A stretch of DNA of 64,000 nt from Pseudodesulfovibrio sp. JC047 (lineage in GTDB: Bacteria > Desulfobacterota > Desulfovibrionia > Desulfovibrionales > Desulfovibrionaceae): NCBI RefSeq assembly GCF_010468615.1, contig NZ_WUEH01000007.1, forward strand, positions 1 through 64,000, in the 5' to 3' direction. This document shows, in pieces, positions 1 through 64,000 of this stretch (within the stretch, counting starts at the first letter, position 1; the number at the start of each line of letters is the position of its first letter). A program made the translations under genes and the position numbers. Under the pieces are notes generated by a model. The model made no database searches, was not told where the DNA came from, and saw nothing but the letters and a program-made list of their open reading frames with translations.

Positions 1-26
1 ACTGATGATATTTTAATCCTAGCCAT
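1..26 (-). CDS. Start of an unidentified gene, cut by the left edge
   Basis: Only the first eight codons (MARIKISS) and part of a ninth lie in the window. The start is convincing because AGGAGG sits six bases upstream of the ATG on the minus strand (positions 33-38). It lies 83 bp downstream of the next minus-strand gene and may be co-transcribed with it. Too little is visible to assign a family. Confidence 0.55.
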
Positions 27-109
27 GTCGGCCTCCTTTGAGCTTCACTTTTACTGGTACTGTTACCAGATTAAGCCTTGGAGTGCCGACATGGTATTTT
101 TTGTGACAG

Positions 110-550
110 CTAGACCCGCTTTTGCTCAAAGAAAAGGGGGAGCGTTTTTTTGAGTGTCGTTCGCAAGGGCGGCTTTGAGGACACGACCTGTTGCGATTCT
201 CGTGAAATCATGAAGAGCCCGTGACAGCTTTGGCACTCCCAATGATTTTTATATTTGTGGAGGTGAATCAGCAGACCGTCTCGATCATAACAGACCTGAC
301 AAAATGGGCCTTTTGTTTCACCATCGTCCGTGAGCCAGTATTTTTGCCCATCGAAATGAACTTTTTCGGCAAGGTCCAGAATGTCTGCGACTTCGGAAAG
401 CTGTTTTTTGAGAGCGGCATTTTCTTCACAGATAGTCAGAAATTCCGCTTGAAGTTTTTTCAGAAGCACCGCCGCTTCATCGATGTTCCCCTGAGTGCAC
501 AGGTCCAGTACGCGCTTGAATCCTGTGGCTTGTACCATGGTTGAAAACAT
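110..550 (-). CDS. Hypothetical protein with coiled coil and C-terminal zinc ribbon
   Basis: A 146-residue protein that I do not recognise as a named family. Residues 25-60 are helix-forming and heptad-like (LLKKLQAEF, ENAALKKQLSEV), suggesting a short coiled coil. Residues 80-115 hold two cysteine pairs, CQVCYDRDG and CQSCHG, about 20 residues apart with aromatic and basic residues between; this is a zinc-ribbon arrangement. No signal peptide or membrane segment is seen. A GGGGG tract about ten bases upstream supports the ATG at 550. The gene precedes the truncated gene at the left edge on the same strand. Nucleic-acid or protein binding is plausible from the fold, but no specific role is supported. 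Confidence 0.75.
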   Translation of the reverse strand: MFSTMVQATGFKRVLDLCTQGNIDEAAVLLKKLQAEFLTICEENAALKKQLSEVADILDLAEKVHFDGQKYWLTDDGETKGPFCQVCYDRDGLLIHLHKYKNHWECQSCHGLFMISRESQQVVSSKPPLRTTLKKTLPLFFEQKRV

Positions 551-684
551 GAAGTATTTCCCCCGTATTGAATGGACTCATAGAAGATTTATCGGTGAAT
601 ATGCCAGATAACTTTAGGTGTGTATCGTGCGGTGTTTTTTTATGGCAAAGGGTTTACAGAAGGGGACAATTGACATACGGTCTT

Positions 685-781
685 TGCAGCTAGGGGAGCC
701 TCTGTACGGGGCTGAGATGGATATGTGATCCTACCCTTCGAACCTGATGCGGATAATTCCGCCGTAGGGAAGCTGGTTGCA
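685..781 (+). promoter_or_regulatory. TPP riboswitch (THI element)
   Basis: All the conserved blocks of the thiamine-pyrophosphate aptamer appear in order: GGGGAGCC at 692-699, CTGAGATGG at 712-720, the ACCCTTCGAACCTGATGCGG segment ending near 752, GGATAATTCCG, and GTAGGGAAGC near 766-775. The P1 strands are GCAGCT near 686 and AGCTGG near 773. A terminator hairpin follows immediately, so TPP binding probably ends transcription before thiS. Confidence 0.96.
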
Positions 782-801
782 ACTGATATTCCGTCAGACC
801 G

Positions 802-834
802 CGCTTGCCCTTACAGGGGTAAGCGTTTTTTTTT
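802..834 (+). terminator. Terminator of the TPP riboswitch
   Basis: Stem CGCTTGCCC / GGGGTAAGCG with one G-T pair and a short loop, followed by nine T residues (826-834). It lies between the aptamer and thiS, the expected position for the expression platform of a transcriptional riboswitch. Confidence 0.88.
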
Positions 835-861
835 GTGACCGGGAATCCAAAGGAGATGCTC

Positions 862-1062
862 ATGATTGTCGTTCTGAATGGCAAAGAAGAGAATGTGACG
901 GAGGGGATGACGATCCTCGCTCTGCTCGAAAGCAAAGATATTTCGCCGCAAGTTGTCGTGGTAGAGCGGAATGGTGACATCGTGCCCGGTGAAAACTTCG
1001 GGACCACTTCACTCAATGACGGAGACCATTTGGAGGTCCTCCGGTTTGTGGGTGGAGGCTAG
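862..1062 (+). CDS. thiS: Sulfur carrier protein ThiS
   Basis: A 66-residue ubiquitin-like protein whose C-terminal Gly-Gly tail (RFVGGG) carries the thiocarboxylate that supplies sulfur for the thiazole ring of thiamine. The preferred start is the ATG at 862 (MIVVLNG), because AGGAG lies six bases upstream; in-frame ATG and GTG codons further upstream have poorer spacing. It is first in the thi operon, 28 bp after the riboswitch terminator, and is followed nine bases later by its partner ThiG. The conserved pattern of G-KEE followed by T-I-LLE matches ThiS. ThiF of the same operon should adenylate its terminal glycine. Confidence 0.95.
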   Translation: MIVVLNGKEENVTEGMTILALLESKDISPQVVVVERNGDIVPGENFGTTSLNDGDHLEVLRFVGGG

Positions 1063-1071
1063 GAGAAAATT

Positions 1072-1848
1072 ATGTGTGAAGATATATTTGAAATTGGCGG
1101 CGTGACGTTGAACAGCCGGCTGTTCACTGGCACGGGAAAATATGGGAATGACGCGATTATTCCTGATGTGTGCAAGGCGTCCGGGGCAGAGGTTATCACC
1201 GTTGCCCTGCGGCGGGTTGACATGGAATCCTCGACAGGAAATGTTATGGATTGCATCCCGAAAACCATGCATCTTCTGCCCAATACTTCAGGTGCCCGTA
1301 CCGCTGAAGAAGCGGTTCGTATTGCCCGGTTGGCTCGGGCCACGGGCTGTGGAGACTGGATCAAGATCGAGGTCATTTCCGACAACAAGTATCTGTTGCC
1401 CGACGGATATGAAACTGCCAAGGCCACGGAAATCCTGACCAAGGAAGGCTTTGTGGTTTTTCCATACATCAATGCTGATCTGTATGTGGCGCAGAGCGTG
1501 GTCAACGCCGGTGCTGCTGCAGTGATGCCATTGGGCGCACCCATCGGCACGAACCGAGGTCTCAAGACCCGGGAAATGCTCCGTATTCTGATCGAGGAAA
1601 TTGATATTCCCATTGTTGTTGATGCTGGTATTGGTCGTCCTTCCGAAGCGTGTGAAGCCATGGAAATGGGCGCGGATGCGTGTCTTGTCAATACGGCGAT
1701 AGCCACGGCCTCTGACCCTGTCATGATGGCTCGTGCCTTTGGTCAAGCGGTCAAGGCTGGTCGTGAAGCCTATTTGTCCGGTCCCGGTGCCACCAGGAAG
1801 CTTGCGGCTGCATCGTCTCCCCTGACGGGCTTTTTGGATGGTGAATAA
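1072..1848 (+). CDS. thiG: Thiazole synthase ThiG
   Basis: A 258-residue TIM-barrel enzyme, normal in length, that builds the thiazole phosphate of thiamine from deoxyxylulose phosphate, dehydroglycine and ThiS thiocarboxylate. The expected Schiff-base lysine is K98 in GDWIKIEVI. Other ThiG signatures are FTGTGKYG near the start, [26 protein letters not shown] and the phosphate-binding [14 protein letters not shown] lies about six bases before the ATG. It sits between thiS and thiH and ends inside the short leader of the thiH reading frame. ThiH makes the dehydroglycine it uses, which is typical of anaerobic or facultative thiamine operons, in contrast to the oxygen-dependent ThiO route. Confidence 0.96.
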
Positions 1849-1849
1849 A

Positions 1850-2977
1850 ATGAGTTTCTATCCTGTGATGACAGAGTATGCCTCTGTTCCCCTGACTGAG
1901 AAATTCGCGGCTGTGACCGAGGATGATGTCCGTCGGTCGTTGAACAAGATGACGGCGGATGTGGACGATTTCATTAATTTTATGAGTCCCGCTGCCGTCC
2001 CTCTTCTCGAAGAGATGGCGCAAAAGGCGAATCGATTGACCGAACAGAATTTCGGCAAGGCGATTCAGTTGTTCACTCCGTTGTATCTGTCCAATTTCTG
2101 CACCAACCACTGTGTGTATTGTGGATTCAACTGCAAGAACAAGATTCCTCGTGAGCAGTTGACCATGGAAGAACTGGATGTCGAAGGCAAGGCCATTGCC
2201 GCAACGGGACTGAAACATCTGCTGATCTTAACGGGAGAGGCTCCTGCCAAGGCCGGGGTTGATTTCCTTGAAGATAGTTTGAATGTTTTGAGGAAATATT
2301 TTCCGTCCGTTTCCATCGAAGTTTTTGCCATGGATGAGGATGAATACGTCCGTATGGTGGCTGCCGGTGCCGATGGACTGACCATGTTTCAGGAGACGTA
2401 TAATGAAGAATTGTACGCCACCCTGCATCCCAAGGGACCGAAAAAAGACTATCGCTATCGGTTGGATGCTCCTGAAAGAGGGTGCTTGGCCGGAATGCGT
2501 GTCGTGACTATCGGTGCGTTGCTTGGCCTGGGAGATTGGCATCGTGACGCCTTTTTCACCGGACTGCACGCAGCCTATCTCATGCACAAGTATCCCGAGG
2601 TAGACATCTCTGTTTCACCGCCGCGTATGCGTCCTCATGCCGGAGAGTACGAGCCTGTCAGCATCGCTGAAGACAAGGACCTCGTGCAGTACATGCTTGC
2701 ATTGCGTTTGTTCCTTCCCCGGCTCGGAATCACTGTTTCAACGCGTGAATCTCCGGAATTTCGGGAGAAAATTCTGCCTTTGGGTGTCACCAAGATTTCT
2801 GCGGGCGTGAGCACGGCTGTCGGCGGTCACACTCAGGAAAATGAACATGTGGGACAGTTTGAAATTGCTGATTCCCGCAGTGTGCCCGAGGTGTGTGAAA
2901 TGTTGAATCGGTGCGGATACCAACCAGTCTACAAGGATTGGGAACCGATTAAGCTCGATACCAAGGTTCATGCATGA
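1850..2977 (+). CDS. thiH: 2-iminoacetate synthase ThiH (radical SAM)
   Basis: A 375-residue radical SAM tyrosine lyase that cleaves tyrosine to p-cresol and dehydroglycine for ThiG. The iron-sulfur motif CX3CX2C is at C84, C88 and C91 (NFCTNHCVYCGFNC). The C-terminal part has the family block ISAGVSTAVGGH. I chose the ATG at 1850 (MSFYPVM), preceded by GGTGA at suitable spacing; an ATG four codons upstream at 1838 overlaps thiG and is also possible. The stop overlaps the thiF start as ATGA, indicating translational coupling. The enzyme is oxygen-sensitive, in keeping with an anaerobe. Confidence 0.95.
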   Translation: MSFYPVMTEYASVPLTEKFAAVTEDDVRRSLNKMTADVDDFINFMSPAAVPLLEEMAQKANRLTEQNFGKAIQLFTPLYLSNFCTNHCVYCGFNCKNKIPREQLTMEELDVEGKAIAATGLKHLLILTGEAPAKAGVDFLEDSLNVLRKYFPSVSIEVFAMDEDEYVRMVAAGADGLTMFQETYNEELYATLHPKGPKKDYRYRLDAPERGCLAGMRVVTIGALLGLGDWHRDAFFTGLHAAYLMHKYPEVDISVSPPRMRPHAGEYEPVSIAEDKDLVQYMLALRLFLPRLGITVSTRESPEFREKILPLGVTKISAGVSTAVGGHTQENEHVGQFEIADSRSVPEVCEMLNRCGYQPVYKDWEPIKLDTKVHA

Positions 2978-3603
2978 ATCTGACTGAGCAGGGCATAGCT
3001 TCCTACTTGGGCGAAGACCGTTTGCGATATCTGCAAACGGTCTCCGTAGGGATTGCCGGTGCTGGAGGACTTGGTTCGAATTGCGCCATGCATTTGGTGC
3101 GATCCGGGTTCAGGCGGTTCGTTTTGGTTGATTTTGATCGCATCGAACCATCCAACCTGAATCGGCAGGCGTTCACTCTTGAACAGGTTGGCGCGAATAA
3201 GGTGGATGCCTTGGCTGCCAACATGCACGCGGTGAATCCTGATCTCGAATTGGATTTGTACATTGGCAAAGTGAATGGCGCTGATATGGCTGAACTTTTT
3301 GCTCCATGTCATGTGATTGTCGAGGCTTTTGACGATCCAACCGCTAAAAAAGCCCTTGTGGAAACCATGTTGCCCAGTAAAAAACTTGTGGTGGCTGTTT
3401 CGGGCATGGGGGGATTCGGCAAAAGCGACGCCATCATAACGCGCAAGGTCAGCGACTCGTTGTATCTTATCGGGGACGGTGAAACCGAATGTTCGGATGA
3501 GACGCCACCGATGTCGCCGCGGGTTGGTATTGCCGCCGCCAAGCAGGCTGATGTCGTGCTCAGATATTTCCTGGATCGTTTTGCAACAGAAGGAGAAAAA
3601 TGA
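2974..3603 (+). CDS. thiF: ThiS adenylyltransferase ThiF (short form)
   Basis: A 209-residue E1-like enzyme that adenylates the ThiS C-terminus with ATP. The nucleotide loop GAGGLGSN is at about residues 29-36, followed by VLVDFDRIEPSNLNRQ, which holds the Asp and Arg used for ATP. It is shorter than E. coli ThiF and I see no CxxC pairs for a structural zinc, so it belongs to the compact ThiF form common in clostridia and deltaproteobacteria. It overlaps thiH by four bases at the start and thiE by four at the end (ATGA). Position between thiH and thiE in a complete thiS-G-H-F-E-C operon makes a MoeB-like role unlikely. Confidence 0.93.
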   Translation: MNLTEQGIASYLGEDRLRYLQTVSVGIAGAGGLGSNCAMHLVRSGFRRFVLVDFDRIEPSNLNRQAFTLEQVGANKVDALAANMHAVNPDLELDLYIGKVNGADMAELFAPCHVIVEAFDDPTAKKALVETMLPSKKLVVAVSGMGGFGKSDAIITRKVSDSLYLIGDGETECSDETPPMSPRVGIAAAKQADVVLRYFLDRFATEGEK

Positions 3604-4259
3604 TGGGTTGGACCATTTCGCGAAAGACTATACTCGAAACGGATATTTACTGTTTGACTGGCGAGAAATTCTCGTTGGGACGGTCGAATATCGAGGTTGT
3701 GCGGGACATGTTGGACAGTGGTATCAAACTGGTCCAATACCGTGAAAAAGAAAAGAAGATGGGTGCCAAATACGAAGAATGTCAGGCCATTCGGGCAATG
3801 ACTCGTGAGGCTGGTGCCGCATTTATCGTGAATGACGATATTGAGCTGGCCATATTGGTCGGTGCTGATGGTGTACACATTGGCCAAGAAGATCTTCCTT
3901 TGGAAGTGGTTCGACAACTTGTTGGTGACGACATGGCCATTGGCCTGTCCACCCACACCCCGGAGCAGGCTCGTGATGCTGTGCGTCGTGGCGCGGACTA
4001 TCTCGGTGTCGGCCCGATCTTCAAGACCTATACCAAGGACGACGTGGTTGATCCCGTCGGGTTTGAGTATCTGGACTATGTCGTCAACCATGTGGACATC
4101 CCTTTCGTCGCCATCGGCGGCATCAAAGAACATAACATCGGTGAAGTGATACGGCGCGGCGCATCGTGCGTTGCTCTCGTGACCGAAATAGTCGGTCAAG
4201 AAAACATCAACGAAAAAGTCAACGCGCTTCGTCATGAAATCGAAGCCGCCAAGGAGTAA
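3600..4259 (+). CDS. thiE: Thiamine-phosphate synthase ThiE
   Basis: A 219-residue TIM-barrel enzyme that joins HMP pyrophosphate and thiazole phosphate to form thiamine phosphate. Visible signatures are VQYREKEK, the metal and pyrophosphate block [25 protein letters not shown] (read here as a motif region at about residues 76-100), the GLSTHTPEQ block, [11 protein letters not shown] followed by Thr-Lys, and the phosphate loop VAIGGI. The start overlaps the thiF stop and follows AAGGAG by five bases; a second ATG comes directly after. No thiD is adjacent, so HMP phosphate kinase must be encoded elsewhere. Confidence 0.95.
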
Positions 4260-4261
4260 GT

Positions 4262-5569
4262 ATGGCATCTTATACCACGCAGATGGACGCTGCCCGAAAA
4301 GGCATCGTCACTCCCCAGATGGAAACCGTCGCTCGCAAAGAGAATATCCGTATCGAAGATCTCATGGAGCGCATGGCCCGAGGAACTGTCATTATTCCTG
4401 CCAACAAGAATCACACCAGCCTCGATGCCGAAGCCGTTGGCGAAGGAATGCGTATCAAGGTCAACGTCAACCTCGGAATTTCAAAGGATTGCAAAGAAGT
4501 AGATCCTGAGCTGGAAAAAGTTCAGGCCGCTTTGGATCTGAAGGCCGAGGCCATCATGGATTTGTCCTGTTACGGCAAGACGCAGGAATTCCGTCAGAAA
4601 TTGGTCAAGATGTCTCCTGCCATGGTCGGAACCGTCCCCATCTATGATGCGGTTGGTTTTTACGACAAAAATTTGCAGGACATCACGGTGGATGAATTTT
4701 TTGATGTGGTGAAACGCCATGTCGAAGATGGTGTTGATTTCTTGACCATCCATTGTGGACTCAACAAGCACACTGCTGAAAAGGTCAAGAATGCGAAGCG
4801 GTTGACAAATATCGTTTCACGTGGCGGCTCCCTGTTGTTCTCCTGGATGGAAATCAACAATGCCGAGAATCCTTTTTACGAGCATTTCGATCGGTTGCTC
4901 GACATCTGCGAAGAGTATGACGTGACGCTGAGTCTTGGTGACGGCTGCCGTCCCGGGTGTCTGCGTGACTCCACGGATGCCTGTCAGGTCGAGGAGCTTA
5001 TCACGTTGGGTGAGCTGACCAAACGCGCCTGGGAGCGTAATGTTCAGGTCATGATCGAAGGTCCTGGGCACATGGCCATGGGCGAGATCGCCGGAAACAT
5101 GATGATGGAAAAACGGTTGTGTCACGGCGCGCCTTTCTATGTGCTCGGTCCCATCGTGACCGATGTCGCGCCCGGTTACGACCACATCACCTCCGCCATT
5201 GGTGGTGCTATTGCCGGTATGTCTGGAGCCGATTTCCTGTGTTATGTCACCCCGGGTGAACATTTGCGGTTGCCGACCCTCGAAGACATGAAGGAAGGCA
5301 TCATCGCAACCCGTCTTGCCGCCCATGCTGCCGACATCGCCAAAGGATATCCCAATGCCCGTGATTGGGATGACAAGATGTCCAAGGCCCGTGCCGATCT
5401 CGATTGGGAAGCCATGTTCAATTTGGCCATGGACCCGGTTCGTCCTCGCGAATTCCGCGAAGCCTCCAAGCCCGAACACGAAGATTCCTGTTCCATGTGT
5501 GGCAAAATGTGCGCTGTGAGAAATATGAATCGCGTCCTCGAAGGCAAAGATATCCAACTAGATGACTAA
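4262..5569 (+). CDS. thiC: Phosphomethylpyrimidine synthase ThiC (short form)
   Basis: A 435-residue non-canonical radical SAM enzyme that rearranges aminoimidazole ribotide into HMP phosphate. Active-site blocks include [20 protein letters not shown] (about residues 44-63), [29 protein letters not shown] and the [21 protein letters not shown] region. The C-terminal cluster motif reads CSMCGKMC, giving CX2CX3C, one residue tighter than the CX2CX4C (CSMCGPKFC) of long ThiC proteins. The protein lacks the long N-terminal extension of E. coli ThiC. The short form is related to BzaF, which makes hydroxybenzimidazole from the same substrate, but placement in a riboswitch-controlled thi operon favours ThiC. 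A strong terminator follows. Confidence 0.92.
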
Positions 5570-5594
5570 GCTCTTCATTCAATAACCATCAGTA

Positions 5595-5630
5595 ACGCTC
5601 CACAGGCATCCCGCCCGTGGAGCGTTTTTT
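5595..5630 (+). terminator. Terminator after thiC
   Basis: Nine-base stem ACGCTCCAC / GTGGAGCGT with a 13-base loop, followed by six T residues. It lies 26 bp after the thiC stop and closes the thiamine operon. Confidence 0.93.
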
Positions 5631-5639
5631 ATATCAGTC

Positions 5640-6030
5640 CTACCAGCCCTGCCGGGGGCCGCCTTCAGCGAGACCAGGACGCTGTCCTGGACCTGCCAGA
5701 GGCCCCTTTGAAAAGGGGCCTCTGGACTCCCCGAAACTTTTTATCGCTCGCTTCGCTCGAAGCTGTCGGCAGCATTTGTTTTTGCGATTTTTGGAGGAAC
5801 GTTGTAAAAAAATACATTTTTTACAGACTTTTTTGAAAAGTCTTAAAAGAAATATTTTTTGCAAGGATTTCTTGATTTTTTAATTACCCCTTCTTTCTTC
5901 ACACTTCTTCTTCAATCCAACTTAATCAATGTCGTGGGACCTCGCCGAAGGCGCGCTAAAAAGTTCTGGAAGGGAGTCCAGAGGGGAACCTCTTCCAAGA
6001 GGTTCCCCTCTGGTCGCCGAAGGCATTCCC
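5640..6030 (-). repeat. Interspersed hairpin repeat, copy 1 (modules A-linker-B)
   Basis: A roughly 390-base element filling the whole space between the convergent thiC and methyltransferase-like genes. Module A has GGACGCTGTCC, then the palindrome CCAGAGGCCCCTTT / AAGGGGCCTCTGG, then ACTCCCCGAAACTTTTT and CGCTCGCTTCGCTCG. An AT-rich linker follows, with TTTTTTACAGACTTTTTTGA. Module B (inverted) has GCCGAAGGCGCG, AAAAAGTTCTGGAAGGGAGT and the palindrome CCAGAGGGGAACCTCTT / AAGAGGTTCCCCTCTGG. The same arrangement recurs at 50.9 kb, and inverted at 13.6 and 45.9 kb. Confidence 0.9.
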
Positions 6031-6036
6031 GAATAT

Positions 6037-7113
6037 TTATAATGCCTTGTGTCCGTAGACGAGGTAGATTGGGTCGTTTTGACCTTTCTCGTTGTTTCGT
6101 ATGGAAAGGGTTCCGGCATTGGCGTCGAGCTTGGTGTATCGTAGATATTCCAAAACCAATCCCATGCGTTCGAATTCGTGCAATTCGGTCCAGCCTTGAA
6201 TCGTGTTGTTGGCGTCGAATCGGTTGGAAAAAGCGATGAGAACGGGTGCTCCGGGGGTGAGAAAATGGCTGATATAGCGAATGATATCGACTGGCCGGTC
6301 CATGTACTCGATGGAACAGACACAGCGTGCTGCATCGTATTTCCCGTGAGGCCGTTCAGTTCCCATGGAGAAGTCGAGGACACGCATTTCTGTTGAGATA
6401 AAGGGGACGTAGGCGGCTTCGAGGTTCTTTTGAGCGACACTGTCAAGCACGGGCGGAACGAATGGGGTGTGGTCAGTATTGAGCCGGTTAAAGAAAGCCG
6501 GATGGAAAAAATCGGTCGGTTCATCGGCGAGTGGTGTCTGCATTCCCGGTCCGCAATCGCAGAGGACTTTCACCCAATCGGTGGGGGATTCGTCTGTCTG
6601 AGATGTGCGTGTTTCCAAGTGGTGAACTGTGGCGGTGATGGTTACTGGGAAGTTCGCGAGCGGATGATTATGGTCAGCGGTAAACGTTGTTTCGTCGAGG
6701 GCTGTCATGCGAAATGGGGTGAGGGTGTCGGGAGATCTTTCGGGAAGCCCGTCGATGTATCCCTGCGGATAAAATCGTCCGACTCGGGGGATGATGACCT
6801 CGCCGAGGACGGTCCGGGAGCGCAGCCGATCCAGATCGTATGTTTGGACCAGGTCGTCCGAGTGTCGGGGGGAAAGCATTTGAGGCGGATAGGTCTGTGT
6901 TACCGAGTCCCCAACCTTTTTCCCTTCTAGTGCTTCACGAAAGCCACGCGGAAAAATGTCATGAACGGGATTGATTTCTTGACCGAGGAATCGTTCTTCG
7001 TGAAGCGTGTCGTTGTGCTCCCACCGGACAGAAAAATCAATCGAGCCTGTCATCGAGTCATTGAATGTCGTCATGCGTCTGTATGTCCCACAATGGTTGA
7101 AGAAAAAATCCAT
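6037..7113 (-). CDS. FKBP-type isomerase domain fused to methyltransferase-like domain
   Basis: A 358-residue protein. Residues 1-160 look like an FKBP/SlyD-type peptidyl-prolyl isomerase: FPRGFREALEGKKVGDSVT resembles the FKBP G-x-AL-GMKVGE strand, and DHNHPLA resembles the DGNHPLAG motif of SlyD. The remainder resembles a class I methyltransferase family in which the domain is found next to FKBP, with CVCSIEYMDRP and IAFSNRF blocks; the glycine-rich SAM loop (DxGxG) is not visible (it reads VLDFSMGTERPHGKYD), so the SAM site appears shortened. No signal peptide is seen. The start is uncertain: ATG at 7113 is used, ATG at 7074 or TTG at 7140 are alternatives and none has a strong ribosome site. 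Soluble chaperone-like role is inferred only. Confidence 0.72.
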   Translation of the reverse strand: MDFFFNHCGTYRRMTTFNDSMTGSIDFSVRWEHNDTLHEERFLGQEINPVHDIFPRGFREALEGKKVGDSVTQTYPPQMLSPRHSDDLVQTYDLDRLRSRTVLGEVIIPRVGRFYPQGYIDGLPERSPDTLTPFRMTALDETTFTADHNHPLANFPVTITATVHHLETRTSQTDESPTDWVKVLCDCGPGMQTPLADEPTDFFHPAFFNRLNTDHTPFVPPVLDSVAQKNLEAAYVPFISTEMRVLDFSMGTERPHGKYDAARCVCSIEYMDRPVDIIRYISHFLTPGAPVLIAFSNRFDANNTIQGWTELHEFERMGLVLEYLRYTKLDANAGTLSIRNNEKGQNDPIYLVYGHKAL

Positions 7114-7491
7114 AGTATGTTTCAACAGGGGCAAAGGCAAATCCGAAAGACGTATTGAGCAATCTTTTTTGGTTTTATTTTTGCATTGAAATCAAGAGAT
7201 TGTCAGTTTTATGACGAAAAAAGTTCCTTTGTGAAATGAAAAGTGAAAAAATGTTATAAACAAGTCAATGTGGATAAATTTGATAGTATGCTGTTTGTTG
7301 ACGTTTAATAGCGACTTTTTGCCTTCAATGATGCTGGGAATATTCGTTTTAAAAGAACATTTTTTTCACAACGTAACCTTTGATATCAATGCGTTTTTTG
7401 CTATTGACGAAAAATATTGAAATCGGATATGTTCAAACAGACTTGTATATGTCTGTTTTATGTGTCCCGACATTCGTTTGAGGAGGATGGT
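7114..7491. other. Divergent intergenic region, AT-rich
   Basis: This 378-base region separates two divergent genes and should hold both promoters. It is strongly AT-rich from about 7150 to 7440. I could not place a convincing -35/-10 pair on either strand. An upstream in-frame extension of the next gene begins at 7417 but is poorly supported. Confidence 0.5.
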
Positions 7492-8115
7492 ATGGCGGAT
7501 GTAAGTGGTTCTCAATCAGCTCTCGAAATTTCATTGCCTCGTGCAGGGGAAGTTGTCGAGTATCAAATGACTTCTGACATTCCCGTCAAATTGAATTTCT
7601 ATGTCACCGAAGTGGTTTTTTCTTGCGATGGGACTGACCTGATTTTCACTGGAGATCAAGGAGGGACGGTCGTCATCAAGGACTATTTATCTCTGGCCCA
7701 GGCAGACGCGCTTCCCGCGTTTGAGCTGAAGGGCGGAGAGGAAGTCCCGGGCGATATCTATCTTTTTGCTTTTAATGGAGAAGAGCAAGCTGTGGAAACC
7801 GCTGCTGGGGGAAATTTGGATGATGCGAGCGGGGCCAGTGGTGCGGATATCCTGTCTCCGGACGAGTGGCTTGAGCCGCTTTTGGCCCCCGATGCGGGAG
7901 AGGACATTTCGTCGTCGTTGGAAATACTGACGCCTGAGCAACTTTTTTCAGGTGAGGAGATGGTAATAGGTTGCGATGATGTCGGTTCGGCCAGTTTGGT
8001 GGGCGCAGTGACTGTGCCGATTAATCATGAGATGCCGCTGGGTTCACTCGCGGACGGGTATGATGCCGTGAATGAGTGCGTGCAACATATTATTGATTCG
8101 CCTGAGTACTCCTAG
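7492..8115 (+). CDS. Acidic protein resembling the N-terminal module of giant RTX adhesins
   Basis: A 207-residue, very acidic protein. Residues 1-90 show a pattern I associate with the N-terminal region of large type I-secreted adhesins: ISLPRAGEVVEYQM, then short beta strands ending in G-T-DLIFTGDQGGTVVIKDY, then LPAFELKGGEEVPGD. The rest is Asp/Glu/Gly/Ser-rich and has no calcium-binding RTX nonapeptides or C-terminal secretion signal. There is no Sec signal peptide. AGGAGGATGGT directly before the ATG at 7492 fixes the start; an upstream in-frame ATG at 7417 lacks a ribosome site. The next gene, on the same strand, is a c-di-GMP-type HD-GYP protein, a pairing reminiscent of c-di-GMP control of adhesin retention. 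Family assignment is by eye and tentative. Confidence 0.7.
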   Translation: MADVSGSQSALEISLPRAGEVVEYQMTSDIPVKLNFYVTEVVFSCDGTDLIFTGDQGGTVVIKDYLSLAQADALPAFELKGGEEVPGDIYLFAFNGEEQAVETAAGGNLDDASGASGADILSPDEWLEPLLAPDAGEDISSSLEILTPEQLFSGEEMVIGCDDVGSASLVGAVTVPINHEMPLGSLADGYDAVNECVQHIIDSPEYS

Positions 8116-8386
8116 TTTCATGATGGATTGTGTCGTATGAGGTTCAGCCTGCTGGTTGGACCTTTTTTTGCATCGCTGAATGGAATATATGTCATTTGGC
8201 ATTTAGGGTGATTGATTTTCTTGGCAACATGATACGTTATGGTGTATTCTTTGTTCGGTTTTTTTTTTGCTGGGTATGTGTCTGGACAAAGTTGGTAGGG
8301 CCTTCGTTTTTGTACAGAGTGAACATTGGGGCTTGTCTGCCATGGAACATTGTTACGGGTGGTGATCCTGGAGTTGGTCAAGGGAT

Positions 8387-9409
8387 ATGGCACTGAAGGA
8401 AAATGTACTGGGCGTCATGGAAGTTGATTGCTCGGAAGGCATAAGCACCGAAGAATACAACCAGATTGACCCGGAGATTCTGGATTGTTTTCCGTATCAG
8501 GAATACCCTGTGAATCTTTTTCATTGGAAAGAAGATATCCGGGTGTTGTCTCCCGTCTATGTTGTCGGGCGCAGTGTTGATCGGCATTTACGGGCAAAAA
8601 TACGAGATTTGAGTAAAAATGGATTACTTTTTTTTTCTCGTCATCAGATTTCCCAATATTCGGAATGTCTGGCCTGCAATCTTGAAACCGCACTCAATGA
8701 TCCGAATTTGACCTGGGATGAAAAAGCCGGACTGTTCATTTGCGAGTTGGACCGCCGACAGGCCGCTTTGTACGCCCATCATTTGGGAACCTATCTTGAG
8801 GATCTTAAACAGGCCATTGAATCCTTGTGCGACTATTTGCTTCAAAGTCCACGCCGTATAGCCCGTTTGGTCAAGGATGTTCATGCGGACCTGTGCGCAG
8901 AGCGGCGCAGGATCAATGCCTCGATCATTGCTTTGGCAATTTATGTTGAATTGAATAAAGGGCGTTTGTCGCGAGGCACTTTGGAAAGAGTTGCGTTGGG
9001 TTTTTTGGTTTATGACATTGGAATGTCACATTTATCACCCCTGATGTTAGGGAAATCTCAGCAGTTTTCGACATCGGAAAAACGGACCATGCGGGAACAT
9101 CCGAACGCAGGTGTCGAGCTTTTGAAAAAATTGCATGTGACACAGGGCGAAGTTTTTGAACCGGTGATTCAGCATCACGAACGACTCAATGGAACAGGGT
9201 ATCCCGGGAAATTGAAGGGCGAACGGATCGGCCAGTTGGGACGGATTGCGGCCGTTGCGGATTCGTATTGCGCCATGATCACGGAGTGCGCCTATAGGCC
9301 AAGTATTCCACCGATCAATGCCGCCGCTGATCTTGTCACCAACGAACGTAAATACGATCAGGTGATTTGTCGGACGCTTGTTCGTTTTTTACAAACCGTT
9401 CAAAAGTGA
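8387..9409 (+). CDS. HD-GYP-related protein with degenerate metal site
   Basis: A 340-residue cytoplasmic protein. Residues 45-130 form the small alpha/beta region often found ahead of HD-GYP domains (KIRDLSKNGLLFFS, Y-containing helix, then DEKAGLF). Residues 170-330 match the HD-GYP phosphodiesterase fold: EHPNAGVELL, HHERLNGTGYPGKLKGERI at about 263-281, and IAAVADSYCAM. However, the HD pair is YD (VYDIGM, Y209-D210 instead of HDIGK), and the upstream helix has Asn where the first metal-ligand His is expected (INASIIAL). It may therefore bind c-di-GMP or a partner without hydrolysing it. The ATG at 8387 follows AAGGG closely. It is 271 bp after the adhesin-like gene and the two may act together. 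Confidence 0.82.
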   Translation: MALKENVLGVMEVDCSEGISTEEYNQIDPEILDCFPYQEYPVNLFHWKEDIRVLSPVYVVGRSVDRHLRAKIRDLSKNGLLFFSRHQISQYSECLACNLETALNDPNLTWDEKAGLFICELDRRQAALYAHHLGTYLEDLKQAIESLCDYLLQSPRRIARLVKDVHADLCAERRRINASIIALAIYVELNKGRLSRGTLERVALGFLVYDIGMSHLSPLMLGKSQQFSTSEKRTMREHPNAGVELLKKLHVTQGEVFEPVIQHHERLNGTGYPGKLKGERIGQLGRIAAVADSYCAMITECAYRPSIPPINAAADLVTNERKYDQVICRTLVRFLQTVQK

Positions 9410-9460
9410 GTGGGGGACCATTTCGATTGCCTGATGGCGCGTGGTCGTTTTTTGATGTGC

Positions 9461-9500
9461 CCAAAAGAAAAGCGGTTTCACCTTTTCGATGAAACCGCTG
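9461..9500 (-). terminator. Terminator of initiator tRNA copy 1
   Basis: On the minus strand CAGCGGTTTCATCG pairs with the GTGAAACCGCT arm, followed by TTTCTTTTGG. It lies nine bases beyond the encoded CCA of the tRNA. Confidence 0.8.
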
Positions 9501-9508
9501 AGTATCCT

Positions 9509-9585
<77 letters not shown>

Positions 9586-9600
9586 ACACGTGAGAAAGAC

Positions 9601-9629
9601 GTTCTAGGTTGATCAAGATCTTTTGTCAA
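9601..9629 (-). promoter_or_regulatory. Sigma70 promoter of initiator tRNA copy 1
   Basis: Minus strand TTGACA (9624-9629), a 17-base spacer and TAGAAC (9601-9606), about 16 bases upstream of the mature tRNA 5' end. The same pair with the same spacing is found before copies 2 and 3. Confidence 0.85.
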
Positions 9630-9635
9630 CACATT

Positions 9636-9674
9636 AAAAAGAAAAACGGTCACATCTGTTCGATGTAACCGTTT
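9636..9674 (-). terminator. Terminator of initiator tRNA copy 2
   Basis: Minus strand stem AACGGTTACATCG / AGATGTGACCGTT followed by TTTTCTTTTT, nine bases beyond the CCA of copy 2 and just upstream of the copy 1 promoter. Confidence 0.85.
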
Positions 9675-9682
9675 GATTTCTT

Positions 9683-9759
<77 letters not shown>

Positions 9760-9774
9760 ACACGTGAGAAAGAC

Positions 9775-9803
9775 GTTCTAGGTTGATCGAGATTGTTTGT
9801 CAA
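9775..9803 (-). promoter_or_regulatory. Sigma70 promoter of initiator tRNA copy 2
   Basis: Minus strand TTGACA (9798-9803), 17-base spacer, TAGAAC (9775-9780). Confidence 0.85.
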
Positions 9804-9809
9804 CATATA

Positions 9810-9850
9810 AAAATAAAAAATGGTTACACCGTTTGCCGATGTAACCATTT
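9810..9850 (-). terminator. Terminator of initiator tRNA copy 3
   Basis: Minus strand stem AAATGGTTACATCGG / GGTGTAACCATTT followed by TTTATTTTTA, nine bases past the CCA of copy 3. Confidence 0.85.
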
Positions 9851-9858
9851 GATATCTT

Positions 9859-9935
<77 letters not shown>

Positions 9936-9950
9936 ACATGTGAGAAAGAC

Positions 9951-9979
9951 GTTCTAGGAGTGTGCAGTGGTTTTGTCAA
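9951..9979 (-). promoter_or_regulatory. Sigma70 promoter of initiator tRNA copy 3
   Basis: Minus strand TTGACA (9974-9979), 17-base spacer, TAGAAC (9951-9956). The spacer bases differ from those before copies 1 and 2, while both boxes and their distance are kept. Confidence 0.85.
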
Positions 9980-10095
9980 CATCTATTCCTGCAAAATATG
10001 AAAAAAAGGGGAGGACAAGGCGAATCGGCCTTTTAATCATGAAAAACACAGCAAAAAGTTTACAACCGGCGGCGAATTCCGTACATCATCACCCT

Positions 10096-10818
10096 ATGAA
10101 CAATACAGAAAAATTTTCGGTTGTCCTGCCGGTTTTCAATGAGCAGGATAACTTGCAATCCCTTTTTGCGGAAATCCGGTCGGCAGCTGATGCGACTGGA
10201 CGGCCCTGGGAAGCGGTTTTTGTTGATGATTGCAGTACAGACAACAGCCTTTCCATCATTCGTGGGTTGGCTGATGAATATTCCGAAGTCCGGTATGTGG
10301 CCTTTGCTGAGAATCGAGGGCAGTCCGCTGCGTTTTGCGCGGGATTTGATGCCGCTGAGTCTGATATCGTTGTGACCATGGACGCAGATCTCCAGAATGA
10401 TCCCGCTGATATTCCCGACATGCTGGCTGTTTTTGGGAGCGAGTGTGAAATGGTCATCGGCTGGCGGGCCAAGCGGAAAGATACGTTTATCAAACGTATT
10501 TCCTCCAAGATCGCCAATGCGATTCGGGATGGACTCATGGATGACGGTGTGCACGACACCGGCTGTTCTCTCAAGGTTATGCGTACCGATTTGCTTCGCT
10601 CCTTGCCTCGGTTCAAGAATATGCATCGGTATTTCCCTATCCTTATGAAAATGCAGGGTGCGCGGATCAAGGAAGTGAAGGTCAACCATCGGGAACGGGC
10701 GACCGGAGTTTCTAAATATGGTACTCTGGACCGCGCAATGGCCGGAATTTACGATCTCATCGGCGTCAAGTGGCTTATCAATCGACATATTGAGTACACC
10801 GTCAAAGAGAAGAAGTAA
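10096..10818 (+). CDS. Family 2 glycosyltransferase, polyprenol-phosphate type
   Basis: A 240-residue GT2 enzyme of the dolichol-phosphate-mannose synthase/ArnC type, which moves a sugar from a nucleotide donor to a polyprenyl phosphate at the inner face of the membrane. Visible: VVLPVFNEQ and the nucleotide-binding VFVDDCSTDNS, then the DXD-like VTMDADLQNDP, GWRAKRKDTF and the acceptor-side block DTGCSLKVMR. There is no C-terminal pair of membrane helices, as in the short DPM1 form. The start is uncertain: ATG at 10096 (MNNTEKF) is used, ATG at 10039 would add 19 residues; neither has a clear ribosome site. It is followed four bases later by a LAB_N membrane protein and then a VTT protein, which suggests lipid-linked sugar transfer for lipid A or another envelope glycan. 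Confidence 0.88.
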   Translation: MNNTEKFSVVLPVFNEQDNLQSLFAEIRSAADATGRPWEAVFVDDCSTDNSLSIIRGLADEYSEVRYVAFAENRGQSAAFCAGFDAAESDIVVTMDADLQNDPADIPDMLAVFGSECEMVIGWRAKRKDTFIKRISSKIANAIRDGLMDDGVHDTGCSLKVMRTDLLRSLPRFKNMHRYFPILMKMQGARIKEVKVNHRERATGVSKYGTLDRAMAGIYDLIGVKWLINRHIEYTVKEKK

Positions 10819-10821
10819 TCG

Positions 10822-11088
10822 ATGCAACTGCCCGCCTATTGGTGGCTTTTGGCCCTCGTTGTTTTGGTACAGGGGGCTTTTTTCGTTTTTCTTTTATGGC
10901 GACGGATTCAGCGACGCGTTGTTTCCCCGTTTGGTCGTCCGAGCCTGATGGTATTGCTGGTGTCAGGCGTGGCTGGCTTGGTGTATGGTGTTGTACAGCG
11001 TGATCCCGTGTTCTGTCTTGGACAAGGGTGTGTGTTGATCCTTTTTTATCTGCTTCAACGGCAAGGTTATGACCAAAGAAATTCATAA
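10822..11088 (+). CDS. Small LAB_N-domain membrane protein
   Basis: An 88-residue membrane protein with about three hydrophobic segments (residues 5-25, 42-58 and 68-82). The motif RDPVFCLGQGCVLILFYLL matches the lipid A biosynthesis N-terminal (LAB_N) domain, whose consensus contains DPVFILGQ followed by Y-RNL. LAB_N is best known fused to LpxB in some bacteria or as a stand-alone partner of GT2 enzymes. It starts three bases after the glycosyltransferase stop and overlaps the next gene by 20 bases, so the three genes form one translation-coupled unit. Its biochemical role is not known to me; it may anchor or present the lipid acceptor for the GT2 enzyme. Confidence 0.82.
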   Translation: MQLPAYWWLLALVVLVQGAFFVFLLWRRIQRRVVSPFGRPSLMVLLVSGVAGLVYGVVQRDPVFCLGQGCVLILFYLLQRQGYDQRNS

Positions 11089-11785
11089 AACAACGATGAA
11101 AAGCATGAAATCCTTGGCAAAAGGCCTCGTCATGCTGGCTGGACTCGGCGTGGCCGTGTATCTTTCCCGGGCCATCGGGTTGGGAGATATGCTGTCCAAT
11201 ACCCAGTGGTTCAACGAACATATCCTCGGGACAGGACCGCTTTCTATTGTGATTTTTCTCGGAGTCGGAGCCGCTTTTACTGCGGTGGGTCTCCCCCGAC
11301 AGCTTGTTGGCTTTCTTGGGGGATTTGCTTTTGGCGTGATGACCGGGACACTGCTCGCGACGATTGGATCTGGCTTGGGATGTGCGATTGCCGCAGTGTA
11401 CGCCCGGATGGGCGGACGAGAACTCGTGCAACGAAAGTTGGGGCATCGGACTGAAAAGGTGAACCGTTTCCTGCAACACGAGCCGTTCAATACCGCTTTG
11501 GCGATTCGACTTTTCCCTTTGGGCAGCAATCTGGTGACCAATCTGGCCGCCGGTATCAGTTCCATTCCGCTTATTCCCTTTATTCTGGGGTCCACTTTGG
11601 GCTATATCCCCCAAAATTTCATCTTTGCGTTGTTCGGAGCGGGAATGAATCGGGAATCCACCATGGGCGTGGCTGTGTCTGTGGGAATGAGTATTGTACT
11701 TTTCGTGGTGTCCGGATGGTTGGGAATTCGTGTGTACAATCGGTACCGGAAAGAAGCCAAGTCGTTGGTTGAATCCGATTCCTAA
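11069..11785 (+). CDS. TVP38/TMEM64 (VTT/DedA-like) membrane protein
   Basis: A 238-residue integral membrane protein of the VTT family (relatives: YdjZ, DedA). It has about six hydrophobic segments, with the VTT core at about residues 70-190: FTAVGLPRQLVGFLGGFAFG, GSGLGCAIAAVYARMGGREL and the conserved R-L-P region AIRLFPLGSNLVTNLAAG. Family members have been linked to lipid scrambling and to undecaprenyl-phosphate recycling. The start at 11069 lies inside the end of the LAB_N gene; ATG at 11096 is an alternative. Its stop overlaps the stop of the convergent PAP2 gene by four bases. Context suggests recycling or flipping of the lipid carrier used by the GT2 enzyme, an inference. Confidence 0.85.
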   Translation: MTKEIHKTTMKSMKSLAKGLVMLAGLGVAVYLSRAIGLGDMLSNTQWFNEHILGTGPLSIVIFLGVGAAFTAVGLPRQLVGFLGGFAFGVMTGTLLATIGSGLGCAIAAVYARMGGRELVQRKLGHRTEKVNRFLQHEPFNTALAIRLFPLGSNLVTNLAAGISSIPLIPFILGSTLGYIPQNFIFALFGAGMNRESTMGVAVSVGMSIVLFVVSGWLGIRVYNRYRKEAKSLVESDS

Positions 11786-12378
11786 CCAATGTGAGACTGA
11801 AAATATCGTCGGTGGATCGATTCCCAGACGAGCCAGACCAGACCGGCAACGACCACTCCTGTGAGCCAGCCAGCCATGACGTCGGTGGGGTAATGTTTTC
11901 CTAGATAGACCCGGGAATAGCCGACCACGAGCGGAAGCAAGAGTGGCCATTTTTTCAATGCTGGCCAGAGCAGCATGGCCAACAGCGCCAGGCTCATGGT
12001 ATTGGCGCAATGGGCGGACGGGTACGATGTCCCTCGTTCCTTGGTCTGAATGAAATTGGCCGGGCGGGTCTGCCATGCGCCGTCTTCGACAAAGTTGGTA
12101 CCGGCAATGGCATTGAGTGGCCGGACTCGTGAAACATCAGCTTTAATGATTTTTGTTGAAAAATCAGCCATCCCCATGGCCACGAAAAGAATGATGAAAT
12201 AGATGCCGTGTTTTTTGCCGCCCTTGAATAAGGCAAAGACAATGGCTATCCCCAGAAGGATCAAAAGAACGGCCATGGACGAGAAAATAGGCATGAGGAC
12301 GTCAAGAATTTCGAGTCGCCATTGCTGATTAATGAGAAGAAAAAGATGCAGATCAAAAGGTAGAGTTGAAAAAAACAT
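11782..12378 (-). CDS. PAP2-family membrane lipid phosphatase
   Basis: A 198-residue membrane phosphatase with about five or six helices. The three catalytic blocks of the PAP2 superfamily are all present: KADVSRVRP, YPSAHCAN with the catalytic His, and SRVYLGKHYPTDV with the nucleophile-activating His. Members remove phosphate from phosphatidate, undecaprenyl pyrophosphate or lipid A. GGGAG four bases before the ATG at 12378 supports the start. It converges with the GT2/LAB_N/VTT operon, and its substrate is most plausibly a polyprenyl or lipid A phosphate of the same pathway, but the sequence alone does not decide it. Confidence 0.92.
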   Translation of the reverse strand: MFFSTLPFDLHLFLLINQQWRLEILDVLMPIFSSMAVLLILLGIAIVFALFKGGKKHGIYFIILFVAMGMADFSTKIIKADVSRVRPLNAIAGTNFVEDGAWQTRPANFIQTKERGTSYPSAHCANTMSLALLAMLLWPALKKWPLLLPLVVGYSRVYLGKHYPTDVMAGWLTGVVVAGLVWLVWESIHRRYFQSHIG

Positions 12379-12474
12379 GATGCTCCCGTTGCGTTTTTGA
12401 TTGTATAGCCTGCTTTATCCCACGGGGCAATCGTGCGGGAGAGCAAACCCCCTAAAAATCGGACACATATTTTT

Positions 12475-13605
12475 ATGACACCATCTTTCACTCCAGCCCG
12501 ATTGGCTGTGACAATGCCGAAATTGAGTCGCTATGGCGGCGCGGAAGCCTTTGCCTGGCGATTAAGTGAAGCCTTGGCGGCACGCGGGCATCACGTTGAT
12601 TTCATTTGCGCACGCTGTGATGGCGAACCTCCCGAAGGCGTCAATCCCGTTGTTCTTGGCCGTTTTGGTGGGTTTCGGTTTATCAAGGTCCTGTGGTTTG
12701 CCTATGCCTCCGAAAAAGCGCGGCGCAAAGGCGCATATGATCTGGTCTTTGGTATGGGCAAAACCGTGCATCAGGATATTCTGCGGATTGGTGGTGGGCC
12801 GCAATCCAAGTTCTGGGAGCTTTCTCAACACGCTTGGCCCAAAGGATTTGCCCGGTCATTCAAGATGTTGCGTCGCCGATGTGCTCCGGCCAACTGGGCC
12901 ATCCACTGTCTCGACAAGGCGCGTATGCGTAAAACACCGCGTATTGTGGCTGTGTCCCATCTGGTTCGGGAGTGGATCGTTGAAGCGCATCCTCATTTGA
13001 ACTCAAACGATATCGATATTATTTACAATCGCCCCGACTTATCCCGTTTTTCTCCCATCGGCGAGCAGGGGCGGATTCGTTTGCGTGCTGCATCGGGAAT
13101 CAAGGACGGGCAAATCGTCATTGCCACAGCAGCCACCAATTTTGCTTTGAAAGGAATTAGACATCTCATTGCCATGTTGGCTTTATTGCCTGAAAAATAC
13201 GTTTTGCATGTCGCTGGTGGACGCAAGCCAGACAAGTACATTCGGCAAGCCAAGGCGCTTGGTGTGGACCATCGGGTTCGTTTTCTGGGACGGGTGGATG
13301 ACATGCCTGCCTTTTACCGTGCCGCAGATATTTTCATTCTCGCCACGTTTTATGATGCCTGTTCAAATGCCGTGCTCGAAGCCATGGCCTGCGGATGTCG
13401 GGCGTTGTCCAGTCGTCTGAATGGCAGTGCCTATTTCCTTCCCGAAAAATGGATTTTTCCTGATCCGGCAGATGTGCCCGCCATGGCCAAGCTCGTTCAA
13501 CGTGTCGCCAAAGAAGAACGGCCTGGCCCGCTCGAATGGCCACAGGATGTCGTGTCCGGTTTGGAACCCTACATCGAAATGATAGAGGACTCGATCTCTC
13601 GTTGA
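12475..13605 (+). CDS. Family 4 glycosyltransferase, LPS-type
   Basis: A 376-residue GT-B enzyme resembling LPS core glycosyltransferases such as WaaG. The N-terminal domain opens with the acceptor-side glycine block LSRYGGAEAFAWRL; the C-terminal domain holds KGIRHLI, VRFLGRVDDMPAFYRAADIFIL and the donor-binding acidic motif DACSNAVLEAMACG, equivalent to the E-x7-E motif. It is soluble or peripherally membrane-bound. The ATG at 12475 is the most natural start although the ribosome site is weak; a GTG at 12433 would add 14 residues. It is divergent from the PAP2 gene and followed by a hairpin repeat. The sugar and acceptor cannot be read from the sequence. Confidence 0.9.
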   Translation: MTPSFTPARLAVTMPKLSRYGGAEAFAWRLSEALAARGHHVDFICARCDGEPPEGVNPVVLGRFGGFRFIKVLWFAYASEKARRKGAYDLVFGMGKTVHQDILRIGGGPQSKFWELSQHAWPKGFARSFKMLRRRCAPANWAIHCLDKARMRKTPRIVAVSHLVREWIVEAHPHLNSNDIDIIYNRPDLSRFSPIGEQGRIRLRAASGIKDGQIVIATAATNFALKGIRHLIAMLALLPEKYVLHVAGGRKPDKYIRQAKALGVDHRVRFLGRVDDMPAFYRAADIFILATFYDACSNAVLEAMACGCRALSSRLNGSAYFLPEKWIFPDPADVPAMAKLVQRVAKEERPGPLEWPQDVVSGLEPYIEMIEDSISR

Positions 13606-13612
13606 ATGTGGT

Positions 13613-14201
13613 GTGAATGCCTTCGGCGACTGGGGGAAAGGGAGAGACAAACCCTTAGAAAAGGGCTTTTTCTCTCCCTTTCCCCCAGACCCCCTATCTC
13701 TCTCTTTTCCTAAACTTTTTATGTGCCTTCGGCAGATGTGTACGTCCGCGTGATGGCACGGCTGTCGTCTGGGGTATGGGATGTGGGATGCCTCCGGCGG
13801 CCAGAGGGGAACCTCTTGAAAGAGGTTCCCCTCTGGACTCCCTTCCAGAACTTTTTGTCGCGCCTTCGGCGAGGCTTCACGACATTCATTGAGTGGGATT
13901 GAAGAAGGAGGAGGGATATGAAAGAGGGGATGGGTAAAGAAATAAGAAAGAAGAGGGGGAGAGTTACAGACTCAAGAGCCCCTTGCAGAAGATGTATTTT
14001 TCAAAATTCTTCAAAAAAGTCTGTAAAAAATGCAATTTTTTACAACGTCCTCCCAAGAGCCGCACGAACTCACGCTGCCGACAGCTTCGAGCGAAGCGAG
14101 CGACAAAAAGTTTCGGGGAGTCCAAAGGCCCCTTTTCAAAGGGGCCTTTGGCAGGTCCAGGACAGCGTCCTGGTCTCACCGAAGGTGACCCCGGTAGGGG
14201 G
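13613..14201 (+). repeat. Interspersed hairpin repeat, copy 2 (modules C-B-linker-A)
   Basis: A roughly 590-base element occupying the whole gap between convergent genes. Module C (13619-13737): CTGGGGGAAAGGGAGAG and its inverse CTCTCCCTTTCCCCCAG around an inner hairpin, then ACTTTTTATGTGCCTTCGGCA. Module B (13790-13875): palindrome CCAGAGGGGAACCTCTT / AAGAGGTTCCCCTCTGG, then ACTCCCTTCCAGAACTTTTT and GCGCCTTCGGCG. Linker with TTTTTTACAACG. Module A (about 14061-14198) inverted: CGAGCGAAGCGAGCG, the palindrome CCAAAGGCCCCTTT / AAAGGGGCCTTTGG and GGACAGCGTCC. It ends one base before the next stop codon. Confidence 0.92.
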
Positions 14202-15155
14202 TTATTTTAATGCTTTGAGGCGGGGCTTGAAATAATGAATGGTTTTTTCGAGTCCGTTTTCGAGGGTCGTCTGTGGTGCCCAGTCGATGGCTTTTTGTGC
14301 GAGTTGAATGTCTGGGCATCGCTGCATCGGGTCATCCATGGGCAGGGGATCGAATTCGATACGGGATGACGAGTGTGTCATTGTGATAATTGTTTCAGCG
14401 AGTTGAAGGATGGTGAACTCAACGGGGTTTCCCAGATTCATGGGACCGGTGAAGGTGTCGGGCGTTTCGTTCATGAATCGGATCATGCCTTCGATGAGAT
14501 CGTCAACATAGCAGAAACTGCGGGTTTGTGCGCCGTCGCCGTAGACCGTGATGTTCTCGTTGCGCAGGGCCTGGATGATAAAATTGGAGACAACGCGCCC
14601 ATCGTTCATGGCCATTCGAGGGCCGTATGTATTGAAGATGCGGCCGACCTTGATTCGAAGCCCATGTTGCCGGTTGTAGTCGAAGAAAAGGGTTTCGGCA
14701 CAACGCTTGCCTTCGTCATAGCAGGACCGGACTCCGTTGGGGTTGACGTTACCCCAGTAGCTTTCGGGTTGCGGATGTATTTTGGGATCGCCGTAGACTT
14801 CGCTGGTCGAGGCTTGGAAAATTTTGGCTTTGATTCGTTTCGCCAGCCCGAGCATGTTGATGGCACCGTGAACGCTGGTCTTGGTGGTCTGTACCGGATC
14901 GAATTGATAGTGAATGGGGGAGGCCGGACACGCGAGATTGTAGATTTCGTCAACTTCGACATAGAGCGGAAAGGTGACGTCGTGCCGAATGATTTCGAAA
15001 TACGGGTTGTCGATCAGATGAAGAATGTTGCCCTTGTTGCCGGTGAAAAAATTGTCCAAACAGAGCACTTCATGCCCCATTTCGAGCAGTCGTTCGCAGA
15101 GATGCGAGCCGAGAAATCCAGAGCCTCCGGTAACAAGCACACGTTTTTTCTTCAT
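14202..15155 (-). CDS. UDP-glucuronate decarboxylase (UDP-xylose synthase type)
   Basis: A 317-residue extended short-chain dehydrogenase that makes UDP-xylose (or the 4-keto pentose) from UDP-glucuronate using bound NAD. Visible: NAD loop GGSGFLGSH at residues 10-18, [29 protein letters not shown], which is characteristic of UXS, the catalytic region STSEVYGDP with Y-x3-K as [11 protein letters not shown], and [11 protein letters not shown]. Length is usual for bacterial UXS. The start [11 protein letters not shown] at 15155 is chosen because Rossmann folds begin this way; the reading frame extends 12 residues upstream. It ends one base from repeat copy 2. The product probably feeds envelope or LPS glycan synthesis by the neighbouring glycosyltransferases. 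Confidence 0.93.
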
Positions 15156-15328
15156 GGCCCGAGGAATACAATGGCGCGTACCATTCGTCAATGGGCACCC
15201 GTGTTTTTCCTGTGAAGGATGGTGTTTGTTGTTGAAAAAAAAGTTGAATGGTGCAAACAGTTGGGGGAAGTTCGGAGAACGTGCGTGAATACAGAATTTT
15301 GAATAAAGCCGTATGGCAGGTAGCGATA

Positions 15329-16039
15329 ATGAAAGTACAGGTTGTTGAGTGTCTCAGTGGAATGAAACGGGCCAAGGGATTGATTGTTGTTATTGACGTC
15401 TTCCGATCGAGCACGGTCGGCTGTTTCATCGTGAATAATGGTGCCCGGGAATATCTGGCAACTGAGCGTCTTGAATTGGCGCGCGAAATTGCTGCTGCGC
15501 GGAATGGCAAGGTGGTCGGAGAACGGGTTGATGTGCCTGTCAGGGAATTTGATTATGGCAATTCGCCGACCCTGTTTGAGAATCTGAACCTTGAGGCGGA
15601 AACGCTTGTTCACTCGACCAACGCGGGAACGCGGGGGATTGTTTTGGCCTGTGCTCAGGGGGACGAGGTGCTGACTGGTTCTTTTGTCAATGCGGCGGCA
15701 GTCGTGAAGCATATTCGCCGCAGAGAACCGGAAATCGTGACCTTGGTGGCCATGGGAACAGGTGGAACCATGCGGGCGCAGGAAGACATGATGTGCGCCA
15801 TGTATATCAAGAATGAACTGGAAGCGTATCCTAACAGTTTTAAAACTCTGAAAAAGTTTTTGGCGGATGTGGATAGTTCTCGTAAGTTTTTTGATGAAGA
15901 ACGACTTGATGCGCCTGAATCGGACTTTGACCTGTGTATGGATTTGGACAGGTTTGATTTTGTTTTGAAAGCCGAAGTCGTTCAGGAAGGATGTGTCCGG
16001 TTGCAGAGAATAGACAGTGATTCAGGAGAAAAGGCATAG
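15329..16039 (+). CDS. comB: ComB-family protein (2-phosphosulfolactate phosphatase-like)
   Basis: A 236-residue protein of the ComB family. ComB removes phosphate from 2-phosphosulfolactate in coenzyme M synthesis. Family blocks seen: [13 protein letters not shown] near the start, [26 protein letters not shown] and [13 protein letters not shown]. The ATG at 15329 is preferred over the upstream TTG-type extension because the conserved domain starts right after it; AGGTAG lies upstream. Its neighbours are a divergent UXS gene and, eight bases downstream, a REC-PAS-GGDEF protein in the same direction. No comA, comC or other coenzyme M gene is nearby, so the true substrate may be another small phosphorylated acid, perhaps in sulfolactate turnover. 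Confidence 0.85.
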
Positions 16040-16047
16040 GTATTCCC

Positions 16048-17382
16048 ATGAGTTCTATCGTGCAGAAAGTGCTGATTGTCGATGATTCTCAGACGAATTT
16101 GGCGTTGCTTGCGCATATGTTGCGGGATGTGGGGTGCGAAGTCCTCAAGGCAGAGAGTGGAATGGAAGCCGTTTCACTGGTCAAGGAGCACGAGGTCGCC
16201 CTGATTTTGTTGGATATCCAGATGCCGGGTATGAACGGGTATGAAACCGCAGCCAAGATAAAAGACGTCAAACATGGACGGCATGTGCCGATCATCTTCA
16301 TCACGGCCATATTCCAGGATGAAGATAATGTGCGGCAAGGGTATGAAACAGGAGCCGTGGATTATTTGTTTCGTCCTGTTGATATGCAGATTCTGACAAG
16401 CAAGGTGCAGGCTTTTCTCAAAATGCACGAACAAAAAGTCTTGTTGGAAGAAGCCGTGGAACTGCACCGGAAAACAGTGACGGCCTTGCAACAGGCCGAA
16501 GAGAAATATCGCTCCATTTTTGAGCGGGTGGTCGAGGGGCTTTTCCAATGCACGATGGATGGGGAATATCTGGAAGTCAATCCGGCGTTTGCGCGCATAT
16601 TGGGATATATCAACGCTGAAGAACTTGTCGGGAAAACCGGACTGCATGGGGCTTTGATGGTGAATCCCGATGAGCGAAGGCTGTATGAAGCGGCACTTGA
16701 AAAACATGGGGCCGTGTCTGGATTCGAATTCCAGGCCCGTCAGAAAGACGGGAATATTATTTGGTGTTCTGAAAGTTCCCGGGTGGTGTACCAGGAGAAT
16801 ATGGCTCCCTTTGTCGAAGGAATTATAGAGGATATCACGGATAAGAAAACCAACGAATTGGAACTAAAACGGTTGGCTACTGTGGACAGTTTGACCGGCA
16901 TCGCCAATCGTCACAAGTTTTTTGACCGGCTGGAACATGCATTGGCTCTGGCTAAACGATACGATCAGAAAGTGGCCGTGCTGTTTGTGGATTTGAATGA
17001 ATTCAAAAAAGTGAATGATACGTTTGGGCATCAGATGGGGGACGATCTGTTGCGCCTGGTCGCACAACGGTTGGAAAGCCGGATTCGTGAGTCTGATACC
17101 TTGGCTCGTTTGGGTGGTGATGAATTCGGCATCCTTATCACAGGTGCTGTTGATGAGGTAGGAGCCGTTGCCATGACCCGCAGCTTGCTCGATGAAATGA
17201 ACCGGCCTTTTTCCCTGTCGGGGGAGGATATCCTGATCGGAGCTACCATTGGCATGAGTTTTTACCCGGATGATGGCAAGGATTGCGTGTCACTCATCAG
17301 TCGAGCGGATGCCGCAATGTATGGTGCCAAAAAAGAGAACGAAAAATACGGGACGTTTGTGGCGTCGTTTGAAATGCCATAG
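16048..17382 (+). CDS. Response-regulator diguanylate cyclase (REC-PAS-GGDEF)
   Basis: A 444-residue cytoplasmic signalling protein that makes cyclic di-GMP from GTP. Domains: REC at 1-125 with acidic pair D12-D13 and phosphoacceptor D56 (LLDIQMPG); a helical segment 125-165; PAS at about 165-285 (IFERVVEGLFQCTMDGEYLEVNP); GGDEF at about 290-440. The active site RLGGDEF is intact and an inhibitory RESD (RxxD) lies five residues upstream, so product inhibition is expected. In REC the usual catalytic lysine before Pro is Arg (YLFRPVD, R109). GGAG lies near the start, eight bases after comB, so the two may be co-transcribed. No histidine kinase is adjacent. Output may be read by the nearby HD-GYP-like protein, an inference. 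Confidence 0.94.
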   Translation: MSSIVQKVLIVDDSQTNLALLAHMLRDVGCEVLKAESGMEAVSLVKEHEVALILLDIQMPGMNGYETAAKIKDVKHGRHVPIIFITAIFQDEDNVRQGYETGAVDYLFRPVDMQILTSKVQAFLKMHEQKVLLEEAVELHRKTVTALQQAEEKYRSIFERVVEGLFQCTMDGEYLEVNPAFARILGYINAEELVGKTGLHGALMVNPDERRLYEAALEKHGAVSGFEFQARQKDGNIIWCSESSRVVYQENMAPFVEGIIEDITDKKTNELELKRLATVDSLTGIANRHKFFDRLEHALALAKRYDQKVAVLFVDLNEFKKVNDTFGHQMGDDLLRLVAQRLESRIRESDTLARLGGDEFGILITGAVDEVGAVAMTRSLLDEMNRPFSLSGEDILIGATIGMSFYPDDGKDCVSLISRADAAMYGAKKENEKYGTFVASFEMP

Positions 17383-17830
17383 CACCATAGACTTGTTTTC
17401 TTTCTTTTTGCGACGAGTCCAGTGTCAAACGGTTTACTTTCGAGTATTCTTTCGGGAGGAAATCCTCATTTGAGGCACAATGAGACGAGTCTTCATTGTA
17501 CCGAAATATACCCGTGAAATTTTCCCGTTGTGCACGGTGAAAAATGCGTTTTTTCTGATGGTCTTGTGTGAACAGGACCTTTTTTTTGTTTTTTTTTGCG
17601 TGTCTTTTTTTGGGTTTTATCGTCTTTTTTTGGCCCCTGCGAAAACCCGTATTCCCCCTTTTTTTATGCCAGAATTGCCCCGTTATTAATTTTCCACTAT
17701 GTCGGTTGGTCTTTCGAGAAAAAAAGAGCAATGTGCTTGACTTAGCTCTTTTTTAGAGGCATGGAACCCGGTAACCATTGAAAATTGTTTGTTTCAAGGT
17801 TTTCGCAAATTTAAAGCCAAAGGATGGGGT
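17383..17830. other. Leader region upstream of the complex I operon
   Basis: A 448-base region expected to hold the nuo promoter. It contains long T-runs (17579-17640) and a 10-base inverted repeat near 17719-17754 described separately. Reading frames here are low-complexity and unconvincing. I could not define a clear promoter. Confidence 0.5.
17719..17754 (+). terminator. Hairpin with T-tail upstream of nuoA
   Basis: AAAAAAGAGC and GCTCTTTTTT form a 10-base stem around a 15-base loop. It could terminate transcription in either direction or act as an attenuator of the complex I operon, which starts about 75 bases downstream. Confidence 0.55.
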
Positions 17831-18208
17831 ATGGTTTTCGACTGGCTGCATTTTGCAATCGTTCTATTTTTGCTCGGTGGGCTTGTTTTTGCCCTCGGGC
17901 CTTTACTTCTTGCAGTACTGTTTGCTCCCAAGGCGCGGGGCGGGGACATCGGGATGCCATATGAATGTGGCATGGTCCCTTACGGTAGCTCGTGGGCGAG
18001 GTGGGGGGTCTCGTATTATGTGTATGCATTGATCTTCCTCGCTTTCGACGTAGATGTTCTTTACTTGTTTCCGGTTTCCACGGCGTATGCAGATGCCGAG
18101 GGCTGGGTTCCTTTTGTAAAGGTCTTCATCTTCCTGTTCTTCCTCATACTTTCCGTCATTTATTTTTGGGCGAAAGGGGTGTTTACATGGCCGCGCAGGA
18201 TTCGGTAG
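17831..18208 (+). CDS. nuoA: Complex I subunit NuoA
   Basis: A 125-residue membrane subunit with three helices (about 10-32, 66-86 and 95-115). The acidic stretch between helices 1 and 2, with [15 protein letters not shown], and [13 protein letters not shown] in helix 2 are NuoA hallmarks; the cysteine lies in the loop that switches conformation in complex I. The ATG at 17831 is chosen because AAAGGATGGGG precedes it; the frame opens 14 codons earlier. It is the first of thirteen closely packed genes and overlaps nuoB by 22 bases. Confidence 0.93.
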
Positions 18209-18732
18209 TTCCCAAGGAATTCTTAACGACGGGCAACCATTATGTGGAGCCGCCGCTCGTCAACCTTCAACTGACCCAAGACCTCTTCGACGTCTGTCGA
18301 TCGATGTCGTTGTGGCCCATGACATTTGGACTTGCGTGTTGCGCCATCGAAATGATGGCTGCTGGCATGGCCCGGTTCGATATGGCCCGCTTTGGGGCTG
18401 AGGTTTTCAGGCCTTCGCCTCGTCAATCGGATGTCATGATTGTCGCAGGAACCGTCACCAAAAAATTGGCACCGGCTGTCGTTCGGCTTTATGAACAGAT
18501 GCCCGGACCCAAGTGGGTCATCGCCATGGGCAACTGTGCCATTTCTGGAGGACCGTTCAAAATGAAGGACAACTACAACGTCATTGAAGGCGTGGATACA
18601 TTGATCCCCGTTGATGTGTACGTTCCAGGATGTCCTCCTCGGCCGGAAGGGTTGCTTGAAGGGTTCTTCGAGTTGCAACGACTCATCACTGGTAAACGTT
18701 GGTGGCCTGTCGCTGCCGAGGTGGAGGGGTAA
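18187..18732 (+). CDS. nuoB: Complex I subunit NuoB
   Basis: A 181-residue hydrophilic subunit that carries the N2 [4Fe-4S] cluster next to the quinone site. All ligand blocks are present: tandem cysteines in [18 protein letters not shown] and [13 protein letters not shown]. The [15 protein letters not shown] block contacts NuoC/D. The ATG at 18187 lies within the end of nuoA and follows AAAGGGG. It would hand electrons from NuoI to menaquinone. Confidence 0.96.
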
Positions 18733-18734
18733 TT

Positions 18735-19262
18735 ATGTTGCAAATCCTGGAAGGCTTGGCGACGCAGTGTGTCGCCAAGCAGGACAAGGGCACGACCGGA
18801 CATGTCTGGTCGATTTTCCTCGATCCAAACCAAATCGTCACAGCGGCCAAGAAGTTGTATGACGCCGAGTATTCTCTCGAAGACATCTTTGCATTGGATG
18901 TTCAAGAGGGATTTTTGGTGTTGTACCATTTCAATCGATGGTCCGTGGATGAACGTGTTGTTCTCCGTGTGTTGGTCCCCAGGGACAACGCAGTCGTGCC
19001 ATCTATCGCTTCGGTTTTTCAAGGGGCCGAATGGCATGAACGGGAGACCCGTGATTTTCACGGAATCACCTTTGACGGAAATCCCAACTTTGTTCCGCTT
19101 CTGATGACGGTTGAGGATGTGGATTTTCACCCACTGGTCAAGACCGACAAGAAGCGGAAGTCCATCAAGGATCTTTTGACGCTTGGGGACATCGTGTCAT
19201 GTTCCAAGGTCGTGGAAGAGTTGTTTGCTGAAGCGGAGGTCGTGGAGGCCTCCGATGCGTAG
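18735..19262 (+). CDS. nuoC: Complex I subunit NuoC
   Basis: A 175-residue peripheral-arm subunit, separate from NuoD as in most bacteria and unlike the E. coli NuoCD fusion. The signature WHERETRDFHGITFDGNPN at about residues 98-116 is the family motif that packs against NuoD. AGGGG lies five bases before the ATG at 18735; the frame opens 36 bases earlier within nuoB. The tail after residue 130 is more variable. It has no cofactor of its own and helps build the Q module. Confidence 0.94.
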   Translation: MLQILEGLATQCVAKQDKGTTGHVWSIFLDPNQIVTAAKKLYDAEYSLEDIFALDVQEGFLVLYHFNRWSVDERVVLRVLVPRDNAVVPSIASVFQGAEWHERETRDFHGITFDGNPNFVPLLMTVEDVDFHPLVKTDKKRKSIKDLLTLGDIVSCSKVVEELFAEAEVVEASDA

Positions 19263-19304
19263 GCCGGGGCAACCGGTCGGTATATAAAACCGGACTGAGA
19301 GTGT

Positions 19305-20477
19305 ATGTCGGCTTACCAAAATTTAGAGCAAATGAAGGGTGATTTCTATACCCAGAAGTTTGAGGCCGGGAAGCAGGACGGAACTTTGATCATCAATTTA
19401 GGCCCGCAGCATCCATCAACGCATGGTGTGTTACGAGTCGTGGTCGAAGTGGACGGTGAATACATCGTTCGTGCCGAACCCGTATTGGGTTACCTGCACC
19501 GCATGCATGAGAAAATGGGCGAAACCCAAACCTGGGGTGGTTACATCCCCAACATGGGACGCGTTGACTACGGACACGCCATGGCCTGGAATTGGGCCTA
19601 CGTGGGCGCAGTCGAAAAACTGATGGGCATTGAGGTGCCGGAAAGAGCGGAATATCTGCGGGTCATCATGACCGAGTTCAACCGCTTGACCTCCCACTTG
19701 TTGTGGTGGGGTGCCTACATCCTCGACCTTGGAGCGTTTACTCCCATTCTGTACGCATTCGAAGATCGCGAAATGATATTGGACATCCTGCAGAGGCCTA
19801 CGGCTTCCAGGTTGACCTATTCCAATTTCCGCGTCGGCGGCGTGCAAATGGACATGGACGACAAGTGTATCGAGTTGATCAAGGCGTTTATTCCGCATTT
19901 CAGGGAAAGACTGCCCATGTACCGTGATCTCGTCACTGATAACCTTATTTTGCGCAGGCGCATTGAGGGAGTCGGTATCATGGACCAGGATATGTGCCGC
20001 CGGTATGGCTGTACAGGGCCTGTGGTTCGTGGTGCTGGTATTCCGTATGATCTGCGTAAGGACGAACCGTATTCCGTATACGATCGTTTTGATTTCGATA
20101 TCCCCACGCAGGATTCAGCCTGTTCGGCCGGACGGTATCATGTCCGTTTGGATGAGATGGAGCAATCCATGCGTATTATCGAACAGGCCCTTGAGCAGTT
20201 GGATTCCGCCGAAGGCGGCCACATCATCAAGAAAGCACCGAAACCGGCCATGAAACCGCCTGTGGGTGAAGCGTATTTCGCCGTTGAAGGTGGTCGTGGT
20301 AAAATCGGTGTGTATGTTGTTTCCGATGGAACCAAGGTCCCGTATCGCGTCAAATTGCGCGCACCGGGCTTTTCCAATTTGAGTGCGTTTGCCGAGGCTG
20401 CAACAGGAACTATCCTGGCCGATGCAATTGCCATCTTGGGAAGTCTGGACCTGATTATTCCAGAAATAGACAGGTAG
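19305..20477 (+). CDS. nuoD: Complex I subunit NuoD
   Basis: A 390-residue subunit that with NuoB forms the quinone cavity. Features: NLGPQHPSTHGVLRVV near residue 30 with the quinone-facing His, LGYLHRMHEKMGE, GGVQMDMD, and a C-terminal end in DLIIPEIDR. The [NiFe]-hydrogenase ligand cysteines are missing, so this is a true NuoD and not an Ech- or Mbh-type hydrogenase subunit. A 42-base gap after nuoC is the longest in the first half of the operon. The start ATG at 19305 follows GAGAG. Confidence 0.96.
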   Translation: MSAYQNLEQMKGDFYTQKFEAGKQDGTLIINLGPQHPSTHGVLRVVVEVDGEYIVRAEPVLGYLHRMHEKMGETQTWGGYIPNMGRVDYGHAMAWNWAYVGAVEKLMGIEVPERAEYLRVIMTEFNRLTSHLLWWGAYILDLGAFTPILYAFEDREMILDILQRPTASRLTYSNFRVGGVQMDMDDKCIELIKAFIPHFRERLPMYRDLVTDNLILRRRIEGVGIMDQDMCRRYGCTGPVVRGAGIPYDLRKDEPYSVYDRFDFDIPTQDSACSAGRYHVRLDEMEQSMRIIEQALEQLDSAEGGHIIKKAPKPAMKPPVGEAYFAVEGGRGKIGVYVVSDGTKVPYRVKLRAPGFSNLSAFAEAATGTILADAIAILGSLDLIIPEIDR

Positions 20478-20487
20478 GGGGGATTCA

Positions 20488-21462
20488 ATGAACGTATTCT
20501 TACAGAACCTGATACCGCTGATTATTGCCTTGATCGGAGCCATGATCTGGCTGGCGTTCAACGCACTGATATTGGTGTACTGCGAACGAAAATTCGCGGG
20601 CCATATTCAGCGCAGACCCGGACCGTTTGAAGTGGGTCCGCATGGTATTCTTCAGCCGCTTATAGATGGCGTAAAATTGATGGGCAAACAGCTCGTGAGG
20701 CCAGACAACGCGGATCCAGTCTTGTATTGGCTGGCTCCGATTCTGTCCATGCTTCCGGTCCTTTTGCTGTATATGCCCATTCCCTATGGTCCCGTGCTGA
20801 CTGGAATGGAAGTCAACCTCGGTTTGTTGTTGATCCTGGCTTTTTCCAGTTTTAACGGCCTCGCCGTTATTCTGGCTGGTTGGGCATCCAACAACAAATG
20901 GGGCGTTCTCGGTGCAGCTCGTGCCGTGTCGCAGACCGTTGCGTATGAGATTCCGCTGTTGCTGACAGTGTTGACCATTTCTTTCATGACCGGAACGTTG
21001 AACCTGACAGAGATTACCGCTTTGCAGGCCGGACATATCGGACATTGGTTTATCTGGAAGCAACCGTTGGCGTTTCTCGTCTTCCTGATCGCGATGTTTG
21101 GTGAGACCAACCGTGCTCCGTTCGATTTGGCTGAAGCCGAGTCCGAACTCACTGCCGGGTTCCACACCGAATACTCCTCCATGGGATTTGGCCTCTTCTT
21201 CATGGCTGAATATGGGTACATGGTCGTCATGTGCTCCCTGTGTACCGTCCTGTTTCTGGGCGGATTCCACGGGCCTATCCCCGGAGTTGAAGGATGGTGG
21301 TGGATGCTCGCCAAGACATACGGCTTGCTGTTCGTCATGATCTGGGCTCGGTGGACCTTCCCCCGTGTTCGGTTCGATCAATTGCTGAACATCAACTGGA
21401 AATGGTTGCTGCCGTTGGCCACATTCAATCTGTTGGCCACTGCGCTGATCATCAAGCTGTAG
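20488..21462 (+). CDS. nuoH: Complex I subunit NuoH
   Basis: A 324-residue membrane subunit with about eight helices that couples quinone reduction to the proton pumps. Visible signatures: YCERKFAGHIQRRPGPFEVGP (first cytoplasmic loop, residues about 30-51), GAARAVSQTVAYEIP, and the acidic FGETNRAPFDLAEAESELTAG loop that lines the E-channel and quinone entrance. AGGGGGG precedes the ATG. It follows nuoD directly because the NADH module genes nuoE, nuoF and nuoG are missing at their usual place. Confidence 0.96.
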   Translation: MNVFLQNLIPLIIALIGAMIWLAFNALILVYCERKFAGHIQRRPGPFEVGPHGILQPLIDGVKLMGKQLVRPDNADPVLYWLAPILSMLPVLLLYMPIPYGPVLTGMEVNLGLLLILAFSSFNGLAVILAGWASNNKWGVLGAARAVSQTVAYEIPLLLTVLTISFMTGTLNLTEITALQAGHIGHWFIWKQPLAFLVFLIAMFGETNRAPFDLAEAESELTAGFHTEYSSMGFGLFFMAEYGYMVVMCSLCTVLFLGGFHGPIPGVEGWWWMLAKTYGLLFVMIWARWTFPRVRFDQLLNINWKWLLPLATFNLLATALIIKL

Positions 21463-21471
21463 GGTGTAACT

Positions 21472-22059
21472 ATGGGTAAATTCAGAGAAAATGTTATACA
21501 GCCAATTCTCGATTGCTGGAGTTTGATTGTTGGACTCAAAATCACGGGCAAGTTTTTTTGCAAGCCCTTGGTGACAGTCCACTATCCTCGCCAGGTCATT
21601 GATAGCGAGAATTTGAGGACATATGGGGGGCATGTCGAGTTGATCGGCAAGCCCAAGGACCCGGCCACGCCCAAATGCATTTCATGCATGATGTGCGTGA
21701 CCAACTGCCCGAGCAATTGTTTGAAAGTCGTCAAGCAAAAGGCTCCCAAGCCGACGCCCGAGCAGGAGGCGGCCATGGCGGCTGCCAAGGAAGCCGGTGA
21801 AAAGGTTGTCAAACCGAAGGCTCCCAAAAATCCGTTAAAGTTTACGTATGATTATTCGAAGTGTTCCTTGTGTGGCACATGTATTGATAATTGTCCGGCC
21901 AAGGCGTTGCAGTATTCCAACAACATGTATTGGGTCGTGACCTCTCGTAAAGAGTTGGAAATCGATCTTCTCGCCAGGCTCAAAGAGCAGGCCACGGAAT
22001 TATCCGCTCCGGCTCCCAAAACCGAGGCGAAATCCGCCGCGGCAGAGAAGGAGGCGTAA
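21472..22059 (+). CDS. nuoI: Complex I subunit NuoI
   Basis: A 195-residue ferredoxin-like subunit with two [4Fe-4S] clusters. The motifs are CISCMMCVTNCPSNC (about residues 69-83) and CSLCGTCIDNCPA (about 128-140), both CX2CX2CX3CP. Between them lies a lysine/alanine/proline-rich insert of about 35 residues that is longer than in E. coli, and the C-terminus is an Ala/Lys/Glu-rich tail. With NuoE-G absent, these clusters are the first visible electron acceptor of the complex, so ferredoxin or flavodoxin could donate directly to NuoI. The insert might form part of such a docking surface, an inference. Confidence 0.95.
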   Translation: MGKFRENVIQPILDCWSLIVGLKITGKFFCKPLVTVHYPRQVIDSENLRTYGGHVELIGKPKDPATPKCISCMMCVTNCPSNCLKVVKQKAPKPTPEQEAAMAAAKEAGEKVVKPKAPKNPLKFTYDYSKCSLCGTCIDNCPAKALQYSNNMYWVVTSRKELEIDLLARLKEQATELSAPAPKTEAKSAAAEKEA

Positions 22060-22060
22060 T

Positions 22061-22570
22061 ATGGAAATTATGGCAAAAGTGGCGTTTTGCGTCTATACGC
22101 TCATCATCTTGGGCGGGGCCATTGTCGCCGTCACGAGCAGCAGTCTGGTTCGCGCCTTGGTGGGACTGATTACCACCCTGGTTGGCGTGGCTGGAATGTA
22201 TCTGTTGCTGGCGTCGCCCTTCATGGCCTTCATGCAACTCCTTATCTATGTCGGTGCAGTCAGTGTCCTGATCTTCTTCGCGGTCATGTTGACCCGGGCG
22301 GAGTTAGGCGGTGATGAAGCCGGGAAAGTGCCAATGAAGACATATGTCTATGGCTTGGCGGCAACCATGACTCCAGCGGCCATTCTTGGCTGGCTGGTCA
22401 TGACTCGGCCTGTACAGTCCATCGCCATTCCCACAGAAGTCGCCATCAAGGACCTCGGTCACGGATTGCTCGAATCCTACTTCCTGCCTTTTGAGTTGAT
22501 TTCGGTCATTCTCATGGTGGCAATGTCTGGAGCAGTCCTTTTGACATGGGAAAAAAGGGGGAAAAAATAA
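22061..22570 (+). CDS. nuoJ: Complex I subunit NuoJ
   Basis: A 169-residue membrane subunit with five helices. Helix 3 holds the conserved FMQLLIYVGAVSVLIFFAVM (about residues 50-70), which contains the pi-bulge hinge and Tyr typical of NuoJ. GGAGG lies six bases before the ATG, one base after the nuoI stop. It forms the E-channel region between NuoH and NuoK. Confidence 0.94.
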   Translation: MEIMAKVAFCVYTLIILGGAIVAVTSSSLVRALVGLITTLVGVAGMYLLLASPFMAFMQLLIYVGAVSVLIFFAVMLTRAELGGDEAGKVPMKTYVYGLAATMTPAAILGWLVMTRPVQSIAIPTEVAIKDLGHGLLESYFLPFELISVILMVAMSGAVLLTWEKRGKK

Positions 22571-22879
22571 ATGAGTGCTTTGACCCTCTATCAACTTGTT
22601 GCATTGATACTCCTGTGTGCCGGGCTGTTTGGTCTGACGCAGCGCAGGAGTCTCGTTGGTATGCTGATTTCGGTGGAACTCATGCTCAATGGCGCAGGGC
22701 TGTCCATGGTGGCAGCGGCGCAACTGACTGAATTCAGCGCTGTTCTGGGGCAGCTCGGCACCCTGTTTATCATGGGGCTTGCCGCAGCCGAGGCCACGTT
22801 GGTCCTTGCGATCATTGTGGTTGTTGCACGGCGATTCAAATCCGCCAGAACCAGTGACATCACTACATTGAAGGAATAG
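22571..22879 (+). CDS. nuoK: Complex I subunit NuoK
   Basis: A 102-residue, three-helix membrane subunit of normal size. The two key acidic residues are in place: ISVELMLNGAGL (Glu in helix 2) and AAAEATLVLAIIV (Glu in helix 3), which relay protons from the E-channel into the antiporter-like subunits. It begins directly after the nuoJ stop. Confidence 0.95.
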   Translation: MSALTLYQLVALILLCAGLFGLTQRRSLVGMLISVELMLNGAGLSMVAAAQLTEFSAVLGQLGTLFIMGLAAAEATLVLAIIVVVARRFKSARTSDITTLKE

Positions 22880-22881
22880 CT

Positions 22882-24426
22882 ATGGAAGGCGTAACTATAT
22901 ATAGTCAAATTCTTCTGCCAGTGGTGATCACTCTGCTTGTGCCGCTTTTCATCTATCTCGGTCGAGGTGATGAAAACAGGCGCGAGGCCATGAGTTTCAT
23001 TGGCGCGTTTTTGACATTCGGATCGGTGCTGTGGATGGCACCGAAAGTTCTGGGCGGACAGGTGTTGTACTACAAAGTCACCACCATTATGCCCGGTATA
23101 ACAATAGCGTTTGCGGCCGATGGGTTGAGCATGGTTTTTGCTCTGATCGCGCCGTTTCTCTGGTTTTTAGTCACCAGTTATAACATTGGATACATGCGGG
23201 GACTGAATGAACATGCGCAAACCAGATATTATATCTGTTTTGCTGTGGCCATTTTTGGTGCTGTTGGTGTGGCTTTGTCCGCCAACGTCTTTACTTTGTA
23301 TCTTTTTTACGAAGTCATCACTGTGTTCACCTACCCGCTTGTGTATCATCACGAGGACCAAGCAGCCAAGATCGGTGCCCGAAAGTACATCGTGTACTTG
23401 ATGGGAACGTCCAAGCTCTTCCTGCTTCCGGCCATGATTTTGACCTATGTGTTGGTTGGAAATCTCGACTTCAATCTTGGGGATATCCAACACGGCATGT
23501 TCTCGGCGGAAGTGATCGCCGAACATCCCAGGTTGGTCGCCCTGACCTACTGGCTGTTTATTTTCGGTATTGGCAAGGCGGCGCTCATGCCGTTCCACAA
23601 CTGGCTTCCTTCAGCCATGGTCGCACCGACTCCGGTATCGGCCTTGTTGCACGCGGTGGCCGTTGTTAAGGCCGGTGTCTTTTGTGTGTGCCGTATCGTG
23701 CTTTCGGCTTTCGGTACCAAGACCGCTGCCATGCTGACCATGAGTCAGATTTATGTTGGTGCTCCCGGTACCTGGCTCGGTGATTTGAGCATCGGATTGG
23801 GAACAGCCTATATTGCAGGCTTCACCCTGACGGTGGCTTCATTTATCGCCCTGACAAAAGACGATATCAAGGCTCGGTTGGCCTATTCGACAGTCGCTCA
23901 ATTGTCCTATGTCGTTATCGGTGTCACCATGTTGGTGGATTCGGCGGTTCAAGGTGGTGTCATGCACATCGCTCACCACGCCTTTTCCAAGATCACACTC
24001 TTTATGGCTGCCGGTGCCATTTTTGTTGCCGCTGGCCTGAAGAAGATCAGCCTCATGGATGGGTTGGGACGCAGAATGCCGCTGACATTTGGCGCATTCG
24101 GTATCGCTTCTATCTCAATGATAGGTATGCCGCCCGTGTGTGGATTTGTCTCCAAATGGTATTTGATCAACGGTACGCTTGATGCGCATCAATGGCCGTT
24201 ACTCGTCGCACTGCTGCTCAGTACGGCGCTCAACGCCGGGTATTTTGTGCCTATCATCTATCGTGCCTTTTTCAAGGCTCCCAAACCGGAGGCTAATATC
24301 GGGCAGTACAGTGAGCCAGCAATGACGATGGTCGTCCCGTTGTGTGTCACGGCATTCATCTCGGTGTTCTTGGGTCTGTACCCGCAGACATTCCTGAACT
24401 TCGTCAACGTTCTCGGCAAGTTCTAG
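22882..24426 (+). CDS. Extra antiporter-like complex I subunit (MrpD/NuoL family)
   Basis: A 514-residue polytopic protein with about 14 helices of the proton-translocating Nuo/Mrp antiporter family. Key features: glutamate in FTLYLFYEVITVFTYP (helix 5), lysine in FGIGKAALMPFHNWLPSAM (helix 7), and the helix 8 histidines in VSALLHAVAVVKAG. It has no long C-terminal lateral helix. The operon also encodes recognisable NuoL, NuoM and NuoN, so this is a fourth antiporter-type subunit next to NuoK. It resembles MrpD-type proteins often annotated as monovalent cation/H+ antiporter subunit D. It may add a pumping site or replace NuoL at one position; the arrangement is known from some anaerobes but the stoichiometry is not clear from sequence. 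Confidence 0.9.
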   Translation: MEGVTIYSQILLPVVITLLVPLFIYLGRGDENRREAMSFIGAFLTFGSVLWMAPKVLGGQVLYYKVTTIMPGITIAFAADGLSMVFALIAPFLWFLVTSYNIGYMRGLNEHAQTRYYICFAVAIFGAVGVALSANVFTLYLFYEVITVFTYPLVYHHEDQAAKIGARKYIVYLMGTSKLFLLPAMILTYVLVGNLDFNLGDIQHGMFSAEVIAEHPRLVALTYWLFIFGIGKAALMPFHNWLPSAMVAPTPVSALLHAVAVVKAGVFCVCRIVLSAFGTKTAAMLTMSQIYVGAPGTWLGDLSIGLGTAYIAGFTLTVASFIALTKDDIKARLAYSTVAQLSYVVIGVTMLVDSAVQGGVMHIAHHAFSKITLFMAAGAIFVAAGLKKISLMDGLGRRMPLTFGAFGIASISMIGMPPVCGFVSKWYLINGTLDAHQWPLLVALLLSTALNAGYFVPIIYRAFFKAPKPEANIGQYSEPAMTMVVPLCVTAFISVFLGLYPQTFLNFVNVLGKF

Positions 24427-24436
24427 GGGGAATGAT

Positions 24437-24697
24437 ATGAGTCAAAAAGGTTTGGGCGGATTACTCGCCAAATGGAGAGACAACTGGAAAGCGTGGAGAA
24501 TCATTTTCTTCGTGACGCTGGGAGTACTGCTCGTACTCAATATTCCATTTGTCACACATCACCCGCACTTTGGTCTTGATAAGTACCCCGGATTCTTTGC
24601 CGGATTCGGACTTATCGTCGGGCTGGCCATGGTCATCCTCATGAAGAAGGTGGTCCAGCCGTTTATTGCCAGGAAGGAGGATTACTATGGAGACTAG
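24437..24697 (+). CDS. Small two-helix membrane protein of the complex I operon
   Basis: An 86-residue protein with an amphipathic, Trp/Lys/Arg-rich N-terminus (LAKWRDNWKAW) and two hydrophobic segments (about 22-40 and 51-68), then a charged tail ending EDYYGD. I do not recognise a named family. It lies inside the operon between two antiporter-type genes and overlaps nuoL by 11 bases, so it is translation-coupled and was presumably selected to be made with the complex. It could be an accessory subunit linking the fourth antiporter-like subunit to NuoL. There is no canonical complex I subunit at this position. Confidence 0.85.
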   Translation: MSQKGLGGLLAKWRDNWKAWRIIFFVTLGVLLVLNIPFVTHHPHFGLDKYPGFFAGFGLIVGLAMVILMKKVVQPFIARKEDYYGD

Positions 24698-26483
24698 TTT
24701 CTTTATCCATCCCTCCATGGCCTTCCTCGCACTGGCTATCATCGTTCCCTTTGTGCCTTCGGCATTGTGGATGAACAAGGCGTTTCGCGGCACGCTGGCA
24801 TTGCTGGCTCCGCTTATTGCCTTGTATTCCATATTCACGGTGGCACCCGGGACATATTGTGCTTTGGAATATCTGGATCAGGCTCTGGTGTTCGGGCGTG
24901 TGGACAAATTGTCCATCGTCTTTGGCCAGGTCTTTTCCGTCATTGCATTCATTGGTGCCATCTACGGAATGCACGTTGAAGACAGAGGCCACTATGTGTG
25001 TGCGTCATTGTACGTCGCCGGTGGTTTCGGTTGCGTGTTTGCCGGGGATTTGCTGACGGTCTTCCTGTTCTGGGAACTGATGTCCATCGGCTCCACATTC
25101 CTGATCTGGCAGGCTCGGACCAAAGAGTCCGTGGGTGCCGGATTCAGGTACTTCATGTACCACACCGTTGGCGGGTTGTTCCTGCTCGGCGGGTTGTTGC
25201 TGAAGTACAAGGTGACCGGAAACTTCGATTTCATCGCGGTGGATCCTGCTGGTGCCCAGTTGCACGATTGGTTGATCCTGACTGGTTTCTGCGTCAACGC
25301 GGCGGTCGTGCCGTTACACGCTTGGTTGCCTGACGCTTACCCTCGCGCATCGGTCGCGGGTGCGGTGTACATGTGCGCCTTTACGACCAAAACAGCGGTG
25401 TATGTGTTGGCCCGTGGCTTCGCCGGATGGGAAGTCCTCGCGATCGCCGGTACCTGCATGGCTGTGTATGGTGTTTTGTACGCGTGCATGGAAAACAACG
25501 CTCGACGGATTCTGTCCTACCACATTGTTTCCCAGGTGGGATACATGGTGGCGGGTATCGGCATCGGTACGGCCATGACGCTCAACGGCGCAGTGGCTCA
25601 CGCATATGCCCACATCCTGTATAAGGGGTTGTTGTTCATGGGCACCGGCGCGATTCTGTATTCCGTCGGAACTGCCAAGTTGGATAAGCTGGGCGGGCTG
25701 GCATACAAGCTGCCTTGGGTCATGGTTCTGTACATGATCGCAGCCTTGTCCATCTCTGGTATGCCGCTGTTCAACGGATTCATTTCGAAAACCATGACCA
25801 TTGCTGGTGCGGCTGAGGCCCATCGCACATTCTTGGCGCTCGGAATGGAAATCGCCGCCGTCGGTACGTTTATCTCAGTTGGCATCAAGCTCCCGTACTT
25901 CGCGTTCTGGGGCGGTAAAAAAGAATATGTGGGCGAAGTGAAACCTTTGCCTGTAAATATGTATGTTGGCATGGCCATTTGTGGGTTGTTGTGTATTGCT
26001 CAGGGCGTCTATCCCAATATGTTGTATCAATATCTGCCGTACACGGTGGAACACGCATTTGTGCCATGGACACTGGACAAGGTCATCAACTCCGGTCTGT
26101 TGCTCGGTTTCTCCGGCCTGGCCTTCTATCTGACTCGTGAGATCATCACTCCTCATGCAAAGCTCAATTTGGATTTCGATATTTTCTATCGCCTTATTGG
26201 GACATCATTGATGCGCGCTGTTTGTTGGCCTGTTTCAAAGGTCGATGACGTGTGGACCGAGGTATATAATACCGTTGGTCTTCGTTCGCTTATCGGTATG
26301 GGGAATGGCACTTCCTGGTTTGACAAGAAGGGTATTGATACGGTGGTGGACGGCAGTGCATATACTGTCAGGAATATCGGCAGGGCAGGGGCGAAAGTCC
26401 AGAATGCCCATTTGCAGGATTACCTGGCTTTGGCAGCCGTTCTCGGCTTGGGCATTTTCGCCCTGGTTTGGTACTTCGGCTAA
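24687..26483 (+). CDS. nuoL: Complex I subunit NuoL
   Basis: A 598-residue proton-pumping subunit. It has the antiporter core with glutamate in VFLFWELMSIGSTFLIW, the His/Pro block NAAVVPLHAWLPDAYPRASV and the helix 12 lysine region. What marks it as NuoL is the C-terminal extension after residue 510: FDKKGIDTVVDGSAY, then a long helix and a final membrane segment (YLALAAVLGLGIFALVW), as in the lateral helix that braces the membrane arm. The ATG at 24687 is preceded by AAGGAGG at good spacing; the frame opens seven codons upstream. Confidence 0.9.
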   Translation: METSFFIHPSMAFLALAIIVPFVPSALWMNKAFRGTLALLAPLIALYSIFTVAPGTYCALEYLDQALVFGRVDKLSIVFGQVFSVIAFIGAIYGMHVEDRGHYVCASLYVAGGFGCVFAGDLLTVFLFWELMSIGSTFLIWQARTKESVGAGFRYFMYHTVGGLFLLGGLLLKYKVTGNFDFIAVDPAGAQLHDWLILTGFCVNAAVVPLHAWLPDAYPRASVAGAVYMCAFTTKTAVYVLARGFAGWEVLAIAGTCMAVYGVLYACMENNARRILSYHIVSQVGYMVAGIGIGTAMTLNGAVAHAYAHILYKGLLFMGTGAILYSVGTAKLDKLGGLAYKLPWVMVLYMIAALSISGMPLFNGFISKTMTIAGAAEAHRTFLALGMEIAAVGTFISVGIKLPYFAFWGGKKEYVGEVKPLPVNMYVGMAICGLLCIAQGVYPNMLYQYLPYTVEHAFVPWTLDKVINSGLLLGFSGLAFYLTREIITPHAKLNLDFDIFYRLIGTSLMRAVCWPVSKVDDVWTEVYNTVGLRSLIGMGNGTSWFDKKGIDTVVDGSAYTVRNIGRAGAKVQNAHLQDYLALAAVLGLGIFALVWYFG

Positions 26484-26509
26484 GCCGGACAATCTAAGGA
26501 GAGCGAGTT

Positions 26510-28042
26510 TTGGACTTCGGATATCCGGTTCTTACAACATTGATAGCATTCCCGCTGGTCGCGGCATGTGGACTCTTCTTCCTGCGGTCGCCGCAGGTCG
26601 TGCGCTACTACACAATGGCAGCGTCGATCATAGAGTGTCTGCTGGCCATCCCTTTGACCGGCTTTACAATGAACGCTGAATTTCAGTTCGTCGAGAAAAT
26701 CGACTGGGTCCACAAATGGGGACTCCAGTATTACCTCGGCATCGACGGAATCAGCATACTTATGGTCCTGCTGACCATCGTGGTTTTGCCACTGTGCGTC
26801 ATGTGTTCATGGACCTACATCGGCAAACGAGAGAAGGAATTCCATTTCTGTTTGCTGATCATGACTTCGGCTGTCCTTGGCGTCTTTTGCGCTTTGGATT
26901 TGGTCCTGTTTTACGTTTTCTGGGAAGCCATGCTTATCCCCATGTACCTGCTGATTGCAGTTTGGGGTGGCGATGATCGTCGATACGCATCGCTCAAGTT
27001 CTTCCTGTATACGTTGGCAGGGTCCACGCTGTTGTTGGCGGCCATCGTGGCCTTCAGGATCACCGGTGGAACCTTCTCCATACCGGAACTCATGCAAATG
27101 AACTTCAGCTTCCGCTTCCAGTTCTGGACCTTCCTCGCAATGGCTTTGGCCTTTGCCATCAAGGTTCCCATGTTCCCGTTCCATACATGGTTGCCCGCAG
27201 CGCACGTTCAGGCGCCTGCGGCTGGTTCTGTTATTCTGGCTGCGGTTTTGTTGAAGATGGGAACCTATGGTTTCCTCCGCTTCTGCCTGCCGCTGGCTCC
27301 GGCTGCAAGTGAGTACTTCGCCCCGATGATGATCGCGATTTCCATCGTATCCATTCTCTATGGCGGTGCCATTGCACTGGGACAATCGGACATCAAGAAA
27401 TTGGTTGCCTATTCGTCTGTGGCCCATATGGGCTTCGTGACGTTGGGCATTTTCCTGTTCAACATGCAGGGCGCTCAAGGTGCACTGCTTCAGATGTTGA
27501 ATCACGGTATTGTCACCGGCGCACTCTTTATGTTGATCGGTGCTGTGTACGAACGCAGTCATAGCCGCGAGATTACAGACAACCTCGGGTTGGGCAAATA
27601 TTTGCCTGCCTTCATGTTCTTCTGGGGCTTTATGGCCATGGCGTCATTCGGTTTCCCCGGAACCAACGGGTTTGTCGGTGAAATGTTGGTGCTGACAGGT
27701 GCCTTCAAATCATCCGTTATCATCGGTTTTTGCTGTATTCCTGGTGCATTGTTGGCAGCCGCGTACATGTTCCGCGTGAGTTTGAAGATGGCTTGGGGCC
27801 GACCGAGTTCAGCCAAGACATGGCGTGATCTCAATGCCCGTGAGTGGATCATGTTGACCATTCCCGCTGTTTTCGTTCTCTGGATCGGACTGGCTCCTGC
27901 GCCGTTTTACAAGATCATCGATCCTTCAATTGAAAAATTGTTGAACGATTTCGACAAGCGCAAGGTCGCCTCAATCGAAGTCGAGCAACCGTTGCAAACT
28001 GCCGCCGCTGACGTTTTGAACGTTATAGCGGGCAAGAAATAG
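26510..28042 (+). CDS. nuoM: Complex I subunit NuoM
   Basis: A 510-residue proton-pumping antiporter-like subunit with about 14 helices. Signatures: LVLFYVFWEAMLIPMYLLI with the helix 5 Glu, FAIKVPMFPFHTWLPAAHVQAP with helix 7 Lys and helix 8 His, LVAYSSVAHMGFV and LNHGIVTGALFMLIG. The likely start is a TTG at 26510 (MDFGYP), which follows AAGGAG; no ATG lies in the right place. A C-terminal tail after residue 480 is hydrophilic. Confidence 0.94.
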   Translation: MDFGYPVLTTLIAFPLVAACGLFFLRSPQVVRYYTMAASIIECLLAIPLTGFTMNAEFQFVEKIDWVHKWGLQYYLGIDGISILMVLLTIVVLPLCVMCSWTYIGKREKEFHFCLLIMTSAVLGVFCALDLVLFYVFWEAMLIPMYLLIAVWGGDDRRYASLKFFLYTLAGSTLLLAAIVAFRITGGTFSIPELMQMNFSFRFQFWTFLAMALAFAIKVPMFPFHTWLPAAHVQAPAAGSVILAAVLLKMGTYGFLRFCLPLAPAASEYFAPMMIAISIVSILYGGAIALGQSDIKKLVAYSSVAHMGFVTLGIFLFNMQGAQGALLQMLNHGIVTGALFMLIGAVYERSHSREITDNLGLGKYLPAFMFFWGFMAMASFGFPGTNGFVGEMLVLTGAFKSSVIIGFCCIPGALLAAAYMFRVSLKMAWGRPSSAKTWRDLNAREWIMLTIPAVFVLWIGLAPAPFYKIIDPSIEKLLNDFDKRKVASIEVEQPLQTAAADVLNVIAGKK

Positions 28043-28055
28043 GGGGATTGAGAAC

Positions 28056-29504
28056 GTGAACTTCCATATCACAACGCTTGTCCCGGAACTGTTCTTCTTC
28101 TGCCTTGTGTTGGTTCTCATGATCCAGTCACTTGGCAGCAGAGAGTGGCAACCACCAGTTGAAAAATGGCTTCCTTTTGGGGCTGGACTGGCCTTCTTTG
28201 TCGCGATTACAGGGTTTGCCTTGCAAGGAACCATGTTTTGGGGTGTCTATAAAGTTGACATGATGTCCCAGTTCTTCAAGATCGCCATCGCCTTTGGTTT
28301 CTATGTGACGGTGCTCAATACGTCGCGTCAGCCAACGCTGGAAGACGGAAAACGGGCCGACTATTATATGTTGCTCGGATTCTCCACTTTCGGGTTGATG
28401 CTGCTGTCGTCAGCCGTTGAATTGATTACCATTTACCTGGCTTTGGAGCTGGCTTCCTATTCGATGTATGCGGTCATCCCGCTGCGGGCCAAGTCAAAAG
28501 GTGCGGCCGAAGCAGGCGTCAAGTACGTCCTGTTCGGTGCTGTGTCCACGGCCTTGGCTTTGTATGGTTTGTCCTACATCATGGCATCCCAGCACACGAC
28601 GCATATTGCTGAACTCATGAACAAATCCTGGTCCTTTGCGGATCAGCCCATGGCCGTTGTCGGTCTGACGCTGTTTCTGACCGGAATGTTCTTTAAATTG
28701 GCTTTGTTCCCGTTCCACTTCTGGTGCCCGGATGTCTATCAGGGAGCCAGTAATGAAACCGCCGCTTTTGTGGCAACCATGCCCAAGATGGGCGCCATTG
28801 TCGTTTTGTGTCGACTTGCCGTGTTGTTGAAGCCCGGATTGGAAATCACCACGATCATCGCGATTCTTGGTGCATTGTCCATGACGTTCGGCAACCTTTC
28901 GGCCTTGGCTCAGACGGATTTGAAGCGACTGCTTGGATTCTCGTCAGTGGCACATGCCGGATATATCATGGTCGGTCTGGTCAGCGGAACTCCCGAAGGA
29001 GTGAGTGCTGCCGCCTTTTATGGCTTGGCCTACCTGCTCATGAACCTGCTGTTGTTCTGGATCGTGAGTCGTATAGCTGTTGATGGACGGAATTTGCATT
29101 TGAAGGACCTGAACGGTCTGTACAAAAAAGCCCCGGTCCTTGCATTTTCGCTTGCGATCGGAGCCTTTGCCCTTGTCGGTCTTCCACCGACGATGGGGTT
29201 CATGGGCAAGTTCTTCCTGATTACCTCTGCATGGGATCATGGATATAATTGGTTGGTCATCACCCTGGTGTTGAACTCCGCCATCGCCATCTATTACTAT
29301 CTTGGACTGTTCCGTCACGCCTTTACTGAAGAAAAGGCTCCTGCGGATGTTCCGGCTCCGGATACAAGTTGGTTTGCATCTGCGGGTGCTGGCATGTTGG
29401 CAGCGGCCGTGTTGCTTATTGGCATCATTCCGGCTCCTTTGTTCAACTTTGCCATGACAGCTGGTGAAAGCCTGTACGGCATTGTCTCAGGTGGTGGACA
29501 TTAG
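28056..29504 (+). CDS. nuoN: Complex I subunit NuoN
   Basis: A 482-residue proton-pumping subunit, last gene of the operon. Signatures: ITIYLALELASYSMYAV with the helix 5 Glu, FKLALFPFHFWCPDVYQGA and RLLGFSSVAHAGYIMVG, all typical of NuoN. The start is a GTG at 28056 preceded by AGGGGGATTG. An intrinsic terminator follows 28 bases after the stop. Together the operon has A, B, C, D, H, I, J, K, L, M, N plus two extra genes, but no E, F or G. Confidence 0.94.
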   Translation: MNFHITTLVPELFFFCLVLVLMIQSLGSREWQPPVEKWLPFGAGLAFFVAITGFALQGTMFWGVYKVDMMSQFFKIAIAFGFYVTVLNTSRQPTLEDGKRADYYMLLGFSTFGLMLLSSAVELITIYLALELASYSMYAVIPLRAKSKGAAEAGVKYVLFGAVSTALALYGLSYIMASQHTTHIAELMNKSWSFADQPMAVVGLTLFLTGMFFKLALFPFHFWCPDVYQGASNETAAFVATMPKMGAIVVLCRLAVLLKPGLEITTIIAILGALSMTFGNLSALAQTDLKRLLGFSSVAHAGYIMVGLVSGTPEGVSAAAFYGLAYLLMNLLLFWIVSRIAVDGRNLHLKDLNGLYKKAPVLAFSLAIGAFALVGLPPTMGFMGKFFLITSAWDHGYNWLVITLVLNSAIAIYYYLGLFRHAFTEEKAPADVPAPDTSWFASAGAGMLAAAVLLIGIIPAPLFNFAMTAGESLYGIVSGGGH

Positions 29505-29532
29505 TCCTTCATTCTGAAAAATGATGAAACCT

Positions 29533-29567
29533 GCCCGGTTCAGCCTTGTGCTGAACCGGGCTTTTTT
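29533..29567 (+). terminator. Terminator of the complex I operon
   Basis: Eleven-base perfect stem GCCCGGTTCAG / CTGAACCGGGC with a seven-base loop and six T residues, 28 bases after nuoN. Confidence 0.95.
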
Positions 29568-29969
29568 CGTTGGTGCCCCCTGAAAGTCGGTGAGGTTTCA
29601 CATAAAAAAGGGGGTTTGGCTGCTCTACTTTTCGCCCCGGTGCTTTTTGTCTCACCGGGAGAAAACACCTCGTTTGTACTTGAATGGGAGCAGGTCGCCA
29701 TGGGTGATTGATTGTGAAGGGTGGTTTGGGGTATACTTTCCCGGTGGTGTCTTTGATTGCGCGATGCCCGTGGGTGTCACAGAATGGAGAGCGTCGTTTT
29801 TCGAGAAGAAAAATGGTGATATTTTAAGGAGTTATTTGAAAAGACGGACAATGTGCTGAAATAATGGGTGTGGCTGTCCTTTTGGAATGGGTTTTGTATT
29901 AATTCCTGTTTGGCAAAAGAGAGACAGCCGACTGCAACCATTCTGAAAACAAGGGAAAGAGGCAATGTC
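29568..29969. other. Intergenic region upstream of the DUF1538 cassette
   Basis: A 402-base region with no convincing gene; an 89-codon frame at 29590-29859 starts with GTG, lacks a ribosome site and has unnatural composition. The promoter of the downstream cassette should be here but I cannot point to clear boxes. Confidence 0.5.
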
Positions 29970-30737
29970 ATGAAAAAGGGTCATACTTCACCATTCAATC
30001 TGTCCATGTTTCGAGCTGCCGGGCAGAAAGTGTGGAGTTCCTTGACAGACCTGTTACCGATTCTTTTGGTGATTGCTTTTTTTCAGATCGTTGTGCTCAA
30101 ACAACCGTTGCCTGATCTCGGTCGTGTTGCCTTCGGTGGAGTGCTTGTCGTTCTCGGCCTGACTTTTTTTGTCCAGGGATTGGAAATGGGGCTGTTCCCC
30201 ATTGGCGAGGCCATGGCCCGTGCGTTGGCGCGTAAGGGAAGTCTGTTCTGGTTGTTGGTTTTTGCCTTCGCTTTGGGCTTTTCAACGACAGTGGCTGAAC
30301 CGGCGTTGATCGCAGTCGCAGCCGAAGCCGCCAATATCGCTGCTCAGGCAGACCTCATTGTGTCCAATCAGGCCGCTATCAATCAATACGCGTTGGGTTT
30401 GCGGTATTCCGTGGCTGTTTCCGTGGGGATCGCCATCCTTATCGGGGTGTTACGAATACTTCGGGGGTGGCCGGTCCATTATTTGATTATCGGTGGATAT
30501 GTGTTGGTCATGCTCATGACATTGATTGCTCCGAAGGAAATCGTGGGTATCGCCTATGACGCCGGAGGAGTCACGACATCGACCGTGACTGTGCCTCTGG
30601 TTGCGGCGCTTGGTGTCGGCCTCGCCTCCATTATTAAAGGCCGCAGTCCGTTGGTTGACGGGTTCGGACTGATCGCATTTGCGTCATTGCTTCCCATGAT
30701 TTTTGTCATGGGATACGGATTGATCCTTTTTGGGTAG
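29970..30737 (+). CDS. DUF1538 membrane protein, first of a pair
   Basis: A 255-residue integral membrane protein with about seven helices, matching the DUF1538 family by its two signature blocks: [15 protein letters not shown] (about residues 97-111) and [20 protein letters not shown] (about 196-215). The two blocks resemble each other (T-T, V, P, L-A), as though two halves of a duplicated transporter fold each contribute a broken-helix substrate site. AAGAGG lies seven bases before the ATG at 29970. It is followed nine bases later by a paralogue of almost equal length, then by PII-like and CBS genes. The family is uncharacterised as far as I know; a regulated ion or small-molecule channel or transporter is inferred. 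Confidence 0.85.
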
Positions 30738-30745
30738 GTGGAGCT

Positions 30746-31516
30746 ATGTGGTTTATCAGCACCTTTTGGGAGACATTGCTTGCCACATTTCGTGACATTC
30801 TTCCCATCCTTGGATTGATTGTCTGTTTCCAATTGGGAGTCCTGCGGCAGCCCATTCCCCACCTTCCGCGACTGGTGGTGGGTGGTGTTTATGTTGTGAT
30901 CGGACTGACCTTGTTTCTCCTCGGACTGGAGATGGCTTTGTTCCCGGTGGGGAAAATGATGGCATTTCAGCTTTCGGATTTGTCCTTTATCGCTCCGGAT
31001 GGAGACCTGAGCGCATTGACCCGGTGGACGTCCTATGGATGGGTGTATCTTTTTGCCGCCATGATCGGATTTTCGACCACCATCGCCGAGCCATCGCTTT
31101 TGGCCGTCGCAATAAAGGCCCACGAAGTTTCTGGTGGGGTTATCAGTCAGTGGGGACTGCGGATTGCCGTGGCCGTGGGGGTGGCTGTCGGTATCGCACT
31201 GGGCACGTTTCGAATCGTGACCGGAACCCCTTTATATATGTATATTTTGGCAGGATATGTCATTGTTATCATTCAAACCTTTGTCGCGCCGAAAAAGATT
31301 ATCGCCTTGGCATATGATTCCGGTGGGGTGACAACATCCACAGTGACCGTGCCATTGGTCGCGGCTCTGGGGCTGGGGCTGGCCGAAGCGGTCCCGGGCA
31401 GGAATCCGGTGTTGGACGGATTCGGTCTGATCGCGTTTGCCAGTCTGTTTCCAATCATAAGCGTTATGGGATATGCCCAGTATACCGAGTGGGCAGCGCG
31501 TCGAAAGAAGCACTAA
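30746..31516 (+). CDS. DUF1538 membrane protein, second of a pair
   Basis: A 256-residue paralogue of the preceding protein, with the same seven-helix pattern and both signature blocks: GFSTTIAEPSLLAVA (about residues 110-124) and [20 protein letters not shown], then [19 protein letters not shown] at the C-terminus. Identity between the two is concentrated in these blocks and in the N-terminal LP-L-V-FQ helix, as expected of two chains of one heteromeric membrane complex. A GGTGGAG site precedes the start. Equal size, tight spacing and shared motifs argue for co-assembly; function is unknown. Confidence 0.85.
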   Translation: MWFISTFWETLLATFRDILPILGLIVCFQLGVLRQPIPHLPRLVVGGVYVVIGLTLFLLGLEMALFPVGKMMAFQLSDLSFIAPDGDLSALTRWTSYGWVYLFAAMIGFSTTIAEPSLLAVAIKAHEVSGGVISQWGLRIAVAVGVAVGIALGTFRIVTGTPLYMYILAGYVIVIIQTFVAPKKIIALAYDSGGVTTSTVTVPLVAALGLGLAEAVPGRNPVLDGFGLIAFASLFPIISVMGYAQYTEWAARRKKH

Positions 31517-31531
31517 GATCAGGAGAAGGGC

Positions 31532-31879
31532 ATGAAATTCAAACTCATTCTTGCATCAGTCAAGACGCATATAACAGATGCCGTGGTTGATGCTGCAAAA
31601 GAGGTCGGAGCCACCGGGGCGACCATTATTACCGCCCGCGGCACGGGAATGCGTGAAGCGCATACGTTTTTTGGGCTGACGCTGGAGGATCAGACGGACA
31701 TCGTGATGTTTCTGTTGGAGGAACACACGGTCAAACCCGTCTTGAAGGCGATTGAATCCGCTGGTCGTTTTCACGAACCGGGGACGGGAATCGCTTTTGT
31801 GCTGCCGGTCGAGGATGTCATTGGCATGGAAAGTCAGATCGAGCGGTTCAAGGAAAAAGTGCGGGATACCTATTTTTAA
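31532..31879 (+). CDS. PII-like signal protein with short T-loop
   Basis: A 115-residue protein with the ferredoxin-like PII fold: MKFKLILASVKTHITDAVVDAA at the start, the turn ATIITARGTG, and the C-terminal GTGIAFVLPVEDVIGMES, which mirrors the GKIFVLPVEDVIRIRTGE block of GlnB. The T-loop is short and has no Tyr for uridylylation. AGGAGAAGGGC precedes the ATG. PII proteins commonly bind adenine nucleotides or other small ligands and plug or regulate neighbouring transporters (AmtB-GlnK, SbtA-SbtB), so it probably gates the two DUF1538 proteins encoded just upstream. Confidence 0.88.
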   Translation: MKFKLILASVKTHITDAVVDAAKEVGATGATIITARGTGMREAHTFFGLTLEDQTDIVMFLLEEHTVKPVLKAIESAGRFHEPGTGIAFVLPVEDVIGMESQIERFKEKVRDTYF

Positions 31880-31915
31880 GGCCGGACGGATGTCGGGTGA
31901 AGCGAGGAAGATGCA

Positions 31916-32311
31916 ATGACGCAATCAATAGTACGAGTCAGGGATATCATGCAGTCGGACATCCTGAGCATTGACGGCATGGCCTCGGCCACGGATGCCG
32001 CTCGGATGATGCGAGAGCACAAGGCCACGGAGTTGCTTGTGAACAAACGTCATGAAGACGACGCATGGGCCATCGTGACCATCATGGATTTGGTCAAGGA
32101 CGTGATTGTTCCCGGTCGGGACGGAGAGTCGGTCAGCGTGTACGAAATCATGACAAAGCCGGTAGTGACGGTGCCCGCGACCATGGATGTTCGGTATGCC
32201 GTTCGATTGATTCATCGTATGGGAGTACATCGTGCGCCGGTGGAACACATGGGAGAAATCATCGGGATGGTGACGCTTTCGTCGCTTATTCTTGATAGTC
32301 ATGTGCTGTAA
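31916..32311 (+). CDS. Two-CBS-domain regulatory protein
   Basis: A 131-residue protein made of a CBS pair: first VRDIMQSDILSIDGMASATDAARMMREHKATELLV, second starting VYEIMTKPVVTVPATMDVRYAVRLIHRMGVHRAPV (described by position: about residues 8-42 and 75-110). CBS pairs bind AMP, ATP or SAM. It is 36 bases after the PII-like gene, and a GCGAGGAAG site precedes the ATG. As a stand-alone nucleotide sensor at the end of the DUF1538-PII cassette it probably adds an energy-state input to the transporter, an inference. Confidence 0.9.
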   Translation: MTQSIVRVRDIMQSDILSIDGMASATDAARMMREHKATELLVNKRHEDDAWAIVTIMDLVKDVIVPGRDGESVSVYEIMTKPVVTVPATMDVRYAVRLIHRMGVHRAPVEHMGEIIGMVTLSSLILDSHVL

Positions 32312-32382
32312 CGGGGATTCTGCATTGAAGGTCTCTGGACAACCGTGTCTCAGGGACGCTCTTGAAACAAGAGAGGAACATC

Positions 32383-32541
32383 ATGTGGGCTTTTTATTCC
32401 GCATTTCAGGCTGCTTTGGATTTATGGCGCAAATGCCCGGCCTGTGGAAAGGTCCAGAAAGTGCCATTGAGTGATAAGGGGAAAACCGTTCAGTGCTGCA
32501 AATGCAAGGCGTCCATTCCGCCACCGAAGGACCGGTTGTGA
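32383..32541 (+). CDS. Small zinc-ribbon protein, 52 residues
   Basis: A short reading frame supported by GAGAGGAACATC before the ATG and by a classical zinc-binding pattern: CPACGK at residues 18-23 and CCKCK at 38-42, separated by 15 residues (KVQKVPLSDKGKTV region). The N-terminus (MWAFYSAFQAALDLWRK) is amphipathic helix. The layout resembles small zinc-finger proteins with a CxxC-x15-CxxC ribbon. It lies between the CBS gene and the HsdR_N-like gene, all on the plus strand. Function unknown. Confidence 0.72.
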   Translation: MWAFYSAFQAALDLWRKCPACGKVQKVPLSDKGKTVQCCKCKASIPPPKDRL

Positions 32542-32615
32542 GCGGGATTTTCGTTGATGTGCTCTTGCCTTGATCCCTGGGGATGCGTATCTTCTGAAAA
32601 GAAGGATGTGAAACT

Positions 32616-33188
32616 ATGCATGAAGCGAGTTTGGGCGGAACACTCCGCGATTATTTGAGCGGCGAAGACATTGACGAAACCACCTTTGAGGAGTTTCGGC
32701 AGTTGTTGGCACAGTTACTGGTTGAAGAAAAAGGCTATCCCAAGGAACGTCTCAAGGCCAAAGTCCCCTTGACGTATTCTGTGGATGGCGAAGATTTTGA
32801 GCGACCAATTGATTATGTCGTGTACGATGCGCAGGGCACACCTATTTTCATCATTCTGTTCTGTGCCGGAGATGTCGTGACATTCGAGCGTGAAACCGTC
32901 TGCGCGGCCCGGCTTATTGACGGTGGTCCGGTCCCGTTTGCCCTGGTGACTGATACCATGGAGGCATCCCTGCTGGACGTGAAAAGCGGGGATTGTCTGG
33001 CCCGTGGCATGAAGGCCGTGCCAGAATATGCCGAGTTGCAGCGAATGGTGGACTCGGTCGAAATGGCTCCCCTGACCGACGAGCAACGGGAAAAGCAGAC
33101 CCGCGTTTTTCATACGTATTGCGGATTCATTTATGGCACCTGTTGCAGTGAGTCGTGCTCGCTTCCACCAAATCCGCTCAAGAAATAA
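32616..33188 (+). CDS. Orphan HsdR N-terminal-like protein with cysteine-rich tail
   Basis: A 190-residue protein that resembles the N-terminal (PD-(D/E)xK-type) domain of type I restriction HsdR subunits: LAQLLVEEKGYPKERLKAKVPL, then RPIDYVVYDAQGTPIFIILFC. The Asp of the metal site is present (PIDYVV) but the usual E-x-K is replaced by hydrophobic residues (IILFCAG), so nuclease activity is doubtful. The C-terminus has four cysteines in YCGFIYGTCCSESCS, perhaps a metal site. There is no hsdM, hsdS or helicase domain nearby. GAAGGATG precedes the ATG. Such stand-alone proteins are seen in deltaproteobacteria; their role is unknown to me. Confidence 0.72.
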   Translation: MHEASLGGTLRDYLSGEDIDETTFEEFRQLLAQLLVEEKGYPKERLKAKVPLTYSVDGEDFERPIDYVVYDAQGTPIFIILFCAGDVVTFERETVCAARLIDGGPVPFALVTDTMEASLLDVKSGDCLARGMKAVPEYAELQRMVDSVEMAPLTDEQREKQTRVFHTYCGFIYGTCCSESCSLPPNPLKK

Positions 33189-33219
33189 GTTCGGTTTCAC
33201 ACCGTTTTTTGAATAAAAA

Positions 33220-33254
33220 ATGTCACGCCATGTCCATGAGACAGGGCGTGACAT
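33220..33254 (+). terminator. Bidirectional terminator
   Basis: Stem ATGTCACGCC / GGCGTGACAT with A-run before and T-run after. It lies between the convergent HsdR_N-like and ferredoxin genes and can serve both strands. Confidence 0.85.
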
Positions 33255-33294
33255 TTGTTGTGTGGTTGCAAAGAATGAGTTTGGATCGCTTCGT

Positions 33295-33513
33295 TCAACA
33301 ATCCACAAAGACAATGCAGTCTTCAGGGCATGAATTCATGATGTCCCGGACTTCTTCTTCAGTCACTTTGGAACGGCAGACATACGGCATGTTGAGGTCG
33401 TCATCCCATTCAAAGACATCAGGGTTCATCTCGATACATCCCTGACACAGGCGGCAATCGCCCAACTCAATGGCTATTTCACGATGCTTGGTACAGGTCT
33501 TTTCTTGTGTCAT
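33295..33513 (-). CDS. Small ferredoxin, single-cluster type
   Basis: A 72-residue acidic ferredoxin. The cluster motif is CRLCQGC near residues 20-26 (CX2CX2C) with a remote ligand in SCPEDCI near residue 61-64, the pattern of monocluster [4Fe-4S] or [3Fe-4S] ferredoxins of Desulfovibrio. Two additional cysteines (C7 and C72) could form a disulfide or be unused. A weak ribosome site lies before the ATG at 33513. It may be one of the electron donors to complex I or other reductases, but nothing in the context proves this. Confidence 0.87.
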   Translation of the reverse strand: MTQEKTCTKHREIAIELGDCRLCQGCIEMNPDVFEWDDDLNMPYVCRSKVTEEEVRDIMNSCPEDCIVFVDC

Positions 33514-33584
33514 AAGTTGAGAATAATTCCTGTTTGATCATTTGGCAAGGGGAAAGATCGTGATTTTTGTGAGGATCTTCCGAG

Positions 33585-34598
33585 CTAGACGTTGAATCTG
33601 AATTCAATGATGTCGCCATCCTGAACGATATATTCCTTGCCTTCCAGACGGGCTTTCCCTGCATCCTTGACGGCCTTGAAGCTTCCCAATTGGATAAAAT
33701 CGTCATACCCGATGACCTCTGCACGAATAAAGCCTTTTTCAAAATCGGTGTGGATGACCCCGGCTGCCTGGGGGGCGGTTGAGCCGATGCGCACTGGCCA
33801 TGTGCGGCATTCGTCTTCCCCGGCCGTCAAAAAGGAGATGAGACCGAGCAGGTGATATGTCTTGTTGATAACCTTGTCCAATGCGGATTGTGAGAGACCC
33901 AGGTCATTCAGGAAGAGGGCCTTTTCTTCTGGATCATCGATTTCTGCCAGTTCTCGTTCGAGTTTGGCAGAGACCGCGATGTGACTCATGCCAGCGGTTT
34001 CTTGTGGAAGCTGTATGGATGTTTCATCCCCTTCGGGACAGTTCCAGACATACAGGATCGGGCGGGCGGAGAGGAATTTATACCCTTTGAGTTCGGGAAG
34101 AGCCGCCAGAGTCTCATCTGTCCTGAGCGGGTGCTCTGCTTCCAGCGTCGCAAGAGCGCGTTGCAACGCATTTTGTTCCTTGGGATCGACCAACGCCTTG
34201 TTCTTTTTCTCATCGGTGGCGAGTTTTTCGAGCCGTTTTTCAATGACCGCCATATCCGTGATCATCATGTCGGCTTCAATGGCCTGCCATTGTTCATGTG
34301 GGTCGTTCATGCCGGAAAACGCATCCAGAACACCGATGAAACAGTCATAGGGTCGGACTTCATTAAGAACTCGGTCGCCGAGACCGGCACTTTTACCGCC
34401 GCCACCCGGAATATCGAGGTATTCGATTTCGCTGTACGTGATTTTTTTGGGAGAGAAGAGTGCAATGAGCGGGTCAAGTCGGGGGTCCGGGACTTTTATC
34501 ATGGCGCGGTTGCCAGCGGCTGTGGCATCCGGTCCGGCCAATGCCGCGAAAAGATCTGTTTTTCCTGCACCGGAAAATCCGAAAAGTGCTGTTTTCAT
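33585..34598 (-). CDS. YchF/Obg-family P-loop NTPase
   Basis: A 337-residue protein of the YchF group, a ribosome-associated ATPase lineage within Obg GTPases. The P-loop is GFSGAGKT at residues 7-14, switch regions include YLDIPGGGGKSAGLGDRVLNEV, a helical insert spans about 110-190, and the base-recognition site reads VWNCPE where GTPases have NKxD, in line with ATP preference. The C-terminal TGS domain (about 250-337) ends EYIVQDGDIIEFRFNV. It is shorter than the 363-residue E. coli YchF and somewhat divergent. GGGAG upstream supports the ATG at 34598. It is divergent from aroK. Confidence 0.88.
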   Translation of the reverse strand: MKTALFGFSGAGKTDLFAALAGPDATAAGNRAMIKVPDPRLDPLIALFSPKKITYSEIEYLDIPGGGGKSAGLGDRVLNEVRPYDCFIGVLDAFSGMNDPHEQWQAIEADMMITDMAVIEKRLEKLATDEKKNKALVDPKEQNALQRALATLEAEHPLRTDETLAALPELKGYKFLSARPILYVWNCPEGDETSIQLPQETAGMSHIAVSAKLERELAEIDDPEEKALFLNDLGLSQSALDKVINKTYHLLGLISFLTAGEDECRTWPVRIGSTAPQAAGVIHTDFEKGFIRAEVIGYDDFIQLGSFKAVKDAGKARLEGKEYIVQDGDIIEFRFNV

Positions 34599-34720
34599 GG
34601 TTTTCTCCCTTCATCGATATCGTGTTGTGCGTGGAGCCTATCAGTATTTGGACTGATTGCAAAATAGGTAATGAGTTTGAAAGATTGAAGCCAACGCGGT
34701 TTTCCTCTACATTCTCGGAT

Positions 34721-35263
34721 ATGGACAGACGGAAGAACATCTTTCTTATCGGGCCAAGGGCCTGTGGCAAGACCAGCGTGGGGCGGCGGCTCGCAGCACG
34801 GCTCAACAGTGAATTTGTGGACACCGACCACGCACTGGTGCAATCAGTTGGTTGCGAAATCGAACAATACGTCGCTCTTAACGGATGGGAGGCCTTTCGT
34901 GAACGGGAGGCGGCCATACTGGCGCGGGAATCCGAGCCGGGTGGCCGGGTGATCGGTTGCGGCGGCGGGATCGTGTTGAAACCGGAGAATCGGACGATTT
35001 TGCGAACAGGGATAGTGATCTATCTCAAGGTGGACCCTGTCGAGCTGGTTCGTCGATTGCGTCGTGATCCCAATACCGGACAGCGGCCATCCTTGACAGG
35101 GCAGGGGCTCACGGCCGAAGTGGAGACGGTGTTGGCTCAACGGGCACCATTATATGAGTCGTGTGCCGACTATGTTGTCAGTGCGGCGAGTGTGGCCAGT
35201 GTGGTCGAGAATATTCTGGCCAGACTTGAGCGAAGTCCCGGTCTTTTTGACAGGATATGCTGA
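34721..35263 (+). CDS. aroK: Shikimate kinase
   Basis: A 180-residue kinase that phosphorylates shikimate with ATP in the aromatic pathway. Walker A is GPRACGKTSVG at residues 11-21; FVDTDHALV holds the Mg/shikimate aspartates, the loop VIGCGGGIVL gives the Gly-Gly-Gly shikimate site, and RRLRRDPNTGQRP is the lid with catalytic Arg. The ATG at 34721 is used because the frame before it lacks family similarity. KtrB follows 23 bases later, and aroC comes after KtrA, so the shikimate pair flanks potassium-uptake genes. Confidence 0.92.
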   Translation: MDRRKNIFLIGPRACGKTSVGRRLAARLNSEFVDTDHALVQSVGCEIEQYVALNGWEAFREREAAILARESEPGGRVIGCGGGIVLKPENRTILRTGIVIYLKVDPVELVRRLRRDPNTGQRPSLTGQGLTAEVETVLAQRAPLYESCADYVVSAASVASVVENILARLERSPGLFDRIC

Positions 35264-35286
35264 CAGGCATATACAGATAGGTATCC

Positions 35287-36651
35287 ATGCGCGCTAAACT
35301 CTTTTCCCCATACTGGTTGCCGGTGTGGTTCTTTGGCGGAACCATTCTCATCGGTGCGTTTGTTTTGCATCTTGATGTGAGTCATCCGGGTGGGCCTTTG
35401 TCCTTTGTGGACGCATTGTTCACGGCCACGTCCGCCATGTGTGTCACCGGATTGGCCGTGGTCGATACCGGATCGTATTTTTCAACCCTTGGATTGGACG
35501 TGTTGTTGGTCCTGATTCAGCTTGGTGGTTTGGGGATCATGACCTTTACTACCCTGATTATTCACCTGCTCGGCAAGCGGGTGTCGCTCAATGACCGTCT
35601 TGCTGTCGGGCAAAGCCTGTTGCGTGATCCCTCTTTTAGCCTGCCCAGATTCCTGGCCCGGGTCGTCTGGTGGACGTTCTTTTTCGAGGGGTGCGGTGCC
35701 TTGGCCCTATGGCTTATGGACCCGGTCGGGTTTGCCCCGTATTCTGCGATATTTCATTCCATCTCAGCCTTTTGCAATGCCGGTTTTTCCCTGTATCCCG
35801 ATAGCCTCACCCAGTGGGCCGGACATGGTGGGGTGAATCTGGTATTCATGATTCTCATCACGGCTGGTGGGCTTGGTTTTTATGTGCTCATCGAGTGTGC
35901 GTCCTATTGTCGGAAATTGGCGGTCAGGATGACACACAAGCATCGCGCCATGCCCCGGCTGAGTTGGCATTCGTCCATTGTTCTGAAAACCTCGGCATTT
36001 CTGGTCCTTTTGGGTGCCGTGGTCATCTTCTTTGCCGAGGGTGCTGCCGGGAATGCCCCGGGGGCGTTGTCCGAACGGGTGTGGACCGCATTGTTTCAGT
36101 CAGTGACCTGCCGGACCGCCGGATTCAATACGGTGGATATTGGGAACATGGCGAATGTCTCGTTGATTTTCATGATGTTTCTCATGCTTATCGGAGGATC
36201 GCCCGGATCGTGTGCCGGGGGGATAAAGACCACGACATTCCGCGCGTTGTGCGGATTTGTCTGGGCACAGTTTCGGGGGCGCGAACAGGTCCAGCTCGGA
36301 CGGTTTGCCCTGACGCAGGGGGCATTGAACAAGGTGGTCTCCCTGACGACCATGACGTTTATTTTGGTCGGAGTGGGGACGCTGGTCCTGACTGCGTTGG
36401 AAAGCGGGGACAGTTCCTACCTCATGGCCCGGGAAGAGTTTATCGTGAATTTGTTTGAAACGATTTCCGCGTATGGAACCGTTGGCCTGTCCACCGGGGT
36501 GACGTCGTCACTGGACACTCTGGAAAAAATGACGGTCATCGTGCTCATGTTTGTCGGGCGATTGGGACCGGTGTGGCTGTTGTCCGCATTGCAGAGTTGG
36601 CAGGCTGAACGTCGGTACAAGGTCCCGACCGGGAATTTACCGTTTGGATAG
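35287..36651 (+). CDS. ktrB: KtrB/TrkH-family potassium channel subunit
   Basis: A 454-residue integral membrane K+ uptake subunit with four M1-P-M2 repeats. The four selectivity-filter segments can be seen: SAMCVTGLAVV, AFCNAGFSLYP, TCRTAGFNTVD and SAYGTVGLSTG. The length and lack of an N-terminal extension fit KtrB more than TrkH. It is followed 18 bases later by its RCK-domain regulator KtrA. Uptake is driven by the membrane potential, probably with Na+ dependence as in other Ktr systems. Confidence 0.92.
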   Translation: MRAKLFSPYWLPVWFFGGTILIGAFVLHLDVSHPGGPLSFVDALFTATSAMCVTGLAVVDTGSYFSTLGLDVLLVLIQLGGLGIMTFTTLIIHLLGKRVSLNDRLAVGQSLLRDPSFSLPRFLARVVWWTFFFEGCGALALWLMDPVGFAPYSAIFHSISAFCNAGFSLYPDSLTQWAGHGGVNLVFMILITAGGLGFYVLIECASYCRKLAVRMTHKHRAMPRLSWHSSIVLKTSAFLVLLGAVVIFFAEGAAGNAPGALSERVWTALFQSVTCRTAGFNTVDIGNMANVSLIFMMFLMLIGGSPGSCAGGIKTTTFRALCGFVWAQFRGREQVQLGRFALTQGALNKVVSLTTMTFILVGVGTLVLTALESGDSSYLMAREEFIVNLFETISAYGTVGLSTGVTSSLDTLEKMTVIVLMFVGRLGPVWLLSALQSWQAERRYKVPTGNLPFG

Positions 36652-36669
36652 AATGTGAAGGAGAAGATC

Positions 36670-37329
36670 ATGTCGGAGACAAAGGAAGTCGGTGTTATCG
36701 GGCTTGGCAAATTCGGATTGGCTTTGGCCAAGGCTCTGACCGATTTGGGGCATGATGTCGTGGGAGTGGACAAGGACCCGGAGAACGTGCGTCGGGCGCA
36801 GGACACCTTGGCACAGGTCTATGAAGCGGATGCCACGGATGAAAAAACGTTGAGTCAGATTGGATTTCAGGATCTGGAAAAGGTCATTGTGTCCACGGGT
36901 GATTCCATGGAAGCCAGCATCTTGGTGGTGCTCAATCTGCAAACCATTGGCGTCAAGAATATTTGGGTCAAGGCGTTCAGTCAGGAGCACGAACGGGTTT
37001 TATACAAGTTGGGTGTGCCGTTCGTGGTGTTTCCCGAAGCGTTTGTGGCGTTTCAATTGGCGCATCGGCTGGCGGTTCCCGGACTGCATGAGTATTTCGG
37101 GCTTGGCAATGATGTGGCAACCCGGGAAATCGTGGTGGACGACTGGACAGGAAAGACATTGCGAGAACTGGATTTGACCAATACCTATCAGGTGCAGGTC
37201 ATTGCCTTTCGGCATTCGGGCGAATCGGAATTCCATTTTGTGCCACAGGCGAAACGGGTGTTGGAACAGGGCGATGTCCTTGTCCTGCTTGGAAAGACCG
37301 AAGATATTATTCAGGTTGATAAATTTTAG
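36670..37329 (+). CDS. ktrA: KtrA-type RCK regulator of potassium uptake
   Basis: A 219-residue cytoplasmic protein with an N-terminal Rossmann RCK_N domain (VIGLGKFGLALAKAL, then VDKDPENVRRAQ) and a C-terminal RCK_C (TrkA_C) domain from about residue 140. Members form octameric rings under KtrB and open it in response to ATP/ADP or NAD. AAGGAGAAGATC precedes the ATG at 36670. A single RCK unit, unlike the duplicated TrkA of enterobacteria, matches the Ktr system. aroC follows nine bases after the stop. Confidence 0.93.
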   Translation: MSETKEVGVIGLGKFGLALAKALTDLGHDVVGVDKDPENVRRAQDTLAQVYEADATDEKTLSQIGFQDLEKVIVSTGDSMEASILVVLNLQTIGVKNIWVKAFSQEHERVLYKLGVPFVVFPEAFVAFQLAHRLAVPGLHEYFGLGNDVATREIVVDDWTGKTLRELDLTNTYQVQVIAFRHSGESEFHFVPQAKRVLEQGDVLVLLGKTEDIIQVDKF

Positions 37330-37338
37330 GATGCGATC

Positions 37339-38403
37339 ATGAGCGGCAATATTTTGGGCACAGTGTTTCGATTGACCACTTTTGGCGAGTCCCATGGCCC
37401 GGGGTTGGGCGGCGTGGTGGACGGCTGTCCGGCGGGTATTCCGTTGGACGAGTCCATGCTGCAAGCGGAGTTGGACAGGCGTAAACCCGGACAGGGTGGA
37501 CTTGCTTCAACCGCACGGCAGGAGTCGGACCGTGTCACGATTCTCTCCGGTGTGTTTGAAGGGAAAACCACGGGGACATCCATCGGATTCACCATTCCCA
37601 ATACCGACCACCGTTCCAATGATTATTCCGCGATCAAGGATGTGTTTCGGCCCGGGCACGCAGACTATTCATTCAATGCCAAGTTCGGCTTTCGGGATTA
37701 TCGCGGTGGTGGGCGTTCATCCGGACGTGAAACCGTTTCCCGGGTCGCTGGTGGTGCCATTGCACAAGAAGTATTGCGGCGTGAAGGTATCGCTGTCTAT
37801 GCCTCCACGGTCGAGCTGGGTGGGATTCCTGTGAATGCGAACGATTTTGAAGGTGCGCAGACCCGACCCTATTTCAGCGCGGACCCGGATATCGTGGATG
37901 ATTGGAATGACCGAATCAAGGCGGTCAAATCTCAGGGTGACACCCTCGGCGGGGTCGTGGAAGTCCGTGCCACATCGGTTCCGGCGGGTTTGGGTGAGCC
38001 GGTATTTGACAAGCTGGACGCACGCCTTGCCTATGCGCTTATGTCCGTGGGCGCGGTCAAGGGCGTGGAAATCGGGTCCGGGATGAACGCTTCCTGTTCG
38101 CTTGGGAGTCTGAATAATGATCCCATCGGGCCAGACGGATTTTTATCCAACAATGCCGGGGGAATTCTCGGTGGCATTTCATCGGGACAGGATATCGTGG
38201 CTCGGGCATTTATCAAGCCGATTCCCTCCATTGCGCAGACGCAAGGTACGGTAAATTCCGATGGTTCGGCCACGTCCATCACCATTGGCGGCAGGCATGA
38301 TATTGCGGCCATCCCACGGATTAATCCCGTGCTCAAGGCCATGATGGCTTTGACGCTCGTGGATATGCTGCTGCTGGACAGACGGTTAGGGATGCGGGAC
38401 TAA
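37339..38403 (+). CDS. aroC: Chorismate synthase
   Basis: A 354-residue FMN-dependent enzyme that forms chorismate from EPSP. Signature blocks: FRLTTFGESHGPGLGGVVDG at residues 8-27 with the active-site His, PGHADYSFNAKFGFRDYRGGGRSS at about 108-131 with the second His, and the C-terminal RHDIAAIPRINPVLKAM with Arg and Asp partners. Length is normal. Needs reduced FMN, which anaerobic cells get from a separate reductase. It ends with a four-base overlap with the convergent yjdF-like gene. Confidence 0.96.
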   Translation: MSGNILGTVFRLTTFGESHGPGLGGVVDGCPAGIPLDESMLQAELDRRKPGQGGLASTARQESDRVTILSGVFEGKTTGTSIGFTIPNTDHRSNDYSAIKDVFRPGHADYSFNAKFGFRDYRGGGRSSGRETVSRVAGGAIAQEVLRREGIAVYASTVELGGIPVNANDFEGAQTRPYFSADPDIVDDWNDRIKAVKSQGDTLGGVVEVRATSVPAGLGEPVFDKLDARLAYALMSVGAVKGVEIGSGMNASCSLGSLNNDPIGPDGFLSNNAGGILGGISSGQDIVARAFIKPIPSIAQTQGTVNSDGSATSITIGGRHDIAAIPRINPVLKAMMALTLVDMLLLDRRLGMRD

Positions 38404-39008
38404 TTGTCGGCTTTGATACCTGAGAATCGGAAGAGCACAAGGGCGGTCACGGCACCGAGGGTGTCTGCAAGCATGTCGGTTTGCGCGTCCCAGATGTCCC
38501 CTTGGGAGCCGAGGAATTCGATTCCGGCTTCACCACCAGCTTCGACGGCATACCACCATTCAATGATTTCATATCCTGCGGCCAGTGCCATGATGGCGAA
38601 CAGGCTGAAGAGATAGACCACAACGGGTCGTGCCAGACGTTGACGGGTTAGGAATTCAGCGATGGGAAAGGCATAGAATCCAATGGAAAAATGTCCCAGC
38701 CGATCGAAGTGGTTGCGTTCAAAACCGAAAAGGTCGGTGATCCATTCGAAAGGCACATTGGCGAAGGTGTAGTGCCCGCCTATGGTGTGCAAAATGAGCC
38801 AGCAAGCCATGAGACCATAGGCTAGATTGGAAAATCGGAAGATCTTGAAGGTGAAAACCAACGCCAGAAAAACCAGAATGACCGGAATGTTTTCCGCCCA
38901 CCAGACATCCCGCATGACCGGATTGATGGCGAGAATCAGCCAGATGGCGGTAAAGATTCCGGCCAGTCCGTGCGGGAAGTATCGGGTGACGGCGTTTCCC
39001 GTGGGCAT
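38400..39008 (-). CDS. DUF2238 (YjdF-like) membrane protein
   Basis: A 202-residue membrane protein with about six helices of the DUF2238/YjdF family. The family block GGHYTFANVPFEWITDLFGFERNHFDRLGHFSIG (about residues 77-110) includes HY, R-NH-DR and H residues typical of the group; a second conserved area is EIIEWWYAV and the QGDIWDAQTDMLADTLGA region. Biochemical function is unknown in the family. It begins three bases after the YbjQ-like gene upstream, so the two form an operon, and it overlaps the aroC stop. Confidence 0.88.
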   Translation of the reverse strand: MPTGNAVTRYFPHGLAGIFTAIWLILAINPVMRDVWWAENIPVILVFLALVFTFKIFRFSNLAYGLMACWLILHTIGGHYTFANVPFEWITDLFGFERNHFDRLGHFSIGFYAFPIAEFLTRQRLARPVVVYLFSLFAIMALAAGYEIIEWWYAVEAGGEAGIEFLGSQGDIWDAQTDMLADTLGAVTALVLFRFSGIKADN

Positions 39009-39010
39009 GG

Positions 39011-39349
39011 CTATTTGACCCGTTTCATCCGGACAGCGGTTCCGTAGCAGGAATAGTATTTGTCGCCTTCGGGATGAAAGGAGACGGTTTCGCGATAGCC
39101 GATGATGGCGTCGGCGTTGACGTCGATGGCTTGGGCCATCAGTCCGTAAAAGGCGTTGTCAAAGACATAGCTTCGGCAGACGATCAGCCCGAAAGCGGAG
39201 TGGATTTCTCGTCCGGGAATAGTTTCGGTGGTCATGATTTTCATTTTCCCCGCCATGTACATGTCTTTGGCGAGTTTCATGCGTTGATCGTTCTTGAGTT
39301 CTTCCTTGGCTGGATTATGCCGTTTGGGTGAGCCGAAAATAAGTGCCAT
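39011..39349 (-). CDS. YbjQ/UPF0145-like protein
   Basis: A 112-residue protein resembling the YbjQ (DUF74) family: TTETIPGREIHSAFGLIVCRS at about residues 40-60, then AIDVNADAIIGYRETVSF, which corresponds to the A-ADAVVGVRF block. The N-terminal 35 residues are basic and not part of the fold. AGGGGATC upstream supports the start at 39349. Homologues form pentamers and are sometimes called heavy-metal-binding by similarity, but no metal ligand set is obvious. Function unknown; co-transcribed with the DUF2238 gene. Confidence 0.8.
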   Translation of the reverse strand: MALIFGSPKRHNPAKEELKNDQRMKLAKDMYMAGKMKIMTTETIPGREIHSAFGLIVCRSYVFDNAFYGLMAQAIDVNADAIIGYRETVSFHPEGDKYYSCYGTAVRMKRVK

Positions 39350-39497
39350 CTATGTGATCCCCTTGGGTTTGGTGCGTTGTATTGCTTGAAGATATGTAAC
39401 GCGGAATCGGGGATATGGGCAAGTCTTCCGCACAGGAAAGGTCGGACTGTTTTCCTGTCCGCGTCGGCTCGTGGTTGAAATCCTGATCGTGAAATGA

Positions 39498-39540
39498 AAA
39501 CAGGGCCGGATGAACATGCTGTTCGCCCGGCCCTGTGATT
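39498..39540 (-). terminator. Terminator of the M16 peptidase gene
   Basis: Minus strand stem CACAGGGCCGG / CCGGCCCTG with a loop of about 15 bases, followed by TTTTCATTT. It lies 18 bases after the peptidase stop codon. Confidence 0.82.
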
Positions 39541-39557
39541 TTGCAGTGAGTGATGCT

Positions 39558-42245
39558 CTATGGAGTGACCATCATGATATAGGCCTTGTCGTCCGTCATA
39601 TATTTCTTGACGATGGCCTGGAGGTCTTCGGGAGTGATCGTCTTTGTCGATTCAATGAGCTTTTCTTCATAATTCCGATCAAAGCCACGGGCCATGAGGC
39701 TGGCTGCCTGACGGCTGCGGGCAATGAGGGATTGGTGATCTTGATAGTAATTGCCGACAATGATGTTTTTGGCGCGGTCCAGTTCCTCGTCCGGCAGTGG
39801 GTTCGCGGTCAGTTCGCTGAGCACGGTCTTGAATCCGGTCATGGATTGATCGACCTTGTCGGGATTGGTCCCGATGTACAGGGCGATAAACCCGGTATTC
39901 TTGCTTTGCCAGAGCATGGAAGTGACAGTGTAGCCCAATCCCTGTTTGTCGCGGAGGTCTCTGAATAACAGCCCAGACTGTCCAGACAAGACGGTTTTGA
40001 GCATTTCCAGTTCAGCCGAAGTCTTCATGTCGGTTTTCCCAGGCGTGGGGAAGAGCATCAATATGTGCGACTGATTCCGATCCGGCAACTGCATGGTGCG
40101 TTCCCGCTGCGTGCCCCACTGTGGCGTGGTGAACGCATACGGTTTGTCATTCATGGTCAAAGTCGTGGCAATGTTTTTGGCAAAGGCTTCAATGGCTGCC
40201 GGGTCGTATTGACCGCAGACCGCCAGGGTGAAGGGGCGCATGGACTGCCTGTTCCAGAAACGGATGATGTCCGCATTGGTGAAGGCCTCGACCTGGTCCA
40301 CGGTTCCCTCATGTAACAAGGAGTAAGGGCCTGTTTTGTACAGGAACGGGAACAAATTCCGGAAAGCAAGGCCGAGGGGTTGGTCTTCCCGCCGTTTGAT
40401 GCCTGCAATCTGGTCCTGTTTGGCTCGATTGATTTCTGTTGTGTCAAAGGCCGGGGACGTGAGCGTGTCGGTCATGAGTGGCAATACTGTGTCAGTGAAC
40501 CGGGTGGGGAATTTGGCTTCGACCGCAAAGATGTTGCGCCCGGCAGTCGCGCCGAGGCTGGTGGCGTGGTCAGACAGGAAATCCTGCATTTCCGTGGCCG
40601 TCATTTTCATGGTGCCCCGGGTCAGTCCCGCAGCGGTCAGGGACGCGAGTCCCTGCTGTTCCGGTGTCAGTTCTCCGTCGCCACCACTCCAATACATACT
40701 CATGGCGGTGTACGGCAAGGTTTCGTCCGGCAGGAACACCAGTCGGCTGCCACCGGGCAGGGCGATCTCCGTGGGATTTGCCGTCAGCTTGGCCGCAGCC
40801 TTTTTCGAGAGCGTGTCAGGTGTCGGCCACTGTGCCTTGGTTATGGCTGTCAGCGACTCGGCAGACACATCCTGTCCTTCCGGCGCAAGCACGGCCACGG
40901 CCAATTGATCGGGCCGGACAAATTCATCATAAACGTCTTTCATCTCGTCGCGGGTCACCTGACTGAGAGAGAACAAATAGTTCTTTTCCGCTTGTTCACC
41001 ATTTTCAAAGAATTGGAAATAGCCGATTTTGCTGGCAAGGCCGGACAATGTTTCCTTGGTCAGGAACATGGAGTCCTCAATGTTCAGCTTGGCGCGTTCG
41101 ATTTCCCTGTCCGTGAAGTCGGTGGGGTCGAATGTGGCCAGTTCCGTCATCAGTTCAGACCAGAATTGATCGACCTTGTCCGCATCCAATGTTGCATGGA
41201 CATAGAACATGCCGCCGCGTTCGAGCGTCAAAGGCGAGACGGAAATGCTGTCGACCAATTGTTCTTCATACTTGAATTTGCGGTACAGGCGAGCGGTATC
41301 GTCTCCACCCATCAGTTGAGCCAACAATTCCAGCCCCGCGATCTTGTCGGAAGATCCGTGCGGGATGGGGAAGGCGGCTCCGAGATAAACCTTGTTCCAG
41401 TTCCCGTTCATTGTGACCACGTGCGGGCCAGTGCCGGTTTCCGGGATGGCAATGGCTTTGGGCGGCGTGAAGGAATGGGTGTTTTCCAGTGAACCGAGCA
41501 GGGTATCGGCTTCCGCAAGAATCTGCTCCGGGTCCACCTTGCCGGTGACGACCAGCAACATGGACTGCGGCTGGTAATGGGTGGCGATATAATCCTTGAT
41601 ATCTTTTTGCGTGAAGGACTGGACCGTCTCACGATAGCCGATGATCGGCCATTCATAGGATGAATCTTTCCAGATCATGGATTGCAAGGTCTTGAACAGC
41701 TTGCTGCCGGGCGTGTCTTCACCCCGTTTCAGCTCTGCGAGCACGACCTGCTTTTCGCTTTTTAACTCATCCGGGTCAATGGTCGGATTGAATGCCATGT
41801 CCGTGACCACATCCATGCCCAAGGCCCATTTGTCATCAGGGACTTCGACATAATACACGGTGTAGTCAAAACTGGTGGCCGCATTGAGCATTCCTCCAGC
41901 GGATTCGATTTCGAGGGCGGTTTCACCTGGACCGCGTTTATCGGTTCCCTTGAAAACCATATGTTCAAGCTGGTGGCTGATACCTGCAATTTCCGGAGTT
42001 TCATAGGCGCTTCCGGCATGGACATATAGCCGGACATTTACCAATGGGAACCGGGTGTCTTCCTTGATAAGGACGGTCAGCCCGTTTTTGAGTTTGACGA
42101 GTGTCGTGTCTCCCTGAACAGATGGTGTCAGGGTGGTTTTTTGGTCGGGTGCGAAATCAGTGGGGTGTGTTGTATTCATGTGTGTCACTTGGCAGCCGGT
42201 CAAGACCATGGATAGGCCGATCAGCATTACTAAAGTTCGGAACAT
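39558..42245 (-). CDS. M16-family zinc protease, outer-membrane or periplasmic lipoprotein
   Basis: An 895-residue protein with two tandem M16 peptidase units, as in pitrilysin-type and PqqL-like enzymes. The signal peptide ends in the lipobox LTGC at C18, so it is probably lipid-anchored in the periplasm. The inverted zinc motif H91-Q-L-E94-H95 (GISHQLEHMVFKG) is intact in the N-terminal half, with the conserved NAATSFDYTVYY block after it; the second half lacks HxxEH and is structural. The start ATG at 42245 follows GGAGAT. No PQQ or peptide-modification genes are next to it; a general role in degrading periplasmic peptides is the safest reading. Confidence 0.93.
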   Translation of the reverse strand: MFRTLVMLIGLSMVLTGCQVTHMNTTHPTDFAPDQKTTLTPSVQGDTTLVKLKNGLTVLIKEDTRFPLVNVRLYVHAGSAYETPEIAGISHQLEHMVFKGTDKRGPGETALEIESAGGMLNAATSFDYTVYYVEVPDDKWALGMDVVTDMAFNPTIDPDELKSEKQVVLAELKRGEDTPGSKLFKTLQSMIWKDSSYEWPIIGYRETVQSFTQKDIKDYIATHYQPQSMLLVVTGKVDPEQILAEADTLLGSLENTHSFTPPKAIAIPETGTGPHVVTMNGNWNKVYLGAAFPIPHGSSDKIAGLELLAQLMGGDDTARLYRKFKYEEQLVDSISVSPLTLERGGMFYVHATLDADKVDQFWSELMTELATFDPTDFTDREIERAKLNIEDSMFLTKETLSGLASKIGYFQFFENGEQAEKNYLFSLSQVTRDEMKDVYDEFVRPDQLAVAVLAPEGQDVSAESLTAITKAQWPTPDTLSKKAAAKLTANPTEIALPGGSRLVFLPDETLPYTAMSMYWSGGDGELTPEQQGLASLTAAGLTRGTMKMTATEMQDFLSDHATSLGATAGRNIFAVEAKFPTRFTDTVLPLMTDTLTSPAFDTTEINRAKQDQIAGIKRREDQPLGLAFRNLFPFLYKTGPYSLLHEGTVDQVEAFTNADIIRFWNRQSMRPFTLAVCGQYDPAAIEAFAKNIATTLTMNDKPYAFTTPQWGTQRERTMQLPDRNQSHILMLFPTPGKTDMKTSAELEMLKTVLSGQSGLLFRDLRDKQGLGYTVTSMLWQSKNTGFIALYIGTNPDKVDQSMTGFKTVLSELTANPLPDEELDRAKNIIVGNYYQDHQSLIARSRQAASLMARGFDRNYEEKLIESTKTITPEDLQAIVKKYMTDDKAYIMMVTP

Positions 42246-42508
42246 GGGCAATCTCCATACGGTTCATCATGTTCGAGAAAAATATATTTTTTTGTCCAAT
42301 TCGATCTCAGTAACATAAGTCCGAAAAACTGTCTGGCAAGTGTGTTTACCGGAGTGCCTGATGAATCGGGCTGCACCGTAACCGAGCCTTCTTGAAATGA
42401 AAACCATTATCCAGACTGGTTTTTTTGAGATGGCTTTTCCTTTTGTGTCTTGATTTTGTGACTATTTCCAAAAAAAATGAAAAAAATATTCTGGGAAAAA
42501 ACAGGTGT

Positions 42509-42524
42509 TTGATTGAACAATCAA
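42509..42524. promoter_or_regulatory. Candidate operator upstream of frdCAB
   Basis: Seven-base arms TTGATTG and CAATCAA around a two-base spacer. The half-site TTGAT is that of FNR/CRP-family regulators, but the centre is two bases longer than the FNR consensus. It lies roughly 100 bases upstream of the predicted start of transcription. Confidence 0.45.
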
Positions 42525-42590
42525 CAATATTTACGGCGTATTGCCACTGTGCTTTTTCGTTGACTTCATGATGAGAGATGTTTGGCTATA

Positions 42591-42620
42591 TTGACAAAAA
42601 ACTTGTGGCAGGCATAGGGT
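42591..42620 (+). promoter_or_regulatory. Predicted promoter of frdCAB
   Basis: TTGACA at 42591-42596, an 18-base spacer and TAGGGT at 42615-42620. Transcription would begin near 42627, about 45 bases before the frdC ATG. Confidence 0.55.
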
Positions 42621-42672
42621 AAATGATTGATTGTCAAGGGAACTTTCGTGTTTAACCCAACGGAGGGATTGA

Positions 42673-43323
42673 ATGTCCATCAATTATGCACCGACTGGGA
42701 AATTCGGTAAATGGGATGGCATATTGGACTGGCTTCAGATGTTGTCCGGTGTCAGCCTGATTTTGTTTATGTGGTGTCACATGCTGCTTGTTTCCAGTGT
42801 TGTTATCAGTCCGAAAGTCATGGATGCCATTGCCTATTTTTTCGAGTCAACCAGAATGGCGCAGATCGGCGGACCGCTTATATTCATGGTTTTTCTGATG
42901 CATTTTCTTTTGGCCGCCCGGAAGATCCCGTTTCGTGTCGAGGGCCAGAAGACCATATGGCACCATGCCCGGATGTTGCGCCATGGTGATACCTGGCTTT
43001 GGCTTATTCAGGTCATCTCGGCCATGATCATTCTGGTCATGGGGTCCACGCACATGTGGGTTGTTCTGACAGACCTGCCCATTTCCGCGGTCAAGTCGGC
43101 TGCTCGGATTCAAAGTGGATTCTGGGCCATCTTCTACCTCATCCTGTTGCCTTTGGTCGAGCTGCATGTCGGTATCGGGTTATACCGTATCGGTGTGAAA
43201 TGGGGATTCGTGAGAGATACCGATCGTCCCAAATTCAAGCGCAGTGAGAACATCCTGACCCTGATGTTTGTTGTCATCGGTTTGGTGACATTGGCTCGAT
43301 TCTGGTTTTTGAATGTCCAATAG
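42673..43323 (+). CDS. frdC: Fumarate reductase dihaem cytochrome b subunit FrdC
   Basis: A 216-residue, five-helix membrane anchor of the dihaem type that exchanges electrons with menaquinone. The four axial histidines are at 36 (WCHMLL), 77 (LMHFLL), 127 (GSTHMW) and 165 (ELHVGIG); the spacing is close to that of Wolinella succinogenes FrdC (44, 93, 143, 182). GGAGG precedes the ATG at 42673. The gene order frdC-A-B is the same as in Wolinella. The dihaem anchor supports coupling of quinol oxidation to fumarate reduction, though succinate oxidation by the reverse reaction is also possible. Confidence 0.95.
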   Translation: MSINYAPTGKFGKWDGILDWLQMLSGVSLILFMWCHMLLVSSVVISPKVMDAIAYFFESTRMAQIGGPLIFMVFLMHFLLAARKIPFRVEGQKTIWHHARMLRHGDTWLWLIQVISAMIILVMGSTHMWVVLTDLPISAVKSAARIQSGFWAIFYLILLPLVELHVGIGLYRIGVKWGFVRDTDRPKFKRSENILTLMFVVIGLVTLARFWFLNVQ

Positions 43324-43334
43324 GAGAGGGTGCC

Positions 43335-45170
43335 ATGCAGACTGTCTACACCGATTTTCTTGTTGTCGGCGCGGGTCTGGCGGGCGAGCGCGCGGCTGTT
43401 GAGGCGGCCGATGCGGGATTCTCCACCATTTGTTTGAGCCTGGTCCCGGCTCGGCGGTCCCATTCTTCGGCCGCGCAGGGTGGGATGCAGGCCTCACTCG
43501 GGAATTCCGTCATGGGTGAGGGGGACAATCCTGATGTTCATTTCGCGGATACGGTCAAAGGGTCTGATTGGGGATGTGATCAGGAAGTGGCCCGTCTGTT
43601 TGCGGATGCCGCTCCCATCGAAATGCGTCGGCTCGCGCATTGGGGTGTGCCATGGAATCGTGTGGTCCCAGGCAAATCCATTTATTACAAGGGTGGAAAA
43701 CAGTTTGAAAAGATCGAAGCTGAGGACAAGGAAGGGCTCATCATGGCCCGATCCTTTGGTGGAACAGCCAAATGGCGGACGTGCTACACCTCGGACGGGA
43801 CTGGTCATGCTGTCATGTGTACGATGGATAATCGGTGTGCGCAGGTCGGTGTCGAGGTCCATGACAAGACCGAAGCCATTGCCCTGATTCAGGATGAAGA
43901 GACGTGTTATGGGGTGATTGCCCGGTGTTTGCGGACCGGAGAACTGTGGACCTACCTGTCCAAGGCGACCATGATCGCGGCGGGCGGATTCGGGCGCATT
44001 TATCCCAACACCACCAACGCAGTCATTTGTGATGGCGGAGCGCATACCATGTGTGTCGACACCGGCGTGGTGCCCATGGGCAACATGGAGGCCGTCCAGT
44101 TTCATCCAACAGGCATTGTACCCACGGATATTCTCGTGACCGAAGGCTGTCGTGGTGACGGCGGGACACTGCTCGATGCGAATGAAAAGCGATTCATGCA
44201 TGAGTACGAGCCGGAAAAAGCCGAATTGGCGTCTCGTGATGTGGTGTCTCGGTGGATGACGCATCACATGCGTGAAGGGCACGGAGTCAAGTCGTCCTAC
44301 GGAGAACATCTCTGGCTTGATATCCGCCACCTCGGGGCAGAGCATATCACCGGAAAGCTCCGTGAAGTCTACGAAATCTGTACATCGTTTTTGGGTGTTG
44401 ATCCGATTCATCAGTTGATTCCGGTTCGGCCCACACAGCATTATTCCATGGGAGGCGTGCGGACCAACAAGGACGGTGCCGCCTATGGTCTCAAGGGGCT
44501 GTTCGCAGCCGGAGAAGCTGCGTGTTGGGATATGCACGGATTCAACCGTCTCGGTGGGAATTCCTTGGCCGAGACCGTGGTGGCCGGTGGCATCATCGGG
44601 CGCAAGATCGCTGAATATCTCCAAGGGTGCGAAACCGAATTCAAGACCGGATTGATTCGCGATACGGCTGCATGTCAGCAGGCTCGTATCGATGATCTCA
44701 TCACGTGTGCCAACGGGTCGGAAAATGTCTACCGGGTTCGGGCTGCCATGCAGGATGCCTTGCACAAGGGTGCCAATATTTTCAGAACCCAGGACGGACT
44801 GGAGACCTGTGTCGCCTCTTTGCAAGAGGTCGTGGCCCGAGCCAGAAATGTGGGGTTGCGGTCCAATGGCCGAGGCGTCAATCCTGAGCTGGCCGCTGCG
44901 CTCAAGCTTGAAGGGCAGACCAAGATGGCTTTGATGATCGCGTATGGCGCGCTCATGCGGACGGAATCCCGAGGGTCACACAACCGTGAGGATTTCACGG
45001 CTCGCAATGACAGGGATTGGCTCAATCGGACATTAGCCTACTGGAAGCATCCTGATGACACGATGCCGACACTTGAATACGAAGCCGCGACCTCGGTTTT
45101 CGAGATTCCCCCGGGAGATCGGGGCTATGGTAAGTCAGAAATCATCAGCGCCGACGTTACAAAGGAATAA
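43335..45170 (+). CDS. frdA: Fumarate reductase flavoprotein subunit FrdA
   Basis: A 611-residue flavoprotein with the active site for fumarate/succinate. N-terminal dinucleotide loop VVGAGLAGERA; H43 in RRSHSSAAQGG is the position that holds covalent FAD (H43 in Wolinella as well). The block QFHPTGIVPTDILVTEGCRGDGG and the active-site Arg region HYSMGGVRTNKDG follow, with FAD-ribose binding at LGGNSLAETVV. Length agrees with dihaem-type enzymes. AGAGGG lies before the ATG. frdB starts three bases after the stop. Confidence 0.96.
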   Translation: MQTVYTDFLVVGAGLAGERAAVEAADAGFSTICLSLVPARRSHSSAAQGGMQASLGNSVMGEGDNPDVHFADTVKGSDWGCDQEVARLFADAAPIEMRRLAHWGVPWNRVVPGKSIYYKGGKQFEKIEAEDKEGLIMARSFGGTAKWRTCYTSDGTGHAVMCTMDNRCAQVGVEVHDKTEAIALIQDEETCYGVIARCLRTGELWTYLSKATMIAAGGFGRIYPNTTNAVICDGGAHTMCVDTGVVPMGNMEAVQFHPTGIVPTDILVTEGCRGDGGTLLDANEKRFMHEYEPEKAELASRDVVSRWMTHHMREGHGVKSSYGEHLWLDIRHLGAEHITGKLREVYEICTSFLGVDPIHQLIPVRPTQHYSMGGVRTNKDGAAYGLKGLFAAGEAACWDMHGFNRLGGNSLAETVVAGGIIGRKIAEYLQGCETEFKTGLIRDTAACQQARIDDLITCANGSENVYRVRAAMQDALHKGANIFRTQDGLETCVASLQEVVARARNVGLRSNGRGVNPELAAALKLEGQTKMALMIAYGALMRTESRGSHNREDFTARNDRDWLNRTLAYWKHPDDTMPTLEYEAATSVFEIPPGDRGYGKSEIISADVTKE

Positions 45171-45173
45171 AGT

Positions 45174-45911
45174 ATGTCCAGACTTTTGAAGCTCAGTATC
45201 TTTCGGTATAATCCCGAGGACGAACAGTCCGAGCCGCACATGCAGGAATTCGTGTTGGAAGAAACCGATTCCATGACGCTTTTTATCGCACTCAACAGGA
45301 TTCGTGAAGAGCAGGACCCGTCGCTTCAATTCGATTTTTGCTGTCGGGCCGGTATTTGTGGTTCCTGTGGTATGGTTATCAATGGTCGCCCTGGTTTGGC
45401 CTGTCATACCAAGACTCGTGATTTGCCCGGTGATATCACGTTGCTTCCGCTTCCTGTCTTCAAGCTTGTCGGTGATTTATCGGTGGATACCGGGTCCTGG
45501 TTTCGTGAAATGTACACCAAGACGGAATCATGGATTCATACCAAAAAGCGGTTTGATCCGACCGCTCTCGAAGATCGAATGGACAACCAGCAAGCCGTTG
45601 ATATTTACGAATTGGAACGGTGCATCGAGTGTGGATGTTGCATTGCCGCCTGTGGTACCGCCCGGTTACGTGCTGATTTCATGGGTGCCGCTGCGCTCAA
45701 CCGTGTTGCCCGGTTTCTGATCGACCCTCGTGATGATCGCACGGAAGACGAGTATTATACCATTATCGGGAATGATATGGGCATTTTTGGTTGTATGGGG
45801 TTGTTGGCCTGCGAAGACGTCTGTCCCAAACATCTCCCCTTGCAAAATCAGCTCGGTTTTCTGCGACGAAAAATGGGGATTACTTCCTTGAAAAGACTTT
45901 TTACGTCGTAA
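45174..45911 (+). CDS. frdB: Fumarate reductase iron-sulfur subunit FrdB
   Basis: A 245-residue subunit carrying three clusters between FAD and haem. The [2Fe-2S] ligands are C57, C62, C65 and C77 (CCRAGICGSCGMVIN, ACHTK), matching the Wolinella numbering; the [4Fe-4S] motif is CIECGCCIAACG and the [3Fe-4S] motif CMGLLACEDVCPK in the C-terminal half. AAAGGAATAAAGT precedes the ATG. The stop codon is only three bases from repeat copy 3, so the 3' end of the frd mRNA lies in that repeat. Confidence 0.96.
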   Translation: MSRLLKLSIFRYNPEDEQSEPHMQEFVLEETDSMTLFIALNRIREEQDPSLQFDFCCRAGICGSCGMVINGRPGLACHTKTRDLPGDITLLPLPVFKLVGDLSVDTGSWFREMYTKTESWIHTKKRFDPTALEDRMDNQQAVDIYELERCIECGCCIAACGTARLRADFMGAAALNRVARFLIDPRDDRTEDEYYTIIGNDMGIFGCMGLLACEDVCPKHLPLQNQLGFLRRKMGITSLKRLFTS

Positions 45912-45913
45912 GG

Positions 45914-46285
45914 AATGCCTCCGGCGGCCAGAGGGAAACCTCTTGGAAGAGGTTTCCCTCTGGACTCCCTTCCAGAACTTTTTGTCGCGCCTTTGGCGAG
46001 GTTTCACGACATTCGTTGAGTGGGATTAAAGACAGTAGAGTTATAAAAGAAGGGATAGTTAAAGAAGTAAGATGGTTTTGCAAAAAGACTATGTTTGAAA
46101 TTCTTTTCAGAGAGTTTGTAAAAAAAACAATTTTTTATAACGTCCTTCAAAGAGCCGCACGAACTCACGCTGCCGACAGCCCTCGCGAAGCGACCCAAAA
46201 AGTTTTGGAGGGTCCAGGGAACCTTTTTCAAAAGGTTCCCTGGTCGTCGAAGACGCCACCCCGGCGAGGGGCCACCGGAGGTCTC
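45914..46285 (+). repeat. Interspersed hairpin repeat, copy 3 (modules B-linker-A)
   Basis: Same orientation as copy 2 but without module C. Module B carries CCAGAGGGAAACCTCTT / AAGAGGTTTCCCTCTGG, where a G-to-A change on one arm is matched by C-to-T on the other. It continues ACTCCCTTCCAGAACTTTTT and GCGCCTTTGGCG. The linker has TTTTTTATAACG, and module A has a 14-base stem CCAGGGAACCTTTT / AAAAGGTTCCCTGG with CCTCGCGAAGCGA. This copy is the only one not between convergent genes: it sits between frdB and a downstream plus-strand small gene. Confidence 0.88.
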
Positions 46286-46436
46286 TTCAAATCGAAGGAA
46301 CGGTTGGGTCATGATGGTGCGGTCGAGCTTGACACAACTAAATATTTCATTCACAGAGGACCTGTACCTGCTGGCGGTATAGTTCCACAAAGAAAATTCT
46401 GTTTTGGTTAAATGCGAATGATATTAGGGGTTTGTC

Positions 46437-46607
46437 ATGGAAAAATCATATTTTGAAAATATAGATTGTCATAAGGACGATAAGAAGGACGAGAAAACAT
46501 ACACACCATATCCCGGAGCGGATGAAAAGTATGATGATGGTTCTGATTGGCGTCTTTACAACCCGGACAAATACCGTGATCCGAACTGGTCTCCAGATAA
46601 GGAATAA
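46437..46607 (+). CDS. Small hydrophilic protein, 56 residues, unknown
   Basis: A short frame preceded by AGGGG and followed by a strong terminator. The protein is rich in Asp, Lys, Tyr and Pro, with a lysine/aspartate run (HKDDKKDEK) and an unusual aromatic C-terminus: YPGADEKYDDGSDW, then YNPDKYRDPNW. There is no signal peptide or membrane segment. The aromatic repeat spacing and clean expression signals favour a real gene. No family recognised; it lies alone between a hairpin repeat and a convergent gene. Confidence 0.7.
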   Translation: MEKSYFENIDCHKDDKKDEKTYTPYPGADEKYDDGSDWRLYNPDKYRDPNWSPDKE

Positions 46608-46643
46608 TTGCCCAGTTTAGTTTTTTTCAGTTTGAAAATATAA

Positions 46644-46675
46644 CCCCGTCTCCAGTTGGAGGCGGGGATTTTTTT
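46644..46675 (+). terminator. Terminator after the 56-residue gene
   Basis: Ten-base stem CCCCGTCTCC / GGAGGCGGGG (one G-T pair) with a four-base loop, followed by A and seven T residues. Confidence 0.92.
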
Positions 46676-46699
46676 GTGGAAAGCAGCTCGGCAGCTCAG

Positions 46700-47464
46700 T
46701 TATTTCCACCATTGGGCCAGAAGCCTGTCGAATTGGCTTTGACCGCTTGAATCGGTGGCTTTGAAGTCTTTGAGTTCGCTGTTGAGCCGTTGGATCAAGG
46801 TATTGTCAGTGTCTTTGCTGAAAGCGAAATACAAGGGGTATTCGCCAAAGGTGAAATAGGTCGTGTATGCGCATTGCGACATGCCTAATCCCTTTAAGAG
46901 AGGAGGGATACCTTTTTCGGTAAAGGCAAAAAGATCGACTTCGCCATTGGCTAATTGGCGGAGAGCTTTTACATGCGTTGGGCTTCGGTGAAGGGCGGTG
47001 GCTTTGATTCCACCGGCCAGAAGTGCTTTTTCCGATCGGCTCCAACGGACTGTCGCAATACGATATTTTTTTAAATCAGATTGTAGTGTGATGAAAAGGC
47101 GGTCTTTTTTTCGTCCCATGAGCACAATTCGGCTAGTGGCAATGGGACCAACCCATTTATACAGATGTTCTGTCTGTGGCGTTCGAATCGCGTTGAGAAG
47201 TATCCGCTGTGACGCACAGGCCGTGCGTTCATAGGCATAGGCCCAGGGAGCGAGTTTGATAGCTCGATCGGTGATGGGAGAGCCGGATCGTTCCATGATG
47301 GTTTGGAGTGTGGTGACTGAGATGCCCTGTACCTGCAATCCCTTGCTGACACTGTATGGAGGAAAAGGGGCAGCCAACGCCACAAAAGGTTCGGCGTGAG
47401 CGGAAGGGGTGAAAAGACAGAGAAACCCCAAAAAAACGAACAGCAGAAGTCGAGTGTGAAGCAT
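46700..47464 (-). CDS. Periplasmic solute-binding protein, family 3 type
   Basis: A 254-residue secreted protein with a Sec signal peptide ending AHA-EP. The mature part resembles amino-acid-type solute-binding proteins (SBP_bac_3): AAPFPPYSVSKGLQVQGISVTTLQTI at about 33-58, the central KYRIATVRWSRSEKALLAGG, and a C-terminal FDRLLAQWWK. Several such proteins lack transport partners and act as sensors or lipoprotein-like periplasmic proteins. No ABC permease or ATPase gene is adjacent, so the ligand and partner are unknown. ATG at 47464 is used; TTG at 47473 is an alternative. Confidence 0.82.
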   Translation of the reverse strand: MLHTRLLLFVFLGFLCLFTPSAHAEPFVALAAPFPPYSVSKGLQVQGISVTTLQTIMERSGSPITDRAIKLAPWAYAYERTACASQRILLNAIRTPQTEHLYKWVGPIATSRIVLMGRKKDRLFITLQSDLKKYRIATVRWSRSEKALLAGGIKATALHRSPTHVKALRQLANGEVDLFAFTEKGIPPLLKGLGMSQCAYTTYFTFGEYPLYFAFSKDTDNTLIQRLNSELKDFKATDSSGQSQFDRLLAQWWK

Positions 47465-47841
47465 TGCTTTCAATACAGATAAAAGTGTATAAAATCAAAT
47501 TGTTGAAAGTAGATATAGTCTCGGAAGTTTTGTCTGTGAGATTCACTTGGAGGGGCTTCACTCTCCTGACATAAAATATATATTGACAAATAAAGAATGG
47601 CTCTTATTATTAAATCGGGTAATTTGTTTTCGTTTGTCAGGTATTGGTCCTGATGTGAATGGAAACGACACGCATCTTTGTATGTACATTCTCCTCTTCT
47701 TGCCCCTGAGGGTCGGCCGGTTGCCGACCCTCTTTTTTGTTGAGGAAAAAGACTGCATGGTTCTTTTGCCCTTATTCCGCGTGTGGCCTTGCAAGCTCTG
47801 TGTTTTCCGCGTATCTGACTCTCCTGAAAGGAGATAAATAT
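47465..47841. other. Leader and promoter region upstream of the aminotransferase
   Basis: A 377-base region separating divergent genes. It contains a terminator-like hairpin at 47708-47737 and, downstream of it, a 26-codon frame (47757-47837, MVLLPLFRVW then PCKLCVFRV) that ends four bases before the aminotransferase ATG and includes its ribosome site. Together these look like an attenuated leader; no known riboswitch fold is recognisable. Confidence 0.5.
47708..47737 (+). terminator. Terminator or attenuator upstream of the aminotransferase
   Basis: Nine-base perfect stem GAGGGTCGG / CCGACCCTC with a six-base loop and six T residues, about 105 bases before the aminotransferase start and with no complete gene ahead of it on the plus strand. 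Confidence 0.82.
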
Positions 47842-49017
47842 ATGTCAGAGAAATTTGCGCGGAGAATGGGCACTGTCCATCGTTCATTCATCCGAGAAAT
47901 CTTGAAGGTTACGGCTCATTCCGAGATCATTTCATTTGCCGGCGGGTTGCCGAATCCTGAATTGTTCCCCGTTGCCGCTATGGACACAGCCTCTCATGAG
48001 GTTTTTTCCAAAATTGGTTCGTCTGCATTGCAGTATTCCACGACAGAAGGTGATGCCGGACTCCGAGCCATTATCTCTCAACGCTATGCAAAGCGTGGTT
48101 TGACGGTCGATCCGGATTCCATCCTCGTGACCACTGGTTCCCAGCAGGTTCTTGATATCTGTGCCAAGGTCTTTCTGGATAAGGGCGACAAGGTTGTTAT
48201 CGAAAGCCCCGGTTACTTGGGAGCCATTCAGGCGTTTTCCCTTTTCGAGCCTGAGTTCGTGACTGTTTCTCTCGAAGATGACGGTCCCAATCTCGAAGAG
48301 TTGGAAGCCGCTTTCAAAGCTGGAGCCAAATGTTTTTACGCTGTGCCAAATTTTCAGAATCCATCTGGTATCAGCTACAGCCTTGAAAAACGACAGGCCG
48401 TTGCTGCTTTAACAGACAAATATGGTGTCCTTTTTGTGGAAGACGATCCGTATGGTGAACTTCGCTTCATGGGTGAAGATTTGCCGACAGTTTATTCTTT
48501 CTGCAAAAAACCCGGTATATTGTGTGGTTCTTTTTCCAAGATTGCAGCCCCCGGATTCCGTATTGGTTGGGTGGTCACCGAAAAGACTATTTATGACAAG
48601 TTGGTCATCGCCAAACAGGCGTCAGACCTGCATACGTCTACTGTGGCTCAATCCATTCTGCGTCGGTATCTCGAAACCAATGATATCGAATCGCACGTGG
48701 AGCTTATTAAGGAACGGTACGGTCGCCAGCGTGAATATATGGTCGAGATGATTCAGAAGTATTTCCCCAGTGACGTGAAGATTACCAAGCCTGAAGGTGG
48801 AATGTTCTTGTGGGCGACCATGCCAGAAGGTTTTTCGAGCATGGATCTTTTTGATATGGCTATCGAGCATAAGGTCGCTTTCGTGCCAGGGCGTCCGTTC
48901 TATGTGGATGGATCGGGCGAAAATACCTTCCGTCTCAATTTCTCCAATTCAGATGAAACTCGAATTAAAGAGGGTATCAAACGGTTGGGGCAGTGCATCG
49001 ATTCTTTCTTGAAATAA
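47842..49017 (+). CDS. PLP-dependent aminotransferase, class I (LysN/GntR-MocR-like fold)
   Basis: A 391-residue fold-type I aminotransferase. The PLP lysine is K233 in GSFSKIAAPGFRIGW, with R240 the phosphate-side Arg; the N-terminal SFAGGLPNPELFPV, the LQYSTTEGDAGLR block, the PNFQNPSG motif with conserved Asn, and the DDPYGELRF Asp/Tyr pair all fit the 2-aminoadipate/branched-chain aminotransferase branch. AAAGGAG at 47827-47833 gives a good ribosome site. It is followed 51 bases later by the CoA-disulfide reductase. The substrate may be an amino acid such as leucine, 2-aminoadipate or an aromatic acid; sequence alone does not decide. Confidence 0.92.
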   Translation: MSEKFARRMGTVHRSFIREILKVTAHSEIISFAGGLPNPELFPVAAMDTASHEVFSKIGSSALQYSTTEGDAGLRAIISQRYAKRGLTVDPDSILVTTGSQQVLDICAKVFLDKGDKVVIESPGYLGAIQAFSLFEPEFVTVSLEDDGPNLEELEAAFKAGAKCFYAVPNFQNPSGISYSLEKRQAVAALTDKYGVLFVEDDPYGELRFMGEDLPTVYSFCKKPGILCGSFSKIAAPGFRIGWVVTEKTIYDKLVIAKQASDLHTSTVAQSILRRYLETNDIESHVELIKERYGRQREYMVEMIQKYFPSDVKITKPEGGMFLWATMPEGFSSMDLFDMAIEHKVAFVPGRPFYVDGSGENTFRLNFSNSDETRIKEGIKRLGQCIDSFLK

Positions 49018-49068
49018 CGTCTTTGGTCACGAGGAATGACCAGAGCGCAGCAGTAGAGGTAAATCAGC

Positions 49069-50778
49069 ATGTCTCAACATATTGTTGTCATAGGCGGTGT
49101 GGCTCTCGGGCCAAAGGCCGCCTGCCGTCTTAAGCGGCTTGAACCCGAATCAACTGTGACCATGATCGATCAGAGTGCCCTCATCTCCTACGGGGGATGT
49201 GGCATTCCGTATTATGTTTCCGGCGATGTCTCTGATGCGATCGAACTTTCACAAACCAGTTTCCATATGGTTCGTGATGCAAAGTTCTTCAAGGAAGTCA
49301 AGGGGATCGACGTTCAGATTCTCACCAAGGCCACACGCATTGATCGCGAGAAGAAATGCGTTGAAGTCGAGAATGTGACCACTGGTGAAAAAGCATCTAT
49401 CAACTACGACAAACTGGTTATCGCAACCGGCGCGTCGCCTCGCACGCTCAATCTGCCCGGCGATGATTTGCAGGGTGTGAATTATGTGTGCAACCCGGAT
49501 GACGCTGTCCGTATTCGCGAAGCCATTTCCAAAGGCCAAGTGAGCAATGCCGTAATTGTCGGAGCCGGATTCATCGGGCTGGAAATGGCCGAAGCCCTGG
49601 CAGATATGTGGGGTGTTGGCACGACTGTTGTGGAAATTACCGAACAGATCATGCCTCGGCTGGTCAGTCCTGCTCTCGCGACCATGGGGCAAAAGCACAT
49701 GGAAAAAGGGGGCGTGACGTTCCACTTCGGCGAAACCGTGACCGCCATTGAAGGCGAAAACGGCAAGGTTACGCGTGTTATCACCAACAAGCGCACCTTG
49801 GATGCCGAAGCCGTCATTATCGCGGCCGGAGTCGTTCCAAATTCCGATATCGCCAAGGAAGCGGGGCTGAATGTTCACGACCGTGGTGGTGTTTTTGTCG
49901 ATGAATTCATGCGGACCAATGATCCTGACATCTATGCGGGCGGCGATTGTTGCCTCGTGAAAAATCTGATGACGGATCAACCGACATATCTTCCTCTCGG
50001 GTCTATGGCGAATCGTCAGGGGCGTATCATCGGCACTAATCTTGCCGGTGGCGAGAGTCGTTTTGATGGGGTGATCGGGTCGTTTGTCGTGAAGTTATTC
50101 GAGACGTCCATGGCCGGAACCGGGATGAGTCTTGAAATGGCTCAAGCTGCCGGATTCGACGCCATCAGTGTCCTTCTCACCCAAATTGACCGGGCGCATT
50201 TTTATCCGACCAAGGAGCTGATGACGCTTGAAATGGTCGTTGACAAGTCCACCCGTCAGGTACTTGGTGTGCAAGGTTTTGGCAGTGCTGGTGATGCCAT
50301 GGTTGGACGAATCAACACGGTTGCCGCCATTCTCAAGACCAAGCCGACCATCGATGATATCTCCAACGTCGAGATTGCCTATTCCCCGCCATTTGCGGCA
50401 GCCATGGATATTCTCAATACTTTGGCCAATTTTGCGGACAATGCGGTATGCGGCATCAGTCATGGTGTCGGTCCGGATGGTTTCAAGGAATTATGGGATA
50501 ATCGTGAATCAAACGAGTGTTATTTCCTCGATTGTCGCGAAAAGCCCGATGCCGAGCCTGTCATGGAGCGCAATCCGGAGCATTGGCACAATGTCCCGCA
50601 AGGTGAGGTTCGTCAGCGGATGGATGAAATTCCGAAAGACAAGCAGCTTGTGCTCATCTGCAACACCGGTGCACGTTCCTACGAAGCGCAAATTACTTTG
50701 GCTGCTAACGGCTATGAAAATGTCATCAACGTCCACGGTGGCATGGCATCCATCAAGAAGTACGGTGTTGAAGTCTAG
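49069..50778 (+). CDS. CoA-disulfide reductase with C-terminal rhodanese domain (persulfide reductase type)
   Basis: A 569-residue flavoprotein. FAD domain starts GGVALGPKAACR; the redox cysteine is C44 in YGGCGIPYY; the NAD(P)H site is VGAGFIGLEMAEAL around residue 165; the dimerisation domain follows. The last ~110 residues are a rhodanese domain with active-site C531 in CNTGARSYEAQ. The same two-domain layout is found in CoADR-Rhd and in NADH-dependent persulfide reductase (Npsr) of Shewanella, which reduces CoA-persulfide or polysulfide. In a sulfate reducer this suggests sulfane sulfur reduction or protection against polysulfide. The ATG follows a GTAGAGG site. The gene may be co-transcribed with the aminotransferase. 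Confidence 0.93.
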   Translation: MSQHIVVIGGVALGPKAACRLKRLEPESTVTMIDQSALISYGGCGIPYYVSGDVSDAIELSQTSFHMVRDAKFFKEVKGIDVQILTKATRIDREKKCVEVENVTTGEKASINYDKLVIATGASPRTLNLPGDDLQGVNYVCNPDDAVRIREAISKGQVSNAVIVGAGFIGLEMAEALADMWGVGTTVVEITEQIMPRLVSPALATMGQKHMEKGGVTFHFGETVTAIEGENGKVTRVITNKRTLDAEAVIIAAGVVPNSDIAKEAGLNVHDRGGVFVDEFMRTNDPDIYAGGDCCLVKNLMTDQPTYLPLGSMANRQGRIIGTNLAGGESRFDGVIGSFVVKLFETSMAGTGMSLEMAQAAGFDAISVLLTQIDRAHFYPTKELMTLEMVVDKSTRQVLGVQGFGSAGDAMVGRINTVAAILKTKPTIDDISNVEIAYSPPFAAAMDILNTLANFADNAVCGISHGVGPDGFKELWDNRESNECYFLDCREKPDAEPVMERNPEHWHNVPQGEVRQRMDEIPKDKQLVLICNTGARSYEAQITLAANGYENVINVHGGMASIKKYGVEV

Positions 50779-50859
50779 TTTGTTTTCGTTAGTTGAAATA
50801 CAGAGCTGATTGTGGCGCATCATGTCTCGGCATGGTGCGCCTTTTTCGTGTGAAGGTGT

Positions 50860-51440
50860 GCCCTACCGGGGGGCGCTTTCAGCGGGACCAGCCCTACCGG
50901 GGGTCGCTTTCAGCGGGACCAGGACGCTGTCCTGGACCTGCCAGAGACCCTTTTGAAAAAGGTTCTCTGGACTCTTCAAAACTTTTTGGGTCGCTTCGCG
51001 AGGGCTGTCGGCAGCGTGGGGGCGTGTGGCTCTTGGAAGGATATTGTAAAGAAATGTTTTTTTACAGACTTATTTGAGAAGTCTTACAAGAGACATTTTT
51101 AGTACAGGCCTTTTATTTCGTTATTTATCTGGGCTTTTATCTTTCTCTTCTTCAATCCCACTCAAACGATGTCGTGGGGCCTCGCCGGAGGCGCGATAAA
51201 AAGTTCTGGAGGGGAGTCCAGAGGGGAACCTCTTCCAAGAGGTTCCCCTCTGGCCGTCGGAGACATTCCACATCCCATACCCCGCACGACAGCCGTGTCC
51301 CCACGCGGACGCGCACACCTGCCGAAGGCACATAAAAAGTTTGGGAAAAGAGAGAGATAGGGGGTCTGGGGGAAAGGGAGAGAAAGAACCCTTTTTAAAG
51401 GGGGTTTCTCTCCCTTTCCCCCAGCTGCCGGAGGCAATGC
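50860..51440 (-). repeat. Interspersed hairpin repeat, copy 4 (modules A-linker-B-C)
   Basis: Same orientation as copy 1 but with module C attached. At its left edge CCCTACCGGGGG plus CGCTTTCAGCGGGACCAG occurs twice in a row (a 31-base near-perfect direct duplication). Module A stem: CCAGAGACCCTTTT / AAAAAGGTTCTCTGG with one mismatch; linker with TTTTTTTACAGAC; module B palindrome CCAGAGGGGAACCTCTT / AAGAGGTTCCCCTCTGG; module C (51318-51440) with AGTTTGGGAAAAGAGAG and the GGGGGAAAGGGAGA / TCTCCCTTTCCCCC stem. It fills the gap between two convergent operons. Confidence 0.9.
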
Positions 51441-51447
51441 TGCGTCT

Positions 51448-52455
51448 TTACAGACGGCCTTCCTCGACGGCATGGCAGGCGACGACGACGTCGTTTGCCA
51501 GAATTTGTTGTTGTGGAATTTCACGCAGACAGCGTTCGTTGGCGTGCGGACACCGTCCGTGGAAAACGCAGCCGGTGGGCAGGTTGATGGGGGTCGGCAC
51601 GTCGCCTGAGAGCTTGACGTGACCACCTGGAGTGCCGCCGATTTTTGGAATGGCGGACAACAGGGCCTGCGTGTACGGATGGCGTGGGTTGGAGAAAAGC
51701 TCCTTGGCGGGAGCCAGCTCGCAGACGCACCCGAGATACATGACCACGACGCGGGTGGAGATGTGTTCGACCACACTCAGATCATGACTGATGAAGAGAT
51801 ACGTCAGTCCACGCTGATCCTGAGCATCCATGAGCAGGTTCAGAATCTGAGCCTGAATGGAGACGTCAAGCGCAGCGATTGGCTCGTCGGCGGCGATGAA
51901 TTCCGGGTCAACGACCAGGGCGCGGGCAATGGAAATACGTTGCCGCTGGCCGCCGGAGAATTCGTGCGGGTAGTTGGTGACCCAGACTGGGTCAACACCG
52001 ACTTGCAACATGACTTCCGCAACTTTGTCCTTGATTTCTGCGCGAGTCAGATCCGGATTGTGAAAACGGACAGGCTCTTCGAGAATTTGACGGACAGTCA
52101 TGCGCGGGTTCAGTGATGCGTATGGGTCCTGAAAGACCATTTGCATCTTGGTCCGGTAGGGACGCATCTGGTGCGAATTGAGATTGTCAATGCGCGCACC
52201 CTTGTAGTGGATTTCGCCCTTATTGGGTCGATATAATCCCATGACGGTGCGGGCCAGCGTGGATTTACCACAACCGGATTCACCGACAACACTCAGTGTT
52301 TCACCGGGCTGAACGTCGAGCGAAACATTGTTGACGGCTTTGACCAGTGTTTGTTTGCGATGGAATTTCCCATTGGAAAACTTGACCTGGTCAATGATGG
52401 ATCCGGAGATATCAAAGTGCTTGTCAATGTCGCGAACTTCAAGGATTGCAGTCAT
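51448..52455 (-). CDS. oppF: Oligopeptide ABC transporter ATP-binding protein OppF
   Basis: A 335-residue ATPase of the dipeptide/oligopeptide family, last gene of the opp operon. Walker A GESGCGKST, signature FSGGQRQRISIARAL, Walker B EFIAADEPIAALD, and the C-terminal peptide-type cluster region CVFHGRCPHANERC, whose cysteines usually bind an iron-sulfur cluster in Opp/Dpp ATPases. The N-terminal half includes the extra loop between strand 1 and Walker A. AAGGAGG lies six bases before the ATG at 52455. Three bases separate it from oppD. Substrate range (peptides, or nickel as in some paralogues) is not proven. Confidence 0.92.
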   Translation of the reverse strand: MTAILEVRDIDKHFDISGSIIDQVKFSNGKFHRKQTLVKAVNNVSLDVQPGETLSVVGESGCGKSTLARTVMGLYRPNKGEIHYKGARIDNLNSHQMRPYRTKMQMVFQDPYASLNPRMTVRQILEEPVRFHNPDLTRAEIKDKVAEVMLQVGVDPVWVTNYPHEFSGGQRQRISIARALVVDPEFIAADEPIAALDVSIQAQILNLLMDAQDQRGLTYLFISHDLSVVEHISTRVVVMYLGCVCELAPAKELFSNPRHPYTQALLSAIPKIGGTPGGHVKLSGDVPTPINLPTGCVFHGRCPHANERCLREIPQQQILANDVVVACHAVEEGRL

Positions 52456-52457
52456 GA

Positions 52458-53429
52458 TTACTTTCCTCCTTGGCGAGCGAAACAAGCGACTTGGGTCCCG
52501 CTTTCAAGCTCGGTGAGCACCGGGATGTGCGTCTTACATTTTGCCATACTTTCTTTGCACCGAGGTTCAAATGGACACCCTTGGGGCATGTCTCGCAGTG
52601 ATGGCATCATGCCTGGGATTTGGTGAAGACGTTGTTCGCCTCCTGCCATTTGCGGTAATGCCTGGAGCAATCCTTGTGTATATGGATGCTGCGGATTGCT
52701 GATGATCTGATCGGTGTTGCCGAGTTCCGCGACCTTACCGGCATAGAGCACGGCGATTCGCTGGGTTACTTCGGAAACAACGGCCAAGTCGTGCGTAATG
52801 AGGATCAGACCCATGTTTTCTGTCTTGCAGAGTTGCAACAACAAATCCATGATTTCGGCCTGAATGGTCACATCCAGTGCGGTTGTCGGTTCATCGGCAA
52901 TAATGAGTTGCGGACTGGTCAGCAATGAAATTGCGATGACGATACGTTGACGCATTCCGCCGGAAAATTCATGCGGATATTGATTGAGCCGTTTTTCCGG
53001 AGAGGGGATGTAGACCTTTTTCAATTTGTCGAGACAGATGGCTTCGGCTTCAGCATTGGAGACGTCCATGTGGGCCAGGATGGTTTCTTTCATCTGCGTG
53101 CCGATCGTCAGCACCGGATTGAGTGTCATCATGGGGTCCTGGAAAATCATGGAAATGTGATTTCCCCTGATTTTCCGCATTTGGTCATATTTGAATTTGG
53201 CGAGATCCTGTCCGTTGAAGATGATTTCTCCGCCGGAAATCCTGCCGGGTTTGGATATGAGATTGATGAGGGAAAAGCCGAGGACGGATTTACCGGCTCC
53301 GGATTCACCCACAATACCGAGTCGTTCGCCTTTGTTGATAACCAGGCTGACGTCGCGGACGGCTTGAACAGTGCCGGTGCGTAATTCGAAATCAACGCTG
53401 AGGTTTTTGATATTGATAAGCGGTTCCAC
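52458..53429 (-). CDS. oppD: Oligopeptide ABC transporter ATP-binding protein OppD
   Basis: A 323-residue ATPase partner of OppF. Walker A GESGAGKSVLG, signature HEFSGGMRQRIVIAISL, Walker B LIIADEPTTALDV, and a C-terminal CPFEPRCKESMAKC cysteine set. The start is a GTG at 53429 following AAGGGGTAAGG; the stop codon of oppC is three bases upstream, so translation is coupled. Confidence 0.92.
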   Translation of the reverse strand: MEPLINIKNLSVDFELRTGTVQAVRDVSLVINKGERLGIVGESGAGKSVLGFSLINLISKPGRISGGEIIFNGQDLAKFKYDQMRKIRGNHISMIFQDPMMTLNPVLTIGTQMKETILAHMDVSNAEAEAICLDKLKKVYIPSPEKRLNQYPHEFSGGMRQRIVIAISLLTSPQLIIADEPTTALDVTIQAEIMDLLLQLCKTENMGLILITHDLAVVSEVTQRIAVLYAGKVAELGNTDQIISNPQHPYTQGLLQALPQMAGGEQRLHQIPGMMPSLRDMPQGCPFEPRCKESMAKCKTHIPVLTELESGTQVACFARQGGK

Positions 53430-53432
53430 GCC

Positions 53433-54350
53433 TTACCCCTTGTACAGTTTGGGATTGAGGAAATCCCGGATCCAGTCACCAAGCAGGTTGATGACGAGAA
53501 TCAGGGTGACGAGCAGGATGCCGGGGAAAATGGTGATCCACCATGACCCGGAGAAGATGTATTCGAATCCTGCGGTAATCAGTGATCCCAAAGACGGCTT
53601 GTTCACGGGCATTCCCAGTCCGAGAAAGGAAAGGGCCGCTTCGGACATGATGGCGTTTGCGACCTGAACCGTGGAGATGACCAAAACCGGCGACAGGGTG
53701 TTCGGCAGAATGTGCCGCCACATGATACGTCGTTTGGATAAACCGATGACACGCGCTGCTTCCACATATTCCTTTTTTCGTTCAGCGAGCACCGAGGCGC
53801 GGACTGTTCGGGCATATTGGGGCCATTCTGCTAGGCCGATGATGACGATAATGAGTGGGACCGCCACTTTGTCATATCCGGCAACGCCAAAAGCCGTTTG
53901 GACGATGGCTCCGATAAAGATGGCAACCATGTAGGTTGAAAAGGAAAGTTGGACATCGGCTATACGCATGAGGATGTTATCGAGCCGCTGAATGTAGCCG
54001 GAAAGCAATCCGACCATAATACCGATGAAGGCCTGAAGACAGACCGCACCAACACCAATGATGATCGAGACACGCATTCCGTACAGCATGGTGGACAGGA
54101 TGCCTCGACCCTGCGCATCGGTTCCCAACAGGAATTCGTTGCTGCCACCGTCTTCCCAAATCGGGGGAACTTGTGCGTCCATGATGTCGATGGTCGTTGA
54201 ATCATAAGGATTGTGCGGAGCGATGATCGGTGCGCCGAAGGCAGAGATGACCAAGACAGCCAGAATGATGAAACTGCCCAGAGCCACCGGGTCCCGAAGG
54301 AAATTGTAGAGCATGTAAGATTCTTTGAACCGTTGCCATTTGGATCGCAT
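53433..54350 (-). CDS. oppC: Oligopeptide ABC transporter permease OppC
   Basis: A 305-residue inner-membrane permease. A cytoplasmic N-terminus leads to a first helix (ALGSFIILAVLVISAFG), then a periplasmic loop and five more helices. The EAA loop reads EYVEAARVIGLSKRRIMWRHILPNTLSP, the interface with the ATPases. GGGAGGAAGTAGT before the ATG at 54350 fixes the start; the frame opens 45 codons earlier inside oppB. Confidence 0.93.
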   Translation of the reverse strand: MRSKWQRFKESYMLYNFLRDPVALGSFIILAVLVISAFGAPIIAPHNPYDSTTIDIMDAQVPPIWEDGGSNEFLLGTDAQGRGILSTMLYGMRVSIIIGVGAVCLQAFIGIMVGLLSGYIQRLDNILMRIADVQLSFSTYMVAIFIGAIVQTAFGVAGYDKVAVPLIIVIIGLAEWPQYARTVRASVLAERKKEYVEAARVIGLSKRRIMWRHILPNTLSPVLVISTVQVANAIMSEAALSFLGLGMPVNKPSLGSLITAGFEYIFSGSWWITIFPGILLVTLILVINLLGDWIRDFLNPKLYKG

Positions 54351-54351
54351 A

Positions 54352-55329
54352 CTACTTCCTCCCTGCCACGCGAACTGTGGGATTGACGAGGCCGTAGATG
54401 ATATCGACCAAAGTGTTGACCAGAACAAAGATGATACCGACAAAAACGAGATACGCGACCATGAGCGAGGTATCAGAGCGTTCAACGGATTCGATGAACA
54501 TGGACCCCATGCCCTGCCATTGGAAAACGGTTTCGGTCAGAATGGTGAAGGCGACCATGATACCGAGTTGGACACCACCAACCGTGATGACCGGGAGCAG
54601 GGTATTCTTGAAAGCATGAATCAGCCAGACGCGGCTGGGTTTGACCCCTTTGGCCCAAGCGTATTTGACGTATTCCGTTTCGAGAACTTCCATCATTTCA
54701 GAACGAATGAGTCGAATGAAAAGAGGGAGCATAATGGATGAAAGCGCAATTGACGGCATGATAAGGTGTTTCAATCCGTCAAGAGTGAGGAGGCCGGTAT
54801 CCCACCATCCCAGTATTCGGACGGTTTCTCCCCGGCCAAACGAAGGAAGCCAGTGGAGTTCGACCGAGAAAATATAGATAAGAAGGATCGCTGTGAGAAA
54901 AACCGGCATGGAGACCCCGATAATAGAGGTCCCCATAATACATCGACTGAACCAGCTTTTGGGTTTGATGGCCGCATAAATACCCAGCGGCACAGAGAGA
55001 ACGATGATCAGCAACGCGGCGCAGAAAACCAGTTCCAATGTGGCTGGTGCTTTCTTGACGATGACGTGCGCGGCGGGCTTTTTGAAAAAATAACTCTGGC
55101 CGAGATCGCCATGCATGGCGTTCCCCAGGAAGCGGACGTATTGGACCATGAAGGGGTCGTTGAGACCGAGCTTGTCACGCATTGCTGCGCGCTCGGCTGG
55201 GGTGACTCGTTCGCCGACGAGATCGCGGACAGGGTCGCCGAAATTGTGTTTGATGGCGAATCCGATGAAGCTGATGATGAGCATGACCATCACGGCTTGG
55301 AGGATTCTTTTCACAGTGAATGCAAACAT
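54352..55329 (-). CDS. oppB: Oligopeptide ABC transporter permease OppB
   Basis: A 325-residue permease with six helices. N-terminal block FAFTVKRILQAVMVMLIISFIGF and the periplasmic LGLNDPFMVQYVRFLGNAMHGDLGQSY are standard OppB/DppB landmarks, and the EAA loop is EYVKYAWAKGVKPSRVWLIHAFKN. The ATG at 55329 is used; a longer frame starts at 55359. Its stop overlaps almost directly with oppC (one base between stop and ATG). Between oppA and oppB a stem-loop occupies the leader. Confidence 0.93.
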   Translation of the reverse strand: MFAFTVKRILQAVMVMLIISFIGFAIKHNFGDPVRDLVGERVTPAERAAMRDKLGLNDPFMVQYVRFLGNAMHGDLGQSYFFKKPAAHVIVKKAPATLELVFCAALLIIVLSVPLGIYAAIKPKSWFSRCIMGTSIIGVSMPVFLTAILLIYIFSVELHWLPSFGRGETVRILGWWDTGLLTLDGLKHLIMPSIALSSIMLPLFIRLIRSEMMEVLETEYVKYAWAKGVKPSRVWLIHAFKNTLLPVITVGGVQLGIMVAFTILTETVFQWQGMGSMFIESVERSDTSLMVAYLVFVGIIFVLVNTLVDIIYGLVNPTVRVAGRK

Positions 55330-55427
55330 GTTTACTCGATTGCCGTCTGTTTCCTGCACATGGGATTATGCGTCAGGTTGATATCATTGAATTTTTTAAT
55401 GGCGTTCAATGGCCGCCAGCTATATGA

Positions 55428-55461
55428 AGGGGGAACCCAGACTCGAGGCCGGGGTTCCCCT
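55428..55461 (-). promoter_or_regulatory. Stem-loop between oppA and oppB
   Basis: AGGGGAACCC / GGGTTCCCCCT around a 13-base loop. No T-run follows on the minus strand, so it is more likely an mRNA-stabilising or attenuating hairpin that keeps oppA messages more abundant than the downstream genes. Confidence 0.6.
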
Positions 55462-55500
55462 TTAATTTTCTTTCCGATTTAATGCAAGTTTTGATTTACA

Positions 55501-57126
55501 TTACTTAACGATCAGATCGCCGAAGTACGGGAAGTTCATGACATTAACAACTTCGGATGTATTCATGTTGTCCTTGGATGCCCAGGAGAGGTTCTGCCAA
55601 TGCAGCGGGATGTATCCAGCTTCATCGTATTGAATCTTTTCAACTTCTTTGCACATTGCAGCACGTTTGTCCGTGTCGGTTTCAGTCTGCGCGGCAATGG
55701 TCAGCTCGTCCACTCTGGCGTTGCAGTAGTTACCGGAGTTGTATTGACCGTAACCGGTTTCGGCATTGCGACACATGGACAGGAATTCGTAGAAGTTGCC
55801 GGAGTCCTCGGTATCAGCGTGCCAACCGAGCATCTGGATGTCAGCGACTTGTGCGTCATACTGATCCCAGTACTGGGCTTTCGGCATGGTTTTCAGGGAG
55901 ATCTTGATGCCGATCTTGGACATCATCGAAACGAATGCTTCGGAGATCTTTTCGTCGTTTACGTAGCGGTTGTTCGGAGCAATCATGGTTGCTTCGAATC
56001 CATTGGGGAAGCCGGATTCGGCCATCAGAGCCTTGGCCTTGTCCAGATCAAAGCGGGGAGCCAGTTCTTCGACGTGACCGACATAGCCTCTGGGAGACAT
56101 CTGACCGGCTGCGGTGGCAAAGCCCTTCATGATCTTGTCAACAACGCCGTGGTTGTCATAAGCGTATGCCATGGCAAGGCGGACCTTGGGGTCGGCCAGA
56201 GCAGGGTTGCGTTCGCCGTTGAGCTGATAGGAGATGAGGCGAGAACCGGACATGGTCACGAGCTGCAAACCGTCAGTGGACTGGATGCGTTCGAGATCCT
56301 GAGGAGGCACGGGCATGATGAAATCGACATCGCCGGACAGCAGAGCTGCAACACGGGTCGCGTCGTTTTTAATCGGAGTGAAGACGATTTTGTCGATGTT
56401 ACCAGTTTTATCCCAGTAATCAGCAAATCGGGTCAGCACGAGCTTCACACCCTGTTCGCGGGAAGTGACGGTGAATGGGCCGGTACCGGATTCGTTGACG
56501 TTGGCAAAGGAATAGTCCGTCTTGAGGATCATATCCTTGGGCTTTCCTTTTTCGTCCGTGCCGGTGTAGAATTTTTTGTCCAGCGGGAAGATGTAGGTTG
56601 CCATGTTCAGAACCAGACCATACGGGTCCTTGGTGATCAGGTCCACAGTGTGGGCGTCCACGATTTCTGCGCCGGTGAACGGCTCGAACAGGCCCTTGAA
56701 ATCTTCTGATCTTTTCAGACGATTCAAAGAGAAAACAACGTCTTCAGCGGTGAAGTCATTGCCGGAGTGGAACTTGACGCCTTCACGCAGGTGAAAACGC
56801 ATGGTCCGATCGTCAATGCGTTCCCATTTTGTGGCCAGGCGGGGAACGAAATTCATGTCTTGGTCATAGCGGACGAGTGAGTCGTAGACCATGTGGGACA
56901 GCTGGAGCATACCACCGGACAGCTGGACTTGTGGGTCCAGGGAAACCGGGTCGGCGTCCATGGCGAGTTTCAGTGTGATTTGGGTGGGAGTTGCGGTTTC
57001 GGCTTTTTCTCCTGCATCATCTTTTTTCTCTTCACCTGCGCAACCAACCAGCAACATGGCGGATACGACAATGGTGAGAAGCAGCAGCGAGAATTTGCCG
57101 GCGGACTTGAACGTCGACAGTTTCAT
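55501..57126 (-). CDS. oppA: Oligopeptide-binding lipoprotein OppA
   Basis: A 541-residue substrate-binding protein (SBP_bac_5). The signal peptide ends in lipobox LVGC at about C29, followed by a Lys/Glu-rich linker. The core begins LKLAMDADPVSLDPQVQLSGG, with FHLREGVKFHSGNDFTAEDV and PFTVTSREQGVKL typical of Opp/Dpp/Nik binders. GGAGGAATAACTC before the ATG supports the start. Which peptides or metals it binds cannot be judged. First gene of the operon, with a hairpin between it and oppB. Confidence 0.94.
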   Translation of the reverse strand: MKLSTFKSAGKFSLLLLTIVVSAMLLVGCAGEEKKDDAGEKAETATPTQITLKLAMDADPVSLDPQVQLSGGMLQLSHMVYDSLVRYDQDMNFVPRLATKWERIDDRTMRFHLREGVKFHSGNDFTAEDVVFSLNRLKRSEDFKGLFEPFTGAEIVDAHTVDLITKDPYGLVLNMATYIFPLDKKFYTGTDEKGKPKDMILKTDYSFANVNESGTGPFTVTSREQGVKLVLTRFADYWDKTGNIDKIVFTPIKNDATRVAALLSGDVDFIMPVPPQDLERIQSTDGLQLVTMSGSRLISYQLNGERNPALADPKVRLAMAYAYDNHGVVDKIMKGFATAAGQMSPRGYVGHVEELAPRFDLDKAKALMAESGFPNGFEATMIAPNNRYVNDEKISEAFVSMMSKIGIKISLKTMPKAQYWDQYDAQVADIQMLGWHADTEDSGNFYEFLSMCRNAETGYGQYNSGNYCNARVDELTIAAQTETDTDKRAAMCKEVEKIQYDEAGYIPLHWQNLSWASKDNMNTSEVVNVMNFPYFGDLIVK

Positions 57127-57355
57127 GAGTTATTCCTCCATAGATTAAAGCTGTTACGCCATAAACGGCGTTACCATACCTCTCCTGTGCCCTACGGGCA
57201 CCTGTGCCTTCCCTGACCGAATAGCCGGAAGGGCTTGCTTCCATTGCTGAACACGGCGTAAATAGGTTAGGCTGAAATCTGCTCAGTCATACACTTTAAA
57301 CGTGGTTTTAACAATAGAGTTTTGTTCGTGAATATAATGTTATGAGAGATGCAAA

Positions 57356-57772
57356 ATGACAAGTTTTTACAGGTGTTTCACTGTAGTTTTAGTGTGTCTT
57401 TTCGGATTGGCTGGATGCTTTGGTTCTGTTGCGGACCAAACCGGATTGAACCCTGCGGAACGTATAGAAATAGATGATGATTATGCCACAGAGGTCGTGG
57501 TCGATCGAGGGGATGTGTTGGCCGTTGATCTCGCCAGTCCTTTGGGTAAGGGATATCGTATTTCCGCAGCCTCATTCGATCCGTCCATGATTCGCATGGA
57601 GCGGTTTCTTGAATACACAGAGGGTGAGGAGCGTCGGGTTCGGTACTTGTTTACCGTCCTTATGGATGGGACGAGCGATATTCTCATCAAAATGCGGCCG
57701 ATCGATGGTGGTGCGGAAGAAGTTTTCCGCCAAGTGACTGTCAAGACCAACGCACAAGACGGACTGTTTTAG
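57356..57772 (+). CDS. Small periplasmic lipoprotein, chagasin-like
   Basis: A 138-residue lipoprotein with signal peptide and lipobox LAGC near C21. The mature domain is beta-rich: VVVDRGDVLAVDLASPLGKGYRI followed by strands near 100-130, which resembles the immunoglobulin-like chagasin (protease inhibitor I42) pattern GD-L-V-L-P-GYxW and a final I-F-Y strand, although the GYxW loop here is GYRI. AGAGATG precedes the ATG. It is divergent from oppA and 20 bases from the convergent radical SAM gene. A role as an inhibitor is only a guess. Confidence 0.72.
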   Translation: MTSFYRCFTVVLVCLFGLAGCFGSVADQTGLNPAERIEIDDDYATEVVVDRGDVLAVDLASPLGKGYRISAASFDPSMIRMERFLEYTEGEERRVRYLFTVLMDGTSDILIKMRPIDGGAEEVFRQVTVKTNAQDGLF

Positions 57773-57791
57773 CCCGCCTTGTGCGTGAGTT

Positions 57792-60320
57792 TTATTTTTC
57801 GAATCGTTGAGCTGTTTTGGTCAGGGTAAAATCGAGCTGACTCGCATCCTTCATGATGGACAAGCTGAGGGCGAGCGGACTCATGTATCGTTCCCGCCAG
57901 TCCATGACCAGTGTCAGGCCTGCGGGAATTTCATTTATTTCCTTGACGATAGGACGGATGTTGACCGGCTTCATGCCGCGTTTTTTTGTTCTTTTTTCAA
58001 CGATGAATTCGTCGGTTTCCATGAATTTCTGCCACTGTTTCAGGCGGTGTTCTGCATCCGTGGCAAAGTGGAGTTCAAAGACTTCTTCGACCGATTGTGG
58101 TTGTTTTTTGCCCATGGACAAACGGTCTGCCTTGATAGGAGCCAGTCCCTTGGGCATGTTCGGTATCAGTCGTTTGACCACTTCGGCGGGTTCAAAGTCC
58201 TGCCGAAGAAAGACATTGATCCATTCGGCGTTACTGGAAACGCCCACAGGCAGGGCCTTGCCAAAAGAGAGTCTAGGCATGGGGTGGAACCCGGCTGAGA
58301 ACGCCATGGGGAGTCCGGCCCGGCGGAACGCACGTTCGAAGATGGCCTGCAATTCCAGTTGGCTGAGATAGGCAGCCGGTCCATTCTTTTCATACCAGAG
58401 TCGGAAGTGCGCTTCCTTGATCGTCAGGTCCGGTGTCTCGACGGTATAAGGCGGTTGTTCGCCTTCCTGATCGCGCTGGGCAAAGACCAGTTTTGGACGG
58501 ATGTCCTTTTCCTTTGCTTGCGTGGTCAGTGTCGTTTTGTGCCCATCGAATTCGCAGACACCGCAGTTACGGCAGGCACCGTATCGACAGTCGGCCGTGA
58601 TCTTTTCGACCAAGGCCCGTTCGCGTTCCTTGAGGAAAAAACGTTTGGTCAGGCCACTTGAAATGTGGTCCCAGGGCAGGGGCTTTTCTGGATCGCGTGG
58701 CCCGGTGTAGGCGTCCCAATCCAGTCCGGCTTCCTCCATGGCTTCCTTGTATGGTTCCAGACGGAGATGATCTTTCCAACTGGAGAACAGGGCTCCCTTG
58801 GCGTAGGCCCGTTCCACCACCTCGGCCAATCGGCGGTCACCTCGGGAGAAAACGCCTTCCAGCGAGGTCATTGCCGGTTCGTGATATTTGATGCTGATTC
58901 GTTTGTGGCGTTTGAATTGGTCCCGCAGGTAGTGGATTCGCCGATAGATTTCATCATAGGAAATTTGTGGTTCCCATTGAAATGGCGTTTGCGGTTTCGG
59001 GACAAAGGGGGAAACCGCTGCCGAGACCTGCAATCGTTTGACGTGTCGTCCAGCTGCGTCTCGGACTTTGAGACAGAGGTCCACGATTGCATCGAGGTCT
59101 TCGTCTGTTTCTGTGGGCAAACCGATCATGAAATAGAGTTTGACACCCTGCCAGCCATTTTCGAAAAGCAGCCGGACATGGTCCATCAGTTCGTCTTCAT
59201 TGATGCCTTTATTGATGACGTCGCGGAGTCGCTGACTGCCGGCTTCAGGAGCCAGGGTGGCACCGGTCCGTCGGATGGAGGAAATTCGTTCCATGATGGG
59301 AGCGGACAGGGAGCCGACTCGGAGAGACGGCAGGGAAATGGAAATCTGTTCGGCGGCACATTTGTCAAAACTGCGGGTGAAGAGCGAGTCCAGCCCTGAA
59401 AAGTCGCCAGTGGACAGTGAAAGAAGCGAGGTTTCTTCATATCCGGTTTCAGCCAACCCGTCCGTCAGAATGTGGTCCAAGGTATCCAGGGAGCGTTCGC
59501 GGACAGGGCGATAGATCATGCCAGCCTGACAGAACCGACAGCCTCGGGTACAGCCCCGGGCTATTTCCATGGTCAGGCGGTCGTGGATCGCGTCAAAGGG
59601 GATAGTCTGCCCGATGGGAAACGGGGCTGAGTCAAGATCATCCACCACGGCTTTTTCAACCCGTTCATATCCTTCGACCAACGGCTTGAGCGGTTTATCC
59701 GGTCCTTGATCCTCAAAGAAAGACGGGATGTATATACCGGGGATGGTTGCCAGTTCACGGAAAAAATCACGACGGGACAGATTGTTTTTGTGTGCTGCTT
59801 CGATGCAGGCCAGCACCGCTGGCATGGTTTCTTCACCGTCACCGATGACCATGGCGTCAAAGAATGGGGCCACAGGTTCCGCGTTGAATGTGGCACCGCC
59901 TCCGGCAATGATGAGCGGATGCGAACGGTCCCTGTCTGCCGAACGGAAAGGAATGCCCGCGAGGTCCAGCATATAGAGAACATTGGTGTAGCAGAGTTCG
60001 TGCGTCAGGCTGAACCCGATGACATCCATTTCCTTGAGCGGGGTGTCGGATTCAAGCGTGGCGAGCGGGGTGTCGTGTTCGCGAAGAATGGTGGCCGTTT
60101 CTTCGCAGGGGGTGTACACCCGTTCGGCCCAGAATTGTGGGTGGGCGTTGATGGCCTGCGAGAGAATTTTTTGTCCCAGATAGGACATGCCCACTTCGTA
60201 CATATCGGGAAATGCGAGTGCACAACGGACGCTGACAGTGTCCGGGTCCTTGAACGTGGCTCCCCATTCGCTGCCGAGATACCGGGAGGGGCGGGGGAGA
60301 ATTGGCAGGAGTTCTTTCAT
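57792..60320 (-). CDS. Radical SAM protein (TIGR03960-like) fused to DUF2344
   Basis: An 842-residue protein. The first 230 residues resemble a B12-binding-like alpha/beta region (DVIGFSLTHELCYTN, HPLIIAGGGATFNAEP). The radical SAM motif CX3CX2C is C257, C261, C264 (GCTRGCRFCQAG), followed by SLSTGDFSGL, TLAPEAGSQRLR and IGLPTETDED. Another cysteine set CRYGACRNCGVC is near residue 575. The last ~200 residues are the TIGR03936/DUF2344 domain (FRLWYEKNGPAAYLSQLELQ, AFSAGFHPMPRLSFGKALP). In many bacteria the two parts are separate genes next to rng/rpmA; here they form one chain. The substrate is unknown; an RNA or protein modification is suspected from context elsewhere. Confidence 0.9.
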   Translation of the reverse strand: MKELLPILPRPSRYLGSEWGATFKDPDTVSVRCALAFPDMYEVGMSYLGQKILSQAINAHPQFWAERVYTPCEETATILREHDTPLATLESDTPLKEMDVIGFSLTHELCYTNVLYMLDLAGIPFRSADRDRSHPLIIAGGGATFNAEPVAPFFDAMVIGDGEETMPAVLACIEAAHKNNLSRRDFFRELATIPGIYIPSFFEDQGPDKPLKPLVEGYERVEKAVVDDLDSAPFPIGQTIPFDAIHDRLTMEIARGCTRGCRFCQAGMIYRPVRERSLDTLDHILTDGLAETGYEETSLLSLSTGDFSGLDSLFTRSFDKCAAEQISISLPSLRVGSLSAPIMERISSIRRTGATLAPEAGSQRLRDVINKGINEDELMDHVRLLFENGWQGVKLYFMIGLPTETDEDLDAIVDLCLKVRDAAGRHVKRLQVSAAVSPFVPKPQTPFQWEPQISYDEIYRRIHYLRDQFKRHKRISIKYHEPAMTSLEGVFSRGDRRLAEVVERAYAKGALFSSWKDHLRLEPYKEAMEEAGLDWDAYTGPRDPEKPLPWDHISSGLTKRFFLKERERALVEKITADCRYGACRNCGVCEFDGHKTTLTTQAKEKDIRPKLVFAQRDQEGEQPPYTVETPDLTIKEAHFRLWYEKNGPAAYLSQLELQAIFERAFRRAGLPMAFSAGFHPMPRLSFGKALPVGVSSNAEWINVFLRQDFEPAEVVKRLIPNMPKGLAPIKADRLSMGKKQPQSVEEVFELHFATDAEHRLKQWQKFMETDEFIVEKRTKKRGMKPVNIRPIVKEINEIPAGLTLVMDWRERYMSPLALSLSIMKDASQLDFTLTKTAQRFEK

Positions 60321-60343
60321 GGTCGATCGTTGGTTAAAGGACG

Positions 60344-60378
60344 AAAAAACGGGGTTGGCTCTGGAGAGCCATCCCCGC
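60344..60378 (-). terminator. Terminator of the Sm-like gene
   Basis: Minus strand stem GCGGGGATGGCTCT / AGAGCCAACCCCGT with one internal mismatch, followed by a T-run. It sits 29 bases after the stop codon. Confidence 0.87.
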
Positions 60379-60406
60379 TTGAAATACCAGCTTTCATGGA
60401 CAACGG

Positions 60407-60739
60407 CTAGCCGAGATCCAGTCCGCCGCCACCTGCGTTGCCACCCAAATCCAATCCACCGCTGGACATGGAAATGTTGGTCAGCGCTTCGATGTATTTG
60501 GTTCTCAACTCTTCCGGGCAGTTCTTGTATTCGAACAAGACGTTATCAAAGGAAATTTCACCGTGCATTTCCTGGTCAAACGGGTAGCCGTAAGGCAACA
60601 GCACCATTTGAGTGCCGCCCTGTGTAGGCATGGCCTGAATGGTTGCGGGGTCTTCGATTTTGCGGGCAACGCTGTCGTATTTACCGACGACCATTTCGCC
60701 ACTGACCAGCTTTGCCAGTCTGATATCGTAATTACTCAT
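60407..60739 (-). CDS. Small conserved protein, possible Sm-like fold
   Basis: A 110-residue soluble protein. Its N-terminal part (RLAKLVSGEMVVGKYDSVARKIEDPATIQ) has the strand order of an Sm/LSm-like barrel: a SGE turn, a V-G-V strand, and D/NPATIQ, as in phage and bacterial LSm-like proteins. The middle GTQMVLLPYGYPF and the C-terminal Gly-rich tail (GGLDLGGNAGGGGLDLG) are unusual. Strong SD AAGGAGA precedes the ATG. It has its own terminator and lies between the radical SAM and MFS genes. RNA binding is possible but unproven. Confidence 0.8.
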   Translation of the reverse strand: MSNYDIRLAKLVSGEMVVGKYDSVARKIEDPATIQAMPTQGGTQMVLLPYGYPFDQEMHGEISFDNVLFEYKNCPEELRTKYIEALTNISMSSGGLDLGGNAGGGGLDLG

Positions 60740-60819
60740 GAAATGTCTCCTTGATGGTTTGGTTCCCCTAAGTAGGTATCCGCACTCGTGCTGTCAAGCT
60801 TTCGCGTGTGAATGGGGTC

Positions 60820-62088
60820 TCACGTGTTGTTTGGGGACTGTTTTTGGTGTGGCGGGTGGACCGTATAGGTCAACACTGCCCCGACCAGGCACAGGACGCC
60901 GCAGATGGTGAAGGCCATGGGAAAGTTGTCCATGTCGCCGAGGAGACCTCCGAGAATGGGGCCGAAGATGCCTCCAACGCCATAGGCAAGAAAAACGAAT
61001 GGATAATTTTGGCCCACGGTGTGTGCACCAAAGGTATCGGCAGTCATGGTGGGGAACAGGGCGAAGTTGCCGCCGAAGTTGAATCCGATGAAGGTGGCCC
61101 CCACATAGAGAATAAGTTCGTTGGTGGCCATGGTCGGGAAGCCGATGACGCAAATTCCTTGCGTGGCGGTCATGATGATGATCGCGGCCTTTCGTCCCAT
61201 GAGATCACTCATCATGCCCCAGGCGATACGACCTATTCCGTTGGCCAGACTGAAAAAGACTGCCATGGCCGTGCCCGCTATGGCACTGGCTTCCACCGCA
61301 CTATATCCTGCTCCCTGCAACGCCTCCATTGGGTACAACTTCATCAGTCCGATGGACATCAGTCCCGCGCCCGCACTGAAGGTGAATGTCAGGAAAATGG
61401 CGTGAAATTGACGAGTTCTGAGCATTTCGCCAGAGGTGAATCCCTGTTTGCCTTTTGTGGATGTGGCAGCCGTTTCGGGTGGAGTGTAGCCCGGGGGCAG
61501 CCAGCCGTCAGGCGGGTAGACCATCCAGAGACCGCCGGAGATGACGAGCACGGTAAAGGCGATGCCATAAAGGACAAAGGTGGTGGACAGCCCGAAGGTG
61601 GCGAGCAGATGCGCCCAAGATCCGGCGAGTTTGACCCATCCCATGGCACCGAATCCGAATCCTGCGACGGCCAGGCCGGTTATCATGCCTTTTTTGTCCG
61701 GAAACCACCGCATTCCCACGGCAATGGGCACCACGTATCCAATGCCGATTCCCGAGCCGCCAATGACACCGATGCAGAGCAGGATCAGCCAGAAATTCGT
61801 TCCTCCGAACAATCCGGCCAATATATAGCCTGCCCCCAAGACCACGCCGCTGATGACGGTCAATGTGCGAGGACCCCAGATCGGAAGTTTTTTCCCGGCC
61901 CAGACCATGATGAGGGCGAAACAGGCCAATCCCACGGCAAAGACGACCTGTGTTTGTATTTTTGACCAGCCGACGGCCTTGAGTGCCGGGGTGAAGACCG
62001 ACCACGCGTAGATTGCACCGAGGCTGAGCTGGATGAGGATTGCGCCGATGACGACCAGCCAGCGATTCATGGGTTTTGTTCGAGCCAT
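60820..62088 (-). CDS. MFS transporter of the oxalate/formate antiporter (OFA) type
   Basis: A 422-residue carrier with about 12 helices of the OFA family (major facilitator superfamily). N-terminal RWLVVIGAILIQLSLGAIYAWSVF, FGFGAMGWVKLAGSW and the D-x-G-R-K loop MGRKAAIIIM are typical. The ATG at 62088 follows AAGGGAACACACA; the frame extends 23 codons upstream without a ribosome site. OFA proteins exchange oxalate/formate or carry other monocarboxylates. In this window it lies near the acetate-type symporter, so both may handle organic acids. Confidence 0.9.
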   Translation of the reverse strand: MARTKPMNRWLVVIGAILIQLSLGAIYAWSVFTPALKAVGWSKIQTQVVFAVGLACFALIMVWAGKKLPIWGPRTLTVISGVVLGAGYILAGLFGGTNFWLILLCIGVIGGSGIGIGYVVPIAVGMRWFPDKKGMITGLAVAGFGFGAMGWVKLAGSWAHLLATFGLSTTFVLYGIAFTVLVISGGLWMVYPPDGWLPPGYTPPETAATSTKGKQGFTSGEMLRTRQFHAIFLTFTFSAGAGLMSIGLMKLYPMEALQGAGYSAVEASAIAGTAMAVFFSLANGIGRIAWGMMSDLMGRKAAIIIMTATQGICVIGFPTMATNELILYVGATFIGFNFGGNFALFPTMTADTFGAHTVGQNYPFVFLAYGVGGIFGPILGGLLGDMDNFPMAFTICGVLCLVGAVLTYTVHPPHQKQSPNNT

Positions 62089-62151
62089 TGTGTGTTCCCT
62101 TTTGAGCGGATGGTTTTCCATGAAGAGTAAGACAGGGGTTGGGTTGAAAGT

Positions 62152-62192
62152 CAACAAAAGAGCGGGACTGCTCAGTGTCAGTCCCGCTCGTG
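62152..62192 (-). terminator. Terminator of the sodium/solute symporter operon
   Basis: Minus strand stem GAGCGGGACTG / CAGTCCCGCTC followed by TTTTGTTGAC, 20 bases after the actP-like stop codon. Confidence 0.88.
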
Positions 62193-62211
62193 AGGATGAT
62201 GGTTTGGATAA

Positions 62212-63786
62212 TCAGGCGGTTTCCGGGCCGTGGAGAATGGCCATGACTTCCGCAGTGTCAGGGGGCAGTGCCGCCTCGCCTTTGGAAGCGTATTCCATTT
62301 TTGAAACCGCATAGATAGCGATGAATGTCAGGATCATGACAAAACCGCCGGGGTTTTTGAATTGCAGGAATCCCGGGAGCAATCCTTTGCCGAGGATCAT
62401 GAAAAACGAGCCAGTGATGCCGGTAATCAGACCTGCGCAGGCACCGTTTTTCGTCATCTTGGGCCACCAGACACCCATGACGAGCACCGGGAAGAACGTG
62501 GACGCGGCAATGGCAAAGGCCAGTCCGACCAGGACCGCGATCTGCATGGATTCCGCCCAGAAACCGAGCGGGATACCGAGCAGTCCGACAATGATGGAGG
62601 CGATACGCGCCACGGTGACGCGGGATCGTTCCGGCATGTCCGGGTTGAAGACGTTGACCACCAGGTCGTGACCGATGGCTCCGGCGCAGGCGATAATCAG
62701 TCCGGCCACGGTGGACAGGATGGCCGCAAACGCTCCGGCGACCACGATACCGAGCAGAAGTTGTCCACCGAAGTAAGACCCTGCGACCGGGACAGCCAGA
62801 TTTTTGCCGTTGTCCGCCAGCCAGTGCATCAGGTGGGGCGAGACACCCATGGCCTCGCCGCGCAGGAAGGCGTAGCGAATGACATGGCCGACATATGGGC
62901 TTAAAATGTAGAACATGCCGATGAGCAGCAGGACATAAATGACCGTTTTGCGGGCGGCCCGGCCATCCGGGGCAGTGTAGAAACGAACGAGAATATGAGG
63001 CAGCCCAGCGGTGCCGAACATCAGGGCCAACAACAGGGACAGAGTGTCTTTCAAATTGGTCAACCAGTAGGCGGGAGCAGTGTATGCCGCGCCGTCAAAT
63101 GCTTGGCCTGTCACGGGTTCCGCGCCTTTGAATCCATGGATGAACTGGACCACTTCAGTATAGGTGTATCCTTTGACCATGAAGGGAATGAAGGCGAGCA
63201 GAAACATGGCGCCAAAGAGAATCCAGAATTGGACCAACTGGTTGACGGTTGTCGCCTTCATGCCGCCGATCGTGACATACAGCGTGATGATACAGGCGAT
63301 GATGACGATGGAGGTTTCATATTCCAGATTTAACAACAGGCCCATGACCTTGCCCGCGCCGAGCATCTGTGGGGCCATGTAGAAGAGGGAAACGAACAGG
63401 ACGCCGATCACGCCGAGAATCCGTGCCCGTTTTGAGTGAAATCGTTCGGAAACGAAATCAGGCACGGTGTATCGGCCGAATTTTCGCAGCGGTGAGGCCA
63501 GAAACAGCAACAGGGCAATGTACCCCACAAAGAAGCCGAGGGCATAGATGATGCCGTCGAATCCGAACAGGAATGCGACGCCGGCCACGCCGAGAAAGGA
63601 CGCGGCAGACAGATAGTCTGACGAAATGGCTGATGCGTTGATAAAGGAATTGACCTTGCGGCCCGCCAGATAATAGTCCGCAGAGGTTTTTTGGCGGCGG
63701 AACATGAAGGTCGTGACCACGGTGAAGGCCAACATGCAGCCAATCAGGACCAGCGCGGTGAAGGGGATTTGATAGCCGGTTTCCAT
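62212..63786 (-). CDS. actP: Sodium:solute symporter, acetate/monocarboxylate type
   Basis: A 524-residue SSS-family transporter with about 13 helices, closest by pattern to ActP-type cation/acetate symporters. Signatures: FRRQKTSADYYLAGRKVNSFINASAISSDYLSAASFLGVAG at about residues 29-69 (unwound TM1), GLPHILVRFYTAPDGRAARK and LSTVAGLIIACAGAIGHDL. AAAGGAGAAAAATAGC before the ATG is shared with the end of the small partner gene, one base from its stop. It would drive uptake of acetate, pyruvate or lactate with Na+. Lactate or acetate use suits a sulfate reducer. Confidence 0.9.
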   Translation of the reverse strand: METGYQIPFTALVLIGCMLAFTVVTTFMFRRQKTSADYYLAGRKVNSFINASAISSDYLSAASFLGVAGVAFLFGFDGIIYALGFFVGYIALLLFLASPLRKFGRYTVPDFVSERFHSKRARILGVIGVLFVSLFYMAPQMLGAGKVMGLLLNLEYETSIVIIACIITLYVTIGGMKATTVNQLVQFWILFGAMFLLAFIPFMVKGYTYTEVVQFIHGFKGAEPVTGQAFDGAAYTAPAYWLTNLKDTLSLLLALMFGTAGLPHILVRFYTAPDGRAARKTVIYVLLLIGMFYILSPYVGHVIRYAFLRGEAMGVSPHLMHWLADNGKNLAVPVAGSYFGGQLLLGIVVAGAFAAILSTVAGLIIACAGAIGHDLVVNVFNPDMPERSRVTVARIASIIVGLLGIPLGFWAESMQIAVLVGLAFAIAASTFFPVLVMGVWWPKMTKNGACAGLITGITGSFFMILGKGLLPGFLQFKNPGGFVMILTFIAIYAVSKMEYASKGEAALPPDTAEVMAILHGPETA

Positions 63787-63787
63787 G

Positions 63788-64000
63788 CTATTTTTCTCCT
63801 TTGAGTTTTCTGGCGATGTCGTCTTCCATGGCGTTCGCTTTATGGACGTACCAGATGAAGAGCACCCAGGTTATCGGATAGATTGCGATGGCGACCAGCC
63901 AATAGTGGAGGGGAAAGCCCATGATGGAGATTCGAGCGACGGTCTCACCTGCCAGATAGACCAGCAGGAAAATGCCGATGACACCGGCGAAATACGGAAT
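63788..64000 (-). CDS. Small membrane partner of the symporter (DUF485/DUF4212-like), cut by the right edge
   Basis: The last 70 codons of a gene running off the right edge. The visible part has two hydrophobic helices: IPYFAGVIGIFLLVYLAG and HYWLVAIAIYPITWVLFIWY, then a charged tail ending ARKLKGEK. This matches the small subunits (YjcH/DUF485 or DUF4212) that pair with ActP-type symporters. Its stop codon is one base from the symporter start, so the two are coupled. The missing N-terminus prevents a firm choice between families. Confidence 0.85.
   Translation of the reverse strand: MPYFAGVIGIFLLVYLAGETVARISIMGFPLHYWLVAIAIYPITWVLFIWYVHKANAMEDDIARKLKGEK

Follow-up and report, generated by a model that had tools for sequence, protein, structure and literature searches.

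A dispersed gene-end repeat of Pseudodesulfovibrio whose modules may carry a third strand and a U-run

Why does a bacterial genome carry the same long, modular palindromes at several places between its genes, and what might they do there? The window analysed here, a stretch of 64,000 nucleotides from Pseudodesulfovibrio sp. JC047, holds four copies of such a repeat, at 5640-6030, 13613-14201, 45914-46285 and 50860-51440. These are the loci named in an original prediction made from the letters alone, and our reading agrees with it on the make-up of the copies (modules A and B in copies 1 and 3, with module C in addition in copies 2 and 4) and on their orientation, which is one way in copies 1 and 4 (B+ A- and B+ A- C-) and the opposite way in copies 2 and 3 (C+ A+ B- and A+ B-). 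The common plan that it described, a palindrome followed by ACTCCC or a variant, AACTTTTT and a short second hairpin, is correct in sequence, and the sequences of the copies bear out its view of one architecture shared by three modules that differ in sequence. These may, as it proposed, descend from a single unit that was duplicated and then diverged. As it also stated, no transposase lies inside; no gene of transposase size is seen within the copies. Three features were absent from that description: the parallel match between linker and hairpin arm, the facing of opposite modules, and the location between convergent genes.

Each module consists of a long hairpin, then a pyrimidine-rich linker and then AACTTTTT. 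The linker reads as the parallel complement of the purine arm of the hairpin, with C on G and T on A and both strands running 5' to 3' (85 instances read). The parts of the four copies, together with a neighbouring terminator, are as follows.

5696..5742, plus strand: module B of copy 1 (hairpin 5696-5725, linker 5726-5734, AACTTTTT 5735-5742)
5958..6013, minus strand: module A of copy 1 (hairpin 5978-6013, linker 5966-5977, AACTTTTT 5958-5965), facing module B
13630..13720, plus strand: module C of copy 2 (hairpin 13630-13688, linker 13689-13712, AACTTTTT 13713-13720); parallel match to the purine arm at 16 of 19 purines
13801..13856, plus strand: module A of copy 2 (hairpin 13801-13836, linker 13837-13848, AACTTTTT 13849-13856); parallel match at 6 of 9 purines
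13857..14104, no strand: spacer of copy 2, bounded by the T-runs with which modules A and B face each other, partly common to the copies in its own genome
14105..14151, minus strand: module B of copy 2 (hairpin 14122-14151, linker 14113-14121, AACTTTTT 14105-14112), facing C and A; parallel match weak, at 3 of 5 purines
45928..45983, plus strand: module A of copy 3
46197..46243, minus strand: module B of copy 3, facing module A
50814..50846, plus strand: plain hairpin with T-run, by eye an ordinary intrinsic terminator, retained beside copy 4
50941..50987, plus strand: module B of copy 4
51198..51253, minus strand: module A of copy 4, facing module B
51334..51424, minus strand: module C of copy 4 (hairpin, 24-nt linker with a parallel match at 16 of 18 purines, AACTTTTT)

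All copies sit between convergent genes, copy 3 less surely, as the gene on its right was called with a weak score. By Pfam the genes beside copies 1, 2 and 4 are ordinary. Copy 1 has ThiC on its left and, on its right, a gene without a Pfam match; copy 2 lies between genes for a glycosyltransferase and for an epimerase-like protein, and copy 4 between those for a pyridine nucleotide-disulphide oxidoreductase and for an ABC transporter ATPase. The plus-strand gene run that ends in ThiC (4262-5569) has a TPP riboswitch upstream, at 682-787. Elsewhere in the window, 9463-9986 holds three tandem 174-nt repeats, each with a minus-strand tRNA gene, the second 87% and the third 77% identical to the first.

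The repeat extends far beyond the window. Copy 2 has 137 match pieces in its own genome, and the best of them after the query itself (E = 2e-230 and 1.5e-176) are far above chance; judging from these matches, the composite of this species has clearly multiplied within the genome. At C3:75408-75883 of the same genome, module A forms a tandem array with a period of 120 bp, apparently by local amplification. In blastn-type searches the repeat is found in all 25 genomes of the same genus, in some cases weakly (best E about 1e-5), and in 0 of 16 genomes from other genera of the order.

The modules share with intrinsic terminators a stable, G+C-rich hairpin, and class C folds are very stable, at -48 to -59 kcal/mol (six folds, with 40 nt downstream included). 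The U-tract does not follow directly (0-2 nt) after the stem: linker length has modes at about 8, 12-14 and 22-24 nt, and the T-run mostly lies 8-24 nt past the stem, as seen by a detector limited to 6-32 nt. By loose patterns, a CTCCGG-type mini-hairpin motif precedes 124 of 156 modules and a UUCG-type or similar one follows 117 of 156. AACTTTTT is exact in 144 of the 156; the T-run was partly a search condition here, since the detector required A[AG]CTTT at that place, and detection was mechanical, so that spurious matches are retained in the counts. Among class C matches found without any T-run condition, namely the 30 pattern matches with enough downstream sequence among 33 with a purine arm, ACTTT occurs within 35 nt in 21 and is absent in nine, of which three read GCGCTTT and one AAGCTTTTT.

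The linker is what sets the modules apart. In relatives, the arms GGGAGAG, GGGGAGG, GGGGAGAGGG, GAGGAAAGGG and GGGGAAGAGGGG go with the linkers CCCTCTC, CCCCTCC, CCCCTCTCCC, CTCCTTTCCC and CCCCTTCTCCCC, respectively, so that arm and linker change together. Over all 175 mechanical matches, the parallel score averages 6.37 as against 3.06 with the linker reversed. Composition alone was considered as the cause and rejected, as shuffled linkers reach 2.33 (maximum 2.67 in 200) and linkers swapped among equal lengths 4.72 (maximum 5.15 in 200). The covariation is strong in class C, for which 63 matches from 12 genomes were picked by arm and linker length, giving 55 distinct pairs: the expected parallel partner stands on 875 of 1054 arm purines, compared with 610 of 1028 when the linker is reversed. 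With every linker, real or swapped, aligned at its first CCC, the class C mean of 12.65 compares with 7.83 for linkers swapped among all (sd 0.38, maximum of 2000 swaps 9.18) and with 9.24 for swaps within species (sd 0.51, maximum of 2000 swaps 10.85). An origin of the linker as a direct repeat, by slippage, or as a Watson-Crick complement was rejected for class C by scoring the reversed linker, which tests both (3.49 versus 12.65).

A second selection grades the three classes. Class C (62 pairs) scores 11.87, or 4.58 reversed, and none of 2000 swaps reaches the observed value; class A (25 pairs) scores 4.80, or 3.20 reversed, with the observed value reached by 4 of 2000; and class B (20 pairs) scores 1.80, or 1.65 reversed, with 31 of 2000. 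The case thus rests on class C, with class A adding modest support and class B hardly any. For class B, these scores give no ground for rejecting slippage or a Watson-Crick origin. Among other intergenic hairpins of four genomes, 0 of 448 score 8 or more, and their mean is -5.02 against -5.43 reversed. A point against the reading comes from the same scan, which was stricter about hairpins and tolerated a single mismatch in the stem: the 62 hairpins that precede the motif averaged 1.92 there (1.29 reversed), and only 4 of the 62 scored at least 8 (1 of 62 reversed). These low scores probably come from class C stems cut short by mismatches. Outside the genus, 43 mechanical matches average 7.47 against 4.65 reversed; this sample took 30 of 80 loci of one pattern search and 15 of 30 of another, omitted Sphingomonadaceae, Pseudodesulfovibrio-like and other loci by hand, and retains chance hairpins among the 43. 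Two Bilophila modules that no search pattern had selected have the parallel partner on 15 of 16 purines in one case and on 15 of 17 in the other; in the Clostridia modules the count is 11 or 12 of 16.

What kind of pairing could leave such a trace? Folded parallel triplexes, as in H-DNA mirror repeats, have the plan 5'-Pu-loop-Py-Py-3', and position-by-position coevolution of an arm with a parallel tail is the trace expected from selection for a triple helix. From these sequence patterns we infer that a triplex, of RNA or of DNA, would form and would end or protect transcripts. In class C, an arm G faces C 565 times, T 58 times, A three times and G never, and an arm A faces T 311, C 68, A 62 and G two times. 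The 62 of 443 arm A positions that face A count against the canonical parallel motif, in which A on A is non-canonical; on the other strand they give T.A:T, which is canonical in the antiparallel purine motif. Because these positions fit the purine motif of the opposite strand, the covariation is compatible with RNA and with DNA, and with either strand. The main chemical objection to a parallel triplex is that parallel C-on-G triads need protonated cytosine, which is unfavourable in G runs at neutral pH.

Linker length is coupled to the hairpin as well. It tracks arm length (Spearman 0.74 over 118 distinct combinations), the difference between arm and linker is 5 in 92 of 196, and in class C an arm of 27 goes with a linker of 22 in 23 of 32 cases, 28 with 23 in 16 of 18, and 29 with 24 in 7 of 10. 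As a consequence of this coupling, the T-run starts close to where a third strand would arrive at the stem tip. The RNA-DNA hybrid inside RNA polymerase is about as long as AAACUUUUU, so that AAACUUUUU after the third strand would give a geometry like that of an intrinsic terminator if the third strand is counted as part of the stem.

Based on these features, we propose, at about an even chance of being right, that the repeat consists of paired gene-end devices in which transcripts coming from either side are ended or protected by the hairpin, a putative third strand and the U-run. The long hairpin would fold in the transcript or in the same DNA strand, and the tail would then run along its purine arm as a parallel third strand, beginning at the stem base and ending close to the tip, with AACTTTTT starting where the third strand ends. 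By analogy with an intrinsic terminator, zipping of the third strand would stand in for closure of the terminator hairpin, and transcription would either end on the U-run or yield a 3' end that the triplex shields. Two facing modules would serve both convergent genes, making the element roughly a bidirectional terminator and able to replace one. Counting against this mechanism, class B scores hardly above its own reversed linker and class A only modestly so.

A different use of the linker, as a rut-like site that is C-rich and G-poor and loads Rho after the hairpin, seems highly improbable. Linkers are indeed C-rich, and in minimum-energy folds they are wholly unpaired in 31 of 61 modules and on average 19% paired; Rho loading, however, needs neither the position-by-position tracking of the arm nor the coupling of lengths.

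The placement of modules fits gene 3' ends rather than promoters, with one exception described below. Among gaps of at least 60 bp, 18 of 157 convergent, 24 of 509 tandem and 3 of 184 divergent ones are occupied (convergent versus the rest, Fisher p = 5e-4), in a 1.66 Mb sample of four genomes that was given in-house gene calls and yielded 65 module matches including spurious ones, where a false small gene at 46004-46150 inside copy 3 made one convergent gap of the window count as convergent plus tandem. Six of the 65 matches fall inside called genes. The constant sense orientation of modules in convergent gaps was dropped as evidence, being true by construction; in tandem gaps, single modules are sense in 15 of 22 (p = 0.13, non-significant). 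No plain terminator lies ahead of the module at 21 of 24 gene ends, compared with 190 of 278 module-free ends (p = 0.06). Neighbouring modules within 450 bp form 28 facing pairs, one back-to-back pair, which includes a doubtful match, and 15 pairs in the same direction, all from the own genome; this set was drawn mostly from loci similar to copy 2. Restricted to the contiguous sample, the count is eight gaps with both orientations, of which seven are purely facing and one has a doubtful extra match.

The same gap preference could suit a role in the DNA itself. The 3' arm and the linker together form a homopyrimidine mirror repeat, which under supercoiling might adopt H-DNA or a cruciform; the third strand would most likely be the purine strand. 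Lying between convergent genes, such a structure might absorb supercoils as a sink or form a roadblock, and the T-run would then be incidental. We regard this as unlikely. In its favour, the mirror symmetry of arm and linker is that of H-DNA, the A-facing-A positions, read on the opposite strand, would become T.A:T triads of the antiparallel purine motif, a motif that does without acid pH, and modules favour convergent gaps. It leaves unexplained why the distance to the T-run, which is present in 21 of 30 class C matches found without asking for it, tracks stem length, and why the third strands of classes A and B are short; the homopurine-homopyrimidine mirror repeat is clear in class C and weak in A and B.

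Orthologous sites in relatives link the element to terminators. The gap at copy 2 was compared across 27 loci (the own genome and 26 relatives) from 29 genomes searched. In the own genome it measures 596 bp and holds the element, while in nine of the 26 relatives (G024, G084, G021, G012, G239, G007, G017, G006 and G020) the same convergent pair is separated by 38-89 bp with a G+C hairpin, whose T-run has at least four T in seven of the nine, three in G017 and two in G007. The gap is 9 bp in G103 and 215 bp with a plain hairpin in G010; about 1.0-1.25 kb lies between the genes in nine relatives, and a neighbour is missing in six. At the copy-4 site, for which 28 loci were read by eye, the own genome has a plain terminator as well as the element, G024 and G084 have an apparent decayed C module, and G103, G007 and G010 have a plain hairpin with T-run; 0.5-1.2 kb lies between the genes in seventeen loci, and a neighbour is missing in five. 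By these comparisons, elements come and go at terminator positions. In five relatives without the element at the copy-4 site (L367-L371, from G001, G018, G239, G002 and G022), a response-regulator-like gene seems by eye to lie between the flanks.

Three loci depart from simple termination. In Bilophila L196 and L258 the module stands, by eye, right after a probable stop codon and a plain terminator comes next, which implies that a module need not be the terminator; in Clostridia L190, the exception among gene-end locations, it lies antisense between tandem genes, just upstream of promoter-like sequence (by eye). All three are easier to reconcile with protection of the 3' end, with fail-safe termination or with insulation than with simple termination. 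The modules might then be stabilisers rather than terminators, with a triplex-protected RNA 3' end that blocks exonucleases, and both the Bilophila arrangement and the very stable class C folds speak for this. We consider it quite unlikely as the whole explanation, since at the copy-2 site the element occupies the place of the plain hairpin of relatives.

Could the repeat simply be selfish? The original description as a non-autonomous or structural element was incomplete, as it left out that the copies lie at gene ends, that modules face each other in pairs and that a parallel tail follows the hairpin. Mobility may still play a part, given the multiplication of the composite in its own species and the repeat with apparent inverted ends that carries the module in a Clostridia MAG. 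A REP/BIME- or MITE-like repeat that is tolerated in 3' regions and has no role of its own would account for the amplification of a highly similar composite and the module A array in the own genome, for relatives having sites without the element, and for a MITE-like form in a Clostridia MAG; according to the available part of PMC3733652, REPs elsewhere likewise favour convergent and unidirectional gaps. We nevertheless judge it very unlikely, because spread alone predicts no parallel tracking of a module's own arm by its linker, because the GTAG/CGTC tags that define REPs in that part of PMC3733652 occur in 0 of 156 modules within 8 nt before the hairpin, and because PF01797 (RAYT and IS200 not told apart) is limited to 10 of 25 same-genus genomes, the own one included, whereas the repeat is in all 25. 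Mobilisation by IS200/RAYT was set aside, as copy 2 is unlike six Y1 transposase loci (one in the own genome, five in relatives); nor was the IS-derived MITE found that would have spoken against the original prediction. By eye, the ends of the window copies show no terminal inverted repeats, and relatives are too diverged for target duplications to be read.

How does the element compare with known systems? In line with the original remark that no named family matches, no Rfam family reaches its gathering score in the window or at the four loci. Bidirectional intrinsic (Rho-independent) terminators are similar in their G+C-rich hairpin, T-run, position at gene 3' ends and convergent gaps, with a plain hairpin found instead at one site of relatives; they differ in that their T-run follows the stem directly, whereas the module's lies mostly 8-24 nt beyond, its tail covaries in parallel with the 5' arm, and it belongs to a dispersed repeat with facing modules and a spacer. 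H-DNA and folded triplexes have the same homopurine arm, homopyrimidine arm and parallel third strand directly after the hairpin; unlike them, the module is a covarying, multi-copy bacterial gene-end element, mostly with a T-run, and is known here from sequence alone. ENE/MALAT1-type triple helices protect RNA 3' ends mainly by U.A-U triples with an A-rich tail. They too have a third strand lying against a hairpin close to the 3' end of an RNA, a strand that in the module is putative, but the module would place a C/U-rich tail on a G/A-rich arm, and in bacteria. BOX elements of Streptococcus are likewise modular composite repeats with a varying module set, and we know of no third-strand match in them. 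REP/BIME elements, within the available text of PMC3733652, are likewise multi-copy extragenic palindromes in convergent and tandem gaps; the modules differ by the lack of tags beside the hairpin, the lack of a consistent Y1 transposase, and the added third-strand linker and T-run. In parts of two other papers, D. desulfuricans is listed with the genomes that depend heavily on intrinsic termination (PMC1852404), and mirror repeats are placed at normal levels in most phyla (PMC4060949).

Titles and opening abstracts of the open-licence literature yielded no description of triplex-built bacterial terminators or gene-end repeats, and no recognised account of such a repeat or terminator in Desulfovibrio or Pseudodesulfovibrio. 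New here is the parallel (mirror) complementarity of the linker to the purine arm, and possibly a new bacterial gene-end signal. More tentatively, somewhat short of what we would call probable, the modules may represent a new class of gene-end element that terminates transcripts, or shields their 3' ends, by means of a triplex. Its third strand, covarying with the arm, would zip along the hairpin and deliver the U-run; the class would occur in many genera of Desulfovibrionaceae and patchily in Clostridia and could replace ordinary bidirectional terminators. With its many copies in many species, the repeat supplies natural variants for a direct test of triple helices in bacterial termination or RNA 3'-end protection.

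The class C pattern with a T-run occurs in 41 of 297 genomes drawn from the class and in 11 of 53 genera, all within Desulfovibrionaceae; read backwards, the pattern has 0 hits among the matches listed. The 21-base class C pattern, which fixes part of the linker and so biases its matches, finds at least 119 stretches, with the purine arm upstream in 33 and absent in 47 of the 80 loci listed. A 27-base module A pattern gave no matches in the contig scan. The Clostridia MAG RGIG6788 has 23 pattern copies, and the exact class C pattern is absent from 59 other searched relatives of this MAG, whose module loci hold YlxM-like, Ffh, ScpA and ScpB genes that, we presume, fit a Firmicutes assignment. 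Its module lies inside a repeat of about 300 bp with apparent inverted ends, clear at L232, partial at L218 and L243 and with one end at L190; this is possibly a MITE that carries the module. Matches in Sphingomonadaceae lack the hairpin and were set aside by eye as unrelated. At these loci (L199-L201, L203, L208, L209, L211 and others), a strongly conserved CCCCGGACCCCCATCCC is followed by cggcggtta.. with no matching hairpin upstream, and Sphingomonas sp. IC081 carries several copies of that CCCCGGACCCCCATCCC repeat.
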